Assembly: GCA_028287465.1 (NCBI GenBank)
Contig: JAQBPO010000033.1
Span: 68,688-132,687, forward strand
Direction: 5' to 3'
DNA from: Fibrobacterota bacterium
Lineage (GTDB): Bacteria; Fibrobacterota; Fibrobacteria; UBA11236
Length of the DNA stretch: 64,000 nt
The position numbers and the translations under genes are program-made. The notes below the pieces were generated by a model. It was not told the origin of the DNA and did no database searches. It worked only from the letters and a program-made list of their open reading frames with translations. Within the stretch, counting starts at the first letter, position 1. Every line of letters starts with the position of its first letter. Shown one piece after another: positions 1 to 64,000 of the stretch.

Positions 1-612
1 TACGCGGATGGCAAGGGGGACAATCCCTACCTCGATCATATCGGCGGGTTGATCCGGAACAACGTCATCTGGAACAGGAAAGGCATCCACCAGGAGGTCG
101 GGATCGAACTCATGAACGTGTCCGGGGCGGAAGTCTACAACAACACGGTCTTCGGCGAGGAAAAGCCGTTCAGCGATATCGAATACCGCTGGCCCAACAC
201 CACCATCACCGTCAAGAACAACCTGATGGGCCATAACCTGAATCCGCGCGACGGCGCCAAGGCCGTGCTGGCGGGGAATGTGGAGAACGCGGCGGCGGCC
301 TACTTCAAGGATCCCGTCAACGGGGACCTGCATCTTACGGCGAAGGCCCTCCTGGCGATCGACAAAGGACTCAAGCTCCCCACCGGACAGGTGGATACGG
401 ACATGGACGGCAGGCTGCGGGACGCCTTGCCCGATATCGGGGCATACGAGTACAACCTGGGCGCTCCCACGAAGTCGCACAACCCGCCGAGGAAGACCTA
501 CCTCCCCTCCACGGGCTTCGGAACGGGGCTTTCCTCCATCCTTTTCCGGAACCTTCAGGGAGAAGGCGGACGGGAGTTCCGGCTTATCGACGGACGCATG
601 CCCGCATTATGA
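1..612 (+). CDS. Secreted beta-helix (pectate-lyase-like fold) protein, 5'-truncated
   Basis: The frame is open from base 1, so the N-terminus lies outside the window; an in-frame TTG at 49 is probably internal. The visible 203 residues carry asparagine-rich rungs (RNNVIWN, VYNNTVFG, VKNNLMG), typical of right-handed parallel beta-helices. They are followed by a module with AIDKG, DTDMDGRLRD and PDIGAYEY, which matches the choice-of-anchor Q domain at the C-terminal end of many secreted beta-helix proteins. The last 35 or so residues are unlike that domain and could be a sorting tail. Family members bind or cleave surface and plant polysaccharides, but no catalytic residues are visible here. 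The fold is fairly sure; the substrate is unknown. Confidence 0.75.
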   Translation, partial: YADGKGDNPYLDHIGGLIRNNVIWNRKGIHQEVGIELMNVSGAEVYNNTVFGEEKPFSDIEYRWPNTTITVKNNLMGHNLNPRDGAKAVLAGNVENAAAAYFKDPVNGDLHLTAKALLAIDKGLKLPTGQVDTDMDGRLRDALPDIGAYEYNLGAPTKSHNPPRKTYLPSTGFGTGLSSILFRNLQGEGGREFRLIDGRMPAL

Positions 613-651
613 GCCTGCGGCTTGCCGGATGATTCCGGCGCCGTGCGCGGA

Positions 652-1692
652 TCAGGAAATCCTGGCCGCGCCTTTCGCGAGGGCGATCGCGCGGGCGAAG
701 AGATAGACCGAGGCGAGGGTGAAGCAGGCGGCGAAGCGGCGGCCCTGCCATGGCAGGATGCGCTTCCGGATCACCTGCAGGAATGGACCGGCCGCCGTCC
801 CGAGCCAGGCAAGGCCCGCGGCCCACAACGGGATCCGTCCCACCCCAGGGATCGCGCCCGATCCATCCGAAACCCCCAGGAGGGCCGCCCCCGTAAGGGC
901 CACGGCCACCGCGAGCAGGACGAGGAAGATCACCGGAAAGACCAGGCTGGGCAATTCGCCCAGGTTCAGTTCGTGCATGAAGAAGCTCTGGAGGCTTCCC
1001 ATCCCGCGCCAGCGCTCCCGCCGGAAGAATTCGGGAATGGTCTTGGATTCCCGGTAATGCCGCGTGGTGACCCGGTTCTCGAGCACGAGGCGCCCCTTGG
1101 CGCTCATCTTGTACCCCAGGTCCGAATCCTCGCAGGTCACGAGCTTTTCATTGAAGCCCCCGACCTCCAGGAACACGTCCCTTTTCACGAGGAGGTTGAA
1201 GGTGGGGAGCCAGGCGACTTCCCGCATATCCGAAGCCATCTTCTCGTACCCCAGATCGTACCAATACTTCTCCACCCATGGGGCATCCGGAGGCGGAGGG
1301 GATATGTTGGTCCCCGCCCCGCAGACGTCCCCGCGCCGCAGGTGGGCCAGGCACCGCACCAGCCAATCCGGGGCGAGCTCGCAATCCGCGTCGATGAAGG
1401 CCAGGTAGGCCCCGGTGGCCGCCCGAGCGCCGGTATTGCGGGAGTTGCTGACATTTACGGGCGGCTGCTGGATCAAGCGGGCGCCGGCGGCCCGCGCGAT
1501 GTCCGGGGTGGCGTCCTTGGAGAAGTTGTCCACGACCAGGATCTCGAGCGACGCGATCCCTTCCGGCCGTTCCAGGCCGGAAATCGATCGCAGGCAGATG
1601 CCCAGGAACTTCTCCTCGTTCAGGGTCGGGATCACGAAGGAGACGATGGAGGGATCCATGGCTTCCGCGCGAGGGTCCGGGTTGGGGATCAT
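652..1692 (-). CDS. Glycosyltransferase family 2 with C-terminal membrane segments
   Basis: The 346-residue protein opens its GT-A domain with VSFVIPTLNEE near residue 17. The nucleotide-binding stretch VDNFSKDATPD follows, and FIDADCELAPDWL contains the DxD-like metal site. About residues 255-330 are strongly hydrophobic, with two or three likely transmembrane helices, so the enzyme should sit at the inner membrane facing the cytoplasm. The start chosen overlaps the upstream GT4 stop in an ATGA (1689-1692), suggesting translational coupling. An internal Met12, just before the conserved strand, is an alternative start. It probably adds one sugar to the lipid-linked repeat unit; donor and acceptor cannot be read from sequence. 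Confidence 0.88.
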   Translation of the reverse strand: MIPNPDPRAEAMDPSIVSFVIPTLNEEKFLGICLRSISGLERPEGIASLEILVVDNFSKDATPDIARAAGARLIQQPPVNVSNSRNTGARAATGAYLAFIDADCELAPDWLVRCLAHLRRGDVCGAGTNISPPPPDAPWVEKYWYDLGYEKMASDMREVAWLPTFNLLVKRDVFLEVGGFNEKLVTCEDSDLGYKMSAKGRLVLENRVTTRHYRESKTIPEFFRRERWRGMGSLQSFFMHELNLGELPSLVFPVIFLVLLAVAVALTGAALLGVSDGSGAIPGVGRIPLWAAGLAWLGTAAGPFLQVIRKRILPWQGRRFAACFTLASVYLFARAIALAKGAARIS

Positions 1693-2879
1693 AGGGCCCG
1701 CATATCGGCCAGCAACCGTTCCGCGACCTTGTCCCAGGTCTGCGATCCGGCGTAGGCGATGATGGCCTTATGGTCCCACGCCTTTTCCAGGGCCCGGCCC
1801 AAGGCTTGCGCGGTGCGATCGGGTTCCGGCGGATCCTGCACCAGGAAACCGTAGTCCTCCGAAACGATGATCTCGGGTATGCCCCAGACCGCATTGCCCA
1901 CGACGGGGATGCCGCACGCCATCGCTTCCAGGATGACGTTGGGCCAGCCTTCCTTGGAGCTCATCAAGGCGAAGACGTCGCAGGCATTGTACCAGTCCGG
2001 CAGCTCCCGGTTCGGCTTCTGGCCGGGGAACAGGACATGCCCGCCGAGGCCGGCCTTCGCGATCAGCTCGTCCAGCAGGGGTTTGGAATATTCCTCGCCT
2101 CCCGGCCCGCCCACGATGCAAAGCCGCAAGTCCTTCCGGCCCTCCCGGTTCACCAGCACGTCCATGGCCTTGATGAGGTGATGGAACCCCTTCCGGTGCA
2201 CGAGATAGCCGATGGAGAGGATGATCTTGCCCTCCGGGGGAAGGCCCAGCCGCTTGCGCGCCGCCGCCCGATCGGAGGGGACGAAATTGGAAATGTCCAC
2301 CCCGTTGGTCGAGACCATGATCCGGCCCGCGTCCGCTCCCAGGCCTACCGCGCCTGCCTTGAGGGCCGCCGACACGGCATAGACGCGATCGGCGTTGCGC
2401 AAGGAGAAGACGACCTGGCGCTTGCGCACGGGGAAGTCGGGGATGTCGTTGATGTCATGTCCGCGCAAGGTGACGCAGATCTTCTTTCCCATCATCCAGC
2501 CCAGGAACCTGCAGGCGAAGCCTTCCGGGAAGGCGAGGTGGGCGTCGATGAGGTCGAAATCGAATCCGGAACGCCGCAATTTCCGGAGCAGCGGCCAGAG
2601 CGCGAAAAAGAGGAAGAAGCCGTCGAGCGGTTTCAGGAACCTGGGGATGGACAGGAAGCGGGGATAATAGATCGGATAGGCCCCGTCGAGGTCCGCGCGC
2701 GGGATCCCCGACCGCTCCCGGTATCGGGGGATGAGCCTCTCCAGCGGGAAATAGGGGATGGGCGAGATGACCCTCAGCTCCGCCAGGCGGGCCAAGGCGG
2801 AAAGCCGGTTCTGCACGAAGATCCCGCTGATCGGCTGCGCCGGGTTCGGGAACATGGTGGAGATGGAGATGATTTTCAT
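1689..2879 (-). CDS. Glycosyltransferase family 4 (GT-B fold)
   Basis: The 396-residue protein starts MKIISISTMFPNP, the usual first strand of GT4 enzymes; a nine-residue upstream extension was rejected. The N-terminal half has SGIFVQNRL and TLRGHDIND. The C-terminal half has the donor-site pattern SSKEGWPNVILEAMACGIPVV with the conserved ExxxxG-type glutamate, and STNGVD precedes the linker. Together with the downstream GT2 it forms a coupled pair read leftward from the divergent region shared with the amidotransferase gene. It resembles the GT4 sugar transferases of exosortase-linked exopolysaccharide loci, but sequence alone does not give the sugar. Confidence 0.9.
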   Translation of the reverse strand: MKIISISTMFPNPAQPISGIFVQNRLSALARLAELRVISPIPYFPLERLIPRYRERSGIPRADLDGAYPIYYPRFLSIPRFLKPLDGFFLFFALWPLLRKLRRSGFDFDLIDAHLAFPEGFACRFLGWMMGKKICVTLRGHDINDIPDFPVRKRQVVFSLRNADRVYAVSAALKAGAVGLGADAGRIMVSTNGVDISNFVPSDRAAARKRLGLPPEGKIILSIGYLVHRKGFHHLIKAMDVLVNREGRKDLRLCIVGGPGGEEYSKPLLDELIAKAGLGGHVLFPGQKPNRELPDWYNACDVFALMSSKEGWPNVILEAMACGIPVVGNAVWGIPEIIVSEDYGFLVQDPPEPDRTAQALGRALEKAWDHKAIIAYAGSQTWDKVAERLLADMRAL

Positions 2880-2954
2880 CGGTATATGCCGGGCGCCGCG
2901 ACCCATCTATTTTATAAAATTAAGTGGGTGGCGTAAATAAGGCGTGGATGCGAT
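2880..2954. promoter_or_regulatory. Divergent promoter region with AT palindrome
   Basis: Only 75 bp separate the leftward GT4 start from the rightward amidotransferase start. The GC-rich surroundings give way to a perfect 12-bp palindrome at 2909-2920 (ATTTTATAAAAT). It contains a TATAAA-like -10 for either strand. No clear -35 is visible, so promoter positions are inferred. Confidence 0.45.
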
Positions 2955-4901
2955 ATGTGCGGCATTAGCGGTATTTTCGATCCGAATCGTCCCCTGACGG
3001 AGGGAATGAAATCCGCATGCCTGCGCATGACGGAGACCATGGCCTACCGCGGCCCGGACCAGCACGGCATGCATGCCGCCGGCAATGTGGTGCTGGGCCA
3101 TCGCCGCCTCAGCATCATCGACATCTCCAGCGGCCTCCAACCCATGCGCTCCGCCGTCGCGGATCATACCCTGGTGTTCAACGGCGAGATCTACAACTTC
3201 GTCGAGCTCCGCAAGGAGCTCCAGGATCTGGGATACCCCTTCGCCACCCGGAGCGACACCGAGGTGATACTCGCGGGTTACCGTCACTGGGGACGATCCG
3301 TGGTCGAAAGGCTCCGGGGCATGTTCGCCTTCGTGCTGCACGATGCGGAGAAGAACCTCGTGTTCGGCGCCCGGGACGGGATCGGCAAGAAGCCGCTTTA
3401 CCTCCGCCGCGACGGATCCACCCTGTATTTCGCCAGCGACCTGAATGCGATGGCGGCATCCCTGCCCGGGAGGCCCCGCCTGTCCCCGGAAGCCATGTCC
3501 CTGTACTTCACCCTGGGGTACATTCCCGCGCCCTATTGCGTCTACGAAGGCATAAGCAAGCTCCAGGCCGGAACGGCCTTCCAATACGGAGGCGCGGGCG
3601 CCGATGGCGCGGCCTGGGAAGAGTGGACCTACTGGGATCCGTTGCCCAAGGAAACCTCCGTAACCGATGAAGAGTGCCTGGAGCGCCTGCGCGGCCTCCT
3701 GGACGGCGCCGTGGAGCGCAGGCTCGTATCCGAGGTGCCCCTGGGCGCCTTCCTCTCCGGCGGGATCGACAGCAACCTCGTGGTCTCGACCATGGCCAGG
3801 CTGGGCAAGGAAGGCATCAAGACCTTCACCGCCGGCTTCGGGGAGAAGGTCAAGCTCACCGGCGTCCGGGACGAGCGGGAACTGGCGGCCGCGGCCGCCG
3901 CGAAATACGGCGCGCGGCACCACGAGATCACCTTGAGCGCCGAGATCGGCGATCTCCTTCCCGGCCTCATGCCCTTCCTGGGCGAGCCGCTCGCCGACGC
4001 CTCCATCATCCCCACCTACCTGGTCTGCCGCGAAGCCCGCAAGTCCGTGACCGTCTCCCTTACCGGCGACGGCGGCGATGAGCCCTTCGGGGGCTACTCC
4101 TTCCGCTACCTTCCCCACCTCGCGGAGCAACGGCTGCGCGGAAAGATCCCTGCGCCCGTCCTGGGACCGGTCGCGTCCGCCCTCGCCGCGCTTTGGCCTT
4201 CGGGCGGCGGACTGCCGCGGTACCTGCGTCTCAAATCCATCTTCCGCAACCTGGCCGTGCTCCCGGAACGCGCCTTCTTCATGGACCAGGCGCAATTGAA
4301 AGGGGATGAAAAGGTCCTGGGCGCGGCCTTGAGGCCGCATTCGGAACTCGCCTCCGATCTCATGGCGGCCCTGTACGGGAAGACGCGCGGCGCCGATGAC
4401 CTCTCCCGCATCCTCTATACCGATATCCGGATGTACATGTGCGAGGACGTGCTGGTCAAGGCGGACAGGATGAGCATGGCGAACTCGCTCGAGTTGAGAT
4501 CGCCCCTGCTCGACCAGGATCTCGTTTCCTACGCGGGCACCCTGCCCTCCCGGATGAAGATCCGGGACGGCGAATGCAAATACATGCTTTCCCGGCTGGC
4601 CTCCGAGCGCGCGGCGCCCGGCATCCTGGGGCAACCGAAGACGGGATTCTCCTTCCCCCTGGACCGGTACTTCCGGGACGCCTGGCGGACCGAATTCGAG
4701 CGCCGGGCTTTCGGCGCCGGCAGCCCGCTAAGCGATTTCCTCGATCCGGAAAGGGTCCGGGACATGTGGGACGGCTTCCTGAAGGGGAGCAATGCCCACC
4801 TCCAGTTCCTGTGGTCCGTCCACGTCTTCCTGGTCTGGTATGAATCCTTCCATCTCGCGATCCGGCCGGCGCCGGAAACCGCCCTCGCCGGAAAGGCCTG
4901 A
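2955..4901 (+). CDS. asnB: Asparagine synthase (glutamine-hydrolysing) family amidotransferase
   Basis: The 648-residue protein begins MCGISGIF, with Cys2 as the N-terminal nucleophile of class II glutaminases. NGEIYNF, RSDTEV and ARDGIGKKPLY complete the glutaminase domain (about 1-220). The synthetase domain has the pyrophosphatase loop SGGIDS at residues 268-273, followed by SLTGDGGDEPFGGY. Family enzymes move ammonia from glutamine through a tunnel to an ATP-activated carboxylate. True asparagine synthesis is possible. However, the setting between GT4 and GT/O-ligase genes, and the overall form, fit the exosortase-A-associated amidotransferase 1 group (TIGR03108), which probably amidates a sugar acid or peptide in exopolysaccharide synthesis. 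Confidence 0.88.
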   Translation: MCGISGIFDPNRPLTEGMKSACLRMTETMAYRGPDQHGMHAAGNVVLGHRRLSIIDISSGLQPMRSAVADHTLVFNGEIYNFVELRKELQDLGYPFATRSDTEVILAGYRHWGRSVVERLRGMFAFVLHDAEKNLVFGARDGIGKKPLYLRRDGSTLYFASDLNAMAASLPGRPRLSPEAMSLYFTLGYIPAPYCVYEGISKLQAGTAFQYGGAGADGAAWEEWTYWDPLPKETSVTDEECLERLRGLLDGAVERRLVSEVPLGAFLSGGIDSNLVVSTMARLGKEGIKTFTAGFGEKVKLTGVRDERELAAAAAAKYGARHHEITLSAEIGDLLPGLMPFLGEPLADASIIPTYLVCREARKSVTVSLTGDGGDEPFGGYSFRYLPHLAEQRLRGKIPAPVLGPVASALAALWPSGGGLPRYLRLKSIFRNLAVLPERAFFMDQAQLKGDEKVLGAALRPHSELASDLMAALYGKTRGADDLSRILYTDIRMYMCEDVLVKADRMSMANSLELRSPLLDQDLVSYAGTLPSRMKIRDGECKYMLSRLASERAAPGILGQPKTGFSFPLDRYFRDAWRTEFERRAFGAGSPLSDFLDPERVRDMWDGFLKGSNAHLQFLWSVHVFLVWYESFHLAIRPAPETALAGKA

Positions 4902-4967
4902 GCGTCCGGGGGCCCGGCGCTCCCGGAAAGCATCCGCGGGAACGGCTTTGGCCCCGGCCGGGCCGGT

Positions 4968-6221
4968 TCAGAAGTTGGAAGCGCCCGACGTGGCGGGCTG
5001 GTTCGGGCCGGTCCCGGGGACGGGGATCGGTTTGGACTTTTCCTTCGCGGCCAGGATGATGTCCTCGAGGACCTGGCCCGTATGGGCCCAGGAAAAATTC
5101 TGTTGGACGAAGTTCTGGGCCGACCTGGCCATGTCCCGGGTAGCTTGCGGGTTACCCAGGAGCTCGAGGACCTTGGCGGTGAAGGCGGGGCCCTTCCTTT
5201 CGGCCGTGAACAGGATGTTCCCGGATTCCGGGGAGATCCCGAAGGCGGCCAGGGGCGTGGTCAATACCGGGACTCCCGCCGCCATCGCTTCCAGGATCTT
5301 GTTCTGGATGCCGCGGGCGACCTTCAGGGGGACCACGACCAGGGTGGCCGATGCCAGGAAGGTCCGCACGTCGGGAACCTGGCCGGTGACCCGGACGCCC
5401 GTCTTCTCCGCCAAGGCGCGGACCTTGGCGTTGGGGCGGGAACCCACTATGGTGAACTCGGCATGGGGATGCTTCGCGCGTATCCTGGGCCAGACTTCGT
5501 TGGCGAAGAAGTGGACGGCCTCGGCGTTCGGTTCGTAATCCATCACCCCGACGAAGACGAGCCGGATTTCCGAGGGGTTCCAGGGGATGGCCTCGAAATA
5601 TTCATGGTCGACGCCGTTGGCCAGGACGCGGACGTCCGGCCCCGGGATGAGGCGGCGGAACAGGGCCGCCTCCTGTTCCGTAACCGTGCAGGAACAGTCG
5701 AAGGAGCCCGCGATCTTCCGCTCGTATGACAGGAGCAGCCGGGCTTCGCGGCGGTAAATCCAACTGCGCGGCCACCGGCTTACCTTGGAAAGGTCCGCCC
5801 ACTTATGCGAATCGAGGTCGCAGAAGTTCATGATGCGGACGATTCCGGTGAAGGGCTCGACGTATTGCGCCATGGACGATGAAAAGACGATCACGGCTTC
5901 GATCTTCTCGCGCTCGATCAATTCCCTCACCCGCCGATGGAGGACGGGGTTCCGGTAATGCCCGATGGACAGGGGCTCCCCGCGGAAAAAGGCCCGGACC
6001 TTCCCAAGAAAGGATTTCCACATGGGCTGGAGTTCCACCGTAGACGAGGCCGCCCATTCCGAAAAGGCGCCGACGTGTTTCATTTCATCCGCGTCCGTGA
6101 TGAGGGAGGAAACGTGTACCTGGTGGTGCCTGGAAAGGTGCTTGATATGATTGAACGTGGGAATGCGATCCCCGCGGTTGGGCGGATACGGAAAACGCTG
6201 GGACAGGTACAGGATTTTCAT
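4968..6221 (-). CDS. TIGR03087-like glycosyltransferase (exosortase/PEP-CTERM-associated type)
   Basis: The 417-residue GT-B enzyme opens MKILYLSQRFPYPPNRGDR, the signature start of the TIGR03087 sugar transferases found in exosortase-A exopolysaccharide loci. A longer frame back to 6419 is open but runs through the promoter region and was rejected. Further family-like patches are FCDLDSHKW, LANGVDHEYF and the C-terminal donor loop KILEAMAAGVPVLTT. It is transcribed away from the O-ligase gene and converges on the amidotransferase gene. Cytoplasmic action on a lipid-linked intermediate is expected. Confidence 0.88.
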   Translation of the reverse strand: MKILYLSQRFPYPPNRGDRIPTFNHIKHLSRHHQVHVSSLITDADEMKHVGAFSEWAASSTVELQPMWKSFLGKVRAFFRGEPLSIGHYRNPVLHRRVRELIEREKIEAVIVFSSSMAQYVEPFTGIVRIMNFCDLDSHKWADLSKVSRWPRSWIYRREARLLLSYERKIAGSFDCSCTVTEQEAALFRRLIPGPDVRVLANGVDHEYFEAIPWNPSEIRLVFVGVMDYEPNAEAVHFFANEVWPRIRAKHPHAEFTIVGSRPNAKVRALAEKTGVRVTGQVPDVRTFLASATLVVVPLKVARGIQNKILEAMAAGVPVLTTPLAAFGISPESGNILFTAERKGPAFTAKVLELLGNPQATRDMARSAQNFVQQNFSWAHTGQVLEDIILAAKEKSKPIPVPGTGPNQPATSGASNF

Positions 6222-6330
6222 GGTCGCTTCAGTGCAAGGTCTCGCGGCAGAACGTTGCAAAGTTGTCAAAAATAGAAATTCGGCCCATAGAACAGTATAA
6301 TTCCAGGGGGAGCGGGGCAAGCTATATTTT

Positions 6331-6359
6331 CCGCCAACCGATTCTGACGCTTTTGGCGG
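6331..6359. promoter_or_regulatory. Inverted repeat in divergent promoter region
   Basis: The 218-bp region between the leftward glycosyltransferase (start 6221) and the rightward ligase (start 6440) contains CCGCCAA at 6331-6337 and its exact complement TTGGCGG at 6353-6359, separated by 15 bp. TATATT elements flank it at 6323-6328 and 6360-6365. The geometry suits a dimeric regulator, but no regulator gene is nearby. A TTGACA on the minus strand near 6253-6258 lacks a matching -10. Confidence 0.4.
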
Positions 6360-6439
6360 TATATTAGCGGACCGATCCGCGGCGCGGATACGCCGCTGCA
6401 TTTCATGCGCCGACATCAACCCCGGGACGGCTCCAGGCC

Positions 6440-7777
6440 ATGCGCGAACTCATCCTGCTTGTGACCATCCCCTTGGGTTTATTGTGGGGCTTCACCTCCG
6501 CCCGCCGGGCCATCATGGTCCTCGCCTGGATCTGTTTCATGCGGCCCCATGATTTCTCCTGGGGATTCTGGGGATCGGTCCCGACCTTCAAACTCGCCTT
6601 GGGGATGGCCATCCTTTCCTGCCTCTACCATGGCCAGATCCGGTTCAAATTCCCCCCGATCCTGATCCTCTTCCTCGCCTTCCTGGGCTGGTCCGGGATC
6701 GGTTGCGCCTTAGCCTACGACAGCGCCATCGCCTGGGCCTTCTACCTGCGCTTCCTCGCCACCTTCTGGGTGGTGTCCGTATTCGTATTCGCGGCGATCA
6801 ACGATTTGACCACCCTGAAGCAGGCCCTCTGGGTCTCCGCCGGAAGCCTGGGGATCCTCGCCGCCAAGACCGGCGGCATGATGACGCTTAAAGGGGGCGG
6901 GCACGTAACCGATCAGATCAACGGGTTCGTGGGGGACAATAACGTTTTCGGGCTCACGGTCTGCCTCGCGATCGGCTGCGTGCTGGGGCTGAAGGGCACC
7001 CTTCCCAAAAAGAAGGCGTACCTGCTGCCCTTCTACGCCACGGTCTTCCTGATGGTGATGTGCGTGATTTTCACCAAGTCCCGCGGCGCGTTCCTCTCCC
7101 TGGGCGTGATCCTCCTCCTCTCGAACCTGGTCAGCAAGAATCCGATCCGCAATACCCTGATGCTGGGCGCCGTCCTGGCGGCGGCCTACTTCGTCATCCC
7201 TTCGGACTATTTCGATCGGATGGAAACCTTCAAGAACATCGAACAGGACGATTCCGCCATGAGCCGGGTATTCTTCTGGCACCTGTCCTGGCTGCAGGCG
7301 CTGCAGCACCCGATCTTCGGGATCGGCCTGGACAACCACATGACCTACAACCTCAACTTCTTCCGGGGCGAACTGGGCAACTCCACCAATCACGTGGCCC
7401 ACAGCGTGTATTTCCAGGTCCTGGCGGAGACGGGATTCGTCGGGTTCGGACTCTACCTGGCCATGTGCCTTTCGACCCTGTGGGCCTTGCACCGCGCGCA
7501 TGGCCGCTCCCGCGTCCTGTCCTCGAAGCGGCCGGATCTCGCCTGGGTCGGGACCGCCGCCTTTTGGATGCGCAATTCGTTCATCGGGTACATGTTCGGT
7601 TCCGCCTTCCTCAACATGCTGGTCTTCGATTTCCCCTGGTTCTTCATCTGGTTCAGCCATATGCTCGGGCCGATGATGGAGCGGGAATACGCGCGGAAGC
7701 CGTTCAGGAAGAAGGGCGCGCCCTCGGCGGAGAAGAAGGCGGCCGAGCCCCTTCCGCCGCCTGCGGCATCGACTTAG
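6440..7777 (+). CDS. O-antigen ligase / Wzy-like membrane protein (exosortase-A-associated O-glycosylation ligase type)
   Basis: The 445-residue protein is almost entirely hydrophobic, with roughly ten transmembrane helices. It contains TKSRGAFLSLG near residue 213 and HPIFGIGLDNH followed by HSVYFQVLAETGFVGF. These are the two hallmark regions of the Wzy_C ligase/polymerase family, including the periplasmic loop histidines. The N-terminus (RELILL, ARRAIMVLAWICFMRPHDFSWG) matches the TIGR03097 subgroup described as a putative O-glycosylation ligase of exosortase-A systems. It would polymerise or transfer undecaprenyl-linked glycans in the periplasm. The C-terminus is lysine- and alanine-rich and probably cytoplasmic. 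Confidence 0.88.
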   Translation: MRELILLVTIPLGLLWGFTSARRAIMVLAWICFMRPHDFSWGFWGSVPTFKLALGMAILSCLYHGQIRFKFPPILILFLAFLGWSGIGCALAYDSAIAWAFYLRFLATFWVVSVFVFAAINDLTTLKQALWVSAGSLGILAAKTGGMMTLKGGGHVTDQINGFVGDNNVFGLTVCLAIGCVLGLKGTLPKKKAYLLPFYATVFLMVMCVIFTKSRGAFLSLGVILLLSNLVSKNPIRNTLMLGAVLAAAYFVIPSDYFDRMETFKNIEQDDSAMSRVFFWHLSWLQALQHPIFGIGLDNHMTYNLNFFRGELGNSTNHVAHSVYFQVLAETGFVGFGLYLAMCLSTLWALHRAHGRSRVLSSKRPDLAWVGTAAFWMRNSFIGYMFGSAFLNMLVFDFPWFFIWFSHMLGPMMEREYARKPFRKKGAPSAEKKAAEPLPPPAAST

Positions 7778-7786
7778 GCCAGGCGA

Positions 7787-9466
7787 TCAGAGGCCGATGG
7801 TGACGCTGGAGATATAGCGGCCGCCGGCCGTGGTCACGCTCAACCGGTATACCCCGGGACGCGGTTTCGCAAAGCGCCACAGCAACCCTCCCGAGACCCC
7901 GGAAACCATCGAGTCCGAAGAGGCCGCGAGACGGCCGTCATTGCCCCAAAGCTCCATGCGGGCCGCGCCCCGGAAGGCGCCGTCGGCCGGAGAGACCTCG
8001 AGCTCGACCCCGGTACCCCTATCGACGACCTTGATGCGCCCCAAGGGCTTCACGGGGATCGCCACGACCCCGATGATCGGTTCGACGGGTTCGATGATGA
8101 GCTTCACGGTGCCGGCCACCTTTACCTTGGCCAAGGTCAGCAGTCCGTCCGCCCCGGCCTTCACGGTGGTCCCGGAGCCGGTTTTGGATCCCAGCCAGTA
8201 CCGGTAGTCCTTCCCGGGCTGCACGACGAATGCCTGGAGCCGGCGGGGGGTGATATCGGTGGTGCCGGTCCCGAAAAGGTCGACTTCGTAATGGTTGGTA
8301 TTGTCCACGATGGTGCCCGGCCTCCAGCCCAGGTTCTCCAGATCGTTGTAGAAGTCCTGGACCCCGGTCACGTCCGTGGAGTTGTTGTCGAAGGCCAGAT
8401 AGCTCTGGTTCCTACGGAAGCCGAAGAGCCATTGCAGCCGGATGAAGTTCGACTCGCTATGGCCGCCCGTGTACCGGAAATACGAATACCCGTAATGGCC
8501 CGCCTTGAACGCCGCTTGCAGGCGGTTCGCCGCGGACATGTCCACCGAAATGTCCAGCTTGCCGTGGGTCATGTTGACATAGGGCGGATCGTACCGCCTG
8601 CCCCCGTTAAAGGCCGAGGCGCCCAGGTGGGAGGGCCCCACGAACCAGCTCATGTCCGTGTAATCGCGGGCCGGGTAGTCCTTGCCGTCAAGCCCCTTGG
8701 TCGAAAGCTTCTCCTCCTGGGTGCCCACCATCTTCTCGGAGAAGTTGAGGCAGAAGTTCTCGTTGCCGCAGGGTCCGCCCTTGAAATCGGCGAACCCGGC
8801 ATGCGCGTGGATGGCGGCGAAGATCTCCGGATGCTTGATCCCCATGCGGTAGGTGCCCGTGCCGCCCATGCTGTGGCCGCGAAGGTACACCCTGTTCACG
8901 TCCACCGACTTTTTCGCCAGCTCGGTGGCGCCGGAAGCCGCGAGCAGGGCGCAGGCATCCTTGATCCGGTCCTTCAGGAGGGCGATGATGGATTCTTCCG
9001 CCCAGGGGGTGGGGACGTTCCCGACCTTGCCGCCCCACCACCAGGTTCCCTGGTTGTTCGAGTTCTCCAGGGCGACGGTGAGGAAGAGCGCGTTCTCCCA
9101 GGCGCCTTCGTATTCCATGATATAGGATTCGGAATTGAGGATGACGTTGATGTCCTCGGTATCCTGCCAGGAGTGCAGGCCCAGGATCAAGGGGAGGGAA
9201 TCCTTCACCGTGGCCGTAAGGGGGCTCTTCCAGTAGGTGAGCCGCCAGCTCAAGGTATGGTCGACCGAACCCTCCTTGATGGTGACGGTGCCGTTCACCG
9301 CTTTCGCTTTGTTGGCGCCCGTGCCGTACAGGCCATCGAAGTCGTCCTGGGTCGTGCAGTCCCGGGGCCGGATATCGGACGTATCCCATTTCCCTCCGAT
9401 GCATTGCCCGATGGCGGAGGATGCCATGGCCATGGCCAGGAGCGGGTAGAATGCGGGGCTGAACAT
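7787..9466 (-). CDS. Secreted alpha/beta-hydrolase, CE1/feruloyl-esterase-like, with C-terminal sorting-like tail
   Basis: The 559-residue protein has a signal peptide ending near SAIGQC (residue 22). An alpha/beta-hydrolase domain follows with LGLHSW and the nucleophile elbow GHSMGG at 197-202 (Ser199), then HAHAGFADF. A late GGHSESNF may supply the catalytic histidine. Residues 370-470 contain DITPRRLQAF and PGKDYRYW, a stretch repeated in the esterase-like protein at 13609-15687. The last 80 or so residues (ELWGNDGRL, PGVYRLSV, SSVTIGL) look like an FCB-group C-terminal sorting domain. It is probably exported and surface-bound or released, removing acyl groups from a polysaccharide. Substrate is unknown. 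Confidence 0.82.
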   Translation of the reverse strand: MFSPAFYPLLAMAMASSAIGQCIGGKWDTSDIRPRDCTTQDDFDGLYGTGANKAKAVNGTVTIKEGSVDHTLSWRLTYWKSPLTATVKDSLPLILGLHSWQDTEDINVILNSESYIMEYEGAWENALFLTVALENSNNQGTWWWGGKVGNVPTPWAEESIIALLKDRIKDACALLAASGATELAKKSVDVNRVYLRGHSMGGTGTYRMGIKHPEIFAAIHAHAGFADFKGGPCGNENFCLNFSEKMVGTQEEKLSTKGLDGKDYPARDYTDMSWFVGPSHLGASAFNGGRRYDPPYVNMTHGKLDISVDMSAANRLQAAFKAGHYGYSYFRYTGGHSESNFIRLQWLFGFRRNQSYLAFDNNSTDVTGVQDFYNDLENLGWRPGTIVDNTNHYEVDLFGTGTTDITPRRLQAFVVQPGKDYRYWLGSKTGSGTTVKAGADGLLTLAKVKVAGTVKLIIEPVEPIIGVVAIPVKPLGRIKVVDRGTGVELEVSPADGAFRGAARMELWGNDGRLAASSDSMVSGVSGGLLWRFAKPRPGVYRLSVTTAGGRYISSVTIGL

Positions 9467-9493
9467 GTCTGGTGCTCCCTGATAAGATGGCTA

Positions 9494-9523
9494 ATTATAC
9501 CAGGATATAGCCGTCATAACCAA
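9494..9523 (-). promoter_or_regulatory. Probable sigma-70-type promoter of the esterase gene
   Basis: Reading leftward, TTGGTT (9523-9518) is followed after 18 bp by a perfect TATAAT (9499-9494). Transcription would begin near 9487, about 20 bp before the ATG at 9466. The -35 is imperfect. Confidence 0.5.
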
Positions 9524-9595
9524 TCGGCGCGAGCCGAATCAACCACGGGATCGCCCGTTTCAGCGGCATTTCCCGATTCTGGGAGCCCGGATTGC

Positions 9596-9624
9596 TTGAC
9601 ATAGTCGGGTAAAACCGTTATCCT
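9596..9624 (+). promoter_or_regulatory. Strong promoter, apparently giving a leaderless mRNA
   Basis: A perfect TTGACA (9596-9601) is separated by 17 bp from TATCCT (9619-9624). Seven bases after the -10 comes the ATG at 9632, so the expected transcription start coincides with the start codon. No Shine-Dalgarno sequence is present. Confidence 0.65.
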
Positions 9625-9631
9625 CGATCGA

Positions 9632-11113
9632 ATGCCCCGCCCAAAGACGAGCCAGCGCCTGCTGGCCCTCCTCATGGCGACCGTGGCCGGGGCCTCAGCC
9701 CAGTCCACCCGTCTGCTCCCGGAAAACCTGATCTACCAGGGTGCATTCCGCTTGCCCGAAAATACGACCTCGGACGATCTCAAGGCCTGGAACTACGGCG
9801 GGTCGGCCCTGGCCTTCTACCCGGACGGGGATCCCTCCGGAGCCGCCGACGGGTATCCCGGATCCCTTTTCGGAGTCGGCCATCCATACGGAATGCAGGT
9901 TTCCGAAATCAGCATTCCCGCGCCCAAGAAGCTGAACGGGAGCAACGCGGACGCATTGCCGGTGGCCAAGACCCTGCAGGGGTTCCAGAACATCACGGGC
10001 GGAGTCCTGCCCGCGGGATCGGAAGTGCGCGTCTCCGGGCTCGAATACCTGCCCAAGCAGACGGGGCAGGCCCAGGGCGGTCTGTATTTCTCCATGGGGC
10101 ATCATTGGATGAATTTCGATCCCGAGGGCGATACCCAGCCCACCCATTGGCATGCCGAACTCAACCTGACCCAGGCAAAGCCCCAAGGACCCTGGGCGCT
10201 CGCCAACCAGAACGCCTTCCGGACCAGCGGATACATCTTCGAAATCGATTCCGCCTGGGCGGCCGTCAATACGCCCGGCAAGCGTCTGGCCGCGGGCGGG
10301 TTCCGGGAACACCTGGGGGGCAGCTACGGACCTTCGCTCTACGCCTTCGGGCCTTGGAACCAAAGCAACCTGCCGCCGAAATCCGATCTCGCCAATACGA
10401 CCCTGTTCGAATACGGGCTCCCGCCGGATTCGATGGTGCAGAACAAGCATGCCGACCTCTGGGAGGGAGGCGCTTGGCTTGCCGTGGGAGGGAAGTCCGC
10501 CGTCGTCCTGATGGGAACCAAGGGCAATGGTCCGCAGTGGTACGGGATTCCCGATGGCGGCACCAAGGGCTGGAACGCCCAACCCTATGCGGGCTGCATG
10601 GCTTTCTTCGACCCCGCCGATCTGGCGAAGGTGGTCAAGGGCCAGTTGAAGCCCTTCAAGGTGCAACCCTACGCCTATCTCGATATCGACGGGCTATTGC
10701 TCCATCCCGGGCAGCGCAATGTCGGCGGCGCCGCCTATGATCGCGCCCATGGACTCCTCTACGTTGCCGAAGCCGACGGCTCCCGGCCCCTGGTCCATGT
10801 ATGGCGCGTTTCCGCGACCGAGATAGGGATACGGTTCGGCCGGGCCGCCGACGCGAAGGAACCCATTTCCATGCTGCCCCTGCCGGGGAAATCGGGGATC
10901 CGGATCGTGGTTGCGGGAGGAGTGGGGCGGGGACCCTTGGTCCTGGACGTCCTGAACATCCGCGGTGGCCGCCTCAGCAGGACCCGGGCCTGGCTGGGCG
11001 ACGCGGCCACGACCATCGACCTGCATGGCGAGGATCTTCCGCCAGGGGGGATGTTCCTCCGCGCCCAAGGCGGGAATCTCGACCGGATGGGCCGGCTTCC
11101 CATCCTGCCTTGA
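9632..11113 (+). CDS. Secreted protein of unknown function, possibly beta-propeller
   Basis: The 493-residue protein has a clear signal peptide (LLALLMATVAGASAQS, cleavage near residue 24). The mature part is rich in Gly, Trp, Tyr and Pro, with patches such as LIYQGAFRLP, YPGSLFGVGHPYG, WYGIPDGG and GGAAYDRAHGLLYVAEADG, the last resembling a propeller blade. No catalytic motif is recognised. The final 75 residues (SGIRIVVAGG, RGGRLSRTRAW, GGMFLRAQGG) resemble the short beta-rich tails of neighbouring secreted proteins. It converges tail to tail with the SGNH-like gene, with a 4-bp gap. Expression is probably from the promoter at 9596-9624. I do not recognise the family. Confidence 0.75.
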   Translation: MPRPKTSQRLLALLMATVAGASAQSTRLLPENLIYQGAFRLPENTTSDDLKAWNYGGSALAFYPDGDPSGAADGYPGSLFGVGHPYGMQVSEISIPAPKKLNGSNADALPVAKTLQGFQNITGGVLPAGSEVRVSGLEYLPKQTGQAQGGLYFSMGHHWMNFDPEGDTQPTHWHAELNLTQAKPQGPWALANQNAFRTSGYIFEIDSAWAAVNTPGKRLAAGGFREHLGGSYGPSLYAFGPWNQSNLPPKSDLANTTLFEYGLPPDSMVQNKHADLWEGGAWLAVGGKSAVVLMGTKGNGPQWYGIPDGGTKGWNAQPYAGCMAFFDPADLAKVVKGQLKPFKVQPYAYLDIDGLLLHPGQRNVGGAAYDRAHGLLYVAEADGSRPLVHVWRVSATEIGIRFGRAADAKEPISMLPLPGKSGIRIVVAGGVGRGPLVLDVLNIRGGRLSRTRAWLGDAATTIDLHGEDLPPGGMFLRAQGGNLDRMGRLPILP

Positions 11114-11117
11114 AGTC

Positions 11118-12050
11118 CTAATGCCGGACGAAGGGCAATAGCTTCCCGGCCAATATCCGCGAATTCGCTTCCGCCCCTCGCGCGTTCAAATGCGTGACGG
11201 TGGCGAACAGGCCCGGATGCCAGGTGGGCAAGGTGTCTTGCAGCAGCTTGATGCCGTCCCAGGTTCCGATTTCCCTGCCCAAGGCATTCGCAGCGGACAG
11301 GTACCCGGGATCCACCGCGTCCTGCGGCAATGGCGACCACCAGAAATAGACGGGGATTCCCTTCGACCTGGAATGCGCGACCAGACGGGCCAAGGCATTC
11401 CGGGTGAAGTCCGAACTTACGAACCCCGTTTCCCGGTTTTTGGGCGCGAGGTAGCGGTGGAACTCGGGAAAGTATCCCGCAGTGCTGTCCAATTCGCCCG
11501 CGAAGGCGTCGAAGCTCCCTCCGAACTCCTCGGGGAAGGAGTTCAGTTGGTGCTTCCGGAAGAGCAGGCTTTGGAAATCCTTGAACCCGGGAGCATAACC
11601 CCGGTTGCCGCGTCCATACGCCAAGAGATAACGTCCCAGCATTCCGAAGCGTCGGGCCCCGGCGAGATCCGGTTGGAAGGCCCGGGGGTTCAGGACGACT
11701 ACCACGGCGGCGGGAACGTGGGTCTCCTCCGTTTCCTCCAGAAGGGATTCATATCCCGCCATGGTGAACGAAAGCAGGGTCCCGAGATTGATGCACGGCA
11801 CCCGGGTGGCCTCCTGGATGATCCCGGGTATCAATCCGAACATGCAGGAACTGTCGCCGATGAGCACGATCGCCCCGTCGGTCCTGCGGATCAACGCCCG
11901 CTTCGCCATCACGGTGGCATCGTCGCTCGTGGGCTGCAGGAACGGGAATCCCGCCAGCGATTCGCTCCGGGCGAGGAAAACCGCTTCCATCAGGAAGATG
12001 CATACCAGGGTAATCCATCCTACGGGGGAAATCACGGCGAACAGCTTCAT
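11118..12050 (-). CDS. SGNH-like O-acetylation accessory protein (AlgX/AlgJ/DltD type)
   Basis: The 310-residue protein has one N-terminal hydrophobic helix (about residues 7-25) and then a soluble domain. IVLIGDSSCMFGL near residue 62 matches the GDS block of SGNH hydrolases. It follows the MBOAT gene with a 4-bp gap. MBOAT enzymes are commonly paired with a periplasmic SGNH-like partner that receives the acyl group and transfers it to the polysaccharide. This context is the main support. A clear distal Asp-x-x-His is not obvious; HLNARGAEAN near the C-terminus could contain the histidine. Confidence 0.7.
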   Translation of the reverse strand: MKLFAVISPVGWITLVCIFLMEAVFLARSESLAGFPFLQPTSDDATVMAKRALIRRTDGAIVLIGDSSCMFGLIPGIIQEATRVPCINLGTLLSFTMAGYESLLEETEETHVPAAVVVVLNPRAFQPDLAGARRFGMLGRYLLAYGRGNRGYAPGFKDFQSLLFRKHQLNSFPEEFGGSFDAFAGELDSTAGYFPEFHRYLAPKNRETGFVSSDFTRNALARLVAHSRSKGIPVYFWWSPLPQDAVDPGYLSAANALGREIGTWDGIKLLQDTLPTWHPGLFATVTHLNARGAEANSRILAGKLLPFVRH

Positions 12051-12054
12051 GGCT

Positions 12055-13437
12055 TCAGAATTGGAAGTAGATGAAGGAGTTGGATTCCCATTTGCCCGCC
12101 ACCATGGTTATGAGGTATATGCCCAAGTAGAATAAAACCCGCATGGCGGGATGGATGCGGAAAACGGAAAACATGTCCTTGCGAAGGAACTGTACGCCTT
12201 CCATGAGCAGGAGAGGGACGATCAGGACCAGTACGTGGACCCTCGGAAGGTAAGAAGGGGTGAAGCGTCCCAAAGCCGCGAAGAAGTCGAGGCATTCCCC
12301 CAGGCTGGAAGCGCGGAAGAACACCCAGCCCACGCAGACCAGTTGGAAAAACAGGATCGCTCCCACCGCTCTGGGCGGGCGGAACCCCGTCTTCCTGCCG
12401 AAAAAGCGGAAAGCCACGAGCAGAAGCCCCTGGTAGAATCCCCAGAGGAGAAAGGTCCAATTGGCCCCGTGCCAAAGCCCTCCGAGGATCATGGTAACCA
12501 TAAGGTTACGGTATGTGCGGAGCGATCCGTGGCGGTTGCCCCCCAGGGAAACGTAGAGGTAGTCCCTAAGCCATGTGGAAAGGGAGATATGCCAGCGTTG
12601 CCAGAACTCGCTGGGGCCGGCGCTGAAATACGGGAAATCGAAATTGAGCCGCAGACGTATACCCAGCAATAGCGAGGAGCCGCGAGCGATGTCCGTGTAT
12701 CCCGAAAAGTCGCAGTATATCTGGAACGCGAAGGCGTAAATCACCGCCAGGGCCGTGAAGAAGTTGAGGGAGGAAAGGTTGCTGAAACCGTAGTTCGCCA
12801 ATTCGGCAAGATTGTCGGCGATGAGGATTTTCTTGAACATCCCCCAAAGGATCAGGTAGGCCCCTTCGGAAGCCAGCTCCTTGGTCATGGTACGCGGATT
12901 CGACAGTTGGCCGAAGAGATTGGCGAACCTCTCGATGGGTCCGGCCATGAGTTGTGGAAAGTAACTTACGAACAGGGCATAGGAAAAGAACCCGCGGATG
13001 GGTTTGATATCCCTGCGATAGACGTCGATGATATAGCCCATCGATTGGAAGGTATAGAAGGAGATGCCCACGGGCAGGATGATGTGCAGGGTGCCGACGT
13101 TCGAGTGGAAACCGAAGGATTGCAGGAGCCGCGCCATGGAATCCGCGAAAAAATTGTAGTACTTGAAAAAGCCCAGCGCCCCCAGGTTGATGGAGATGCT
13201 CAATGCCAGCATCGCCTTTCTTGCGAAGGGCGTTTCCGTGCGGGCCAGGGCGTTCGCCAAGGCGAAATCGCAGCATGTCGAAAGGATCATCAGCAGCAAG
13301 AAGCGCCAATCCCAGTATCCGTAGAAGAAATAGCTGGCGGCAAGCAGCAGCGGGTTCTGGAGGCGGAACGGCAAGGAATGGTAAAGGAGCAGGACGCAAG
13401 GAAGGAAAAGCAGGTATTCCAGTGAATTGAAGAGCAC
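12055..13437 (-). CDS. MBOAT-family O-acyltransferase (AlgI-like)
   Basis: The 460-residue protein has about ten membrane helices and starts with GTG behind an AGGAG sequence. It begins LFNSLEYLLFLP, as AlgI-like proteins often do. Family marks are YSFQSMGYIIDVYR-like FYTFQSMGYIIDVYR, EFWQRWHISLSTWLRDYLY and the catalytic WHGANWTFLLWG. AlgI-type MBOATs carry acetyl groups across the inner membrane for O-acetylation of exopolysaccharides. It is the first gene of a two-gene operon with the SGNH-like protein, so the pair probably acetylates the polymer made by this locus. Confidence 0.92.
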   Translation of the reverse strand: MLFNSLEYLLFLPCVLLLYHSLPFRLQNPLLLAASYFFYGYWDWRFLLLMILSTCCDFALANALARTETPFARKAMLALSISINLGALGFFKYYNFFADSMARLLQSFGFHSNVGTLHIILPVGISFYTFQSMGYIIDVYRRDIKPIRGFFSYALFVSYFPQLMAGPIERFANLFGQLSNPRTMTKELASEGAYLILWGMFKKILIADNLAELANYGFSNLSSLNFFTALAVIYAFAFQIYCDFSGYTDIARGSSLLLGIRLRLNFDFPYFSAGPSEFWQRWHISLSTWLRDYLYVSLGGNRHGSLRTYRNLMVTMILGGLWHGANWTFLLWGFYQGLLLVAFRFFGRKTGFRPPRAVGAILFFQLVCVGWVFFRASSLGECLDFFAALGRFTPSYLPRVHVLVLIVPLLLMEGVQFLRKDMFSVFRIHPAMRVLFYLGIYLITMVAGKWESNSFIYFQF

Positions 13438-13556
13438 ACTTACTCCTGGAACGCGCGATCGGAAGTATAATCACCCTTGAATGAAGACCACAGGTCCCGA
13501 ATATAGATTCCAGCGTCACATGAAGCACACTTGTCGCACGCAGCTTGCGGGTTACC

Positions 13557-13585
13557 TTGACTCGGGGTGGCTTAAACCCTATAAT
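13557..13585 (+). promoter_or_regulatory. Near-consensus sigma-70 promoter
   Basis: TTGACT at 13557-13562 and a perfect TATAAT at 13580-13585 are spaced exactly 17 bp apart. The expected start is near 13592. The ATG at 13609 follows an AAGGA ribosome-binding site at about 13596-13600. Confidence 0.75.
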
Positions 13586-13608
13586 TGGCGCAGAAAAGGA
13601 TTTACCGC

Positions 13609-15687
13609 ATGAAACCAGGCATCCGCTTCGGCGCGCTGTTCATCGCCCTGGCGCTCTCCGGATTCGCCGACGCCCCAAAAAACCTGACCGCGCGGTTCCG
13701 CTCCGGTCAGATCTTCCTGACTTGGGACGAAGATCCGGAAGCGAGCGGATACAAGGTTTACAAAATACCCGGTTCGCTTCCCTCCGAAGCGGATCTCACC
13801 GCCGGAAACATGCGGGTAACGGTCCCCAAGGGCTTCGCGGACAACCCCATCCTGGCGGACCTTTCGAAAGGCGCGGGCCCATACGGCAATTCCGGTTGGA
13901 CCGATGTCACGCCCGCTTGCGCCATCACCCGCAACGTGGTCGATGGGCTCGATCCGGCGGACGCCGGAGTCGCGAAGCCCGTTCCCGCCGGACGCAACCT
14001 GGTGGTGCTCACCTCCGACGGAGCCGGCCAATATTGCTATGCGGTGACCAGCATCATCGGCGGGGCCGAGGTCAGGAAAATCATCGCCGGCACCGGCGGC
14101 AACCGGGCGGGACCCGTGAGCGAATCCGTGCAGGATCCGGAGCCGGTCCTGATCTGGCAGGCCGCCTCCAAGGCCGCCAGGATGTATCTGCAGTACGTCG
14201 ACATCGAAAAATACAATTCGGTCCGGTATGCATGGCCGTATTGGGTCGGCGCCAAGCCGGGCGTGAAGAACGGCCTGCTGGAGCTTCGCCTTCAGGGGGG
14301 CGATCAGCACATGCAGGACGCGAGGGATTCCGTAACGGAATTCGAGGCCTTGAGCCGCGGCGTTGCCGTGAAGGTGATGCCCACGGAGGAATGGGAGCTT
14401 TGGTTCGGCCATAGCGCCACCTACGACTACAAGGCCAACGCGGGCAATCCGGTGGCGGATTCAGGCCCCATCGTGAACTTTTCCCAAGCGCGCATCATGG
14501 ATTTCCTCCATTGGATGATCGAAAAGGGTCCTTATGCCGAGCGTATCGATACCAACCGCATCGTGGCGCGCGGAGCGTCCAACGGCGGATTGGGATGCCT
14601 GGAATTCTCCTTCGACTACCCCGACTTCTTCGCCTTCAGCGAATGCGAAATCGCTCCCACGAACATCCAGGACAACGATTACGGAAGCGGCCGCTATGAC
14701 GAATTCTTCGGGAAGCCCAAGCAGAACCTGAAGGTATCCTTTACGGGGTGGCGGAGCGAGGGGTTGAAGCGGGCATACGAAGGAACCACGGTCGACAAGT
14801 GGCTCAACCTGGAACAAATGCTGCTGGAAAAACCCGGGGCCGACCTTCCCTGGATCCACGTGGCGCACGGAGGGCGGGACCAGGTGGTTCATTGGCCCGA
14901 ACAGGGCAAAAGCTACTATACCAACCTGAACGCCGCCCGCCGGGGGTTTTGCGGAGGAGTCGACGGCGGCGGAGGCCATACCGGTCCCGATATTCCCGCC
15001 ATCGCGCAGTTGCTCACCTTACGGAAAAACCACTCTTATCCGGCCTTTTCCAATGCCAGGGCGAATGCCGCCCTTCCCCTGCCCGATAAGCCCGAGGTGA
15101 AGCCGTACGTCCTTAATACCCACCTCATGTGGAGTACCCCGGACTTCAAAGTGGGAGGCATCCAGAATAGCGTCGATGAACCCAACCGCTACGAAATCGT
15201 CATCGCTTCAAGCCAGGGAAACGATATCGCGGACATCACGCCGCGCCGGTTGCAGAAATTCAAGGTGGCGCCTGGCAAAACCTATTTCCTGGCGAATGTC
15301 TCCGTGAACGACGACAAATCGGTTTTCCAGACCGACACGATCGTGGCCGACCCTCAGGGCCTTCTCACCTTCAGGAACTTCATGATCAAAAGCGGCGACG
15401 GCGTCAGCGGAGGCAGCCGGCTCGTGATCAAGCCGCAAGTGCTGGTTTCCATCCTACCGAAGGATGGGAAAAAGGGCGCGCCGGCAGGATACGGAGTGCT
15501 CTACGATCCGGAATCCGTTTTACGCTTCGTGGAGAGGAATCCCCGGACCCGTTTCTACGATGTGCGCGGAAGCCTGGTTCTCGACGGGAGCCTGCCGGGC
15601 GCAGGGAGCGGTCGATCGCGATTCGAGGATTTGGGCCGCGGTCCGTTCCTGTTCATCACCGACGCGCGCCCGCCGAAGGGATTCTGA
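13609..15687 (+). CDS. Secreted two-domain esterase-like protein (Fn3-like + alpha/beta-hydrolase)
   Basis: The 692-residue protein starts at the ATG after the promoter, with a signal peptide ending near LSGFADA. Residues 25-110 (NLTARFRSGQIFLTWDEDPEASGYKVYK) look like a fibronectin type III domain, consistent with a binding module. A hydrolase domain follows with nucleophile elbow GASNGG (Ser324) and HVAHGGRDQVVHW, which may hold the catalytic Asp/His. Residues 510-610 include DITPRRLQKF and PGKTYFL, shared with the esterase at 7787-9466. The tail (RTRFYDVRGSL, GRGPFLFIT) again resembles a sorting domain. The last 32 bp overlap the convergent GT4 gene. Substrate is unknown. Confidence 0.78.
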   Translation: MKPGIRFGALFIALALSGFADAPKNLTARFRSGQIFLTWDEDPEASGYKVYKIPGSLPSEADLTAGNMRVTVPKGFADNPILADLSKGAGPYGNSGWTDVTPACAITRNVVDGLDPADAGVAKPVPAGRNLVVLTSDGAGQYCYAVTSIIGGAEVRKIIAGTGGNRAGPVSESVQDPEPVLIWQAASKAARMYLQYVDIEKYNSVRYAWPYWVGAKPGVKNGLLELRLQGGDQHMQDARDSVTEFEALSRGVAVKVMPTEEWELWFGHSATYDYKANAGNPVADSGPIVNFSQARIMDFLHWMIEKGPYAERIDTNRIVARGASNGGLGCLEFSFDYPDFFAFSECEIAPTNIQDNDYGSGRYDEFFGKPKQNLKVSFTGWRSEGLKRAYEGTTVDKWLNLEQMLLEKPGADLPWIHVAHGGRDQVVHWPEQGKSYYTNLNAARRGFCGGVDGGGGHTGPDIPAIAQLLTLRKNHSYPAFSNARANAALPLPDKPEVKPYVLNTHLMWSTPDFKVGGIQNSVDEPNRYEIVIASSQGNDIADITPRRLQKFKVAPGKTYFLANVSVNDDKSVFQTDTIVADPQGLLTFRNFMIKSGDGVSGGSRLVIKPQVLVSILPKDGKKGAPAGYGVLYDPESVLRFVERNPRTRFYDVRGSLVLDGSLPGAGSGRSRFEDLGRGPFLFITDARPPKGF

Positions 15688-17035
15688 CTGAACCCTCGGT
15701 CAGCACCGCCAACATGCGGGCCGACAATCTCTCCCCTTCGAACTCGGTCATGAAACTCTCGGGCGCCGTTCCGGTCGCGGCACGTCCTTCCGCCGCCTTC
15801 CCGAAAACGGCCGCGAAGGCGGCGGCGCTTTCGGTGCCGTTGAATACGGTGCCCAGGCCATGGCGTTCCAGCAGGGAGGCCGTTTCCGATCCGGGATCCG
15901 CCACGCAGAGGATCTCGGGCCCCGCGAAGACGTATTCGAAAGCCTTGGCCGGGATCTGATCCTGGGTTCCGGACTGGAGCAACAGCAATACGTCCGCCTT
16001 GACCTCTTCGCGCTTGGCCGCCGAAGTGCTCACCTCCCCGACCAATTGCAGCGCTTGGGGAACGCCCGCGGTGGCGAAAGCCTCGATCAAGGGGGCGGGA
16101 TCCATGACCTGCCCCAGGAACCGGAACACGATGGGCCGCGGTCCCTTCCATTGCGCCGCGACCGTGGCGAAGGCCTTGGCCAGGGATGCGGGCATCCGGC
16201 TGGGGTACAACATGCCGATATGGGACACGATGAATTCCGTTTTCACGGCCTGCCCCTGTTCGTCCCGGTACCGTTGCATTTCCTGCATGACTCCGGGTTC
16301 GAATCCGTTGTAGATGGTCCGGATGCGGCCCTCGAGGCCGGGAAAGGCTTCCAGGAAGCCTTTCTCCATCGAGGCGGTATTGGTGATGACGGCCTTTCCG
16401 GAGGCCAGGACCTTGCTTTCCAGGTAGCGGCTGGCGGGATGCCCTTTCCAATAGCGGTTCAAGGTCCAGGGATCGCGGAAATCCAGGAATACGGGAATGC
16501 CCAGCATCCGGCCCGCGATGGCGCCGAGGATCATGGGCGACCAGGGCGGGCCGGTCACGTAGATGGCCTGAGCCTTGCCGCGCGCATGATCCAGCAGGAC
16601 CATGGGAAGGGTGGTCACGATCCAACCCCAGTACGGGTCGGGCACGCCGAACAATTCCATGACCGAGTCCACAAGGCGTCCCGCGAGGCCTTTTCCGGAT
16701 CGCGCGGAATCAGGAGCCGCCGCGACGGGAGCGGATTTCACGGCCGCGGCGGGAGGAACGCCGCCGTTCTTATTCCGCAACCCATCCCGGATCGCGAGCA
16801 GGATCTTGAACCCGTGGAAGGACGGGGTGCGATAGACGCGTACTCCCGCAGGGATCTTCGCGGAAAGGGCGGGATCGATCCCGGAATAATTCTTCAGGCC
16901 CGGCGTCGAAGGATGCACGCAGAAGACGCTGACCTCATGGCCTTGGCGGCGGAAATGCTCCACGAACCGGAGGGGCCTCCGGTAGCCGACCTGGGATACG
17001 GGAGGGAAGAAAAAGGAGACCACCATTATCTTCAT
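15656..17035 (-). CDS. Glycosyltransferase family 4-like
   Basis: The 459-residue GT-B protein begins MKIMVVSFFFPPVSQVGYRRP. The start overlaps the FemAB stop as ATGA (17032-17035). The open frame extends upstream into FemAB but that part is a shadow. An alanine- and proline-rich linker near residues 105-135 (PPAAAVKSAPVAAAP) interrupts the N-terminal domain. ITGPPWSPM-like VTGPPWSPM, FLDFRDPWTLNRYW and IYNGFEP are typical of GT4 enzymes of exopolysaccharide loci. The C-terminal part is less canonical, and the usual EAMA donor loop is replaced by PAKAFEYVFAGPEILCV, which still carries a plausible glutamate. Confidence 0.85.
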   Translation of the reverse strand: MKIMVVSFFFPPVSQVGYRRPLRFVEHFRRQGHEVSVFCVHPSTPGLKNYSGIDPALSAKIPAGVRVYRTPSFHGFKILLAIRDGLRNKNGGVPPAAAVKSAPVAAAPDSARSGKGLAGRLVDSVMELFGVPDPYWGWIVTTLPMVLLDHARGKAQAIYVTGPPWSPMILGAIAGRMLGIPVFLDFRDPWTLNRYWKGHPASRYLESKVLASGKAVITNTASMEKGFLEAFPGLEGRIRTIYNGFEPGVMQEMQRYRDEQGQAVKTEFIVSHIGMLYPSRMPASLAKAFATVAAQWKGPRPIVFRFLGQVMDPAPLIEAFATAGVPQALQLVGEVSTSAAKREEVKADVLLLLQSGTQDQIPAKAFEYVFAGPEILCVADPGSETASLLERHGLGTVFNGTESAAAFAAVFGKAAEGRAATGTAPESFMTEFEGERLSARMLAVLTEGSVRIPSAGARR

Positions 17036-18066
17036 GCCGACAGTTTCCCCCGCAAGGCCGGCCCCAGGCGGTTCGCCACCGCGAGGGGCAGCCGGGCCCA
17101 TACGGTCGCGGCCAGTTTGAGCTTTCCTGAGGCCAGATGCTCCACGTGCGCCTTGGGCTTCCCGCCCGCATCGAACTGGTACCAGCACAAGGGCGCTTCC
17201 CGGGCCTCCCATTGGAGCTTGAACTTGTAGGTCCCCTCCCCTTTGGAGCTCCGGCCGAAATCGATCCGCTCGCAGCCGCGCTCGAAGGCGAAGGCGATGC
17301 TTTCCCAATAGAGGGCGTTGTTGGCGGAATGGATGCGATGCTCCTTGAGCGTCGAGGCCCAGGGAATGTAGAGGGTCTTTTTCCACAGCACGCGGACCAG
17401 GCCCCCGATGCATCGGCCCTGCCTGTGGGCGACGCCGATTTGCGCGCCCGGAAAATGCCTCAGCAGGCTCGCGAAGAGCGTCTTCGAGTGCACCGGGGAG
17501 CCCAGGTCCCGCATGTTCACGGCGAATACGGAATAGAACTCGTCCAGGCATTCCTCCCGGCCCCATTTGACCGTGACCTCGGACTTCTCCGCTTTGCGGA
17601 CCTGGTTGCGCACCTTCGCGTCGAGACCCTTCCAATATCCGTCCTTGCCCTTGCCTTCCAGCTCCAGGACCATGGATACCTTTTCATTGGCGGGTGCGGG
17701 CAGGGATGCCAGGGGCAGGCGGGAACGGAGCTCCAAGGGCATGGCATTGCGCTTGGCCTCCTGCAGCAGGCCGTCCACCAGCCGGAGCTCGCTTTCCGGG
17801 GAGGCGGAAAGGGGGGCCCCGTAATCCAGGAAAGGCATCGAGACGATTTCCCCGCCGGAGAGGAGGCCCTTCAGGCGGAAGGCCGGAGCCACGCCCAGGA
17901 TCCTCCCGGTGGCGGGGTCCCGGTCGGCCAGGTAGAAAGGCCGTAACCCGTAGGTTTCCCGGATGACTTCGCGCCACCCCAGGTCATGGCAATAGTCCGC
18001 TTCCGGAGAGGCTTCCACGAACGCGCGGTAATCCGCTTCCGTGGCCGCCGCGATTTCCTCAGTCAT
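17032..18066 (-). CDS. FemAB-like acyltransferase, PEP-CTERM/exosortase-associated type (copy 1)
   Basis: The 344-residue protein has the tandem GNAT-like fold of FemABX proteins. Recognisable stretches are CHDLGWREVIRETYG near the N-terminus, KVRNQVRKAEKS, VNMRDLGSPVHS, NNALYWESIAFAF and CERIDFGRSS. These match the FemAB-related proteins of exosortase-A loci (TIGR03019). FemAB enzymes form amide bonds using aminoacyl-tRNA; the substrate in exopolysaccharide loci is unknown. It is a close paralogue of the gene at 33151-34248. It is translationally coupled to the downstream GT4, suggesting a shared step. Confidence 0.87.
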   Translation of the reverse strand: MTEEIAAATEADYRAFVEASPEADYCHDLGWREVIRETYGLRPFYLADRDPATGRILGVAPAFRLKGLLSGGEIVSMPFLDYGAPLSASPESELRLVDGLLQEAKRNAMPLELRSRLPLASLPAPANEKVSMVLELEGKGKDGYWKGLDAKVRNQVRKAEKSEVTVKWGREECLDEFYSVFAVNMRDLGSPVHSKTLFASLLRHFPGAQIGVAHRQGRCIGGLVRVLWKKTLYIPWASTLKEHRIHSANNALYWESIAFAFERGCERIDFGRSSKGEGTYKFKLQWEAREAPLCWYQFDAGGKPKAHVEHLASGKLKLAATVWARLPLAVANRLGPALRGKLSA

Positions 18067-18123
18067 GGGTACGCCGCCCGCGGGGATACATGCGGCGCCC
18101 GTCCGCCGCCGAGGCTCCGCATT

Positions 18124-19230
18124 TCAGCGTGACCGCTCCAGAAAGGCTTCCAGGATGGCGACGATCCGCTCGCTGGCCTTTCCGTCCCAGCCTTCCGGGA
18201 TGCCGCCTTTCTTCCATTTGCCCGCGAGGATGACCTCCACGGCGGCAAGCAGCTTCTCCGGGGAGGTGCCCACCACTTCATTGGTGCCCGTGGTCACCGT
18301 GACCGGCCGCTCCGTATTCTCGCGGATGGTAAGGCAGGGAATGCCCAAGGCCGTCGTTTCCTCCTGCAGACCGCCCGAGTCCGTCATTACGAAACGGGAA
18401 TGGGCGTTGAGCTTTAGGGTACGGTGGTAGTCCAGGGGCGGGCAGAAGACGACGTTGGGCATCTTCGCGATCTTCTCGGAGAAGCCGAACTTCTCGATCA
18501 TGGACATGGTCCTAGGGTGCGCGGGGAAGACGATTTTGAGGCGCTCCTGTATTTTGGCGAAGGCGTCGAGGAGGGGGCCGAGCACCTTGGGATCGTCCAC
18601 GTTCGAGGGGCGATGCATGGTCAGAAGGCAATACTTTCCGCTCTCGACCTTCATCTCCTCGAGGACCGGTATTTTTTCCGCCGCCTCGCGGTTCTGCAAC
18701 AGCGAATCGATCATGACGTTGCCGACGTAATGCACGCGATCCTTGGGCGCGCCGAAACGCAGCAGGTTCTCGTTGCCTTCCGGTTCGGTGGTGAAGAAGA
18801 GATCGCTTATGGAATCGGTCACGATCCGGTTGATCTCTTCGGGCATGCGCATGTCCCCGGAACGCAGGCCGGCCTCCACGTGGGCCACCGGGACCCAAAG
18901 CTTCTTGGCCACGATGGCGCATGCGAGGGTGGAGTTGACGTCGCCGACCACCAGGACCATCTCGGGCTTTTCCCGGATGCAGACCTTTTCGAACTCGACC
19001 ATGATCCTGGCCGTCTGCTCCGCATGGCTGCCCGATCCCACTCCCAGGTCCACGTCGGGACGCGGGATGCGGAGGACGTCGAAGAAGGATTGCGACATCT
19101 TCTCGTCGTAGTGTTGGCCGGTGTGGACCAGGTAGGGTTGGATCCGTCCCGATGCGCGGATGGCCGCGAGCACCGGCGCGATCTTCATGAAGTTGGGACG
19201 GGCCCCGCAGACGAGAATGACTTTGAACAT
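18124..19230 (-). CDS. wecB: UDP-N-acetylglucosamine 2-epimerase (non-hydrolysing)
   Basis: The 368-residue protein has the standard family length. GARPNFMKIAPV lies at the N-terminus, then HVEAGLRSGDMRMPEEINR with catalytic acids, MHRPSNVDD, and the UDP-binding TDSGGLQEE followed by IRENTERPVT. It interconverts UDP-GlcNAc and UDP-ManNAc in the cytoplasm. UDP-ManNAc could be oxidised by the dehydrogenase at 47776-49071 to the ManNAc-uronate donor. It lies downstream of the Wza-like gene on the same strand with an 82-bp gap. Confidence 0.95.
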   Translation of the reverse strand: MFKVILVCGARPNFMKIAPVLAAIRASGRIQPYLVHTGQHYDEKMSQSFFDVLRIPRPDVDLGVGSGSHAEQTARIMVEFEKVCIREKPEMVLVVGDVNSTLACAIVAKKLWVPVAHVEAGLRSGDMRMPEEINRIVTDSISDLFFTTEPEGNENLLRFGAPKDRVHYVGNVMIDSLLQNREAAEKIPVLEEMKVESGKYCLLTMHRPSNVDDPKVLGPLLDAFAKIQERLKIVFPAHPRTMSMIEKFGFSEKIAKMPNVVFCPPLDYHRTLKLNAHSRFVMTDSGGLQEETTALGIPCLTIRENTERPVTVTTGTNEVVGTSPEKLLAAVEVILAGKWKKGGIPEGWDGKASERIVAILEAFLERSR

Positions 19231-19312
19231 AGGGTTCCTCGATGGAATGGAAAACCGGATTGGATCGCGGACTTAAGGTTCGGGGACTCTCGGGAAGCGG
19301 CCGCCTGATCCT

Positions 19313-20038
19313 TTAACGACGGTCAAGCACCGTATAGGTGATGTAAGCGGTGAGTACCGTGCCGACCACGGTGGCGACCTGGGCCGTCGCCCCAAGGCCT
19401 TCCTTGAACCAGTACCATCCGCCGGTATTGTCCCTGGGGACCGGAATGAGGAAGATGTCGCCGGAACGGATTCCCGCCGCCGCGAGGGTCCTCCCCCGCG
19501 CGTATTCATCCAGGAGGGGGACATCGATCTCCTCATCGCCCCGCATCACCTTGATCTTGTCCAGGTTCCGGTCGCCGCCGATCCCCCTGGCCCCGTAGAT
19601 CGCTTCCCACACCGTGGTCTTGGGGCTGACGTAGTATTGGCCTTGCCGGCCCCAATGGCCCAGCAGGGTCAGGCGGATGGAGGGTATGGCGCGGATATGC
19701 GTATCCTTGAGATAGTTGGCGAGCTTGCCCGACAGGTAGCCTTCGACCTGGTCCCGGGTCCGTCCCGCTACGTCGAGCCGGCCCAGGACGGGCAGGTCGA
19801 CGAAGCCGGCGGAATCCACCGCATAGCCGCCGTTGATGAAGGCCGCGGTGTCCAGGGGGATTTGGATGTACATGGCTTCGCCCGCGACGAAGGTTTCATC
19901 ATGCGGGGACGTTGGGATATCGTCGGCGGCGGCCGCTCCGGAAAGGAGCAGGAGCAGGAGGGCGAAGAGAGGACCCGCGCCCAACCGGGGCAAGGCGGCG
20001 GTTCTCGAAGCAAGGCGGGAATCACTCGGATTTCGCAT
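19313..20038 (-). CDS. Short polysaccharide export protein (Wza/SLBB-like)
   Basis: The 241-residue protein has a signal peptide (ALLLLLLSGAAAADD). A Poly_export-type domain follows with MYIQIPLDTA, GFVDLPVLGRLDVAGRTRDQVEGYLSGKLA, then one SLBB-like beta-grasp (TLLGHWGRQGQYYVSPKTTVWEAIYGARG) and SGDIFLIPVP. A C-terminal hydrophobic segment (ATVVGTVLTAYITYTVL) could span the outer membrane like the Wza helix. There is no lipobox, unlike classical Wza. It is about two thirds the length of Wza. It probably forms or caps the export channel; a longer relative is at 57022-59307. Confidence 0.8.
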   Translation of the reverse strand: MRNPSDSRLASRTAALPRLGAGPLFALLLLLLSGAAAADDIPTSPHDETFVAGEAMYIQIPLDTAAFINGGYAVDSAGFVDLPVLGRLDVAGRTRDQVEGYLSGKLANYLKDTHIRAIPSIRLTLLGHWGRQGQYYVSPKTTVWEAIYGARGIGGDRNLDKIKVMRGDEEIDVPLLDEYARGRTLAAAGIRSGDIFLIPVPRDNTGGWYWFKEGLGATAQVATVVGTVLTAYITYTVLDRR

Positions 20039-20214
20039 ACGTAAGCCTTAGGGTTTCCGGTGAACGGCTCACAATTTTAAGTAATTCGGGACCTCCCAAC
20101 AACCACATAATGCGAATCATCCGTATCCGGAACGTGTCCGGACGGCGATGGGAGGCCGATTGGGGATTTTCAGGGAAGGGACGGGGCGCTGCCCCGCCTT
20201 GCAACGGAGCGGGG

Positions 20215-21024
20215 TTACCGGCCGTGCTTGGAAAAGAGGATATGGATCCAATTCGGCTTCGGGGCCGCCAGGCGGGATTGGGCCGTCATGAGTTTGACGG
20301 CCGTGAACCCCGCCAGCCGTTGGGCCAGGTTACGCTGGGCGGGAGGGGATATCTCCGAACCGCATAGGACGCAGGTCTCCTGCTGGTCATAGGTCCCGAA
20401 CGGATTCCCGGCCAGGTCCATGAGCAATACGGCGAGGGCATTGGTCTTGTCACGGTTCGAGCCCGCGAATTCGACCTTTTCCGCCCGCATTCCGGGGAAG
20501 AGCGACCGGATCTTCCGCTCATCGAAGGCATTGACGTGCCCCCAAGGGGGATTCTTGCCTCCGCACGTCGGGCAGGTGGTGCGCGCGATCCGGATGTCCT
20601 GTTCGAAAGGCACGCCGATCAGGGCATGGTTCCGCGACACCCGGGCGATTTCCGCGCAAGCCCGGGGCAGCTGGGCCGGCGGGATATGCTCCAGGACCTC
20701 GGCGCACAGGACGAAGTCGAAGGCATCATCCGGGAAATCCAGGGCGGTGACGTCCCCTTTCATGCAGGCGATGGACGGATGGACTATGGCCGGCTTCACG
20801 AGATCGAGCGCGGTGACCTTGGCGAACCGTTCGGCGAGCTTAAGGGAGAAAAAACCGTCCCGCGCACCGATATCGAGAGCGGAATTCCCTTCCGGGGGAA
20901 CCAAGGCCAGCAGTTTACGGGTGCGTTCCCGCTCTCCGTGTGAGTTCCTGTATTCCTCCAGGTCGGATCCGCTCCCGGGTTCCATGAACCTGTCTCCTGA
21001 CGCTTGATGCATTGATTCGATCAT
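20215..21024 (-). CDS. SAM-dependent methyltransferase with Cys cluster
   Basis: The 269-residue protein has a class I methyltransferase core: ALDIGARDGFFSLKLAERF (motif I), MKGDVTALDFPDDAFDFVLCAEVLEHI (motifs II-III). After it come CPTCGG and CVLCG, about 70 residues apart, which may bind zinc. The relatives known to me act on sugars, lipids or quinones, and the setting suggests a glycan intermediate. There are 176 bp of non-coding sequence between it and the upstream export gene. Start at Met1; Met5 is equally possible. Confidence 0.82.
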   Translation of the reverse strand: MIESMHQASGDRFMEPGSGSDLEEYRNSHGERERTRKLLALVPPEGNSALDIGARDGFFSLKLAERFAKVTALDLVKPAIVHPSIACMKGDVTALDFPDDAFDFVLCAEVLEHIPPAQLPRACAEIARVSRNHALIGVPFEQDIRIARTTCPTCGGKNPPWGHVNAFDERKIRSLFPGMRAEKVEFAGSNRDKTNALAVLLMDLAGNPFGTYDQQETCVLCGSEISPPAQRNLAQRLAGFTAVKLMTAQSRLAAPKPNWIHILFSKHGR

Positions 21025-21391
21025 TCCGCTACCGCCGACCCATTTACCGAGTCAATTACTAAAAGATCGGATCCGACTACAAGGGATTATTCGCCAAGCC
21101 CGGATTCGAACCGGAAATTAATTACCGGCCCATTCCGCTCCTAAGGATTTCCGCCCTAAAAACCCTCAAACCCCGGATTCCCTGAGCCGGATCGGAACGG
21201 GATGGAAACCGTCCGGAAACGCCGCACATGCCGCTTTCAGCATAAGCGTCCTCCGCTCACCGCCGGAGCCCGCGCAAGGACCCGACCGTAAATTTGATCC
21301 GTCCGCCATTGCGCTCCGGCGCGGGAAAAGATTTTTTATCCGCTGTGGGGTTATCCGCCTGCCAATGCGGTACGGCCCCGGAGGATTCCCC
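21025..21391. other. Intergenic region, 367 bp, divergent
   Basis: This separates the leftward methyltransferase from the rightward C-methyltransferase cassette and should hold both promoters. It has AT-rich islands near 21110-21122 and 21288-21345. A short T-arm-like inverted repeat lies at about 21099-21115, but no tRNA folds around it. A GGAGG at 21380-21384 serves the next gene. No ORF is supportable. Confidence 0.6.
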
Positions 21392-22645
21392 ATGCCCAAG
21401 GGTCTCTGTCGTTTCTGCCGCGCGCCGTTGCGGACCGTTTTCGCGGACCTGGGCATGTCGCCCTTGTGCCAAAGCCAACTGGAACCCGAAGATCTGGACA
21501 AAGGGGAGGAGTTCTTCCCGTTGCGGGTCTTCACCTGCGATGAGTGCCTGCTCGTGCAGATCCAGGACTACGTAGGCCCCGAAAAGATCTTCAGCGAATA
21601 CGCCTACTTCTCCTCCTTCGCCGACACCTTGTTGCGGCACTCGGAAGCCTACGTGGACATGGCCGCCAAGCGATTCGGCCTGGGCGCTTCCAGCCGCGTG
21701 GTGGAAGTGGCCAGCAACGACGGCTATCTGCTGCAGTATTTCCTCAAGCGCGGCGTTCCGGTCCTGGGCATCGAGCCCGCCGGCAACGTGGCCAAGGCCG
21801 CCGAGGCCAAGGGCATCCCCACCGTGGTGCGCTTCTTCGGCGTGGAGACCGCGCGCATCCTGGCCGGCGACGGCATGAAGGCGGACCTGCTCCTGGGGAA
21901 CAACGTCCTGCCCCACGTGCCGGATCTCCATGACTTCGTGGGCGGCCTGAAGCTGCTTCTCAAGGACGACGGCGCCATCACCATGGAATTCCAGCATGTG
22001 ATGCGCATGATGGCCGGCAACCAGTTCGACACCATCTACCAGGAGCATTTCTCCTATCTCTCCTTCACCTTCGTGGTGAAGCTGTTCGCCCACCATGGCC
22101 TCGAGATCTTCGACGTCGAGGAAGTGCCCAATCACGGCGGCTCCCTGCGCATCTTCGCCAGGCATGCCCCGCACGGCGACCGGCATCCCGGCGAATCCCG
22201 GACCCCGGGCCCGCGCGTGGCGGCGATGCTGGAGACGGAGGACCGGGCCGGCATGAACCGCATGGACCACTACACGGATTTCGGGGAGCGGGCCAAGGAG
22301 ACCAAGCGGAAGCTGTTGGACTTCCTGATCGGCGCCAAACGCGCGGGCAAGACCATAGCCGGTTACGGCGCGGCGGGCAAGACCAACACCCTGCTCAATT
22401 ACTGCGGCATCCGCAGCGACTTCATCGATTATACCGTGGACCGGAACCCCTATAAGCAAGGGCGCTTCCTGCCCGGCACCCACATCCCCATCATGGCGCC
22501 GGAGCGCATCCGCGAGACAAGGCCCGATTACCTGTTCCTGGGTCCGTGGAACCTGGCGAACGAGATCATGGAACAGACCGCCTATATCCGGGAATGGGGC
22601 GGCCGGTGGGTAATCCCCATTCCCGAAGTGCAGGTAAGGGAGTGA
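21392..22645 (+). CDS. Zinc-site sugar C-methyltransferase (TylCIII/NovU-like)
   Basis: The 417-residue protein starts at the ATG 7 bp after GGAGG; an upstream in-frame ATG at 21365 lacks a site. The N-terminus has CRFCR and CDECL, the zinc-binding part of the sugar C-methyltransferase family. A SAM-binding core with VVEVASNDGYLLQYF and GIEPAGNVA follows, then YQEHFSYLSF and NHGGSLRIFA, and the C-terminal domain AGYGAAGKTNTLLNYCG. Family members methylate C-3 of NDP-4-keto-6-deoxysugars. It starts a three-gene cassette with UDP-glucose dehydrogenase and a cytidylyltransferase, pointing to a branched, C-methylated CDP-sugar. Confidence 0.88.
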   Translation: MPKGLCRFCRAPLRTVFADLGMSPLCQSQLEPEDLDKGEEFFPLRVFTCDECLLVQIQDYVGPEKIFSEYAYFSSFADTLLRHSEAYVDMAAKRFGLGASSRVVEVASNDGYLLQYFLKRGVPVLGIEPAGNVAKAAEAKGIPTVVRFFGVETARILAGDGMKADLLLGNNVLPHVPDLHDFVGGLKLLLKDDGAITMEFQHVMRMMAGNQFDTIYQEHFSYLSFTFVVKLFAHHGLEIFDVEEVPNHGGSLRIFARHAPHGDRHPGESRTPGPRVAAMLETEDRAGMNRMDHYTDFGERAKETKRKLLDFLIGAKRAGKTIAGYGAAGKTNTLLNYCGIRSDFIDYTVDRNPYKQGRFLPGTHIPIMAPERIRETRPDYLFLGPWNLANEIMEQTAYIREWGGRWVIPIPEVQVRE

Positions 22646-22656
22646 ACGGAGGCATG

Positions 22657-24156
22657 ATGCGCATTTCCATCGTCGGATCGGGATACGTGGGACTGGTGAC
22701 CGGCGCCTGCCTGGCCGAAAAGGGCCATAAGGTGGTGTGCGTGGACCTGGACGCGCGCAAAGTGCGCAATATCAACGCGGGCGCGTCCCCCATCCACGAA
22801 CGGGGGCTGGGGCCTCTGCTGCGCCGCAACGCCGGCAACCGCCTGCGGGCCATCGGCGATCTCAAGGCGGCCGTGCAGGAGACCGACCTCACCATCGTGG
22901 CCGTGGGCACGCCTTTCGACGGCCATGGCATCGATCTCACCCAGATACGCGAAGCCTGCGCCTCCATCGGCAGGGCCTTGCGGGAGAAAAGCGCCTGGCA
23001 CATGGTGGTCATCAAGAGCACGGTCGTGCCGGGGACCACCGAGAACGAAGTGCTCCCCATCCTGGAACGGGAGTCCGGCAAGATCGCGGGGGAAGGCTTC
23101 GGCGTGGGCATGAACCCGGAATTCCTGACCGAAGGCGAGGCCGTGGAGGATTTCATGCGCCCCGACCGCTTGGTGCTGGGGGCCATCGATCGCCAGAGCA
23201 TGAAGGCCCTGGAAGAGCTTTACGACGTATTCCCCGGGGTGGAGCGCATCCGCGTCAACTGCCGCACGGCGGAGATGATCAAGTACGCGAGCAACGCCCT
23301 CTTGGCCACCCTGATCTCCTTTTCCAACGAGATCGCCAACCTCTGCTCCAACCTGGGAGGCGTGGACGCCATGGACGTGGTGAAGGGCGTGCAGGCGAGC
23401 AAATACCTGAGCGTTGAGACCGGGCACGACAAGAGCGAGCCCGCCCCCATCGCGGACTTCCTGGTACCGGGCTGCGGCTTCGGAGGCAGTTGCCTCCCCA
23501 AGGACATCAGCGCCCTGATCGCCCACGGCAAAGCGGCCGGAGCGTCGATGAGGGTCCTGGAGGCGGTGCGCGACACCAACATGGCGCAACCGGCGCGCGT
23601 CGCGCGGCTGCTGGAAAAGCATCTGCATGATCTGCGGGGCGTCCCGGTCACCGTGCTGGGCCTCGCCTTCCGTCCGGGAACCTCGGACATGCGGGAATCC
23701 CCCGCCATCCCCATCATACGCGATTTGCTGGCCCGCGGTGCGCGCGTCTCCGCCTTCGACCCGGCCCTGGTCCCGGCCGCCACCTTGTCCCCGGCCGTGG
23801 CCAGCGCCTCGGCCATGCTGGCGAGCGGATCCCCGGGTTCGGTCTGGGAGGATTCCGAGGAACGCGAGAAGATCCACGCTCCCGGCGAATCCGGATTCGC
23901 GCACGAATCGCCCGGGGGGGACACGGAGGCGGATCGCGCGGACAAGCTTTTCAACGGCCAGGTGAGGCTCTGCCGCAGCCTGGAGGAGGCGGTCGCCGGC
24001 GCGCGCGGCATCGTATTGGTAACGCGCTGGCACGAGTTCCGCCGCCTCCCCGCCCTGCTGGAGACCGCCGTCGGCCAGGAGCCCCCCGTCTTCGTGGACG
24101 GCAGGCGCATGTTGGACAAGGCGCACTTCCGCGTCTACGAAGGAATCGGACTATGA
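22657..24156 (+). CDS. ugd: UDP-glucose 6-dehydrogenase with unusual insertion
   Basis: The 499-residue protein starts at the second of two adjacent ATGs, after GGAGG at 22648-22652. It has the NAD-binding SIVGSGYVGLVTGACLAEKGH, the catalytic-cysteine block GCGFGGSCLPKD, and the C-terminal RPGTSDMRESPA. It oxidises UDP-glucose to UDP-glucuronate in the cytoplasm, feeding the 4-epimerase at 49179-50195. Usual length is near 440. The excess is a low-complexity Ser/Gly/Glu-rich insertion at about residues 378-433 in the UDP-binding domain. It begins 11 bp after the methyltransferase stop, so the two are probably co-transcribed. Confidence 0.92.
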   Translation: MRISIVGSGYVGLVTGACLAEKGHKVVCVDLDARKVRNINAGASPIHERGLGPLLRRNAGNRLRAIGDLKAAVQETDLTIVAVGTPFDGHGIDLTQIREACASIGRALREKSAWHMVVIKSTVVPGTTENEVLPILERESGKIAGEGFGVGMNPEFLTEGEAVEDFMRPDRLVLGAIDRQSMKALEELYDVFPGVERIRVNCRTAEMIKYASNALLATLISFSNEIANLCSNLGGVDAMDVVKGVQASKYLSVETGHDKSEPAPIADFLVPGCGFGGSCLPKDISALIAHGKAAGASMRVLEAVRDTNMAQPARVARLLEKHLHDLRGVPVTVLGLAFRPGTSDMRESPAIPIIRDLLARGARVSAFDPALVPAATLSPAVASASAMLASGSPGSVWEDSEEREKIHAPGESGFAHESPGGDTEADRADKLFNGQVRLCRSLEEAVAGARGIVLVTRWHEFRRLPALLETAVGQEPPVFVDGRRMLDKAHFRVYEGIGL

Positions 24157-24169
24157 AAAGAGGCATATC

Positions 24170-24970
24170 ATGAAAGTCGTGTTGTTCTGCGGCGGCCTGG
24201 GCATGCGCCTGCGCGAATATTCGGAAAACGTTCCCAAGCCCATGGTGCCGATCGGGTACAGGCCCATCCTCTGGCACCTGATGAAGTACTACGCCAGTTA
24301 CGGGCACAAGGATTTCATCCTGGCGCTCGGGTACAAGTCGGATACCATCAAGGATTATTTCCTCCATTACGATGAATGCCTCTCCAACGATTTCGTCCTC
24401 AACGGCCAGGGCAAGCCGGAGCTGTTGAACAGGGACATCGAGGATTGGAAGATCACCTTCGTGGACACCGGGACGCATTCCAACATCGGCCAGCGCCTGC
24501 GGGCGGTGCGCAAGCACCTGGACGGCGAAGAGATGTTCCTGGCCAATTACAGCGACGGCCTGACCGACCTCAACCTCGACAAGATGGTCGACTACCACAA
24601 GCGCGGAGGCCAGGTGGCCACCTTCCTGTGCGTGAGCCCCGGCCAGAGCTTCCACGCGGTGACCCTGGAGCCGGACGGCCACGTGAGCGATATCCACGAT
24701 CTGTCCCAATCCGGCGTCAACATCAACGGCGGCTTCTTCGTCTTCAAGAACCAGATCTTCGATTACATGAGGGACGGCGAGGAGCTGGTGCATGCGCCCT
24801 TCAAGCGCCTGATCGAGATCCGCCAGCTGGTGGCCTATCCCTACAAGGGCTTCTGGGCCAGCATGGACACCTTCAAGGACAAGCAGAAGCTCGACGATCT
24901 CCACGCCAAGGGCGAGGCCCCTTGGGAAATCTGGGTGCGCAAGGAGCTGGAGGAGAAGGTCCACGCCTGA
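24170..24970 (+). CDS. rfbF: Glucose-1-phosphate cytidylyltransferase-like NDP-sugar synthase
   Basis: The 266-residue protein opens with VVLFCGGLGMRLREYSENVPKPMVPIG, the nucleotide-binding GGxGxR and KP loops of sugar nucleotidyltransferases. ILWHLMKYYASYGHKDFILALGYK closely follows the RfbF pattern. NYSDGLTD holds the metal-binding aspartate and GGFFVF a conserved turn. It would make CDP-glucose (or a related NDP-sugar) in the cytoplasm. It lies 13 bp after ugd and ends the cassette. The expected next enzyme, CDP-glucose 4,6-dehydratase (RfbG), is not in the window; a CDP-paratose-epimerase-like gene is at 59310. Confidence 0.82.
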   Translation: MKVVLFCGGLGMRLREYSENVPKPMVPIGYRPILWHLMKYYASYGHKDFILALGYKSDTIKDYFLHYDECLSNDFVLNGQGKPELLNRDIEDWKITFVDTGTHSNIGQRLRAVRKHLDGEEMFLANYSDGLTDLNLDKMVDYHKRGGQVATFLCVSPGQSFHAVTLEPDGHVSDIHDLSQSGVNINGGFFVFKNQIFDYMRDGEELVHAPFKRLIEIRQLVAYPYKGFWASMDTFKDKQKLDDLHAKGEAPWEIWVRKELEEKVHA

Positions 24971-24976
24971 TGTTCA

Positions 24977-25015
24977 GGCCCGGCGGATCCGGGCCCCTTC
25001 CCTCCTTTTTCTTCC
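24977..25015 (+). terminator. Terminator-like hairpin after the sugar cassette
   Basis: A perfect 7-bp stem GGCCCGG/CCGGGCC with a 5-nt loop lies at 24977-24995. A pyrimidine-rich tract with five consecutive T residues follows about 12 bases later. The delayed T-run makes intrinsic termination likely but not certain. Confidence 0.6.
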
Positions 25016-25076
25016 CGGTTACCCTGGATATTAGGCATATTTTCCTTTTGTCCTTTTACCCGGGGGAACCATCCGC

Positions 25077-28000
25077 ATGCGACTATGCCTTTCCAAGGTG
25101 ATTTTCATCACCATGGCGATGAGGATCATCGGCTCCGCATCCTGTATCGATACCACCTTATTGATCCAAAACAACGCCCCGGGGTGGGATGAAACCACCA
25201 AACGCTATTCGCCCGAAGCGGTCGATGCCGTCAATTCAGTCATTTCCGGCTGCACCGATGCCACCATAACGGTCCGCCTGCGGTTCGCCGGGGACACCCT
25301 CACCCTGAACAATGAAATCGTGGTGGCGGGCCGCACCGGTAAGGTCACCCGCATCATTGGGGAAAACGCAAGCGCCAACGACTCCATCCTGACCTTGGTG
25401 GAAGCCAACCCGGCGGATCCTCAGCTTTTGAACATCAATGCCGGGAATCCCACTTTCCTTTCCAACCTCGGTTTCGCCCGCAAGGCCATCGGTTCCGGGG
25501 GCATCGGATATCCGAATGGAAGCACCTCCCCTTCGGTCCTGATTTCAGCGGACAGCTCTTCCATTTCCAACTGTCATTTCTGGATGGCGGACAATTACAC
25601 CGCCGGTACCGGTGCCTTGGTGGATATCACTGCAAGTTCGGTTCTGGTAGAACGCTGCTTGTTCCGTACCCCGCCCGACGGCATCGGCAGGTCCATCGGG
25701 TTGCATACCGGGAGCGCGGCCACCCGGGTGGAAATCCGCTCGAGCGTCTTCTTCAGCACCGGCCTGCAATTGGCCGCCACGGGCACGGTCCATGTCATCG
25801 CCAATACCTTTACCGGATCCCGCAATGAATGGAATGCCATCATCATCGGCTCCAGCGTGACGACTCCGGAAAAGAACGTCGTCATCCAACACAACCTCTT
25901 CGCCCATAAGACGGACACCTTGCCACCAATCGTGTTTAGCGGGGTTTTGGCCGCCTCCGACAGCATCCTGAAGAACGCCTGGTCTCGTGGAAACGCCAAC
26001 CTTCCCCTTGCCGTCAACACCACAAATGCGGCGGTTACCCTGAACGGGAACTCGGGCGCCAACATCAACACCCCCCTTCCCAGGGGCTTTTCCAACTACG
26101 GTCCATCCTCCACCGATGTGAAGGACTATCCCCTGACCGAATTGCGGAGCGATCCGACCCTGGCGCGGAAGAACGCCGATTTCGGGAAAATGTTCCGGGT
26201 GTACACCACCTCCAACTGGACCGGAATGTCCGATATAAAGGACCTCGGCGCCAGCAAGCTCTACTTCCCCGGTTTCACTCCGTTCCTGGCCGGCCGCACC
26301 TGGCTCGCCAATGTCAAGGTCGGGGCCTTCGTGGATCAGGATACCTATGAAACCCCCAGTCCCTTGGATTCAGGATCCTTGGGCGGGAGCCTGACTTTCG
26401 CCCCCGTCGCCTTGGATTCGTTAAGGATCAAGCTTACCCAAATGAATTTCGATGCGGATTACTACAAGTCGACCGCCTTGACCCCGGAGTTCGTGCAATT
26501 CTTCTTCAGCGATACCTTGGCCAAACTGACCACGACCAATGATTCGAATGCCTTAAAGGCTTCGGTGAAAACCAGCGGCTACTTCCGTAAGGCCTTCCCG
26601 ATGGACGATTCCATCCTAACCGTTCCCAAGGAAGTGCGCCTCGGCTCACAGATCCCGTTTTACGTGAAGATGCTCCATTATCGCCAGGGTCAGCAGGCGC
26701 CCGTGCTCTCAAACGCCGCCATCGCCACGGTCGTGGGAGTGCCGTCCTATCCCATCAACGACCTGACGTTGAAACTGGATGCCGCCGCAAGCGATTTCCC
26801 GAATGGCCGGGCCAATATTACCGTGACCCGGGGCGGCGAACCCATCGACAGCGTCGCGGTCGTGATGGCCACGGAAAGCGGCCAGGTGACCGGTCGCGCT
26901 TCCAAACCAGCGCAGGGCGGATCGATTTCCTTCCTGTTCGAGTTCATTCCCAAAGGAACATTCAGATTCTACGCGGTCCCGCTCGTAAACCTGGATGGAT
27001 CCACCAAGGCCGGTCAGCCGACGCCTTATTCCCCGATAATCTCATTCCGGCCGACCTCCAGGGATACCGTTTACCTCGTCTATTCTCCCGTGGGCTGTCC
27101 CGGCGCGGATGGCACCCTCCTGAATGCCTATTGCGGCATGGACTCGGCGCTGGCTTACATCACCGGCATGGGGGGAGGCACTATCATCGTGAGGAACGGC
27201 AATCCCGCGGAGGTGATGGAAGACATTTCCATATCGCCGTTTGGGAGCGCTGACACGTCCTCCTTGACCATTACCGCCGGCCAAAGCGCAGGACGCTACG
27301 ATCCCAATCGCCCCATTTTCCGGGGCAAGACCAGGGAAGCGCTCACCATCACCCGCAAGAACGTGACCGTTAAGGGCCTCCTTTTCGAAATGCCCGCCGG
27401 CTCCGCCAATGCTGCATTGAAAATAAAGGCCTCCGGCGCCTTGGTCGAAAGCAACATTTTCCGCGCCGCTTCCAGGGGAGGCGTAGAGGGTCCGGCCGTC
27501 GACATCGAAGTCGGCGAGACCGCTTCGGCGCGTTTCGTCAGTAATCTCGTCTGGGGCTTCACCAAAAATGTGCAGATAACCAATGCCGCCTCGGCCAATG
27601 TCCGCGTCCTCAACAACACCTTCGTGGACGATGCGAGCCTTCCGAATACGGGCAAGACCAGGGGCATTATCGCTTCCGGAACGGGCAGCATCCAGGCCGT
27701 GTTCGCGAACAACTTCTTTTCGGGAATTGCCGATCCGGTGGATGCGACCCTTTCAGGCAAGGTACCGACCCTGGATCATAATGTGTTCACGGGGAAAACG
27801 GATCTCCGGGGTCTTGTCGATGTCGGCGGCCTCGGTTACTCCGCGCGCATCGCGCCCGTTGATATCTGGGCCGTCGAGTATCTGCCCGGCGTCGAAAACG
27901 CCTTGGCTGCGGTCGTCGAATGCGGCATGCTCTCGCCGTGCAATCCGCTCTATGCGGGGAGCTCCCTGGTTTCCTACGCCGCCAACGTTGAAAGGGATGT

Positions 28001-28634
28001 ATTCGGCAACCCGAGGGTCAACCGGAAGGAAGTCGGGGCATTCGAGTTGAACCCCAATCCATCGTCGGTCATGGGAACCCTCGAAATCGTTCCCTTGGTC
28101 GTACCCCATAACCTGAGTCTTGCCTTCGTCGTGACGGGCAAGTCCTACGATCCCCTCGAAGCGGACTCCGTCCATGTGTACTGGTCGTCCACCAAGCTAG
28201 CCTTCGCCGTCGATCCATCGCTGGCCGGGATTCCGGCCTCCAGCCAGGGCCATTTCCCGATAGGCAGGCTCGGTTCCGGCAGTTTCATCGACTACGCCGA
28301 AATCATCCCGGAAAAGGGGTCCCTTTACCTTTATGCGGCATTGGGCAGATCCAAGAACGGCATCCGAACGCTCGGCTATTCGTATTCAGACAGTATCGAT
28401 TTTTCGGGAATCAGGGTGATTTCGATTTCCAAAAGCCCCGAAGGGCGGATCGGGTACCGTATGATCAAGGCCGACTGGGTAAGGTGGCTTGCCCTCGACG
28501 GGAGGTTTCTGGGGCAGTCCCGGGCCGACAGGAACGGCCTGGTCGGTTGGACTCCTCCGCCCGGGATTTCCGGCCTGGTGCTGGTGCAGATCGCGGGTCA
28601 AAGGAAGGCGCGGGCCATTCTCGTGGGGCCCTGA
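25077..28634 (+). CDS. Giant secreted protein with two beta-helix regions
   Basis: The 1185-residue protein has an N-terminal hydrophobic segment ending near GSASC (residue 23), probably a signal peptide. Two parallel-beta-helix regions can be seen, about residues 90-330 (SISNCHFWMADN, VERCLFRTP, IQHNLFAHKT) and 680-930 (VESNIFRAAS, FVSNLVWGFTKN, VLNNTFVDDA, FANNFFSG). Each ends in a segment like the choice-of-anchor Q module (AFVDQDTYE; VGAFELNPNPS). The middle 430-660 looks like Ig/Fn3-type beta domains. The tail (LALDGRFLGQSRADRNGLVGW, GLVLVQI) resembles a degenerate sorting domain. The duplicated architecture suggests polysaccharide binding or degradation. No catalytic site is recognised. 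Confidence 0.75.
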   Translation: MRLCLSKVIFITMAMRIIGSASCIDTTLLIQNNAPGWDETTKRYSPEAVDAVNSVISGCTDATITVRLRFAGDTLTLNNEIVVAGRTGKVTRIIGENASANDSILTLVEANPADPQLLNINAGNPTFLSNLGFARKAIGSGGIGYPNGSTSPSVLISADSSSISNCHFWMADNYTAGTGALVDITASSVLVERCLFRTPPDGIGRSIGLHTGSAATRVEIRSSVFFSTGLQLAATGTVHVIANTFTGSRNEWNAIIIGSSVTTPEKNVVIQHNLFAHKTDTLPPIVFSGVLAASDSILKNAWSRGNANLPLAVNTTNAAVTLNGNSGANINTPLPRGFSNYGPSSTDVKDYPLTELRSDPTLARKNADFGKMFRVYTTSNWTGMSDIKDLGASKLYFPGFTPFLAGRTWLANVKVGAFVDQDTYETPSPLDSGSLGGSLTFAPVALDSLRIKLTQMNFDADYYKSTALTPEFVQFFFSDTLAKLTTTNDSNALKASVKTSGYFRKAFPMDDSILTVPKEVRLGSQIPFYVKMLHYRQGQQAPVLSNAAIATVVGVPSYPINDLTLKLDAAASDFPNGRANITVTRGGEPIDSVAVVMATESGQVTGRASKPAQGGSISFLFEFIPKGTFRFYAVPLVNLDGSTKAGQPTPYSPIISFRPTSRDTVYLVYSPVGCPGADGTLLNAYCGMDSALAYITGMGGGTIIVRNGNPAEVMEDISISPFGSADTSSLTITAGQSAGRYDPNRPIFRGKTREALTITRKNVTVKGLLFEMPAGSANAALKIKASGALVESNIFRAASRGGVEGPAVDIEVGETASARFVSNLVWGFTKNVQITNAASANVRVLNNTFVDDASLPNTGKTRGIIASGTGSIQAVFANNFFSGIADPVDATLSGKVPTLDHNVFTGKTDLRGLVDVGGLGYSARIAPVDIWAVEYLPGVENALAAVVECGMLSPCNPLYAGSSLVSYAANVERDVFGNPRVNRKEVGAFELNPNPSSVMGTLEIVPLVVPHNLSLAFVVTGKSYDPLEADSVHVYWSSTKLAFAVDPSLAGIPASSQGHFPIGRLGSGSFIDYAEIIPEKGSLYLYAALGRSKNGIRTLGYSYSDSIDFSGIRVISISKSPEGRIGYRMIKADWVRWLALDGRFLGQSRADRNGLVGWTPPPGISGLVLVQIAGQRKARAILVGP

Positions 28635-28651
28635 AATCGGGCCCCCTTTTT
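28625..28651 (+). terminator. Intrinsic terminator overlapping the stop codon
   Basis: A perfect 7-bp stem GGGGCCC (28625-28631) and GGGCCCC (28639-28645) encloses a 7-nt loop that contains the TGA stop of the beta-helix gene. It is followed by C and five T residues. This is the clearest intrinsic terminator in the window. Confidence 0.8.
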
Positions 28652-28694
28652 AAAACCATTCACACGGTCGCCCGCACGCCGTTAACCTTCCACT

Positions 28695-30467
28695 TCAGAG
28701 ATCCGTCAGCGTGAAGGTCTGGGTCGCCTTCTTGGGCATCTCTACCGTTACGAAATAGACGCCCTTCCGCCGTGCGCGCGCCAGGGGATGGGACATGGGC
28801 CCGTCCGCTTTGAACGTCTCGATGACCCGGCCGCCGAAATCATGCACGCGGACCAGATGCGGCCCGGGCTCGTTGACCTCCACCGCCAGGCTGGAGACCT
28901 TGATGCGGAGGTTGCCCGGCCTGTTCCGCGAGGCCATTGAGGTGGGCGCTCCGGGGTGGCAGGAGCCGGTGTATTCGATGCGGCCGATATGCATTCCCGA
29001 TCCCGTGCTGTGCCATCCGCTGCCGTAGTCGACCACGTAGAGGGCCCCGTCGGCGCCTTGCTCCAGGTCCAGGGGCCGGGTGAGTTCCTGCGAGGTGGCA
29101 ACCATGGCCGAATCGATGACGTAGGATCCGGTTTCGTCCAGTTGCAGCACGCGCACGCTTTTGGTCTGCCGCTCCACCAGGAACCAGGCCTTGTCGAAAT
29201 GCGGCGGGAACTTCATGCCGGACGTCGACTCGGTATCATAGTGGTAGAGCGGCCCCACCACGGGATGGTTGCCCACCAGGAAGCCGTTGTTGAGGTAGGC
29301 GCTGTAGGCATAGCGGGGGGTGTCGGACGGGGGCAGCTCCTTGGGCCCTTCGTTCCACTTCGAATTGTTCACCGGGGCCTTGGGATCCAGCCCCGCGCCG
29401 GCCCAGGGCTGCTTGCCGTCCAGGAGGAACTCGTGCTTGCCCGCCCAATAGGGATAGCCGCCATAGACCGAATGGGTGGCGAGGTTGTTTTCCTCGATGC
29501 GCGTCGCGCCCATGCGGTTGGGGCCGAACTCGCCCCAGGAAACCCAGCCGCGCACGGGATCGATGGTGATGGAATAGGGGTTGCGGACGCCCTTGATGTA
29601 GATCTCCGGCTTTACCTTGGAGGTATCCGCGTACTCGGTGGCGACGCCGTCCCTGCCCTGCTGCTTGAACCATGCGGACCAATACTCCCCGAAATTGCCC
29701 TTGGGGATGGAGTAGCCCTTGGGGGAATCGTCCGGATGGATGCGCACGATGGCCCCGCGCAGGCTGTGCAGGTTGGAAGAGGTGAACTCGGCGCTGAAGT
29801 CCTGGTATTGCTCGTTGACGGAGGGCGAAAGCTCGGTGTTGGCCCCGATGGGGATGAGGAGGTTCCCGTCCGGATCGAAGGCCATGCCCGCGCCTCCCAG
29901 CACGATGGCCGACAGGTGGGTATGTTCCCGTACATAGGGGATCTCCAGCAGGACCTTCTCCGAGGAAAGCGGAATGGAATCGCCCGAGACCTCGAAGCGG
30001 GAGATGCGGTAGACCGATTTGTTCCAAGGCTCGTAGCGCAGATAGATGCGGTGGTTTTCCTTGAAACCGGGATCGAGGGCGATGCCTTCCAAACCGGTTT
30101 CCGCATCGGTCCCCGTGCTGTCCACCTTGTCCTTGGAATCGGTCCAGGTGTCCAGCTCGATCAGGGTGGTGACGCCTTCCTTACCGTCGCTCCACCGCTT
30201 CACCTTGCCGTGGCGTTCGATGAAGTACACGTCCACCTTGCCGTCGTCGCGCATGGCGGTGACCAGCTTGAGCGGCTCGTTAAGGCTCGTGTCCGAAGTA
30301 GGGGTGACCAGCCTACGGTACGTGAAATCGCTCTCCTTATAGTCCGGGCAGTCCGGAGTGGTGAACTTGGCCTCCGCCCGGGCGGCCAGGAACGGGAACG
30401 ACAGAAGGGCAAGGAGACCGAAGGCCCGCGGAAGCGATCGGGTAGGCGAAGCATTGATTCTGGACAT
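28695..30467 (-). CDS. Secreted glucose/sorbosone dehydrogenase-like beta-propeller
   Basis: The 590-residue protein has a signal peptide (FGLLALLSFPFLAARAEA). A six-bladed-propeller-type domain follows with VYFIERHGKVKRW, GLEGIALDPGFKENHRIYLRY, MAFDPDGNLLIPIGAN, GVRNPYSITIDPVRGWVSWGEFGPNR and ADGALYVVDYGSGW. These are hallmarks of PQQ-dependent aldose/sorbosone dehydrogenases (GSDH family). The tail (EVNEPGPHLVRVHDFGGRVIE, GVYFVTVEMPKK) is a sorting-type C-terminal domain. It would oxidise sugars or bind carbohydrate at the cell surface. Catalytic His/Arg residues were not mapped, so activity is uncertain. Confidence 0.82.
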   Translation of the reverse strand: MSRINASPTRSLPRAFGLLALLSFPFLAARAEAKFTTPDCPDYKESDFTYRRLVTPTSDTSLNEPLKLVTAMRDDGKVDVYFIERHGKVKRWSDGKEGVTTLIELDTWTDSKDKVDSTGTDAETGLEGIALDPGFKENHRIYLRYEPWNKSVYRISRFEVSGDSIPLSSEKVLLEIPYVREHTHLSAIVLGGAGMAFDPDGNLLIPIGANTELSPSVNEQYQDFSAEFTSSNLHSLRGAIVRIHPDDSPKGYSIPKGNFGEYWSAWFKQQGRDGVATEYADTSKVKPEIYIKGVRNPYSITIDPVRGWVSWGEFGPNRMGATRIEENNLATHSVYGGYPYWAGKHEFLLDGKQPWAGAGLDPKAPVNNSKWNEGPKELPPSDTPRYAYSAYLNNGFLVGNHPVVGPLYHYDTESTSGMKFPPHFDKAWFLVERQTKSVRVLQLDETGSYVIDSAMVATSQELTRPLDLEQGADGALYVVDYGSGWHSTGSGMHIGRIEYTGSCHPGAPTSMASRNRPGNLRIKVSSLAVEVNEPGPHLVRVHDFGGRVIETFKADGPMSHPLARARRKGVYFVTVEMPKKATQTFTLTDL

Positions 30468-30479
30468 GAGAATTCCCCT

Positions 30480-30495
30480 GGTTCCCTCGGGAACC
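30480..30495. promoter_or_regulatory. 16-bp palindrome upstream of the sugar dehydrogenase-like gene
   Basis: GGTTCCC and GGGAACC flank a central TC, giving 7-bp arms 12 bp upstream of the ATG at 30467. It could be an operator or a hairpin in the leader that affects translation. The gene's ribosome-binding site (AGGGGAA) lies between palindrome and start. Confidence 0.35.
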
Positions 30496-30646
30496 GCAAG
30501 TATCGTGTGAGGTTCGGCTCCGCTAGGACGGGAGGCCGACGGTTTTCTTTACCGAAGCGCTACTGGAGGGAAAATAAGCTTTCGCAAATGGGGAGGGGAA
30601 AAATTCGCGCCTCCGATCGGGAGGTCCGGCGCGGTGAACCGGGAGC

Positions 30647-31849
30647 TTATTTCCCGGTCGATTTGGCGTACCGATCCGCGATTTCCCCGCCGATGGCCAG
30701 GGAGGCCGTAGCCGCGGGGGAAGGCGCGTTGAGCACGTGGAGGCTGCGGGGCCCGTCCGCGAAGGCGAAGTCGTCCACCAGGGAACCGTCGCGACGCAAG
30801 GCCTGGGCCCGCACGCCGGACCCCGCGGGTGTCAGCATGGGCTCGCGCACGTCCGGCAGGAGCCGCTGCAGGGCCTTAACGAAGGCGGCCTTGGAGAAGG
30901 AGCGGTGGAACTCGCCCAGGCCCATGCGCCAGTGGCGGAGCGCGAGCTTGCGGAATCCCGGATTCGCGAACACCTCCGCGGTATCCTTCAGGTTCACGTC
31001 CGATTTACGGTAGCCTTCCCGCTTGAAGGCCAGCACGGCATTGGGTCCGCACTCAACCCCGCCTCCGATCATGCGCGTGAAATGGACGCCCAGGAAGGGG
31101 AAGGCCGGATCGGGGACGGGGTAGATCAGGTTCTTCACCAGACCCCTGGAAGCCGGATCCAGATCGTAATATTCGCCGCGGAAGGGCACGATGGAAACGC
31201 CCGTATCCACGCCGTCCAGGCGCGCCACGCGATCGCTCATGAGGCCGCCGCAATTGATGAAAAAGGACGCTTCGTAATCCGCCTCGCCGGCGCGGGCCAC
31301 CTTCGCGTCCGGGAGGGTGCGCAGGGATTCCACCCGCCGGCTGAGGATGATCTCGCCTCCCAGGGCGCGGATCCGTTCCGCCATCTTTTCCGAAACCTTG
31401 ACGTAATCGACGATGCCGGTCTCGGGCACGTGGAGGGCCTTGAGACCCCCCGCATGGGGCTCGTAGCGGGCGATATCGCCGCGCTCCACCACGGAAACCC
31501 CTTTCAGACCGTTGGCTTCCGCCCTCTGGCGCAGGGTCTCGAGCTGCGGCAGCTCCGCTTCCGTCAGGGCCACGATGATCTTTCCGCAGATGTCATGGGG
31601 CAGATCGTTCGCGCGGCAGAACGCGACCATCTCGGCATAGCCGCGGCGGCACAGCTGCGCCTTGTAGCTCCCCGGTTTGTAATAGATGCCGGAATGGATC
31701 ACGCCGCTATTGTGGCCGGTCTGGTGGCGGGCGACCCCGCCTTCCTTTTCCAGCACCGTGACCTTAAGGCCCGGGAAACGCTCGAGGATGCGCAAGGCCG
31801 TCGCCAGCCCCACTATCCCGCCTCCGGTGATAAGCACGTCCGCCCTCAT
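30647..31849 (-). CDS. lhgO: L-2-hydroxyglutarate oxidase
   Basis: The 400-residue FAD enzyme starts RADVLITGGGIVGLATALRILERFPG, the dinucleotide-binding fold of the DAO family. HQTGHNSGVIHSGIYYKPGSYKAQLC is the diagnostic LhgO block. FINCGGLMSDRVA and FPFLGVHFTRMIGGGVECGPNAV follow. It oxidises L-2-hydroxyglutarate to 2-oxoglutarate, passing electrons to the membrane quinone pool. It lies 22 bp upstream-strand-adjacent to the VanZ-like gene end, so it could be read with the FemAB-VanZ transcript, but no functional link to polysaccharide synthesis is evident. Confidence 0.92.
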   Translation of the reverse strand: MRADVLITGGGIVGLATALRILERFPGLKVTVLEKEGGVARHQTGHNSGVIHSGIYYKPGSYKAQLCRRGYAEMVAFCRANDLPHDICGKIIVALTEAELPQLETLRQRAEANGLKGVSVVERGDIARYEPHAGGLKALHVPETGIVDYVKVSEKMAERIRALGGEIILSRRVESLRTLPDAKVARAGEADYEASFFINCGGLMSDRVARLDGVDTGVSIVPFRGEYYDLDPASRGLVKNLIYPVPDPAFPFLGVHFTRMIGGGVECGPNAVLAFKREGYRKSDVNLKDTAEVFANPGFRKLALRHWRMGLGEFHRSFSKAAFVKALQRLLPDVREPMLTPAGSGVRAQALRRDGSLVDDFAFADGPRSLHVLNAPSPAATASLAIGGEIADRYAKSTGK

Positions 31850-31870
31850 TCCGCGCTCCCTCCCGGCCCT

Positions 31871-33118
31871 CTAGACCTGGCTGTCGTCGTCCCTTGCCAT
31901 GTATTCCCGGAAGGCCGGCCAGCCCCGGGTCAGGGCCAAACCGCCCGCAATGGCGCCCAGCATGGCCCCCAGCACATCGGTAACGTCCGCGTAACGGCCG
32001 GGGACGAAGCCCTGGAGCATCTCCACCCCCATGGCCATGATCCCCGCCAGGAGGCCGGCCAGCGCCGAGGGCCGGATGCGGGGATAGAAATAACCCATCA
32101 GGAAGCCCAAAGGGAAGAAGACCATGGCGCTTTCGATGAAATCGCCCAAGGCGGCGAAGGTGGTCCGTTCGTATTGCGGGAGGAAAAGGATCCAGTTGAA
32201 TCCGGAAAAATGCGGGGTGAAGGTGTAGGGGAAAAGCGCCCGGGCCGCCACGGAGGCCAGGATGGCCAGGCCGCCGGCCAGGAGCCATAAGCGCGGGCGC
32301 CGGTGGAAGCCCGGAAAGAAGAAGCTGATCCCGCCGCCGACCGCGCCGAGAACGGCCACCAAGGCGTCCTGGGCTTCCGGGGAGCGGGATTGGACGAAGA
32401 CCTGGCTCAGCTCCAATGCCACGGCCAGGGACCCCGTGAAGGCCACGCCCCAAAGGACCGGCCGCCGGAAGCCCGTTTCCGCGATCATGCGGCATACGAA
32501 AAGCGTGGTCAGGAGGAAGCGGATGAAGGTGATCAAATCGTCATCGGGATTGGAGAAGCGGATGGGTTCCCGCAACAAAGGCTTGAGGTGCCCCCAGACG
32601 ACGCCAACGTCGAGGCTGAAATCGAAAGGCTGCCAGCAGCCCGCCACCGTCAGGACCAGGAAGATGAATGCCGGAAAAGCCGATTCCGCGTCCAGGAATC
32701 GCCGCGCGGTCGGCTGGGATTTGAATCCGAGCACGGTCCGCTTGAGCGCCATGGCGGCCAAGAGGCCCAGGATGGTCCCGGTGGTATTGGTGATGACGTC
32801 GGAGAGGGAGGGGAAACGCGTGCTCGAGAACAGCTGGAGGATCTCCACGAAGGCGCTCAAGGAGGCGCCGGCCGATACGATGGCGAGCTTCTTCCACGTG
32901 GAGCTTTTGTAGACCAGGGAGAAATAGCCCAGGAACCCGAACGGGAGGAAGAGCAGGACGTTCTGGACGAGATCGGAAATGATGGGATCGCCCGGGCGGC
33001 CGCCCATCGCGAGCCAATTGACGCGATGGATTGCCGCGTGGAAACCGTGCCAGCCGATATCGAAATTGAAGGGAAAGGTGGTGCCGTAGACGACGAAGAT
33101 CGAGAACGACACCCACAA
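31871..33118 (-). CDS. VanZ-family membrane protein with three VanZ-like units
   Basis: About 415 residues with some ten hydrophobic helices. The VanZ signature (LQxF...R...D...N..G...G) occurs three times: LQLFSSTRFPSLSDVITNTTGTILG, ELSQVFVQSRSPEAQDALVAVLGA and MLQGFVPGRYADVTDVLGAMLGA. The start is uncertain. The frame is open to 33262 inside FemAB copy 2 but without a good start; TTG at 33118 or GTG at 33112 fit the beginning of the first helix. Like other VanZ proteins its biochemical role is unknown; VanZ genes are frequent in exosortase-type exopolysaccharide loci. It is probably co-transcribed with FemAB. Confidence 0.8.
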   Translation of the reverse strand: MWVSFSIFVVYGTTFPFNFDIGWHGFHAAIHRVNWLAMGGRPGDPIISDLVQNVLLFLPFGFLGYFSLVYKSSTWKKLAIVSAGASLSAFVEILQLFSSTRFPSLSDVITNTTGTILGLLAAMALKRTVLGFKSQPTARRFLDAESAFPAFIFLVLTVAGCWQPFDFSLDVGVVWGHLKPLLREPIRFSNPDDDLITFIRFLLTTLFVCRMIAETGFRRPVLWGVAFTGSLAVALELSQVFVQSRSPEAQDALVAVLGAVGGGISFFFPGFHRRPRLWLLAGGLAILASVAARALFPYTFTPHFSGFNWILFLPQYERTTFAALGDFIESAMVFFPLGFLMGYFYPRIRPSALAGLLAGIMAMGVEMLQGFVPGRYADVTDVLGAMLGAIAGGLALTRGWPAFREYMARDDDSQV

Positions 33119-33150
33119 GAGGCGCGCCGTGCTCTTGCGCGGCGGCCTGG

Positions 33151-34248
33151 CTACGCTGAGATGCTTCCCCGCAGCATGGGTCCCAGCGAATTCGCCAGCT
33201 TCAGGGGGAGCTTCGCCCAGATGTTCCGGGTCCACCCTAGTTTCCCCTGCGCGACATGCCAAGACTGTTCAAGGAAATGCCCTTTCTCATCGAATTGATA
33301 ACGATACAAAGGTAATTCCCGGGCCTGCCATTGTTTTTTGAACCGATAGGTCCCTTCGTCCCGGGTGCTGCGGCCGAAATCAACCAGGCGGCACCCCGCT
33401 TCGAAGGCGAAACGGATGCTTTCCCAATAAAGGGCGTTGTTGGGGCAATGGATGCGCTCATCCTTGAGCGTCGAGGCCCAGGGAATGGCCAGTTCGTTCT
33501 TCCACAGGATGCGGAACAGCCCGCCTATGCATTTGCCCTCGCGATGGGCCGTGCCGATCCGGGCCCCGGGGAAATGGCGCAGCACCGCCTCGAAGAATCC
33601 GCGCGCATGGGTGGGCGATCCCAGATCGCGCATGTTCACGCAGAATACCTCGTAGAAATCGTCCAGGCGATCCTCGCGGCCCCAGACCACGGTCACGCCG
33701 GATTTTTCCGCCTTGCGCACCTGGTTCCGCACCTTGGCGTCCAGGCCCTTCCAATAGCCGTCCGCGTTCAGGGAATCGACCGGCCCCGGGTCGGCGACGC
33801 CTCGCCAGTCCCCGCCTTGCGAGTGGATGTCCCTTTCGGACAAGGGCAGGATCATGGAAACCTTGTCGTCCTTTGGGGTGGGCAGGCCACACAGGGGATC
33901 GCGGCTGCGGATCTCGAGTTGGGCGCGGCGCGCCTGCGCTTCCGCCACCAGCTTGTCCCTGAGGAGGTCCTCGGTTTCGGAATCCTCGGCCAGGATGCCG
34001 CCGTAGTCCAGGTAGGGCAGGCAGACCAGGTTCTTCCCGAAGGCGGCGGAGGCCAGGAAACAGGCGGGAGCCATCCCCTTAACGGCGCCGGTATCGGGGT
34101 CCGTGCGGACGAAGGCGAAAGCCTCCTTGTCGTAGGCTTCCTTGATCACCTTCATCCAGGCGGGGTCATGGCAATAATTGGCTTGGGGGGAATTCCCGAG
34201 AAACTCCCGGCAAGCCTGTTCCAGGCCCGGGTCGAATAGGCGGATCAT
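33151..34248 (-). CDS. FemAB-like acyltransferase, PEP-CTERM/exosortase-associated type (copy 2)
   Basis: The 365-residue paralogue of the 17032-18066 protein shares the same blocks: CHDPAWMKVIKEAY, KVRNQVRKAEKSG, VNMRDLGSPTHA, NNALYWESIRFAF, DFGRSTRDEGTYRFK. Compared with copy 1 it carries roughly 20 extra residues (SQGGDWRGVADPGPVDSL) just before YWKGLDAK. DNA similarity is high, including an identical 27-nt run (17342-17368 versus 33461-33487), indicating recent duplication or gene conversion. It precedes the VanZ-like gene, with which it may overlap. Expected to form an amide bond on a glycan or lipid precursor. Confidence 0.87.
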   Translation of the reverse strand: MIRLFDPGLEQACREFLGNSPQANYCHDPAWMKVIKEAYDKEAFAFVRTDPDTGAVKGMAPACFLASAAFGKNLVCLPYLDYGGILAEDSETEDLLRDKLVAEAQARRAQLEIRSRDPLCGLPTPKDDKVSMILPLSERDIHSQGGDWRGVADPGPVDSLNADGYWKGLDAKVRNQVRKAEKSGVTVVWGREDRLDDFYEVFCVNMRDLGSPTHARGFFEAVLRHFPGARIGTAHREGKCIGGLFRILWKNELAIPWASTLKDERIHCPNNALYWESIRFAFEAGCRLVDFGRSTRDEGTYRFKKQWQARELPLYRYQFDEKGHFLEQSWHVAQGKLGWTRNIWAKLPLKLANSLGPMLRGSISA

Positions 34249-34387
34249 GACGGGTTCTCCTCGCGGGTGCGGCGGATGTCCAAGGCTTCAGGTCTGAAGA
34301 TAGATTCTGGCGGCGGTGAGGCAAATTATCCGTCGCGCGGGAAGCGGAAAACCTTCCAAGGACCTGGGCGGCGCGCTTCGGGGGAAA

Positions 34388-35272
34388 TCAGAGGCCGAGC
34401 AGGATCACGCCCGCGGCCACGTACAGGGCGCAAATGGCCAGCAACGCGGGATCCCTGGGAACGTCCGCCACGGTGTTCTCCCCGAAGCCCTTTTCCATCA
34501 CCAGGTAGAGATAGCGGAACAATCCGAACATGGCGATGGGAAGGGTATAGATGAGCCGCGTGCTCCCGTGCACTTCCAGGGTCCGCGGGCTGGTGGTATA
34601 GAGCCCGTAGGTGATCAAGGTGGCGGACAGGGTGATGGCCAGGAGCATGCGCAGGAATTCCGGGGAATAGCTCTTGAGCACGGCGCGCTTCTCCGCCAAC
34701 GGCCTTTCCCCGTCCATGAGTTCGGCGTACCGTTTCGAGAAGCCCAGGAACAGGCTGAGGTTCATGGTGCACAGGATGAACCACTGGGAAGGCTCCACGC
34801 CGATGCCCCAAGTGCCCGCCAGCAGGCGGATGATGAATCCGGACGCGATGCAGAAGACGTCGATCAGCACCATGGATTTGAGGATGCGCGAGTAAAGCAC
34901 GTTGACGGCGGCGTAGGCCGCCAGGCATGCGGAAAGCCGGGGGCCCGCGTAGAGGCTGATGGTCAGCGCGCCCGCGCCCAGGGCCGCGGCCAAGGCGTAG
35001 GCCGCGTAGGAGGATACCTCGCCGGAGGCGATGGGCCGCGTCCGCTTGCGCGGATGGGCGCGATCCGCTTCGACGTCCATGGCGTCGTTCACGCAATACA
35101 CGGCGCTGGCGGCCAGGCAGAAGGCGGCGAAGGCGGAGACGGCCAGCAGCAGCATCCCGGGACGGGTCCAGTCCTCGGCGAAAACCACCCCCGCCAGCAC
35201 GAACACGTTCTTGATCCAATGCGCGGGGCGCATGAGCCCCAGCAAGGCGCGCGTCCGGCCCCGGGTGCTCAC
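34388..35272 (-). CDS. UbiA-family polyprenyl-phosphate phosphoribosyltransferase (Rv3806c-like)
   Basis: The 294-residue protein has about eight membrane helices and starts at GTG, overlapping the DprE2-like stop as GTGA (35269-35272). LMRPAHWIKNVFVLAGVVFA, YCVNDAMDVEADRAHPRKRTRPIASG (first Asp-rich NDxxDxxxD site) and YSRILKSMVLIDVFCIASGFIIR match decaprenyl-phosphate 5-phosphoribosyltransferase rather than quinone-pathway UbiA. It would transfer phosphoribose from PRPP to polyprenyl phosphate. With the next two genes it forms a complete-looking arm of lipid-linked arabinofuranose synthesis, lacking only a visible phosphatase. Confidence 0.87.
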   Translation of the reverse strand: MSTRGRTRALLGLMRPAHWIKNVFVLAGVVFAEDWTRPGMLLLAVSAFAAFCLAASAVYCVNDAMDVEADRAHPRKRTRPIASGEVSSYAAYALAAALGAGALTISLYAGPRLSACLAAYAAVNVLYSRILKSMVLIDVFCIASGFIIRLLAGTWGIGVEPSQWFILCTMNLSLFLGFSKRYAELMDGERPLAEKRAVLKSYSPEFLRMLLAITLSATLITYGLYTTSPRTLEVHGSTRLIYTLPIAMFGLFRYLYLVMEKGFGENTVADVPRDPALLAICALYVAAGVILLGL

Positions 35273-36027
35273 AGCTTCATCCTCCGGAAGACGGGCGAGG
35301 GGATCCAGCGGATGATCAGCATGATCCATCTCCAGATCCCCGGCGTATAGAGGACCTCGCGCCGCTTGCGCAGGGCGGAGACTATCTCCTGGGCCACCTT
35401 TTCCGGCTCCGCCATCAGGCGGCTCTCCACGCCCTTGGTCATGCGCGTGCGGACGAACCCGGGCTTCACGGTCTGCACGAATACGCCGGTCCCGACCAGG
35501 CGGTGGCGCAGGCCCGCCAGGTAGGCGGAGAGCCCGGCCTTGGCGGCGGCGTAGGCCAGCACCTTGCCGCGGCCGCGATCGCCCGCCACGGAGGACACGC
35601 AGCTGATCCAGCCGGAACCGCGCCGCCGGAAATGGCCCGCGAACAGGTCCAGGATCATGGCCGGCCCGGTCAGGTTGGTTTCGATGGTGAGCCTGGTCTT
35701 GTCCGGATCCCGGTCGCATTCATCCTGCGGGAACAGGATTCCCGCGGCGAAGAATACCCCTTGGATCCCGCCTTCGCGCGCGGCCGGCATCGCTTCGAGT
35801 TGGCGGAACCGGTCCGCATGCCCGGCGAAATCAAGCACGTCCCAGGCCAGGCATGCGGGCTTGCGGCCATGCGCGGACTCCAGGGCCCGCGCCTGGGCTT
35901 CAAGGGCCGCGCCGTCGCGCCCGATCAGGATCAGGGCCTCGCCCAGGGACGCCAGCCGCGCCGCGACCGCCGAGGCGATGCCGGACGTCGCGCCGAAGAG
36001 GACGATCCGGCCTTTCAGGTTTTCCAA
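35269..36027 (-). CDS. dprE2: DprE2-like SDR, polyprenyl-phosphoryl-2-keto-ribose reductase
   Basis: The 252-residue short-chain dehydrogenase has IVLFGATSGIASAVAARLA (cofactor loop), ISCVSSVAGDRGRG with the catalytic serine, and YAAAKAGLSAYLAGLRHRL with the Tyr-x-x-x-Lys pair. FVQTVKPGFVRTRMT follows. Size, sequence style and position between the UbiA-like and DprE1-like genes identify it as DprE2, which reduces the 2-keto intermediate to polyprenyl-phosphoryl-arabinose using NADH. The start overlaps the DprE1 end by 13 bp, so the two are coupled. Placement as DprE2 rests on the operon as much as on motifs. Confidence 0.87.
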   Translation of the reverse strand: MENLKGRIVLFGATSGIASAVAARLASLGEALILIGRDGAALEAQARALESAHGRKPACLAWDVLDFAGHADRFRQLEAMPAAREGGIQGVFFAAGILFPQDECDRDPDKTRLTIETNLTGPAMILDLFAGHFRRRGSGWISCVSSVAGDRGRGKVLAYAAAKAGLSAYLAGLRHRLVGTGVFVQTVKPGFVRTRMTKGVESRLMAEPEKVAQEIVSALRKRREVLYTPGIWRWIMLIIRWIPSPVFRRMKL

Positions 36028-37415
36028 AGTTCCAGCCTTTCCGCCAGGCGGGAATTGCTCTTGGCCTCGGGATTGTAACGGCGTACGGTTTCCATCCAGG
36101 CCCGGCTTTCGGGATACATGGCCCGGAAGGCTTCCGGTCTAAGGCGCGCGTCCTTGGTCAGGTACACCCTGCCGCCGAAGGAGATGACCAGGTCGTCCAG
36201 GCGGTCCAGTAACCGCAAGGTTTCCTGTCCCCGGAAGGGGATGTCCAGGGCCAGGGTATAGCCGCGCTTGCAGAAGGGAAGCATCACCCTATCGTCCCCG
36301 CAGCGCTTGAGCACGGAGAGGAAGGCCCCGAGCCCGTTCCCGCTCAGGAAGTCCAGGGCGGCGGCGATGCCGTCCTCGCCGCGCGGATCGGGGATCATGC
36401 ACTGGTATTGGAAAAATCCCTTGCGGCCGTAGAGTAGGTTCCAATCGCCGATCCGGTCCAGGGGATAGAAGAAGCCCTCGAATCCCTCGCGGGATTTCCC
36501 GCCCGCGCCTCCCCGGGAAAGCCGATAGAAGACTTCATTGAACGCGGACAGGAAAGGGCGGTTGAGCAGGGCTCCGGGCAAGGTGAAGGGGACCTTGAGC
36601 CGGCGCTTGTCGCGATAAGCCAGGTTGGCGGCCTTATCCGTTCCCGGCGCACCGGACCCTCCTTGGGCCGCCATGCCCGCGCTGCCTGCGGTTCCCGCCG
36701 CCTTGGAAGGCAGGGCATGGTTGCCCAGCATCAGCACCCCGCGCCCCATGGATCGGCCCCGGGCCAGGGTATCCAGCCAGGCCACGGAATATTCATAGTC
36801 CGCATCGTGCTTGGAAAGCAGGGCGAACAGGGAGTCGAGGCCCGGAGCGCGCACGCGCAGGCATTCCACCTGGGCGGTCTCCACCGGCTTGAGGCGCAGC
36901 TTGGCGCGCGTGATGAAGCCCGTCAGGCCATAGCCGCCCACGGTGGCGCGGAACAGGTCCGGATGGACGGCCGGAGAGCAGATCAGGGTGCCCATCGGAG
37001 TGGCCACTTCCAGTTCGAGGATGAAATGCTCCAGGGATCCGGAATGATGGTGGTTCTTGCCATGCACGTTGCTGGCGATGGCGCCGCCCAGGCTCACGAA
37101 CATGGTTCCGGGGGTGACCGGCAGGAAGAATCCGCGGGGCAAGGCGATGCGCAGGATGGCCTGGAAGGTGACCCCGGCCTCCGCATCCATGACGCCGGAA
37201 TAGGGATTGAAGGAAAGGAACCTATCAAGCCGGTAGGAATTGATGGCGAGATGGCCGGCGGCCGGAAGGCCGGCGTCCCCATAGCTGCGCCCCTGGCCGC
37301 GCGGGAGGTACGCGCGCCCGGTCAGGGAAGGGATGCGCCCCAGGGATTCGGGCGCGTCCTCTTCCGCCGTTACGATCGGGTAACGGCCCCAACCGGAAAG
37401 CGCATTAGTCGGCAT
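36015..37415 (-). CDS. dprE1: DprE1-like FAD oxidase, polyprenyl-phosphoryl-ribose 2-epimerase subunit
   Basis: The 466-residue FAD enzyme has RGQGRSYGDAG and GTMFVSLGGAIASNVHGKNHHHSG, the FAD-binding half of the vanillyl-alcohol-oxidase fold, in the exact style of DprE1. The C-terminal half ends with FGGRVYLTKDAR, containing the Lys (here 421) equivalent to catalytic Lys418 of the mycobacterial enzyme. The residue matching Cys387, the benzothiazinone target, is Ala389 in GYTLALDIPF. It oxidises polyprenyl-phosphoryl-ribose at C-2. It is first in a three-gene coupled operon. Known DprE1 acts at the inner membrane or periplasm; no signal peptide is visible. Confidence 0.92.
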   Translation of the reverse strand: MPTNALSGWGRYPIVTAEEDAPESLGRIPSLTGRAYLPRGQGRSYGDAGLPAAGHLAINSYRLDRFLSFNPYSGVMDAEAGVTFQAILRIALPRGFFLPVTPGTMFVSLGGAIASNVHGKNHHHSGSLEHFILELEVATPMGTLICSPAVHPDLFRATVGGYGLTGFITRAKLRLKPVETAQVECLRVRAPGLDSLFALLSKHDADYEYSVAWLDTLARGRSMGRGVLMLGNHALPSKAAGTAGSAGMAAQGGSGAPGTDKAANLAYRDKRRLKVPFTLPGALLNRPFLSAFNEVFYRLSRGGAGGKSREGFEGFFYPLDRIGDWNLLYGRKGFFQYQCMIPDPRGEDGIAAALDFLSGNGLGAFLSVLKRCGDDRVMLPFCKRGYTLALDIPFRGQETLRLLDRLDDLVISFGGRVYLTKDARLRPEAFRAMYPESRAWMETVRRYNPEAKSNSRLAERLELWKT

Positions 37416-37531
37416 GGATGAATTATAGCGTCTTTTGCCCGCATAGGCGATCCATCCCGTTCGCGCCGCCCATAAGCCGCAAAGGGACCGAGAATGCTTA
37501 TATTTTTCAGCACTAAAAAGCGGAGGCTATC

Positions 37532-38242
37532 ATGGATTGGGCACTTTTCAACTTCGACGGTATTATGTTCCTGCTGCGTTGGGGGCATTTCATTTTCGGC
37601 ATCGCCTGGATCGGCATGCTCTGGTACTTCAACTTCGTACAAGGTCCCTTCTTCGCCAAGGCCGAAGCGGCCACCAAGACCGAAGCGACCAAGGGCCTGG
37701 TCCCGCGTGCCCTCTTCTATTTCCGCTACGGCGCCATGGGCACCTTGATCACGGGCCTGGCCATCATCGGCATGAAGTTCGGCCAAGCCGGTTCCGCCGG
37801 TTCCGCCCTTTTCAACAGCTCCTGGTCCGCCACCATCCTGACCGGCGCCATCATGGGTCTGGTCATGTGGTTCAATGTCTGGTTCGTCATCTGGCCCAGG
37901 CAGAAGCGCATCATCGCCTCGGCGAACGGCGAAAAGGTCGAGAACCTTCCCGCCATGGCCCGCCGCGCCTTCCTCGCCTCCCGCACCAATACCCTGCTGT
38001 CCGTGCCCCTGTTGTTCTTCATGGGAGCCGCCAGCCATCTCACCATCCGCGTGGAAGAAGGCAAGGTCGGTCTCTGGCTCGGCATCGTCGCCGTCATAGT
38101 CGGCCTCATCGAAGCGAACGCCTTGCTTGCCGATAAAGGCCCCACCACCAAGCCCATCGAAAAGGTCTCCGGCGTCATCCACTACGGACTCCTTCTCGCC
38201 TTGGTCTTCTACGCCCTCTCGGAAGTGGTCCTCCACCATTGA
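37532..38242 (+). CDS. puuD: PuuD-like membrane domain (urate hydroxylase N-terminal family)
   Basis: The 236-residue protein has about six to seven membrane helices, with FLLRWGHFIFGIAWIGMLWYFNFVQGPFF, YFRYGAMGTLITG, MWFNVWFVIWPRQKRII and SVPLLFFMGAASH. These match the urate-oxidase N-terminal family, whose proteobacterial member PuuD is a urate hydroxylase. In PuuD the membrane domain is commonly fused to cytochrome c; here a separate cytochrome gene begins at once. GGAGG about 8 bp upstream supports the start. No other purine-catabolism gene is nearby, so the substrate is not certain. Confidence 0.82.
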   Translation: MDWALFNFDGIMFLLRWGHFIFGIAWIGMLWYFNFVQGPFFAKAEAATKTEATKGLVPRALFYFRYGAMGTLITGLAIIGMKFGQAGSAGSALFNSSWSATILTGAIMGLVMWFNVWFVIWPRQKRIIASANGEKVENLPAMARRAFLASRTNTLLSVPLLFFMGAASHLTIRVEEGKVGLWLGIVAVIVGLIEANALLADKGPTTKPIEKVSGVIHYGLLLALVFYALSEVVLHH

Positions 38243-38250
38243 TCCCGGTA

Positions 38251-38592
38251 ATGCGGCGCTTACGGTCGGTTCTCCTGGCGGCGGCCCTCGGCGCCGCCTG
38301 CCTGGAGTTCTGGTCCGCCTGCAAAAAGCAGGAGGCCTCCGACCCCCTGGTCACCCGGGGGCGGGGCCTCTACCTGTCGAATTGCATTTCCTGCCATAAC
38401 GTGAACCCGGCGCGCGCCGGCTCCTTGGGGCCGGACATTAAGGGCTCGTCCCTGGAGCTGGTGCAGGCGCGCGTGCTGCGCGGCGAATACCCTCCCGGCT
38501 ACGCGCCTAAGCGCCCGACCAAAATCATGGTCAAGCTTCCGCTTACGGAAGTGGACGTGAAAGCGGTTCACGCCTATTTGAATGCGCCCTAG
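38251..38592 (+). CDS. Small c-type cytochrome, probable lipoprotein
   Basis: The 113-residue protein has an N-terminal export signal ending in a possible lipobox (EFWSAC). One haem-binding CISCH lies near residue 48, and TKIMVKLPLTEVDV may hold the distal methionine (position 90 or so). A TTG at 38239 would overlap the PuuD stop as TTGA; the ATG at 38251 is preferred. Its place directly after the PuuD-like gene suggests it accepts electrons from that membrane protein, taking the role of the fused cytochrome domain of longer PuuD proteins. Confidence 0.85.
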   Translation: MRRLRSVLLAAALGAACLEFWSACKKQEASDPLVTRGRGLYLSNCISCHNVNPARAGSLGPDIKGSSLELVQARVLRGEYPPGYAPKRPTKIMVKLPLTEVDVKAVHAYLNAP

Positions 38593-38631
38593 CGGGCCTT
38601 GGGCGGTCCTTTTCCAGCGGTCGCGCCCCCC

Positions 38632-39489
38632 TCACCGTCCCAAAGAGGACGGCAAGGTCCTTCCCAACAAATTCTTGTTGTCCCCTCCCCACATCGCAGC
38701 CAAGCGGAACAAGCCGGGCCGGGTTTTCCGGGCCAAAGCGCAGGCGATCCGACCCTCCTTGGCCAGACCCGCGCCGGGTGGATCGATGCCGGGATCAACG
38801 GCCATACCCTGATAGGTGGAAAGAAGGAGCTCCCGGCCGGCCGTGCACCCGCAATCCGAGCAGGATACGCCCACCTTGGCCCAATAGAGTCCCACGCGAT
38901 CCAAGTACCACGCCTTGCGGTCGTCCCATTCCGGTCCCATGTATTGGGTGATGGATTGCATCCCGATGTAAGGAGCCGACAGACCGCTCAAAAGCGAGGA
39001 CCTGCCTGACACGGTCGCATGGGCATAGAAGAAAACGTCCGTGGTATCCGTATGGCCGAACCGGAGCGAGTCCCCGTTTACCAGTTGGAACTTCCCTCCG
39101 AACTCTTTGTACGTCAGGGTACGCAGAGCGACCGTATCCGGCAGGCTGCCGATGAGGCTGTCGCGGGTATAACCCCATTTGTGGGCCACGCGGGCGAATA
39201 GGGAGTCATGTTCCAGGACCGTGTAGATGGTGGTGTCCTTTTTCACGACTCTCATCATCACCCTCAATCGCAGCTTTTCCTTGTATCGGACCCGGTATTC
39301 CTGCCCGTATCTTAGGGGCGGGATTGCGGTCGGCTCAATATCCCCCGCTCCCGCATATACCCATTCCTTGCCGGGGAGTACGGGGGCAAAATCCGCTCCC
39401 GCGGTTTCCATCGGCGCCGCGCCGGCCAGCATTCCTACCAGGAACAATCCCGTCCACCAGCCCTTAATACGCGCTCCCAAGTTTTTCAT
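38632..39489 (-). CDS. Exported protein of unknown function
   Basis: The 285-residue protein has a signal peptide (WWTGLFLVGMLAGAAPMETAGA). The mature part has many beta-type stretches: VLPGKEWVYAG, YRVRYKEKLRLRVMMRVVKKDTTIYTVLEHDSLF. CSDCGC near residue 210 may form disulfides or bind metal. There is an LPGKEW motif of the kind seen in lipocalin-like or DUF3108-type periplasmic proteins, but I do not recognise a family. It converges with the cytochrome gene (39-bp gap) and is divergent from sodA across 294 bp in which I see no ORF and no convincing promoter. Confidence 0.72.
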   Translation of the reverse strand: MKNLGARIKGWWTGLFLVGMLAGAAPMETAGADFAPVLPGKEWVYAGAGDIEPTAIPPLRYGQEYRVRYKEKLRLRVMMRVVKKDTTIYTVLEHDSLFARVAHKWGYTRDSLIGSLPDTVALRTLTYKEFGGKFQLVNGDSLRFGHTDTTDVFFYAHATVSGRSSLLSGLSAPYIGMQSITQYMGPEWDDRKAWYLDRVGLYWAKVGVSCSDCGCTAGRELLLSTYQGMAVDPGIDPPGAGLAKEGRIACALARKTRPGLFRLAAMWGGDNKNLLGRTLPSSLGR

Positions 39490-39783
39490 TCCTTAGCTCC
39501 CTCATCTCGTCCGGACTCCGCAATCCATTCCGTCATTTCCGCTCCCGTTTCGCGAGGCTTCCCGTATCCCCGTCCTATCCGGAAGCAAAGTCGGTGCCCG
39601 CTCCTTAAATCCTATCGATTACGGTAAACGGGGCAAAACGGGACCTCGGGGAAGCCCACTCTCCGGATTCCCATCAGGAATTGCGCACCTGGGACCCGCT
39701 CCTGGTCGAAATCGTTGCAGCCGCCCATGCGGGCCTTTATCTTCCCCTAACACGCCCTTTCCCATTCCAAGACGGAGATAACC

Positions 39784-40419
39784 ATGGCTTTCACCTTGCC
39801 CCCCCTGCCCTATCCCACCGATGCCCTGGAGCCTTTCTATGACAAGGCCACCCTGGAAATCCATCACGGCAAGCATCATGCCGCGTACGTGGACAAGCTG
39901 AACAAGGCCCTCGAAGCCATCCCGGCCTTCCATGACAAGGGAATCGACGATATCCTGATGGATCTCGACGCGATTCCCCAAGGCATGCGCCAGTCCGTGA
40001 TCAACAACGGCGGAGGCCATGCGAACCATTCCCTTTTCTGGAGCATCATGGCCCCGGGCAAGGGCGGCGCCCCAAAAGGCAAGATCGGCGAAGCCATCCA
40101 GAAGGAATTCGGAGGCTTCGATGAGTTCAAGAAGACGTTCACGGCCAAGGCCCTGGAACTCTTCGGGAGCGGTTGGACCTTCCTCGTCCAGGACGCGGAC
40201 GGGAAGCTTCAGATCCTGAACCTGCCCAATCAGGACAGCCCCATCAGCAAGCGGCTGCAGCCTTTGCTGCTGGTGGATCTATGGGAACACGCGTATTACC
40301 TGAAGTTCCAGAACCGCAGGCCCGAGTGGGTGGAGACCTGGTGGAACGTGGTGGATTGGGATCGCGTGGAGCAGTACTACATCGAGGAGCCGGCTTGGCT
40401 CATCGAGCATGCTACCTAG
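39784..40419 (+). CDS. sodA: Superoxide dismutase, Mn-type
   Basis: The 211-residue protein has the full Fe/Mn-SOD pattern: LEIHHGKHHAAYV (first ligand His27), GGGHANHSLFW (second His) and DLWEHAYYLKFQNRRPEW (Asp and His ligands). The GGHxNHxxFW motif and Gln in LPNQDSP favour manganese over iron, though cambialistic use cannot be excluded. It converts superoxide to oxygen and peroxide in the cytoplasm. There is no signal peptide. A GGAGATAACC leader precedes the ATG. The gene stands alone. Confidence 0.95.
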   Translation: MAFTLPPLPYPTDALEPFYDKATLEIHHGKHHAAYVDKLNKALEAIPAFHDKGIDDILMDLDAIPQGMRQSVINNGGGHANHSLFWSIMAPGKGGAPKGKIGEAIQKEFGGFDEFKKTFTAKALELFGSGWTFLVQDADGKLQILNLPNQDSPISKRLQPLLLVDLWEHAYYLKFQNRRPEWVETWWNVVDWDRVEQYYIEEPAWLIEHAT

Positions 40420-41117
40420 CGTGGTTGAGACGTAGTTTGTTCGGGGGGATGAAGGTTCCGCGGGCGCGGTCGGGGCATGGGGGCGGCTCCGGAAGGCTCC
40501 GGGGCGGGAGCGTCGCTGCGGTGGGGCTTCCGGCGGGACGGCTGGGAGGTCCGCTGGTTCCGCCGCGCGCGCTCGCACATGAGCCGGTCTCCCCACAGAT
40601 CCCTTAGGAAGAGTGCTCGTTTGCGCTTCGCCGTCCCGCCCGCTCCCACCCCTCCGCCTAATCGGACCGACCCCATCCCCGGCCTCACCCGCTGGCCCAA
40701 CATCCTCCCAACAGGCTAGACCTATGCCTCGGTGCTTGCGTGGTCCCGTTAAAGTAGGGTCGAGGCGGTGGTTCGTCGGTTCCAGCGGTTTGGATCGAGG
40801 CTTCGGAGCGCGCGGCGGGGCGCCCGGGAGGGGGTCGCGTGGGATAGCGGGGGAGTGGGTAGGTGAGGGTTGCGGAGAGTGGGTCGCGGGTGTTTTTGTC
40901 GATTGGCCGCGGGGAGAATGCGCGCGGCCGGGTTGGCTGGGAGGGGAGGCGGTTCGTAGGGTTTGAATGCGGGGGGCCCCGGGGGTTTTGGGCTGGGAGG
41001 CGCGGCGGCCTGCCTTCCAGGCAGGGCGCTTCAGGCGTCTAAGGAGTGACGGGTTGGAAAATAAGAGTTGAAGAGGGGCGTATTGGGTGCGGTGGTGAGA
41101 GCGATCGTGCGATCGTC
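40420..41117. other. Non-coding gap of 698 bp with strong G-rich strand
   Basis: No ORF here has convincing codon structure; the open frames translate into Gly/Arg/Pro-rich low-complexity peptides. From about 40740 to 41060 the plus strand is heavily G-skewed with repeated G-tracts. GGGGGG-CCCC-GGGGG-TTTT-GGG-CT-GGG at 40971-40997 satisfies the G-quadruplex pattern. The first 300 bp are GC-rich without skew. The gap lies between the convergent ends of sodA and the lipoprotein gene. Confidence 0.65.
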
Positions 41118-42224
41118 CTAGAACTTATAGCCCAATCCTAAACTGCCCAGGATTTCGCTGCCGGCAAAGGCCTTGGTGCCCCGGGGGTATTGGGGATTTT
41201 CCTGGAGGAACCGGGCGCCGATTTGGATAAGGAGGCCGCGCTTTTGGACGAGGTCGAATTCGGGGCCCAGGTACCAGCCGAAGCCGGTGGCGGGTTCGGG
41301 ATAGAAGAAGACGGGATTGGTGGAAGTCACGAAGTCGATGTATTCGTCGGCGAGGGCCAGCCGGGTGTAGTTCATTCCGCCGGATAGGGCGTAGCGGAGG
41401 AAGCCGAATCCGGTGGGTTGGGTGTAGGGAACGACGATGAGGCCGAGGTTCGAACTCCATTCGTTCATGTAGGACATCGCCTTGGTGTCCTTGGCCGAGG
41501 CGCTGCCGAAGAGGGCGCCGGTTTCGGCGCTGAGGCCCAGCTGTTCCAGGAAGAAGAAGCGCATGGCGATTCCGAAACCGGTCTTGCCGATGGATGCCTT
41601 GTCGCCGTTGTCGCTCACCAAACCCGATTGCCGCTGGGGCCCTCCGGTCATGCCGCCGGTCCTGAAGTCGGCCAGCAATTCGAAACCGGTGGCATTGCGC
41701 TCGGGCTTCGCGTACCTCAGGGTGGTGTCCGTGACGACCATTTCCGTGCGGAGGCGGGTGCCGGGCCGGGTGCGCATGACATTCCAGGTGCCTTCGATCG
41801 AATCGGTTTCCTCGAGGCGGTTGCGCGCCATGAAGAAGCCGGGGGTCACGTCCTGCCGGAAGAAATAGGTGCTGTCGGCCTTGAAGTCCATGTCCACTTC
41901 GCCCGTATTCTCGGCGACGGTGAGCAGGCGGTGCCTGCCCGGATTGATGTTGAACCAGAGATGCTGGCGCGCCAGGGTATAGCCCGCTTCCAGGCTATCG
42001 ATCCCGGCGTTCTCGGCGAAGACATTGAAGCGGATCCAGGGACCCTGGGAGGAAGGCCGGGCGACATAGACCATGGCCATCCCGGATTTCCTTTCCGCGT
42101 TGCCGGGAAGGGCGTAGCCTTCGATTTCCTTTCCCATGTCCGGCCTTTGGACCGGAGCGCAATTCAGGAGGAGGAGGGTCGCCAGGGAGAAGGGGATGGC
42201 ATGGGCGGCTGTTTTGGATTTCAA
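41118..42224 (-). CDS. Lipoprotein with DUF2846-like domain and C-terminal barrel-like region
   Basis: Starting at TTG 42224 (AGGA a few bases upstream) gives a 368-residue protein with a lipoprotein signal ending LLLLNC. The open frame runs further upstream but without a signal. Residues 55-140 (GMAMVYVARPSSQGPW, AYTL-like AGYTLARQHLWFNINPGRHRLL, DSTYFFRQDV) resemble DUF2846 lipoproteins. The remainder alternates hydrophobic and polar residues (IGKTGFGIAMRFFFLEQLGLSAETGALF, GFGWYLGPEFDLV) and ends SLGLGYKF with a terminal aromatic, as in outer-membrane beta-barrels. The fusion is unusual. Function unknown. Confidence 0.72.
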   Translation of the reverse strand: MKSKTAAHAIPFSLATLLLLNCAPVQRPDMGKEIEGYALPGNAERKSGMAMVYVARPSSQGPWIRFNVFAENAGIDSLEAGYTLARQHLWFNINPGRHRLLTVAENTGEVDMDFKADSTYFFRQDVTPGFFMARNRLEETDSIEGTWNVMRTRPGTRLRTEMVVTDTTLRYAKPERNATGFELLADFRTGGMTGGPQRQSGLVSDNGDKASIGKTGFGIAMRFFFLEQLGLSAETGALFGSASAKDTKAMSYMNEWSSNLGLIVVPYTQPTGFGFLRYALSGGMNYTRLALADEYIDFVTSTNPVFFYPEPATGFGWYLGPEFDLVQKRGLLIQIGARFLQENPQYPRGTKAFAGSEILGSLGLGYKF

Positions 42225-42354
42225 AATGATCCTCGTATCGGAACTTTCGCCAAGGGGAACGGCGATAGCCGAAAATGTTTCCGGATTCTTTAAAGCGCAG
42301 GGGAAATGGTAGCAAACGCCGGCGGAATGCCGAGCACCAAAAGAAATGGTGCCT

Positions 42355-43248
42355 TTAAAGGTGCGCTTTGTCGCCCTTTTGCGAAAGCTTCCACAGCAGC
42401 AGCCGGTCCAGCATGGCATTGCTCAGGAAGCGGCGGGCGATGCGGAACTTCCTGGCCTCCCTGCCGACGGGGATGCGCACCGGGGCCTTGGGGTTCTCCA
42501 GGGTGGCGAGGATGATCACGGCCACGGCGCGCCCGTCCGGCACGGCGGGATCGGAGTCGCGGGTGAAATCCAGGAACGGTTTCAGGCGCAGGGCGTACGG
42601 GCTGCCGGCCTTGTATACGGGTCGCAGGCGGTTATGGAATTCGCTGCGGACCCATCCGGGCTCCAGGATGTGCACGCGGATATGGTGTGGATGCAATTCG
42701 TAGCGCAGGGAGAGGGAGAAGCCGGTGAGGGCGGATTTGCTGGCGCAGTACTGCGCCTTGAACGGGAATTGCAGATCGTGGACGATGGAGCCGAGGTTGA
42801 GGATGATGCCGGATCCCCGGGCGCGCATGGCGGGAACGGCAAGCTTGACGAGGCGGACCACGGAGAAATAGTTCACTTCGAAGAGGGTCCTGCTGTCGTC
42901 GAGATCCGTGTCCTCAACGGATCCGAGTTCGCCCTGGCCGGCATTGTTGATGAGGATGTCGACGCCGCCTAGCAGGGATTGGGCCCTGGCGTATCCTTCA
43001 TCGACCGAGGCCGGATCGGTGAGATCCATGCGCACCAGGCGGAAGGGCGGGGTGCCGCCGCGTTCCTCTTGGAGGCGATGCAGGACCGCATCCGGATTGC
43101 GCGCGGTGCCGACCACGCGGTAGCCCCTTTCGGAGAGCAGGTAGGCGGTCGCGAGGCCGATGCCGGAACTGGCCCCGGTGATCAGCACCCCCGGCAGGGT
43201 TTTCCCGCCTTCCCGGAAGGACGGCTCAAGCGACGTCCCGTCGCTCAT
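42355..43248 (-). CDS. Short-chain dehydrogenase/reductase
   Basis: The 297-residue protein starts at an ATG overlapping the TPR gene stop (ATGA, 43245-43248). It has VLITGASSGIGLATAYLLSERGY (cofactor loop), INNAGQGELG (NNAG), LNLGSIVHDLQFPF (serine region) and YCASKSALTGFS (Tyr-x-x-x-Lys). DPDAVLH-like RNPDAVL after the second strand suggests NADP preference. Such classical SDRs act on steroids, retinoids, ketones or sugars; substrate cannot be inferred. It is coupled to the TPR gene but no shared pathway is evident. Confidence 0.88.
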   Translation of the reverse strand: MSDGTSLEPSFREGGKTLPGVLITGASSGIGLATAYLLSERGYRVVGTARNPDAVLHRLQEERGGTPPFRLVRMDLTDPASVDEGYARAQSLLGGVDILINNAGQGELGSVEDTDLDDSRTLFEVNYFSVVRLVKLAVPAMRARGSGIILNLGSIVHDLQFPFKAQYCASKSALTGFSLSLRYELHPHHIRVHILEPGWVRSEFHNRLRPVYKAGSPYALRLKPFLDFTRDSDPAVPDGRAVAVIILATLENPKAPVRIPVGREARKFRIARRFLSNAMLDRLLLWKLSQKGDKAHL

Positions 43249-45074
43249 TTCCAGGAGTCTTCGCGCAGGAATGGGACCAGATCGCAAAGGCGGCGGTCCC
43301 GGGGGAGAAAGTCCCGGCCGATGCGCGCCAGGCGCACGCGGTTGCTTTCATTCTCGAACTGGGCCATGAACTCGAAGGTATCGTCGTTCTCCCAGATGGC
43401 GCCCTGGAAGGTTTTGAAGCCCGGGCATTTGGCCTCGCCCGTGCCTTTGCCTTCGCCGGATATCTTGGCCTTGGTACGGATGATCTTGCCGAAGAGATCC
43501 CCCGCCACTCCCGCGCTGTCGGTGACGTACACGAGCATGCCCCAGAGGTGGCCCTCCTTGAAGGCGAGCAGGTATTCGTGGCGCACGCCGTCCTGCAGGA
43601 AGCTGTCCATCAGGTTGCCGTTGGGCAGGGTCTGGAAACTCTTCTTGGGATAGGCTTGGCGGATTTGGGTCTGGGTGCTCCCCCAGGGTACGCTGTAGGT
43701 GCCCAGCAGGGCGATGCTGCCCGGAATGACCACGGGGGTCTGCTCGTCCGGGGAGAGGGAAGCGGCGGATTTGGGGGCGGAAGCCTGCGCGAGGGAACGG
43801 GCCGGCACGGATTGGCGGATCAGGGACTGATAGGCGGCGTCGCGTTTTTCGGAAAGGCCGGGAAGCCCGGGATCGTACTTGAGGCTGGAATCGAAGCATT
43901 CCGTGGCGATGCCGAACATGCCGCGCCGGAAATAGGCCTGGCCCAGGGCCAGCCACAGGGGGGCATTGCGGGTATGCTGGCGCGCCAGGGGATCCAGGAG
44001 GGAGATGGCGAAGATGGCTTCCGCGTCCGCCGGGCGCGGGCCGGCATAGGACTCCCCGCTGGGCCGGCTCTGGGGTTTCCAGCCCAAGGTGGCTATGGCC
44101 TCGGCATAGACGGGATTGGAGGGGTCCTTCGCCTGCAGTACCCGGTACAGGGAATCGGCCTTGGGCAGGAACCCGCGCGACTCCCAGAGCCAGGCCTGCA
44201 CCAGGGACATGCGATCCGTCTTGATGCCCTGCTCCTGCCCGTATTCCAGGGCCATGCGCGCGCTGTCTTCCGCGCCGTTCTGGTAGAATAGGATGGCCAG
44301 CAGATCGTAGGGAACGTTCTCGGTAACGGGGATGGCCAGGCGTTTGCCGGGACGGTAATCCTCCGGGGAGGACTCCATCAGGCCGATGGCGGTGCGGAAA
44401 TTGCGGTTGGCCGTGCGCGTCTCGCCTTGCTGCAGATGCACGCGGCCGAGGCCGATATAGGGATACGCGAAGTGGGGCGAGGACTTGATGGCCTTCGAAT
44501 AATGCGCCTCGGCCGAATCCGGTTGCCCGGATTTCTCGAACCAGCGCCCGGCCACGTACTGCATCCAGGGATGCCCCGTATCCTGGGCCAGGCAGGTCTG
44601 CCAATCCCGCAGGGCATCCGGACTGATCAATTCCGGTTCCGCGGATTCGCCGGCCTTTTCCTTCCTTCCCTCGGCGGAGGCGGAGCCCACCACCCCCATG
44701 CGGATCAGGGAGGAGAGGCCATGCGCGAGGCAGAAATCCGGATGTTGCTTGCGGACGGCGGCGAGTTCGTCCAGGGCTTGCGGGCCGGAGCCGGCTTCCG
44801 CCAGCTTCAGGCTCTTGGCGAATCGTTCCCGATCCGCGGAGGGAAGATCCTTGAGTTCCCCGACGCCGCTGAATGCGCGCCCCTTGGGTATGCGTAAGCC
44901 CGCTTCAGGCCCGAAAGGGGATTCCTTTACGCGCACCGCGCCGATATCCAGGATCAGGGCGAGGGAAAATCCGGCGGCCATGCCGACGATGGCCGCCAAT
45001 AGCGCGAAGGGCAGGATCGGGGCTTTCCGGCGGGATTCCTGCATGCGCCGGTCCTGGATGCGACGTTCCTGCAT
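43245..45074 (-). CDS. Membrane-anchored TPR-repeat protein
   Basis: The 609-residue protein has a basic N-terminus and one transmembrane helix (PFALLAAIVGMAAGFSLALIL, about 21-41). A long helical region follows with TPR-like units (RWFEKSGQPDSAEAHYSKAIKSSPHFAYPYIGLGRVHLQQGETRTANRN and FFRRGMF-like AYFRRGMFGIATECFDSSLKYDPGLPG). The last 150 residues form a separate beta-rich domain (YSVPWGSTQTQIRQAYPKKSFQ). TPR proteins are scaffolds. Its stop overlaps the SDR start, and the sigma-factor gene lies 70 bp upstream. Role unknown. Confidence 0.8.
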   Translation of the reverse strand: MQERRIQDRRMQESRRKAPILPFALLAAIVGMAAGFSLALILDIGAVRVKESPFGPEAGLRIPKGRAFSGVGELKDLPSADRERFAKSLKLAEAGSGPQALDELAAVRKQHPDFCLAHGLSSLIRMGVVGSASAEGRKEKAGESAEPELISPDALRDWQTCLAQDTGHPWMQYVAGRWFEKSGQPDSAEAHYSKAIKSSPHFAYPYIGLGRVHLQQGETRTANRNFRTAIGLMESSPEDYRPGKRLAIPVTENVPYDLLAILFYQNGAEDSARMALEYGQEQGIKTDRMSLVQAWLWESRGFLPKADSLYRVLQAKDPSNPVYAEAIATLGWKPQSRPSGESYAGPRPADAEAIFAISLLDPLARQHTRNAPLWLALGQAYFRRGMFGIATECFDSSLKYDPGLPGLSEKRDAAYQSLIRQSVPARSLAQASAPKSAASLSPDEQTPVVIPGSIALLGTYSVPWGSTQTQIRQAYPKKSFQTLPNGNLMDSFLQDGVRHEYLLAFKEGHLWGMLVYVTDSAGVAGDLFGKIIRTKAKISGEGKGTGEAKCPGFKTFQGAIWENDDTFEFMAQFENESNRVRLARIGRDFLPRDRRLCDLVPFLREDSWK

Positions 45075-45144
45075 GGGACTAAGTATAGAATATGGAGGGG
45101 CTTGAGGTCGAGGCCGATGGGGAGGGAAGGGTCCCCTCGGCGAT

Positions 45145-45975
45145 CTAGTTTTCCGAAACGAACGGCATCAGCTTGTCCTTCGACTCCTTGGACCGGAGCA
45201 GCTTGCGCAGGGACTTGTTCTTGATCTGGCGCACGCGTTCGCGGGTCAGCTTCAATTCCTTGCCGATTTCGTCCAAGGTGAACTCGCGGGAGTAGTTGAT
45301 GCCGTAATACATGCGCAGCACCTTCTCCTCGCGCTCGGACATCTGCCCCAACACGGAATCGATGACGCGGGAAAGCTCGGCCTTCTCGTTGTCCACTTCC
45401 TGGTTGCCCTCGTTGCCGAGCACGTCCATCAAGGTGGTCACGGCGTCGCGGCCGTCGCTTTCGGCGCCCAGGGGGGCGTTCAGGGACACGTCCGCGATCT
45501 TCTCCATGATCTCGGCGATTTCCTGCTCGTAATCCTGGAATTCCGGCAGGGCGATGGTCTTCTCGTAATCGCCGCCGTTCTGGACCAGCGCTTTCTTGAA
45601 GCGATTGACCATGGCCAGCTTGTTCGGGGGCACGCGCACGGCGCCGACCTGTTCGAACAGCGCCTTCTGGATGGACTGGCGGATCCACCAGACGGCGTAG
45701 GAAATGAACTTCACCTCGCGCGAGGGATCATAGCGCTTGGCCGCCTTGTAGAGGCCCAGATTGCCTTCATTGATGAGTTCGAGCAGGGAAAGGCCCTTGC
45801 CCTGGTAGCGGCGGGCGATGGAGACGACGAACCGCAGGTTGCCCAGGATGAGGCGATGCATGGATTTGGAGTCGCCGCGCTTGATGCGCTGGACCAGATC
45901 CTTTTCCTCGTCCGGGGTGATGATGGCGTGCCGGTACAAATCCCGGAAATAAAGCTGTTCGTTCTGATCGACCAA
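45145..45975 (-). CDS. RNA polymerase sigma factor, RpoD/SigA family, short form
   Basis: The 276-residue protein lacks region 1.1. Region 1.2 (YFRDLYRHAIITPDEEKDLVQRIKRGD), region 2 (LRFVVSIARRYQGKGLSLLELINEGNLGLYKAAKRYDP, FISYAVWWIRQSIQKAL), region 3 and region 4 (TLDEIGKELKLTRERVRQIKNKSLRKL) are intact. The start appears to be TTG at 45975 with GGAG upstream; no in-frame ATG precedes the conserved part. The size resembles the primary sigma factors of FCB-group bacteria, which are short, so it may be the housekeeping sigma or a group 2 relative. It is monocistronic or read with the TPR-SDR pair. Confidence 0.93.
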   Translation of the reverse strand: MVDQNEQLYFRDLYRHAIITPDEEKDLVQRIKRGDSKSMHRLILGNLRFVVSIARRYQGKGLSLLELINEGNLGLYKAAKRYDPSREVKFISYAVWWIRQSIQKALFEQVGAVRVPPNKLAMVNRFKKALVQNGGDYEKTIALPEFQDYEQEIAEIMEKIADVSLNAPLGAESDGRDAVTTLMDVLGNEGNQEVDNEKAELSRVIDSVLGQMSEREEKVLRMYYGINYSREFTLDEIGKELKLTRERVRQIKNKSLRKLLRSKESKDKLMPFVSEN

Positions 45976-46046
45976 AAGGAAGACTCCATTCCGAAATCAG
46001 TGAACCCACCTGGAGGCCCGGGGCTAGCCGGGTTTCCAACGCACAC

Positions 46047-46076
46047 AATCTACAATTCTAAGTCACGCTCTCTCAA
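46047..46076 (-). promoter_or_regulatory. Probable promoter of the sigma-factor gene
   Basis: Reading leftward, TTGAGA (46076-46071) and TAGATT (46052-46047) are 18 bp apart, in an AT-rich patch of otherwise GC-rich DNA. The start codon lies about 70 bp downstream, leaving a leader of about 65 nt. Confidence 0.5.
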
Positions 46077-46137
46077 GCCTTTGCCTCGGCGGCCTCCGCG
46101 GCCGTCCCCGACATTTTGCGGGGTGGAGGCCGGCAAG

Positions 46138-46479
46138 TCAAACCCCGGAGACGCCTTTTCCGGGTCCCGAGGCCGGAACGCCGGGTTCGAGCTTCTTCAA
46201 ATAGTCGTAGCTGTAGATGCCGGTCTTATGGCCGTCGCTCCAGTGGATGGCCATGGCGTAGCGGCCTACGGCCAGCACGCGGGCGGGCTTGATATCGGCC
46301 GGGATGCGCGACTCGTCGAGCATCTTCTCGCCGGTCCACTCGTTCACGCATACGGCGCAAGGGCAGGATGAGCGCAGAAATCGCGCTTTGAGGTCCGAAA
46401 CCGTGCCGTCATTCCAGTGGATGGTCAGCATGTCCGGGTCCTTGCGGAAAATCCCGATGGGGGCGATTACCTTGGTCAT
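46138..46479 (-). CDS. DUF971 protein (gamma-butyrobetaine-hydroxylase N-terminal-like)
   Basis: The 113-residue protein has LTIHWNDGTVSDLKARFLRSSCPCAVCVNEWTG and YAMAIHWSDGHKTGIYSYDYLKKL, the characteristic DUF971 pattern. It has two of the cysteine pairs (CPCAVC) that in related domains bind zinc. The ATG overlaps the Mrp stop (46476-46479). DUF971 is often next to or fused with Mrp, suggesting a part in Fe-S cluster delivery; the exact role is not known. Confidence 0.88.
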   Translation of the reverse strand: MTKVIAPIGIFRKDPDMLTIHWNDGTVSDLKARFLRSSCPCAVCVNEWTGEKMLDESRIPADIKPARVLAVGRYAMAIHWSDGHKTGIYSYDYLKKLEPGVPASGPGKGVSGV

Positions 46480-47612
46480 GGTGTTTTGGCCTTGGGGAGA
46501 GTACTTCCCGCTTCGGGAAGCGTATCCCAGGTATAGTCGAAATCCCCCAGCATGCCGGTCTGGGCCGCGCTGAGGATGGAGAGTTCCTGGGCGATGAGGC
46601 CGGCGATGTCCCGGTAGGCCTTGGCCGAAGCCGAAGCCGGGTTCTTTTCCACGATGGGGAGGCCCGCGTCCCCGCCGACGGCGACTTCCGGTTCCAGGGG
46701 GATTTCCCCCAGGAAGGGCACGCCCAGGGACGCGGAGATGCGCCTCCCGCCGCCCTGGCGGAAGATATAATGCTTCTTCTCGCAATTGTCGCAGATGAAA
46801 TAGCTCATGTTCTCGATGATGCCGAGGACCGGCACGCTGACCTTCTGGAACATCTTGAGGCCCTTTTTCGCGTCCAGGACGGACACGTCCTGGGGCGTGG
46901 TCACGATGACGCCGCCGGAGATGGGGGCGCTCTGGGTCAGGGTCAACTGGACGTCCCCGGTTCCCGGTGGCATGTCTATCAGTAAGTAGTCCAGCGAGCC
47001 CCAGACCACGTTGTGCACGAAATTCTGGATCATCTGGGAGACCATGGGGCCGCGCCAGATGACCGGCTTTTCGTCATCCGAGAACATGGCCATGGAAACG
47101 ATCTTGATGCCGTTCACGACCACGGGATGGAGCTTCTGTTTCTCATCCAGGACAGGCGCTTCCTTGACCTGGAACATCATGCTCATGGAAGGGCCGTAGA
47201 TGTCCGCATCCAGCACGCCCACCGAGGCGCCGGTCTGGGCCAGAGCGACCGCCAAATTGGCGGTAGCGGTGGATTTGCCCACGCCGCCCTTGCCGGATGC
47301 CACGGCGATGATGTGCCTTACGTCCTTGAGGAGCTCCGTCTTCTTGCCCGAAGCCGATTTGGGGACCTGGGCCGTCATGGTCACGTCCACGGAGGTGACT
47401 CCGGGAAGCTCATTCACGGCCTGGATCGCCTGGGCCTTGAGGTCCTCCTTGACCGGGCAGGCCGGCGTGGTCAGCTGCACGTCGAATTTGACCGCCCCGC
47501 CCTCGATGCGCAGGTTCTTGACGAAGTCCAGGTCCACGATGTCCCGGTGGAGGTCCGGATCCTGGACCACCCGGAGCGCATCCAGAACCTGTTTTTCCGT
47601 AATATTTGCCAT
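46476..47612 (-). CDS. mrp: Mrp/ApbC/Nbp35-type Fe-S cluster carrier ATPase
   Basis: The 378-residue protein starts with a MIP18/DUF59 domain (LDALRVVQDPDLHRDIVDLDFVKNLRI, about 1-95). A deviant-Walker-A P-loop ATPase follows with VASGKGGVGKST at about 112 and DADIYGPS. SYFICDNCEKKHYIF contains the CxxC that binds the bridging cluster in a dimer. Mrp proteins assemble and deliver [4Fe-4S] clusters to apo-enzymes. Coupled to the DUF971 gene downstream. Divergent from the dehydrogenase at 47776. Confidence 0.95.
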   Translation of the reverse strand: MANITEKQVLDALRVVQDPDLHRDIVDLDFVKNLRIEGGAVKFDVQLTTPACPVKEDLKAQAIQAVNELPGVTSVDVTMTAQVPKSASGKKTELLKDVRHIIAVASGKGGVGKSTATANLAVALAQTGASVGVLDADIYGPSMSMMFQVKEAPVLDEKQKLHPVVVNGIKIVSMAMFSDDEKPVIWRGPMVSQMIQNFVHNVVWGSLDYLLIDMPPGTGDVQLTLTQSAPISGGVIVTTPQDVSVLDAKKGLKMFQKVSVPVLGIIENMSYFICDNCEKKHYIFRQGGGRRISASLGVPFLGEIPLEPEVAVGGDAGLPIVEKNPASASAKAYRDIAGLIAQELSILSAAQTGMLGDFDYTWDTLPEAGSTLPKAKTP

Positions 47613-47711
47613 GGCAAAGCCGCTTCCGCCTCAGGTATCGTAATCGTAAAGAAGTCCGGCACTTGGAGCCCTGCGACTTCTCGATTGGGTGGTGTAATAT
47701 AGCTTTTGGAA

Positions 47712-47744
47712 ATTATCTTAGCGATAATCAACCCCTTTCGGGGT
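47712..47744. promoter_or_regulatory. Two small inverted repeats in a divergent promoter region
   Basis: In the 163 bp between mrp and the dehydrogenase gene, ATTATC/GATAAT with a 5-nt spacer (47712-47728) is followed by ACCCC/GGGGT with a 4-nt loop (47731-47744). TATAGC- and TAATAT-like boxes lie just upstream (about 47695-47702). They may be operator and leader hairpin; the dehydrogenase ribosome-binding site AAAGGA follows. Confidence 0.35.
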
Positions 47745-47775
47745 CGCCGGCATTGATTTCTGAAAGGAATCGGGG

Positions 47776-49071
47776 ATGAGCAAGAATCGTCAAATCGCGG
47801 TCGTGGGTCTCGGATACGTAGGAATGCCCATCGCGGTTTTTTTCGGCCGTATCCAAAAGGTCATCGCCTTCGACGTAAACCCCCAGCGGGTCGACGAACT
47901 GAAGCGGAACATCGACCGCAACCATGACGTGGCCTCCGAGGAAATCGCCAAGTCCACCGTGGAATGGACCTTGGATCCGGCCCGCATCCGCGAAGCCGAT
48001 TTCGTCATCGTTACCGTGCCCACCCCCGTCAACGAGGCCAACCGCCCGGACCTGACCCCCCTCCTCAAGGCCTCCACCACGGTCGGCCGCAACCTCAAGA
48101 AGGGCGCCATCGTGGTCTACGAGTCCACCGTCTATCCCGGGGCCACGGAAGAGGAATGCGTACCGGTCCTGGAGCGGGAATCCGGGATGAAGTGCGGCAT
48201 CGATTTCAAGGTCGGCTATTCCCCCGAGCGCATCAACCCGGGCGATCATGAGCATACCTTCACCAAGATCACCAAGGTCGTGTCCGGCATGGACGCCGAG
48301 ACCCTCGAGGTGGTCGCCGAGATGTACTCCTCCGTGGTCACCGCGGGCGTGTACAGGGCATCCTCGATCAAGGTGGCCGAGGCCGCCAAGGTCATCGAGA
48401 ACACGCAGCGCGATCTGAACATCTCCCTGGTGAACGAACTCTCCCTCATCTTCCACCGGGTCGGCATCGACACCTCGGACGTGCTGGCCGCGGCCGGCAC
48501 CAAATGGAACTTCCTCAAGTTCCAGCCCGGGCTGGTGGGCGGCCACTGCATCGGCGTGGATCCCTATTACCTCACCCACAAGGCCGAACAACTGGGCTAT
48601 ATCCCCCAGGTGATCCTGGCCGGCCGCCGCATCAACGACAGCATGGGCCGGTTCGTGGCGCGCGAAATGACCAAGGAACTGCTGAAGGTCGGGACCGTGA
48701 ATTTCCACGGAGGCAAGCCGGTCATCACCATCCTGGGGCTCACCTTCAAGGAGAACGTTTCCGACATCCGCAATACCAAGGTGGTGGACATCGTGTCCGA
48801 ACTGGAAAGCTTCGGGTTCAAGGTGCAGGTGACCGATCCCATGGCCTATCCCGAGGAGGCCATGCACGAATACCATCTGGACATCGTGCCCATCGATAAG
48901 CTCCTCCCCGCCGATGGCGTGGTGCTCGCCGTCGCCCATGATCAGTTCAAGAAGGACGGCTGGGAATTGCCGAAGCGCCTTCTCAAGGGAGGCAAGGGCG
49001 TGGTGGCGGATATCAAGAACCTGCTGCCCAGGGAATCGACGCCTCCCGGAATCGTTCTCTGGCGGTTATAG
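47776..49071 (+). CDS. UDP-HexNAc 6-dehydrogenase (TviB/WbpO-like)
   Basis: The 431-residue protein has QIAVVGLGYVGMPIAVFFG (NAD site), TVPTPVNEANRPDLTPL, and YSPERINPGDHEHTF, the hallmark of the TviB/WbpO subgroup. The catalytic cysteine lies in PGLVGGHCIGVDPYYLTHKAE. LTFKENVSDIRNTKVVDIV is the C-terminal UDP-binding block. Known relatives oxidise UDP-GlcNAc or UDP-GalNAc to the uronic acid. WecB at 18124 could also supply UDP-ManNAc, so WecC-like specificity should be kept open. It precedes an epimerase gene by 107 bp, matching a two-step uronate branch. Confidence 0.92.
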   Translation: MSKNRQIAVVGLGYVGMPIAVFFGRIQKVIAFDVNPQRVDELKRNIDRNHDVASEEIAKSTVEWTLDPARIREADFVIVTVPTPVNEANRPDLTPLLKASTTVGRNLKKGAIVVYESTVYPGATEEECVPVLERESGMKCGIDFKVGYSPERINPGDHEHTFTKITKVVSGMDAETLEVVAEMYSSVVTAGVYRASSIKVAEAAKVIENTQRDLNISLVNELSLIFHRVGIDTSDVLAAAGTKWNFLKFQPGLVGGHCIGVDPYYLTHKAEQLGYIPQVILAGRRINDSMGRFVAREMTKELLKVGTVNFHGGKPVITILGLTFKENVSDIRNTKVVDIVSELESFGFKVQVTDPMAYPEEAMHEYHLDIVPIDKLLPADGVVLAVAHDQFKKDGWELPKRLLKGGKGVVADIKNLLPRESTPPGIVLWRL

Positions 49072-49082
49072 GCTCGTCGCTA

Positions 49083-49105
49083 TGGAGTTTGCAAGGCAAA
49101 CTCCA
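49083..49105. repeat. Perfect 10-bp stem-loop between sugar-nucleotide genes
   Basis: TGGAGTTTGC at 49083-49092 is followed by a 3-nt AAG loop and its exact complement at 49096-49105. An outer CTATGG/CCATAG pair (49080-49085, 49125-49130) and a small GCGC hairpin near 49138-49149 follow, with seven T residues at about 49157-49163. It may be a complex terminator/attenuator or a small dispersed element. I saw no second copy in the window. Confidence 0.5.
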
Positions 49106-49178
49106 CGCTCCTCGCGTGAATCATCCATAGGGTCGGCGCGCTGGAGCGCTCACCGGTTTTTTTATTAAGGTTTAATCC

Positions 49179-50195
49179 ATGACCCAAGAAACCCTGCTCA
49201 TCACCGGCGCCGCCGGCTTCATCGGATCCCACCTCGCCAGGGTCTGCCTGGCGCGCGGCCACAAGGTGGTGGGCCTCGACAACCTGAACGACTATTACGA
49301 TCCCACCCTGAAGCAGGCGCGCCTGGATCCGCTCCTCAAGATCCCGGGCTTCGCCTTCGAGAAGGCCAGCCTGGAGGACAATGCCGCGGTGCGCGGCATC
49401 TTCGAAAAGCACCGGCCGGATCGGGTGGTGAACCTGGCGGCCCAGGCGGGCGTGCGCTACAGCCTGGAGAATCCCCGCGCCTACATCGACGCCAATATCG
49501 TGGGCTTCCTCAACATCCTGGAGGCATGCCGCGCCCATCAGGTGGCCCATCTCGCCTACGCTTCCAGCAGCTCCGTATACGGAGCCAACACCAAGCTCCC
49601 CTTCTCCGTGCACGATAACGTGGACCATCCCCTGAGCCTGTACGCCGCCTCCAAGAAGGCCAACGAGCTCATGGCGCATACGTACAGCCACCTGTTCCGC
49701 ATCCCCACCACGGGTCTGCGTTTCTTCACCGTCTACGGTCCCTGGGGCCGCCCGGACATGGCCCTGTTCCTCTTCACCAAGAACATCCTGGCCGGCAAGC
49801 CGATCGACGTCTTCAACGGCGGGCATCACAAGCGGGACTTCACCTATATCGACGACATCGTCGAAGGCGTCTACCGGGTAACCTTCAACATACCCCAGGC
49901 CGATCCCGCTTGGGACGCGCGCAAGGCCGATCCGGCCACGTCCTCCGCGCCCTACCGGGTCTACAATATCGGCAACAGCTCCCCCGTGGAGCTGATGCAT
50001 TATATCCGCACCCTCGAGGACAAGCTGGGCAAGAAGGCCATCCTCAACATGCTCCCGATGCAACCGGGCGACGTCCCTTCCACCGAGGCCGACGTGGCCG
50101 ATCTGGTGCGGGACGTGGGCTTCAAGCCGGAAACCACGGTCGAGACCGGCATCGGCCGCTTCGTGGATTGGTACCGCGGGTTCTACGGGGCCTAG
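49179..50195 (+). CDS. UDP-glucuronate 4-epimerase-like SDR (LpsL/CapI type)
   Basis: The 338-residue extended SDR has [83 protein letters not shown] and [19 protein letters not shown], and [23 protein letters not shown]. These are very typical of UDP-GlcA 4-epimerases, giving UDP-GalA from UDP-GlcA made by ugd (22657-24156). After the dehydrogenase at 47776 it could alternatively epimerise a UDP-HexNAc uronate, as in the TviB-TviC pair. Cytoplasmic. Confidence 0.9.
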
Positions 50196-50281
50196 ACCCC
50201 GGAAACCGATCGCCCCCCCTGGACCGGCCAAGCGCCCAAAACCGGGAATGTCTTTGTGATCCGCGGAAACCAGTCTATTAT

Positions 50282-50467
50282 ATGGGTATGGAATCCAAGA
50301 ATGCGCGCTTCCTAAGGCAGGGCATCCTCGACCAATGCCGTAGGATGACCCCGGCGCAACGCGTCAGGGCCTTCATCGAACACTCCAGGTTGGTGAAGCA
50401 GATCCATGCGGCGGGGGAACGCCGCCGCAAAGCCATGCAGCGGAAAGCTCCCGGCCATGGCGGATGA
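50282..50467 (+). CDS. Small helical protein, putative antitoxin-like partner
   Basis: The 61-residue basic protein (MGMESKNARF start; a second ATG two codons on) is mostly helical, with RMTPAQRVRAFIEHSRLVKQ and RRKAMQRK. Its end overlaps the nucleotidyltransferase start by 11 bp. An R-x4-H pattern (Arg29-His34) recalls HEPN proteins, but the protein is far too short for a HEPN domain. The two-gene overlap and size fit a toxin-antitoxin-like operon in which this would be the small first partner. Function inferred from context only. Confidence 0.6.
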   Translation: MGMESKNARFLRQGILDQCRRMTPAQRVRAFIEHSRLVKQIHAAGERRRKAMQRKAPGHGG

Positions 50468-51023
50468 ATCCATCCCGGGCAGTTCGCCGCAAATGCTCGA
50501 TCGCATCGGAAGAATCCTGGATGCGAACCAGATAAATTGGGCGACGATCGGCGCCTTGGCGGTCGCCTATCATGGTCTGGTCAGGGCAAGCCTGGATGCG
50601 GATGCCTTGATCACCTTGAAGGGCGCGGCTCTGGATCTGGAAGGCTTGGCCGGACTTTTGGCCGGACAAGGCTTTTCCGTTGATACGCGAATGGGAGAGG
50701 AAGGCGATCCGCTCGGATTTGTCGTCCGTATAACCGATGTAAACGGTCATCAAGTCGATTTGATCGGAGGGATCCTCAGGCTGGATCCCGGATTCTTCAC
50801 AAGATCCGTCCGTGATGAATTCGACGACATGAAGCTCCGGTTCTCCTCGCCCGAAGACCTTATCGCCTTGAAGGTATTCGCCGGCGGTCCCCAGGATATC
50901 ATCGACGCGGAATCCATTTTGGATATCCAGCAGGCCGCGATCGATAAGGATTTGGTGCTTAAGCTATGCAAGCGGTTCGGGCCGGCCGAGGAAGCTCTCG
51001 GGAGGAAACTGCTCGGGATCTGA
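50457..51023 (+). CDS. Nucleotidyltransferase-fold protein (AbiEii/DUF6036-like)
   Basis: The 188-residue protein has ATIGALAVAYHGLVRASLDADALI near residue 30, matching the G-x...D-x-D core of the minimal nucleotidyltransferase fold. HQVDLIGG gives a third acidic residue, and SPEDLIALKVFAGGPQDIIDAESIL is the helix typical of AbiEii/DUF6036 proteins. Such proteins are toxins, tRNA-modifying enzymes or unassigned. The first glycine pair is GA instead of GG/GS. It follows a small gene with an 11-bp overlap. The genes lie between polysaccharide genes, as defence or addiction modules often do. Confidence 0.75.
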   Translation: MADESIPGSSPQMLDRIGRILDANQINWATIGALAVAYHGLVRASLDADALITLKGAALDLEGLAGLLAGQGFSVDTRMGEEGDPLGFVVRITDVNGHQVDLIGGILRLDPGFFTRSVRDEFDDMKLRFSSPEDLIALKVFAGGPQDIIDAESILDIQQAAIDKDLVLKLCKRFGPAEEALGRKLLGI

Positions 51024-51177
51024 TTCCGGCGCTCCGGAATAAACTCCGCAAAATCCTCCAATAGCCCCTCCGCGCCGCCGGCAACGGCCCGGTATTCCGC
51101 CCTTTCTTGCGCTAAACTCCCGCCACCCCAAATAATCAAATCCGCCGCCGCCGTGCGCGGCCGATCCTGGGGTCTTG

Positions 51178-53373
51178 ATGGGAATGCCCGCTTCAACCGG
51201 CGCTTTTCTGGCGTCATTGGCATTAACCTGCGCGTTACTGGCGGGATGCGGCAGGACCGGGGGGGAAAGCGTGGCCGCGGTCCCGGAGGTCCGGATCGCC
51301 GGCAAACCGTCCGACACCTCCTCGGGCAGGCCGGCCGACACGGCAGCATCCGCAAGCCTGCGCCGGGCCATGGCCCGGAACGCGGCGGCCTTCCATAAGG
51401 ACATCGCCTCCCTGGAAAGGCTTGACCGGGTCATGAAGGCCGCCGCGGCTCCGCCCCGCGCAACCGCTTCCCGGATCGAGGCGGGCCTCCTGGACGCCGG
51501 GGACCCGGGCAGCCTGGCCGGTCCGATTCCCGGCCTTCCGGGAAAGGCCGGATCCATCGTGCGACCGTTGTCCGAAACATGGCCCTACGGGGTGCGCGGC
51601 AGGTCCGGGGCCGCAGGCGCCGGCCGGGGCTCCGGATCGGGAATGACCATGGCCCGTATCGATCCGGATCCGTTCACGGCCTACGCCTATTTCGAAGGGG
51701 ATACGTCCTGGTTCGTGTTCGATGACTCCGCCCAAGGGAGCATCCTCCGGATCCACGTCTTCAACGATGCGGACGGCGAGGAATTCCGCCTGGTGAAGGA
51801 TTCCATGGCGTTCAGGTTCCCCTACGATGAGGAGGCGCCGGTCCTCCTGGCCTCCGCCACCCGGTTCTTCTACCCGGACGGAAGCACCTTGTATCAGGGG
51901 CTATCGGACGATGACGGGGACGGAGCCCTGGCTACCGCGCCCCAGGGCCTGGATGTAAGGCTGCGCAGGGAATGGCTGGTCGTTTCCGGAGACTCGGCCT
52001 GGAAATCCGTCTGGCGGACCGATCACGGCCTTCCCGCCTTGGGGGGAACCCTGGGCGAAGGCCTGGCGCTCTCGTTCGCGGACACCCTTTTCGTCAAGGA
52101 CGAGCCCGTCACCTGGTCCCGCGCCTTCGACGCGGACGGGGACGGCTTCGCCCTGGAAGCCGCGCCCGGCAATGCCTTGAAGGTAGGGGTTGAATCCTTT
52201 TCCCGGGGCGGGGACGGCCTCCGCCGGTATTTCAGCAATGCCTATGGTCCAGGCGCGGACGGGGATATCTTCGCTTCCGCCGACAATCCCCTTTATCCCT
52301 GGACCCTGACCGTACTTGCCCCCGGCGGAGACACCGTATCCCAGACCCGCTTCGGCGACCAGGATGGCGATGGCTTCTATTCGGATCCGGCGCCGGGAGC
52401 CGCCAACCGCGTCTGGGAAATCCGCCGCTGCCGGAACCGGCCCGGATACCGGACCTACCGGGACAGCTTGGCCCGGATCCTCAACCGCCTGGGCGATCGG
52501 AGCGATGACGGGATCGCCTATTACCGGGCGGACGCGGAATACGAGGACGGCGGGGAAGCCCACCTCGCGTGCGGATCGCAGAACGGTTCCGGTATCGCCG
52601 GCGAAGATACCATGGTGGTGCGCGAATCGCGCTCCTTCCTCCCTTCAGGGAATGCGGCGCAGGCGGATCCCGATACCGATCCGGCCGCAGCCGAGGCAGC
52701 GGCCGGCGATCTGGATTCCCTGGTCCAGGTAACCCTTGTGATACCCGGGGGCCTCTTCGACCCTGCCGACGATTCCATCCTGAACCGGATCAGCCGCGGT
52801 TACGCCAGGAATTCCCGGGGTTCCGCAACCCTCTGGTACGATCCGGGATCGGGCCGCTTCCTCGACACGCTCCCGCATCAGGGCGGCCAGGCGGAAGGGT
52901 CCGCCTATGAAGCATCAGGCGGCACCTATCATCCGGCGGACGGCACCGGGGAATTCGCCCGCAAGGAGGTTTCCGCGGACGGCGATTCGACCGTGACCCG
53001 GGTGGGTATCGTCGGGGATGGTCCGGGCCGTCATATCGTGAAAGCCGTGCTCGACGGCAAAACCGCGATATACCATTGCCATGGAGATAGCGCATCCTGG
53101 ACGGAAAAGTCCGGGGATACCGTCACGACCTGTACCCGGGTCGCCCGGGCGGATGGTTCCTTCTCCATGCTTCAGGTCATCCGGGAGGAAAAGGGCGGTA
53201 CGATAGCCGAAGCGGCCTATACCTTCGGTCCGGATGGTTCGGGGAGCGGGAGCTATCGGGAATTCGCGGATGGGAAGGCCCGGCAAGCGGTGGTATTCGC
53301 GATCACGTCGGACGGTGGGGTCGCCGCCGTTCCGGCGGCCAAGGATAACGGCAGCCTAAGCGCTCAGCGGTAG
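51178..53373 (+). CDS. Large lipoprotein with DxDGDG calcium-type motifs
   Basis: The 731-residue protein begins with a lipoprotein signal (FLASLALTCALLAGC, Cys about 23). The region 190-420 contains repeated acidic loops DDDGDGALATAPQ, DADGDGFALEAAP and DQDGDGFYSDPAPG, evenly spaced about 75-85 residues apart. They are each followed by a beta-rich stretch with a conserved Pro, like EF-hand-like/thrombospondin-type-3 calcium sites. A long Gly/Ser/Asp-rich stalk follows. The C-terminus has repeated beta hairpins (GNSDGDSTVTRVGIVGDGP-type) with HCHGDSASW. It lies on the outer face or periplasm. I do not recognise the family. Its end overlaps the convergent GmhA gene by 10 bp. Confidence 0.78.
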   Translation: MGMPASTGAFLASLALTCALLAGCGRTGGESVAAVPEVRIAGKPSDTSSGRPADTAASASLRRAMARNAAAFHKDIASLERLDRVMKAAAAPPRATASRIEAGLLDAGDPGSLAGPIPGLPGKAGSIVRPLSETWPYGVRGRSGAAGAGRGSGSGMTMARIDPDPFTAYAYFEGDTSWFVFDDSAQGSILRIHVFNDADGEEFRLVKDSMAFRFPYDEEAPVLLASATRFFYPDGSTLYQGLSDDDGDGALATAPQGLDVRLRREWLVVSGDSAWKSVWRTDHGLPALGGTLGEGLALSFADTLFVKDEPVTWSRAFDADGDGFALEAAPGNALKVGVESFSRGGDGLRRYFSNAYGPGADGDIFASADNPLYPWTLTVLAPGGDTVSQTRFGDQDGDGFYSDPAPGAANRVWEIRRCRNRPGYRTYRDSLARILNRLGDRSDDGIAYYRADAEYEDGGEAHLACGSQNGSGIAGEDTMVVRESRSFLPSGNAAQADPDTDPAAAEAAAGDLDSLVQVTLVIPGGLFDPADDSILNRISRGYARNSRGSATLWYDPGSGRFLDTLPHQGGQAEGSAYEASGGTYHPADGTGEFARKEVSADGDSTVTRVGIVGDGPGRHIVKAVLDGKTAIYHCHGDSASWTEKSGDTVTTCTRVARADGSFSMLQVIREEKGGTIAEAAYTFGPDGSGSGSYREFADGKARQAVVFAITSDGGVAAVPAAKDNGSLSAQR

Positions 53374-54038
53374 TTCTCGGGAAAGAGGGTGCGCTCCACG
53401 CTCTCGATCAGGACATGCAAGGCCAGCATGTGGATCTCCTGGATACGCTCGGTGGTCTCGGAGGCCACGACGATTTCATGGGTCCCGGCTCCCTGGAGCC
53501 TACCCCCGGTCTTTCCCAGCAGCAGCAGGGTCTCCATCCCCAGGCCTTTGGCCGTATCCACGGCGCGGATCACGTTGGCTGAATTGCCGCTGGTGCTGAT
53601 GGCCAAGAGGATGTCGCCGGGCTTGCCGTAGGCTTCCACTCCCCGGGCGAACACTTCATCGTAGCCGTAGTCGTTGGCGACGCAGGTCATGTGGGCGGCA
53701 TCGGTGAGGGGGATGACGGGCAGGGCGCGGCGGTGCTTGCGGAAGCGGCCGGTGAATTCCTCGGCGAAATGGATGGCGTCGCAGGCGGATCCGCCGTTGC
53801 CGCAGGCGAGGACCTTGTTGCCGGACTGGAAGCAGGTGGAAAGGGCCGAGGACATGGCGGTAAGCGCGGTCAGGTTGCGATCGTCGGCGAGGAAGGCGTC
53901 CAGGGCCCGGCGCGCCTCGGTCATGGAATGTTCCAGGGCGGCCTTGATGCCGGTGCCGGAGAGGGTCCACCCGGAGGGTTCGGGGGCGATGGCCCGGGAG
54001 TCCGGGGGGGATTTGGCGGGATCGCGGGGCTTGGACAT
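53364..54038 (-). CDS. gmhA: Phosphoheptose isomerase-like SIS protein
   Basis: The 224-residue protein has the SIS fold with ACGNGGSACDAIHFAEEFTGRF, ISTSGNSANVIRAVDTAKGLGM and SETTERIQEIHMLALHVLIESVERTLF, the GmhA/DiaA signature. GmhA turns sedoheptulose-7-phosphate into heptose-7-phosphate for LPS core or GDP-heptose-containing glycans. The first 30 residues before the conserved helix are extra and Pro/Ser-rich, so an internal start is possible. Not part of a visible heptose operon; hldE and gmhB are not in the window. DiaA-like function cannot be ruled out but the metal-site residues fit GmhA. Confidence 0.88.
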   Translation of the reverse strand: MSKPRDPAKSPPDSRAIAPEPSGWTLSGTGIKAALEHSMTEARRALDAFLADDRNLTALTAMSSALSTCFQSGNKVLACGNGGSACDAIHFAEEFTGRFRKHRRALPVIPLTDAAHMTCVANDYGYDEVFARGVEAYGKPGDILLAISTSGNSANVIRAVDTAKGLGMETLLLLGKTGGRLQGAGTHEIVVASETTERIQEIHMLALHVLIESVERTLFPENYR

Positions 54039-54160
54039 AGGGTCAATTATGGCTTAGGGGGGCGGGGAGGATCCATGTTGTCGAGGTTAATCCATGCCTG
54101 ATTCCGGTCCCTGACGGCCCGGCTGTCATCCCGTGGCCGCTCAGGACGACCAGGAGGACC

Positions 54161-54217
54161 ATGAATTTCCTATTGCTGCCTTCTCAATTGCACAAGAGCT
54201 ATTATTTCCTTCAGTGA
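54161..54217 (+). CDS. 18-codon ORF, possible leader peptide
   Basis: AGGAGG at 54152-54157 stands 3 bp before an ATG opening MNFLLLPSQLHKSYYFLQ, whose TGA overlaps an in-frame GTG (54214) of the Wzi-like gene and ends 17 bp before its ATG. It is the best Shine-Dalgarno in the region although the spacing is short. It may couple translation of the downstream gene. Low confidence as a made peptide. Confidence 0.3.
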   Translation: MNFLLLPSQLHKSYYFLQ

Positions 54218-54234
54218 TCCGAATTGCACGAACA

Positions 54235-55953
54235 ATGATACAAAGGGTTTTCCCTGCCCTGCTCATCTGCAGCGCCCATTGCATCGGCCAAGCGGGCATT
54301 TGGGCCCCAGAGGAACCCGTTTGGCCCGATGACGAGATGGGTCGGTTATGGCAGGCCTATTCCTTGACAGCGCAGGCGAAATCCGACCCTGCGGCTTGGC
54401 CAAGGACCGTCGGCGAAATCTGCGGAGATTGGGCCGGAAATCGGATGGGGGCCGTCGAAGACACTAATGCCTTCAACAATCCCTTCAACTTTTACTGCAA
54501 CGAGAAGTCCCGGACCCGCCCTTTCGGTTTGACCTTGGACCTGGGCGCCTATCCCGCCGGAAGGCGATATCCCTTGGGATCGGAATTCGAAAAGTTCAAC
54601 CCGAGTTGGGGTTCGGATCGGGTCGACGCCGAAATGGCCCGGCACTGGTCAAACATACCGTCTCTGGCGAGGACGGAATTCCGGTACCCGGCCTCGCTGC
54701 ATTCCTTCGTTTATTTCCGGTTGGGCCTCCATCGGGACATCGCGGCCTGGCACCAGGATCCCTTGGGGTCGAATGCCCCCCTGAGCGACCAGGAAGTGGA
54801 CCTCAATGAGCCCTCCCTTGGTTATTTTCACGCCGAAAACGAACATTTCGCCTACACCGTGGGTCGGTTTCCCGTCCATTGGTCCCCCTCCTCCGATTTC
54901 GGATTGGCTCTTTCCTCCGCCGTTCCCTACCACAATGCGATGGAATTCACCCTCAAGATGCCCCGGGCCCGGTATCGCTTCCTGGTCTCCAGCCTGAACC
55001 CATGGTTGGAAGGCACCCCATCCGGGGATACCTCCAGCGAGGACTACCCGCCTGGGTCGGAGGAATACCGTCAACGCCATTATGCCGATCAGCATGGGGC
55101 CGTGATCTTCCATAAGCGCGTATACGCTGAACGGGTAAAAACCCTTTTCGCCCATCGATTGGAGGGCAACCTGGGCCGCCTCGGGCTGGGCGTCACGGAA
55201 ACCCAGATCATCGGAGGCAAATTCCCGGACCTGCGCGATGCCGGGCCCTACGTGTTCTTCCACAACGACTTCAAGGATGGATACACCAATAGCGCCTTGA
55301 GCCTGGACGCGTCCCTGCGACTGCCGGCCGGATTCTCGCTCGCCGCGGAACTCTACCTCGATGACGTGCAATACGCGGAAACCGAGGGTGAAGACAATTC
55401 CGCGTCACTCCAGGGTTACCTGGGTGCCGTCCGCCATGCCATGAATACGCATGGCTGGCTGCTGTTCCAAAGCCTCCATGCCGTCCGCACGGATCCTTAC
55501 CTGTACGGGTACCTGCAACCCCTCAATACCATGGCTTCCCGCCACGTCCTGGCCAGCAACTACGGAGGCGTGCGCGGGGCATCCCTTACGGACCGGTACG
55601 TGGTTGATTACCCCATGGGGTACCTACGCGGAGGCGACTCATTCGACTTCTGGTACCGGATGGAGGCGTGGCGGGGCGCCTTGGAATTGTCCCTTTCCGC
55701 TTCCGTCCTGGCGAGGGGGGGGATCTCGCTTTCCACCCCCTATCAGAACTATTACTCCACCGCTCACGACTCTCCGACGGGGACCGTGGAGCGCGAGATC
55801 CGGGTGGACCTGGGAAGCGCCTACCGGCTGCGCCACGGACTGACGGCCCATGCGGGCTTGGCCTTCCAGGGCATCCGCAATTCGGGCAATGTATACGGGA
55901 ATGAGGCGCGTCGCGCCCAGGCGTCGGCCGGTCTCGCTTGGACCATGCTTTAG
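54235..55953 (+). CDS. Wzi-like outer-membrane barrel (capsule assembly)
   Basis: The 572-residue protein has a signal peptide ([20 protein letters not shown]); the alternative GTG at 54214 would add RIART. The mature protein is a series of amphipathic beta-strands with short turns ([84 protein letters not shown]). It ends [13 protein letters not shown]. Order and the FxVGRxPVHWGP-like block match the capsule assembly family Wzi, which binds exported capsule. It stands at the start of the second polysaccharide block, beside fucose and SLBB genes. Confidence 0.75.
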
Positions 55954-55978
55954 CGGAAAACGGGTTACGCGTTTTCCG
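55954..55978 (+). terminator. Strong hairpin just after the Wzi-like gene
   Basis: CGGAAAACG at 55954-55962 and its exact complement CGTTTTCCG at 55970-55978 enclose a 7-nt loop, starting at the base after the TAG stop. There is no T-tail. It may protect the 3' end or cause partial termination before the fucose-synthase gene, which begins 73 bp on. Confidence 0.5.
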
Positions 55979-56051
55979 AACCGGCGAAGGGCCACGTGGA
56001 CATCGAACGGCCAATTTCTTATACTGTTTCGCTGCCCCAAAGGAACCCAAC

Positions 56052-56987
56052 ATGGAAAAGAATGCGAAGATTTACATTGCCGGGATTTATGGGATGGTCG
56101 GCGCGGCAATCGCGCGCCATCTGCGCGCCCAAGGCTTCAATAATCTGATCGGGCATTCTTCCAAGGAATTGGATCTTACCAGCCAAAAGGCCGTCTTCGA
56201 CTTTTTCAAGACCGAAAAGCCGGACTACGTATTCCTGGCAGCGGCCAAGGTGGGCGGCATCTATGCCAACAACTCCTATCCCGCCGACTTCATCTATAGC
56301 AACATTTGCATCCAGACCAATATCATCCATTCGGCCTATATCTTCCGCGCCAAAAAGCTGTTGTTCTTGGGGAGCTCTTGCATTTATCCCAAATTGGCTG
56401 AACAGCCCATGAAGGAATCCTGCCTATTGACCGGGGAACTCGAGCCCACGAATGAACCCTATGCCTTGGCGAAGATCGCCGGCATCAAGATGTGCCAGGC
56501 TTATAATCGGCAGTACCATACGAGCTTCATCTCTTGCATGCCCACCAACCTCTACGGGCCCAATGACAACTACGACCTGATGAACGCCCATGTATTGCCG
56601 GCCCTGGTCCGGAAGGTGCATGAAGCGAAATCCAATAAGCAAGATTCCTTCGTGGTCTGGGGAACCGGCTCCCCGAGACGGGAATTCCTGTATGTGGACG
56701 ATTTGGCCGAGGCCTGTGTGTTCTTGATGAACGAGTACCTGCACGATGAAACCATCAATGTGGGCAGCGGACAAGAGGTCACCATCAAGGAATTGGCGGA
56801 AACCATCCGGGATGTGGTCGGCTTCAAGGGGAACCTGGTATTCGATAGTTCCAAGCCGGACGGAACCCCAAGGAAACTGCTGGACGTCTCACGCTTAAAA
56901 TCCATGGGCTGGGTGCCGAAACATACCTTGAAGAAAGGGATTGAACTGGCCTACGAGGATTTCCTTTCCGGCAAAGTAAGGATGTAG
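56052..56987 (+). CDS. fcl: GDP-L-fucose synthase
   Basis: The 311-residue extended SDR has [64 protein letters not shown] with the catalytic serine, and [21 protein letters not shown] (Tyr-x-x-x-Lys). [17 protein letters not shown] follows. This is a full match to GMER/Fcl, which converts GDP-4-keto-6-deoxymannose to GDP-fucose by epimerisation and reduction. The usual partner gmd is not in the window. GC is visibly lower than upstream genes. Start at the ATG preceded by AAAGGA. Confidence 0.95.
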
Positions 56988-57021
56988 CGCAAATTCTCGA
57001 CAATTTTATATAATTCCCACA

Positions 57022-59307
57022 ATGCCAATCACTTACAGGTCAAAAGCTCCCCTATTCCTCCTCCTTTTGGTTCCGCTCTCCATGGCGTCCCAGACACTTG
57101 AGGAAAAGGTCACCCAGGCGCGCAAGATGCAGGCCGAATCCATGCTCGGCATGGACTCAGCGGTAATGGACTCCCTTGTCGCTGAAAAGAAGAACCAGAA
57201 CAAGGCCAGTACCGGCAGGAACCGGAGCGCGCTCACGGAAAACGTCATCCTGGATTCACTCCTTTCGGGGCCCGGTGCGCCGGAAGCCCAGGGAGGGGCC
57301 ATGACCGAGTACACCCACGGCGATTCCTCGGCGAAATCCACCCTGACCCACAAAACACCCCCTAAACGTTACGAACAGCGCGTTTTCCAAAGCATTGATC
57401 GAAGCATTTTCTCAAGCGCCAGTGGAGCGGCGGGTCGTGATTATGTGCTTGGCCCGGGTGATGAAATCACGGTTTCCATTTGGGGCGATAAGGAAAAGGA
57501 ATACAACCTGGACCTGAACCGGGACGGCAAAGTCTTTATGGAAGGGATTGGGCTAGTCGCATTGGCCGGCCAGAACCTGGACGGAGCGCGGCAGGTCCTC
57601 AAGCAAAGGCTTTCCAAGGTCTACTCCGGGATCTCCCGGGGATCCACCTCTATAGACGTTTCCCTCGGCAAAACCGGGCCCATGCGCGTTTTCATGCTCG
57701 GCGAAGTAAAGCTGCCGGGCGGTTTCGTTTTTTCCGGAGCAAGCAGCGCCCTGACCGCGCTGTATTACGCCAAGGGCCCTACCGATATCGGTACCGTCCG
57801 TAACCTGATTCTGAACCGTGCCGGAACCAAATATCCCCTGGATCTCTATAAGTTCCTGATGCACGGGGACGTCCTGACGCCGAATGCCCTTCAGGACGGC
57901 GACGTCATTTTCGCGGGCAGGGCCGAAGCGCTGGTCGATATTTCCGGCGACGTCGGCCGGGCCGCGGTATACGAGCTGAAAAAAGGCGAGGGGGTCAAGG
58001 AGATACTCGATTTCGCCGGGGGTATCAATGCGACCGCGGCCGCCCATAAGATGACCCTTCAGAGGATTTTCCCGGATGGCAAACCCGGCTACGTCGATTT
58101 GGCCGTACCGCAGGATTACATCTCCGGGAAAGCCAAGATGGAACTCCAGGACGGCGATAAAATCGTAGTGGAGAAGTCCTCCGAAATGGCCCTCAATTTC
58201 CTGACCATAACCGGCCCGGTCAAGTATCCCGGCAATTATGAATCGACGGACGTGACCACCGTGGATCAACTGGTGGCGAAGGCCGGCGGACTTCGCGAAG
58301 ATGCCTTCCTGAGTCGTGTCCATGTGCTGCGGTTCAATCCGGAAGGCTCCAGCAAGATGTTCGCCTATTCCCTGGATAGCACCCTGATGGAATCCATCCC
58401 CCTCAAGCCCCGGGACAATGTCCTCCTATACAGCCTCAAGGACATGTACCTGCCCGACAGCGTCGAGATCTCGGGCGCGGTCTTCTATCCGGGCAAATTC
58501 GAATTCCGCGAAGGCATGACCGTGATGGATCTCGTGATGCAGGCGGGAGGCTTGTTGCCCCACCATGAATCCGGTAAAGCGATGGTATTCCGTGGAGCGC
58601 TTCGCAAGCACTCGGTAGAGCAGATAACCTTGAATGCCATCGATTCGCAGCCGCGCTCGGAAACCCACTTCCACCTCAATCCGAATGATTTCGTGCAGAT
58701 TCCCATTGATCCGGAATGGTACCAGAAGGAGATCGTCTCCTTGGAGGGCCTCTTCATCCATCCCGGGAAATATTCCCTGCTTTATCCGGGAGAAAAGCTG
58801 ACCTCGGTGGTGCAGAGAGCCGGAGGCTTCAAGGCAAACGCCTATATCGAGGGCGGGCGGTTCTTCCGCTCCAAGGACAGCGTTGGCCGAGTCGGAGTCG
58901 ATATGCGCAAGGCCCTGGAAAAACCGAAATCGAAATCGAACATACCGCTCATCGGCGGCGACAGCATTTTCGTCCCCGAACGATTGAATACGGTCAAGGT
59001 CATCGGGGAAGTGGGCTTTGAAACCAGCCTGCTCCTCAAGGAAGGCGCCTCGGTCCAGTATTATATCGAAAGCGCGGGAGGATTCACCCGCCGCAGCGAG
59101 AAGAACCGGGTAGTCGTGCAGTATGCGAACGGCGAAACCAGCCGCGACGGCTATTTCAACCGTAAGCCTGACGCCGGAAGCGTCATTTACATTCCTCAAG
59201 GTCCGGAACCCAAACCTATCGACTGGCTCGGGGGCATAAACGGCATTCTCGGCACCCTGGGCGTGGCCGCGGCCATCATCCTCTCCGTCCAAGCCATCAA
59301 AAATTGA
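57022..59307 (+). CDS. Multi-SLBB polysaccharide export protein
   Basis: The 761-residue protein has a signal peptide (LFLLLLVPLSMASQ), a charged spacer to about 130, and then a Poly_export domain (DYVLGPGDEITVSIWGDKEKEYNLDLNRDGKVFMEGIGLVALAG, near 140-210). At least five SLBB-like beta-grasp units follow (GEVKLPGGFVFSG, GDVGRAAVYELKKGEG, GPVKYPGNYEST, GAVFYPGKFEFREG, GLFIHPGKYSLLYPGE, GEVGFETSLLLKEG), more than in Wza. A hydrophobic helix ends the protein (GILGTLGVAAAIILSVQAI). It probably forms the outer-membrane and periplasmic channel for the polymer. A TATAAT box lies 7 bp before the ATG. It ends 2 bp before the next start. Confidence 0.9.
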   Translation: MPITYRSKAPLFLLLLVPLSMASQTLEEKVTQARKMQAESMLGMDSAVMDSLVAEKKNQNKASTGRNRSALTENVILDSLLSGPGAPEAQGGAMTEYTHGDSSAKSTLTHKTPPKRYEQRVFQSIDRSIFSSASGAAGRDYVLGPGDEITVSIWGDKEKEYNLDLNRDGKVFMEGIGLVALAGQNLDGARQVLKQRLSKVYSGISRGSTSIDVSLGKTGPMRVFMLGEVKLPGGFVFSGASSALTALYYAKGPTDIGTVRNLILNRAGTKYPLDLYKFLMHGDVLTPNALQDGDVIFAGRAEALVDISGDVGRAAVYELKKGEGVKEILDFAGGINATAAAHKMTLQRIFPDGKPGYVDLAVPQDYISGKAKMELQDGDKIVVEKSSEMALNFLTITGPVKYPGNYESTDVTTVDQLVAKAGGLREDAFLSRVHVLRFNPEGSSKMFAYSLDSTLMESIPLKPRDNVLLYSLKDMYLPDSVEISGAVFYPGKFEFREGMTVMDLVMQAGGLLPHHESGKAMVFRGALRKHSVEQITLNAIDSQPRSETHFHLNPNDFVQIPIDPEWYQKEIVSLEGLFIHPGKYSLLYPGEKLTSVVQRAGGFKANAYIEGGRFFRSKDSVGRVGVDMRKALEKPKSKSNIPLIGGDSIFVPERLNTVKVIGEVGFETSLLLKEGASVQYYIESAGGFTRRSEKNRVVVQYANGETSRDGYFNRKPDAGSVIYIPQGPEPKPIDWLGGINGILGTLGVAAAIILSVQAIKN

Positions 59308-59309
59308 AT

Positions 59310-60374
59310 ATGAAGACCATCCTTGTTACCGGCGGAGCCGGCTTCGTGGGCTCGCATTTGGCCTTGAGATACAAAGCCGCCCATCCCGAAAGCCGGGTCC
59401 TGGCATTCGACAATCTCAAGCGGCGCGGTTCCGAACTCAACCTCCCCAGGCTGAAGGCCGGCGGTGTGGAATTCATGCATGGCGATATCCGGAGCCCGCA
59501 AGACCTCCTGGCCGCAGGCAAGTTTGATCTGATGCTGGAATGTTCGGCGGAACCTTCGGTGCTCGCCGGTTACGGGGAGTCTCCCGCCTATCTCCTGGAA
59601 ACGAATCTTGTGGGTACCATCCATTGTCTGGAAGCCGTCAGGCTCAATGGCGCGGGTATCATCTTCTTATCGACCAGCAGGGTCTACCCTATGGAGACCA
59701 TCGGCAAGCTGGCCTATGGCGAATCGGATAGCCGATTCGTGCTCGCTCCCGGCCAAACGGTGGCCGGTACGGGACCTAAAGGCTTTTCGGAGGCCTTTCC
59801 CCTGGAAGGCGTCCGCTCCTTGTACGGGACCACCAAACTGGCCTCGGAAATGCTCCTCAGGGAATACGTGCATGCCTATGGCATACCCGGCGTGATCAAC
59901 CGCTGCGGAGTCCTGACCGGTCCTTGGCAAATGGGCAAAGTGGATCAGGGCGTGGTCGTCCTTTGGGTCGCGCGTCATTTTTGGAAGGGCAAGCTTTCCT
60001 ACATCGGCTACGGCGGCACCGGCAAACAGGTCCGGGACGTGCTCAGCGTCGAGGATCTTTTTCCGTTGATCGATCACCAGGCCGGGCGCTTGGATCAATT
60101 CCGCGGCGAGGTATTCAACGTCGGTGGAGGTTTGGAAACGAGCCTGTCCCTGTCGGAATTGACGGCCATGTGCAGGCAGGCCACCGGCAACTCCATCGAT
60201 ATCGCCTCGGTTCCGGAAAACCGTAACGCCGACATCCCATATTATATAACCGACAATACCAAGGTCACGACGGCGACGGGCTGGAAACCGTCCATCGCCC
60301 CGTACACGATCATCGAGAACATCGCCAGGTGGATCCGCGACAATGAGGATTCCCTGAAACCCATCTTGTCCTGA
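59310..60374 (+). CDS. CDP-paratose 2-epimerase-like SDR (RfbE type)
   Basis: The 354-residue extended SDR has ILVTGGAGFVGSHLALRYK, VLAFDNLKRRGSELNLPRL, ECSAEPSVLAGYGESPAYLLETNLVGTIHCLE, FLSTSRVYP, and SLYGTTKLASEMLLREY (Tyr-x-x-x-Lys). This NLKRRGSE/ECSAEPSVLAG pattern is characteristic of CDP-tyvelose 2-epimerases. It would act on a CDP-dideoxyhexose or a related NDP-sugar. Its donor may be the product of the cytidylyltransferase at 24170. The gene starts 2 bp after the export gene's stop (59307) and is part of a four-gene run through the flippase. Confidence 0.88.
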   Translation: MKTILVTGGAGFVGSHLALRYKAAHPESRVLAFDNLKRRGSELNLPRLKAGGVEFMHGDIRSPQDLLAAGKFDLMLECSAEPSVLAGYGESPAYLLETNLVGTIHCLEAVRLNGAGIIFLSTSRVYPMETIGKLAYGESDSRFVLAPGQTVAGTGPKGFSEAFPLEGVRSLYGTTKLASEMLLREYVHAYGIPGVINRCGVLTGPWQMGKVDQGVVVLWVARHFWKGKLSYIGYGGTGKQVRDVLSVEDLFPLIDHQAGRLDQFRGEVFNVGGGLETSLSLSELTAMCRQATGNSIDIASVPENRNADIPYYITDNTKVTTATGWKPSIAPYTIIENIARWIRDNEDSLKPILS

Positions 60375-60383
60375 GCCCAGCCG

Positions 60384-61688
60384 ATGAATAACCCCCTTTC
60401 AGAAACCTCGGCCGGAACGGTTCCCCGGGAGTCCCTGCATTACGTGGCCGTCCTCGAGGGAATACCCCATTGCTATCATGGCGGCGGCGGGATTACCGCC
60501 TATGCGGCGGTCAAGGCGATGCGGGAGCGGGGCAATCGCGTCACCGTGATCGCCCTTTCCAGGGATCCGAAACCCGGCAACGACGATACCCATATCCGCG
60601 AGCTGCGGGAGATTGGAATCGATGTCCGGATGATTGATGCCGTGCAGCCCCCACGCCGCCGCTTTTCAACCGTGTTCCCTTCGGATGAATACCTGTTTCC
60701 CGGACTCCTGCAGCGGGATGCGGTCAAGTCGGTCCTGGCGCAACTGGCCCCCGATGCGGTTTTCATGTATCACTGGAACGCCCTTGCCGCCATGCGCGGA
60801 ATCCGGCATATCCCCAAATTCGGTTCCGTAGGCGACCCCGCTCACCTTCCCTACCTGTTCCGCTCCTCCTTTATGGAGGCTTACGAGGGCCAAAAAGGAC
60901 CGCGGAAAAAGATCTCGAATTGGCTGAGGCGGCTCCTCGTCGTACCCAGGCTCGTCCGGATGCAGGAAGAGATGCTGGCCGAATGCCAGGTATGCGGCGC
61001 GTTCGCCGCCCACCATGCGGACCTTTTCAGCCGGTCCGCGGGACTCGATTGCCTTTATCTCCATACGCCTACTCCCGATCCGTTGCCACAGGCGAGAATA
61101 GGGAGCCCGGACGGAAAATTCAAGATCATGCACATAGGCCATCTTCAGGGGATCGCCACCTTGGCCGGCGTGGAACTCCTCGCCAATACGATCCTTCCGC
61201 GCCTTAAGAGCCTTTTCGCGCCCGGCACCTTCGAGATCCACCTGGTTGGGGGATTCTTCGATTCCATGCCGCCCTCCCTGCAGGAGGCGATGCGGGATCC
61301 GCACGTGAGGATTCGCGGTCAGGTGTCCCCGGCGGATGCGGAGTTCCTTTCGTCCGACGTAGTCCTGGTGCCAACGCCGATCGAACTCGGGATCCGAGTC
61401 CGAATCATCACGGCCTTCTCCTTCGGAAATTGCATCGTCGCGCACTCGGCGAACCAGAAAGGCATTCCCGAACTGGAACACGGGGTCAACGCCATGATCG
61501 CTTCCGACGGCGGATCCCTGGCGGAAATCTGCAAACGGCTTTACGACGACCCCGCGCTGAGAAGCCGCCTCCGGGAAGGATCACGGAGGACGTACGAAGA
61601 GAAGTTCTCCCTGGCCGCCGCTGGCGGGCGGATTAGCGATGTCATGGACGGCCTGGTCAAGGCCGATCGTCGCGTTCCCGCCCGATAA
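60384..61688 (+). CDS. Glycosyltransferase family 1/4-like
   Basis: The 434-residue GT-B protein starts 9 bp after the epimerase stop. The N-terminal domain has GGGGITAYAAVKAMRERGNRVTVIAL. The C-terminal half has IMHIGHLQGIATLAG and the donor-region EFLSSDVVLVPTPIELGIRVRIITAFSFGNCIVAH. The usual EAMACG loop is replaced by ITAFSFGNCIVAHS, so it belongs to a divergent branch. The protein should add one sugar of the repeat made by this block. Flippase follows directly. Confidence 0.82.
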   Translation: MNNPLSETSAGTVPRESLHYVAVLEGIPHCYHGGGGITAYAAVKAMRERGNRVTVIALSRDPKPGNDDTHIRELREIGIDVRMIDAVQPPRRRFSTVFPSDEYLFPGLLQRDAVKSVLAQLAPDAVFMYHWNALAAMRGIRHIPKFGSVGDPAHLPYLFRSSFMEAYEGQKGPRKKISNWLRRLLVVPRLVRMQEEMLAECQVCGAFAAHHADLFSRSAGLDCLYLHTPTPDPLPQARIGSPDGKFKIMHIGHLQGIATLAGVELLANTILPRLKSLFAPGTFEIHLVGGFFDSMPPSLQEAMRDPHVRIRGQVSPADAEFLSSDVVLVPTPIELGIRVRIITAFSFGNCIVAHSANQKGIPELEHGVNAMIASDGGSLAEICKRLYDDPALRSRLREGSRRTYEEKFSLAAAGGRISDVMDGLVKADRRVPAR

Positions 61689-61698
61689 TCCAAGCGCG

Positions 61699-63120
61699 AT
61701 GCTTCTCAAGCGCTTCAGCCTTTACCTTCTGCCCTCACTCCTCCAAGCCGCGCTTTCTTTCGGCCTGCTCCCCTTCACAACCCGGATCCTGGACCCTGAG
61801 GATTTCGGAACCTTCGCCATCCTGGTTTCCCTGACCGGCCTGGGAACGTCGGCCGCTTCCCTCGGTTCGAGCTTTCTCCTTTATTCGCACTACCCGGCCC
61901 TTTCCACCGAAGACCGGAAATCCTTCCTGTCTTCCCTGTTCTGGAGCGCCGTCGCGGTGAGCCTTGTCTTCGCGGTCGGATTCCTCCTTTCCTGGCCCAT
62001 CCTGACCGCTCACTACCAATCGCTTACATCCATTCCCCAGGGGGCGGCGGTACTTTCCCTCGGGGCCATGTTCGCCTCCTTGCCCTGGTTGCTCGCCATG
62101 GATATCACCGTTATCGAAGGCCGGCCCGGCATCTATGCGAGCGTGGCAGTGGCGAGCGCCTTGGTCTCCTCATCGTGCAACCTGATCGGCCTTTACGTGC
62201 TGCACTTGGGGCTCCTCTCCCTATTCGCCTCCGCGCTAGCGGGCAGCCTGGTGAACGGCATCGGGGGCCTGATCGTGCTGAAACCCTACCTTCGAATCTC
62301 GATCAGCCGGCGATGGATGAAGGAAATCTTCCGCGTCGGGCCGGTGTCCTCGGCAGGCAACTTCGCGGAGACCATGCAGATCGCGGCCGAACGGTCCTTG
62401 TTATCGGTCCATGTGGGACTTGGGGTTCTGGGCCTTTACAACTTTTCCCAACAATTCCGGCAGATGGTCTTCATCGGCGTAAAGGCCGTAACCCGCAGCA
62501 TTTGGCCGGTAACGCTGGCGGAAGGAAAGGATCCGGAGTCAGGATTCCAGCGGACCGCGAATGTCTGGTCCCTGGTGCATGTGGGCATCGCCATGGCGGG
62601 CGTCCTGTTCGCATTGCTGGGCGAAGAGATCACCACCTATCTGACCCATGGGAAATTCACCGCTGCCTATCCCTACATTTCCCTCTGGATGATCTATCTC
62701 CTGGTGAAGCATACCGGTCGCGCCGAACTCGGCTTCCTGACGGTCACCAAGCAAAGCGGCTTCCTGGCCACCTTGATGTTCGGAGCGGTGGGCGTCAGCG
62801 TTCTGCTGCTTTTCCTGCTCATCCCGCGTTTCGGCATGGTCGGGGCCTTCAGCGCCCTTTTCGCCCAGGACCTTTTCTATCGAATCGGGGTGAGGGTGCG
62901 CGCGCACCAGACCCGGCCGGTTCCATTTCAGGATTATTGGGCCGTTATCGGCTGCATAGGCGTTTCCTCGATTCTGGCCTTCGTCCATTTCGGACATCCG
63001 GGGCTGCCGCAACGCGCAGTATTGTTTTTCGTAACGGAAGCGATGCTGGTGTTCGCCCTCTTCAAAAATGCGATTAATGGAGGTCATGTCCCCTTTTTGA
63101 GGCGGACAGGTGCAACCTGA
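61699..63120 (+). CDS. Wzx-like oligosaccharide flippase (MATE/MOP superfamily)
   Basis: The 473-residue protein has about 12-14 hydrophobic helices. LLPFTTRILDPEDFGTFAILVSLTGLG is the typical start of Wzx/RfbX-type transporters, with the conserved RxLxPxDFG. PYFRISI-like PYLRISISRRWMKEIFRVGPVSSAGNFAETMQIAAERSL is the second half repeat. It would move undecaprenyl-linked repeats across the inner membrane. It starts 10 bp after the glycosyltransferase stop, ending the polysaccharide run. An upstream extension to 61639 is shadow. Confidence 0.9.
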   Translation: MLLKRFSLYLLPSLLQAALSFGLLPFTTRILDPEDFGTFAILVSLTGLGTSAASLGSSFLLYSHYPALSTEDRKSFLSSLFWSAVAVSLVFAVGFLLSWPILTAHYQSLTSIPQGAAVLSLGAMFASLPWLLAMDITVIEGRPGIYASVAVASALVSSSCNLIGLYVLHLGLLSLFASALAGSLVNGIGGLIVLKPYLRISISRRWMKEIFRVGPVSSAGNFAETMQIAAERSLLSVHVGLGVLGLYNFSQQFRQMVFIGVKAVTRSIWPVTLAEGKDPESGFQRTANVWSLVHVGIAMAGVLFALLGEEITTYLTHGKFTAAYPYISLWMIYLLVKHTGRAELGFLTVTKQSGFLATLMFGAVGVSVLLLFLLIPRFGMVGAFSALFAQDLFYRIGVRVRAHQTRPVPFQDYWAVIGCIGVSSILAFVHFGHPGLPQRAVLFFVTEAMLVFALFKNAINGGHVPFLRRTGAT

Positions 63121-63323
63121 ATCCCTAAGCAAGGACGCCCATTTTCGCCAGGTTTGCCCCCTCCTGGGCGACTTCAGGCCCGCAAATCATGCTATATTTC
63201 ATCTTCATGCAGCCCGAAAGGGTTCCGGTTTCCAAACCCGCTGGGGTACGCATTACAATGCCTTTACCGGGGAAGGCGCCGCTACAGGCCTTTCCTGCCT
63301 GAACCCATCCTGAAAAAGGGACT

Positions 63324-64000
63324 ATGCCGTTTCTTGACTCCATAATCGAGCGAGGAAAAAGCTGGATTGAAGGAAAGCCGCTCGCTCCCAAGGAGACGGG
63401 GGTACCCTGCATGAATTGCGGTTGTCGCGAGGCCTTCCTGGTGGGAACCAAGGTCCACCCCGATTTCGACACTTCGGTCACCCTGCCCCCGGATCTGCAT
63501 CGCGCCTTTATGGATCGGATGGACGGAATCTGCGTGAACTGCGGCCTGTATCAGGCCTATAAGCGCTTTACTCCCGATCAGGTCCGCCAGATCAACTCCT
63601 ACGGGAAAGACATCACTACAAAGGAAAAGGCATTCCATGCCTATCCGGTTCCGGCCGACTTCGTCGCGTTGATCGACAAGAGTTACTTCGGACTCCGGCT
63701 CAGGAGGTGGGGGCAGTATTTGGACGCCCATCCGATCCGTCCCGAAAACTGCCTTTTCCTGAGGCCGTACTTCGGCGCGGCCCCTAAATTCATCCAGGAC
63801 CGGTTTGGGAGCCGGGTGGGTGGGTTGGACATGTCGGACTCGTGCATACGGACCACCTGCGACAGGATCCCGGGATTCCGGTCGATGGGGGGCATCATTA
63901 ACGGCATGCTCGAGGGCGAATTCCTCGATCAGGGGCCTTACGATGCCATCTTCGTCTTCCATACCCTCATCCATTCGATTGATGTCCATGAGATGCTTTC
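63324..64000 (+). CDS. Zinc-cluster methyltransferase-like protein, 3'-truncated
   Basis: An open frame from ATG 63324 runs off the window end, giving 225 residues (PFLDSIIERGKSW start). CMNCGC and CVNCGL about 45 residues apart suggest a zinc site. The middle resembles a methyltransferase start: FLRPYFGAAPKFIQDRFGSRVGGLDMSDSCIRTTC, then PYDAIFVFHTLIHSIDVHEML, like motifs I and III of SAM-dependent enzymes. The N-terminal zinc plus core layout resembles the C-methyltransferase at 21392-22645. It lies 203 bp after the flippase. The C-terminal half is not visible, so the call is provisional. Confidence 0.7.
   Translation, partial: MPFLDSIIERGKSWIEGKPLAPKETGVPCMNCGCREAFLVGTKVHPDFDTSVTLPPDLHRAFMDRMDGICVNCGLYQAYKRFTPDQVRQINSYGKDITTKEKAFHAYPVPADFVALIDKSYFGLRLRRWGQYLDAHPIRPENCLFLRPYFGAAPKFIQDRFGSRVGGLDMSDSCIRTTCDRIPGFRSMGGIINGMLEGEFLDQGPYDAIFVFHTLIHSIDVHEML

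Follow-up and report, generated by a model that had tools for sequence, protein, structure and literature searches.

The DNA stretch analyzed here (64,000 nucleotides in its entirety, hereafter the window) is part of contig C13 of the 5.8-Mb draft genome G000, which represents an uncultured Fibrobacterota family and has Fibrobacterota genomes of metagenomic origin as its closest named relatives. Its minus strand carries three overlapping genes, which are transcribed in the order DprE1, DprE2, and UbiA and whose coordinates are collected in Table 1 together with those of the adjoining genes. The coordinates, the strand, and both overlaps of the three open reading frames match those of the original prediction, and the gene coupling proposed there is borne out by the overlaps. 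Chance open reading frames are ruled out by the Pfam matches (UbiA, 2.9e-24; adh_short, 2.5e-27; FAD_binding_4, 6.8e-18), and the NCBIfam E-values of the trio are 4.4e-79 for DPPRS, 5.6e-101 for DprE1, and 5.3e-46 for DprE2.

Table 1. Genes and overlaps of the module and its adjoining region (positions in the window)
Feature	Position	Strand	Remarks
DprE1-type FAD oxidase (polyprenyl-phospho-ribose 2'-oxidase)	36015..37415	-	466 aa, ATG start; first gene of the unit
DprE1/DprE2 overlap	36015..36027	-	13 bp
DprE2-type SDR reductase	35269..36027	-	252 aa, TTG start
DprE2 stop/UbiA start overlap	35269..35272	-	GTGA, 4 bp
UbiA-superfamily polyprenyl-phosphate phosphoribosyltransferase (DPPRS/PPPRS)	34388..35272	-	294 aa, GTG start
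FemAB-like transferase (XrtA/PEP-CTERM-associated type)	33151..34248	-	TIGR03019, 214.6 bits (cut-off 260.35)
Membrane protein with two VanZ domains	31871..33235	-	Pfam VanZ, 2.9e-32, two stretches
L-2-hydroxyglutarate oxidase	30647..31849	-	NF008726, 546.9, above the cut-off of 299; conserved neighbor

Genomic surroundings of the module

The FemAB-like gene is found at the same place in most, not all, members of the genus. A simple pattern scan of the gap between it and the UbiA gene (34249-34387, minus strand) revealed no terminator-like site, and the FemAB-like gene is possibly co-transcribed with the trio. The start of the tandem VanZ gene is uncertain, being either the GTG at 33235 or a later non-standard start. 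Within the genus, this gene is located either after the FemAB-like gene or directly after UbiA, the latter in G001 and G003, where no FemAB-like gene lies between. The function of the L-2-hydroxyglutarate oxidase is probably unrelated to the module.

In the genus, the module is flanked on one side by genes for Mrp, a sigma factor, a TPR protein, an SDR, a superoxide dismutase, and a cytochrome c, and on the other side, with some variation, by those for the FemAB-like protein, the tandem VanZ protein, and the L-2-hydroxyglutarate oxidase, while different neighbors are found in the sister genus. Because the flanking genes are conserved across the genus and partly have housekeeping roles, the module cannot be regarded merely as a component of a variable exopolysaccharide cluster. 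Further out, on both sides in the window, there are glycan genes (GT2, GT4, Wzy, MBOAT, epimerases, Wza, and Wzx), and an EPS-type glycosylphosphotransferase is encoded on the same contig. The placement of the trio in a polysaccharide locus, as originally described, is not supported: the immediate neighbors in the genus constitute a conserved chromosomal site.

Contig C13 also encodes an exosortase (L109:3391-4275 (+), equivalent to G000:C13:43391-44275), which scores 146.6 bits against TIGR02602 (cut-off 105.55), and the window contains two XrtA-type FemAB-like genes, at 17032-18066 and 33151-34248. Judged from their sequences, these three genes would point to an exosortase-linked glycan system in the genome.

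Identity of the three enzymes

The UbiA protein reaches equivalog level in NCBIfam, with 266 bits against NF008977 (decaprenyl-phosphate phosphoribosyltransferase, cut-off 234) and 223.4 bits against NF008978 (cut-off 207), compared to 17-39 bits against the named quinone and heme models. Its best match among solved structures is the mycobacterial DPPRS (8j8j, 8.3e-38). The N62-D63-x-x-D66-x-x-x-D70 motif (NDxxDxxxD) and R181 of loop IV are invariant in the cross-phylum alignment, and E184 is present in the window protein, which is the only DPPRS-type match in its own genome. In the phylogenetic tree, the protein groups with DPPRS-type proteins, the nearest group being formed by actinobacterial proteins (92/82), and is separated (98/93) from six of the seven further UbiA genes that its genome contains. 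With a branch length of 9.6 changes per column, the remaining one, L008, cannot be placed, and its position inside the DPPRS clade is without meaning. The tree, in which all outgroup branches are long, supports a separation from the other UbiA families, short of proof, and the family scores are the firmer evidence.

A quinone or heme prenyltransferase that adjoins two oxidoreductases by accident would have the Pfam UbiA domain in common with the window protein, and other UbiA-family genes do occur in the genome. However, a quinone UbiA is ruled out by the family scores and by the grouping with DPPRS-type proteins in the tree, and an accidental adjacency by the linkage of UbiA to DprE1 and DprE2, which is conserved in many phyla. 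We therefore regard the probability of this alternative as practically negligible. The original assignment of UbiA as a DPPRS, rather than a member of the quinone-pathway group, was thus confirmed by profile search, through the NCBIfam score, and by phylogeny.

For the oxidase, the best NCBIfam model is DprE1 with 338.9 bits, below the equivalog cut-off of 500, and two homologues from other Gram-negative loci also score below this value (338.7 and 388.9). The two best models for the reductase, PRK07102 (248.2, cut-off 267) and DprE2 (157.3, cut-off 250), likewise remain below their cut-offs. Since these equivalog cut-offs are thresholds for naming, the designations DprE1-type and DprE2-type are used for the two proteins, and an identical substrate is not guaranteed by the scores.

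Among solved structures, the best match of the oxidase is mycobacterial DprE1 (2.6e-66), and that of the reductase is mycobacterial DprE2 (21gq chain C, 2.2e-26), followed by the next SDR at 1.4e-14. A quick tree with four other SDRs as the outgroup also places the window SDR with DprE2. The alignment with mycobacterial DprE1 shows that the GRSYGD and HGKNHH motifs and the substrate-site lysine are present in the window protein, in which H118-G-K120-N-H-H and K421, invariant across phyla, correspond to HGKNHH and KD, respectively, of the mycobacterial enzyme. Both assignments made in the original prediction are therefore upheld by the closest solved structures and, in the case of DprE1, by the aligned motifs.

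In contrast to mycobacterial DprE1, the window protein has an alanine, in the segment GYTLALDIP, at the position of the benzothiazinone-reactive cysteine, which we take to be Cys387 in the M. tuberculosis numbering. This cysteine is absent from every non-mycobacterial row of the alignment.

The scores below the equivalog cut-offs could be taken to mean that the DprE1/DprE2 pair works on a polyprenyl-phosphate pentose but delivers an end sugar other than arabinofuranose, especially as, according to Kelly et al. (PMC11127046), it depends on the epimerase alone which pentofuranose is formed. However, in the xylofuranose systems of that study this part is played by a GalE-like SDR, DprE1/E2 homologues accompany Araf-containing glycans (PMC11127046), and the catalytic residues match those of mycobacterial DprE1, which makes a different end sugar improbable. 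The enzyme identities support polyprenyl-phosphate arabinofuranose as the product class, as predicted. The presence of the reductase means that there is no specific prediction of the 2-keto-ribose-derived sugars that had been put forward along with it.

Occurrence in other bacteria

A scan of genome contigs for DprE1 identified at least 39 loci in about 11 phyla, namely, Fibrobacterota, Myxococcota, Acidobacteriota, Bacteroidota, Planctomycetota, Armatimonadota, Campylobacterota, Actinomycetota, Pseudomonadota, Cloacimonadota, and Parcubacteria, the count being a lower bound since the scan was queried with peptides of the window protein. DprE2 is found within the flanks in 35 of the 39 loci, some of which are cut by contig ends, and lies directly downstream of DprE1 in 29; all three genes are within the flanks in 25.

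Gram-negative systems have also been published. Kelly et al. 2024 described a Gram-negative pathway and the occurrence of DprE1/E2 homologues in Araf systems (PMC11127046), and the pilins of Pseudomonas paraeruginosa carry D-Araf that originates from an equivalent gene set and is added by TfpW (PMC12369383). The spread over many phyla, with 25 complete trios, and these published systems show that the compact module is no actinobacterial peculiarity, contrary to the suggestion that it is uncommon outside Actinobacteria. The noeCHOP genes, responsible for Nod-factor arabinosylation in Azorhizobium, constitute a further Gram-negative precedent. The trio of the window is hence a sound further example of a known pathway and not a surprising one.

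Within the phylum, a search of 61 related genomes, using UbiA alone as the query and E-values up to 1e-40, detected this UbiA family in 10 of 10 genomes of the same family (six belonging to the genus and four to the sister genus), as compared to 2 of the remaining 51. Nine of the 10 genomes of the family have DprE1 adjoining UbiA, and in G008 the two are separated by about 9 kb. The two positive genomes that do not belong to the family differ from each other: G054 encodes DprE1, DprE2, and a UbiA fused to a HAD domain, and in G045 no DprE1 or DprE2 match was found in 16 kb. The trees of UbiA, DprE1, and DprE2 each contain a Fibrobacterota cluster that includes the window protein, which would fit inheritance within the family.

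In the genus member G004 (L080:8902-11234 (+)), UbiA directly follows DprE1 with no DprE2 between them, and tblastn of 20 kb at the locus detected no DprE2 match. To judge from this arrangement, the reductase would be either encoded elsewhere or replaced in that genome.

Proposed pathway, missing steps, and acceptor

On the basis of the gene order, the enzyme families, their catalytic residues, and their conservation, we infer, with a probability of about 0.8, that the products of this translationally coupled operon synthesize a lipid-linked arabinofuranose donor, which is used in periplasmic or surface glycosylation. According to their homology and conserved residues, UbiA would join PRPP and polyprenyl phosphate and, after removal of the 5'-phosphate by a phosphatase presumably encoded elsewhere, DprE1 would oxidize C2 of the ribofuranose. 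DprE2, by homology, would then reduce C2 with inversion to give polyprenyl-phosphate D-arabinofuranose. By analogy with the published systems, on which the phosphatase step is also modeled, the donor would be flipped out of the cytoplasm, and a GT-C-type transferase would transfer the arabinofuranose onto a glycan or glycoprotein in the periplasm or at the cell surface.

The three enzyme families, the catalytic residues, and the adjacency of DprE1 and DprE2 are shared with the mycobacterial decaprenyl-phosphate arabinose pathway (Rv3806c DPPRS, DprE1, and DprE2). In contrast to the latter, UbiA overlaps DprE2 in one coupled unit in the window, no Emb/Aft-type transferase is found near the module, and the lipid is presumably undecaprenyl rather than decaprenyl. 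The three-component pentofuranose system of Citrobacter youngae O1/O2 (PMC11127046), also Gram-negative, has in common with the window module a UbiA-family PPPRS and epimerization on the lipid, and its Araf variants carry DprE1/E2 homologues as well. However, the C. youngae system has a HAD phosphatase domain fused to UbiA as well as a flippase and GT136 in the cluster, none of which adjoins the module of the window.

The statement in the original prediction that neither a phosphatase nor a GT-C arabinosyltransferase adjoins the trio is correct. A free-standing HAD phosphatase is located by the module in several Bacteroidota loci, and UbiA carries a fused HAD domain in some proteobacterial loci, as in G054. 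A profile of the free-standing form gave one significant match in the genome of the window, a HAD protein at G000:C13:167687-168685 that scores 43 bits and is encoded at a distance of about 62-63 kb from the module. Homologues of this protein are present in nine of the 10 family genomes and in none of the 18 sampled genomes of family f3, and a third family contributes two genomes, G012 and G014, that have a homologue but no UbiA match. Given its membership in the broad HAD-IB subfamily, the protein is no more than a weak candidate for the phosphatase of the module.

Two fused arrangements directly at other loci may be mentioned here. In Lewinella cohaerens (L055:9978-12020 (+)), a HAD phosphatase domain is joined to an O-antigen-ligase-like domain (Wzy_C) in a gene directly after DprE2. 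At L083:12728-15082 (+), an open frame after DprE2 combines a 5-formyltetrahydrofolate cyclo-ligase domain with an 11-helix membrane region having a weak DUF2142 match, which may represent a fused transferase or be an effect of the assembly.

With regard to the flippase, no match to the GtrA family was obtained anywhere in the genome. We have also considered the tandem VanZ protein as the missing flippase or transferase in this Fibrobacterota genus. Its predicted structure has a mean pLDDT of 56.8, too low for a fold search, and a literature search found no paper on a link between VanZ, FemAB, and exopolysaccharide or between VanZ and a flippase; we see very little chance of this assignment being right. 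If it were, the VanZ family would gain a role in the handling of polyprenyl-phosphate pentofuranose. The HAD phosphatase and the tandem VanZ protein are flagged as candidates for missing steps.

GT-C candidates are present elsewhere in the genome, including a GT87-like protein on contig C89, and none of them is linked to the module, nor is any known to be inherited together with it. A simple hydrophobicity scan of contig C13, which can miss some proteins, revealed no obvious unassigned GT-C-like protein. Three further proteins were considered as the transferase and rejected: the 9-TM protein encoded divergently to UbiA in G008, for which the only matches among the 61 genomes are itself and one short broken one; a PMT_2 protein of the window's own genome, which was not found in 30 relatives; and an 8-TM protein near the G004 module, which the other members of the genus lack.

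As for the acceptor, a polysaccharide is somewhat favored by the genomic setting, and a protein is a real alternative. The same donor pathway could serve a protein at the cell surface, for instance a type IV pilin, as in the P. paraeruginosa D-Araf pilin pathway (PSPA7_6245-6251; PMC12369383), a Gram-negative system with a comparable gene set, including ubiA, for alpha-1,5-D-Araf; that the module is not embedded in a variable glycan cluster would agree with such an acceptor. The P. paraeruginosa genes are located on a genomic island and serve TfpW, and no pilin cassette is seen adjoining the module of the window. The glycan assembly genes on both sides in the window and the exosortase and the EPS-type glycosylphosphotransferase on the same contig speak against a surface protein as the acceptor, which we regard as the less likely reading.

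The lipid-linked arabinose pathway is well understood, and its mycobacterial form is a major tuberculosis drug target. The polysaccharide-directed and protein-directed readings alike predict that arabinofuranose would occur in surface glycans or glycoproteins of this uncultured Fibrobacterota family. The main interest of the module lies in its being, apparently, a lineage-wide trait of that family.
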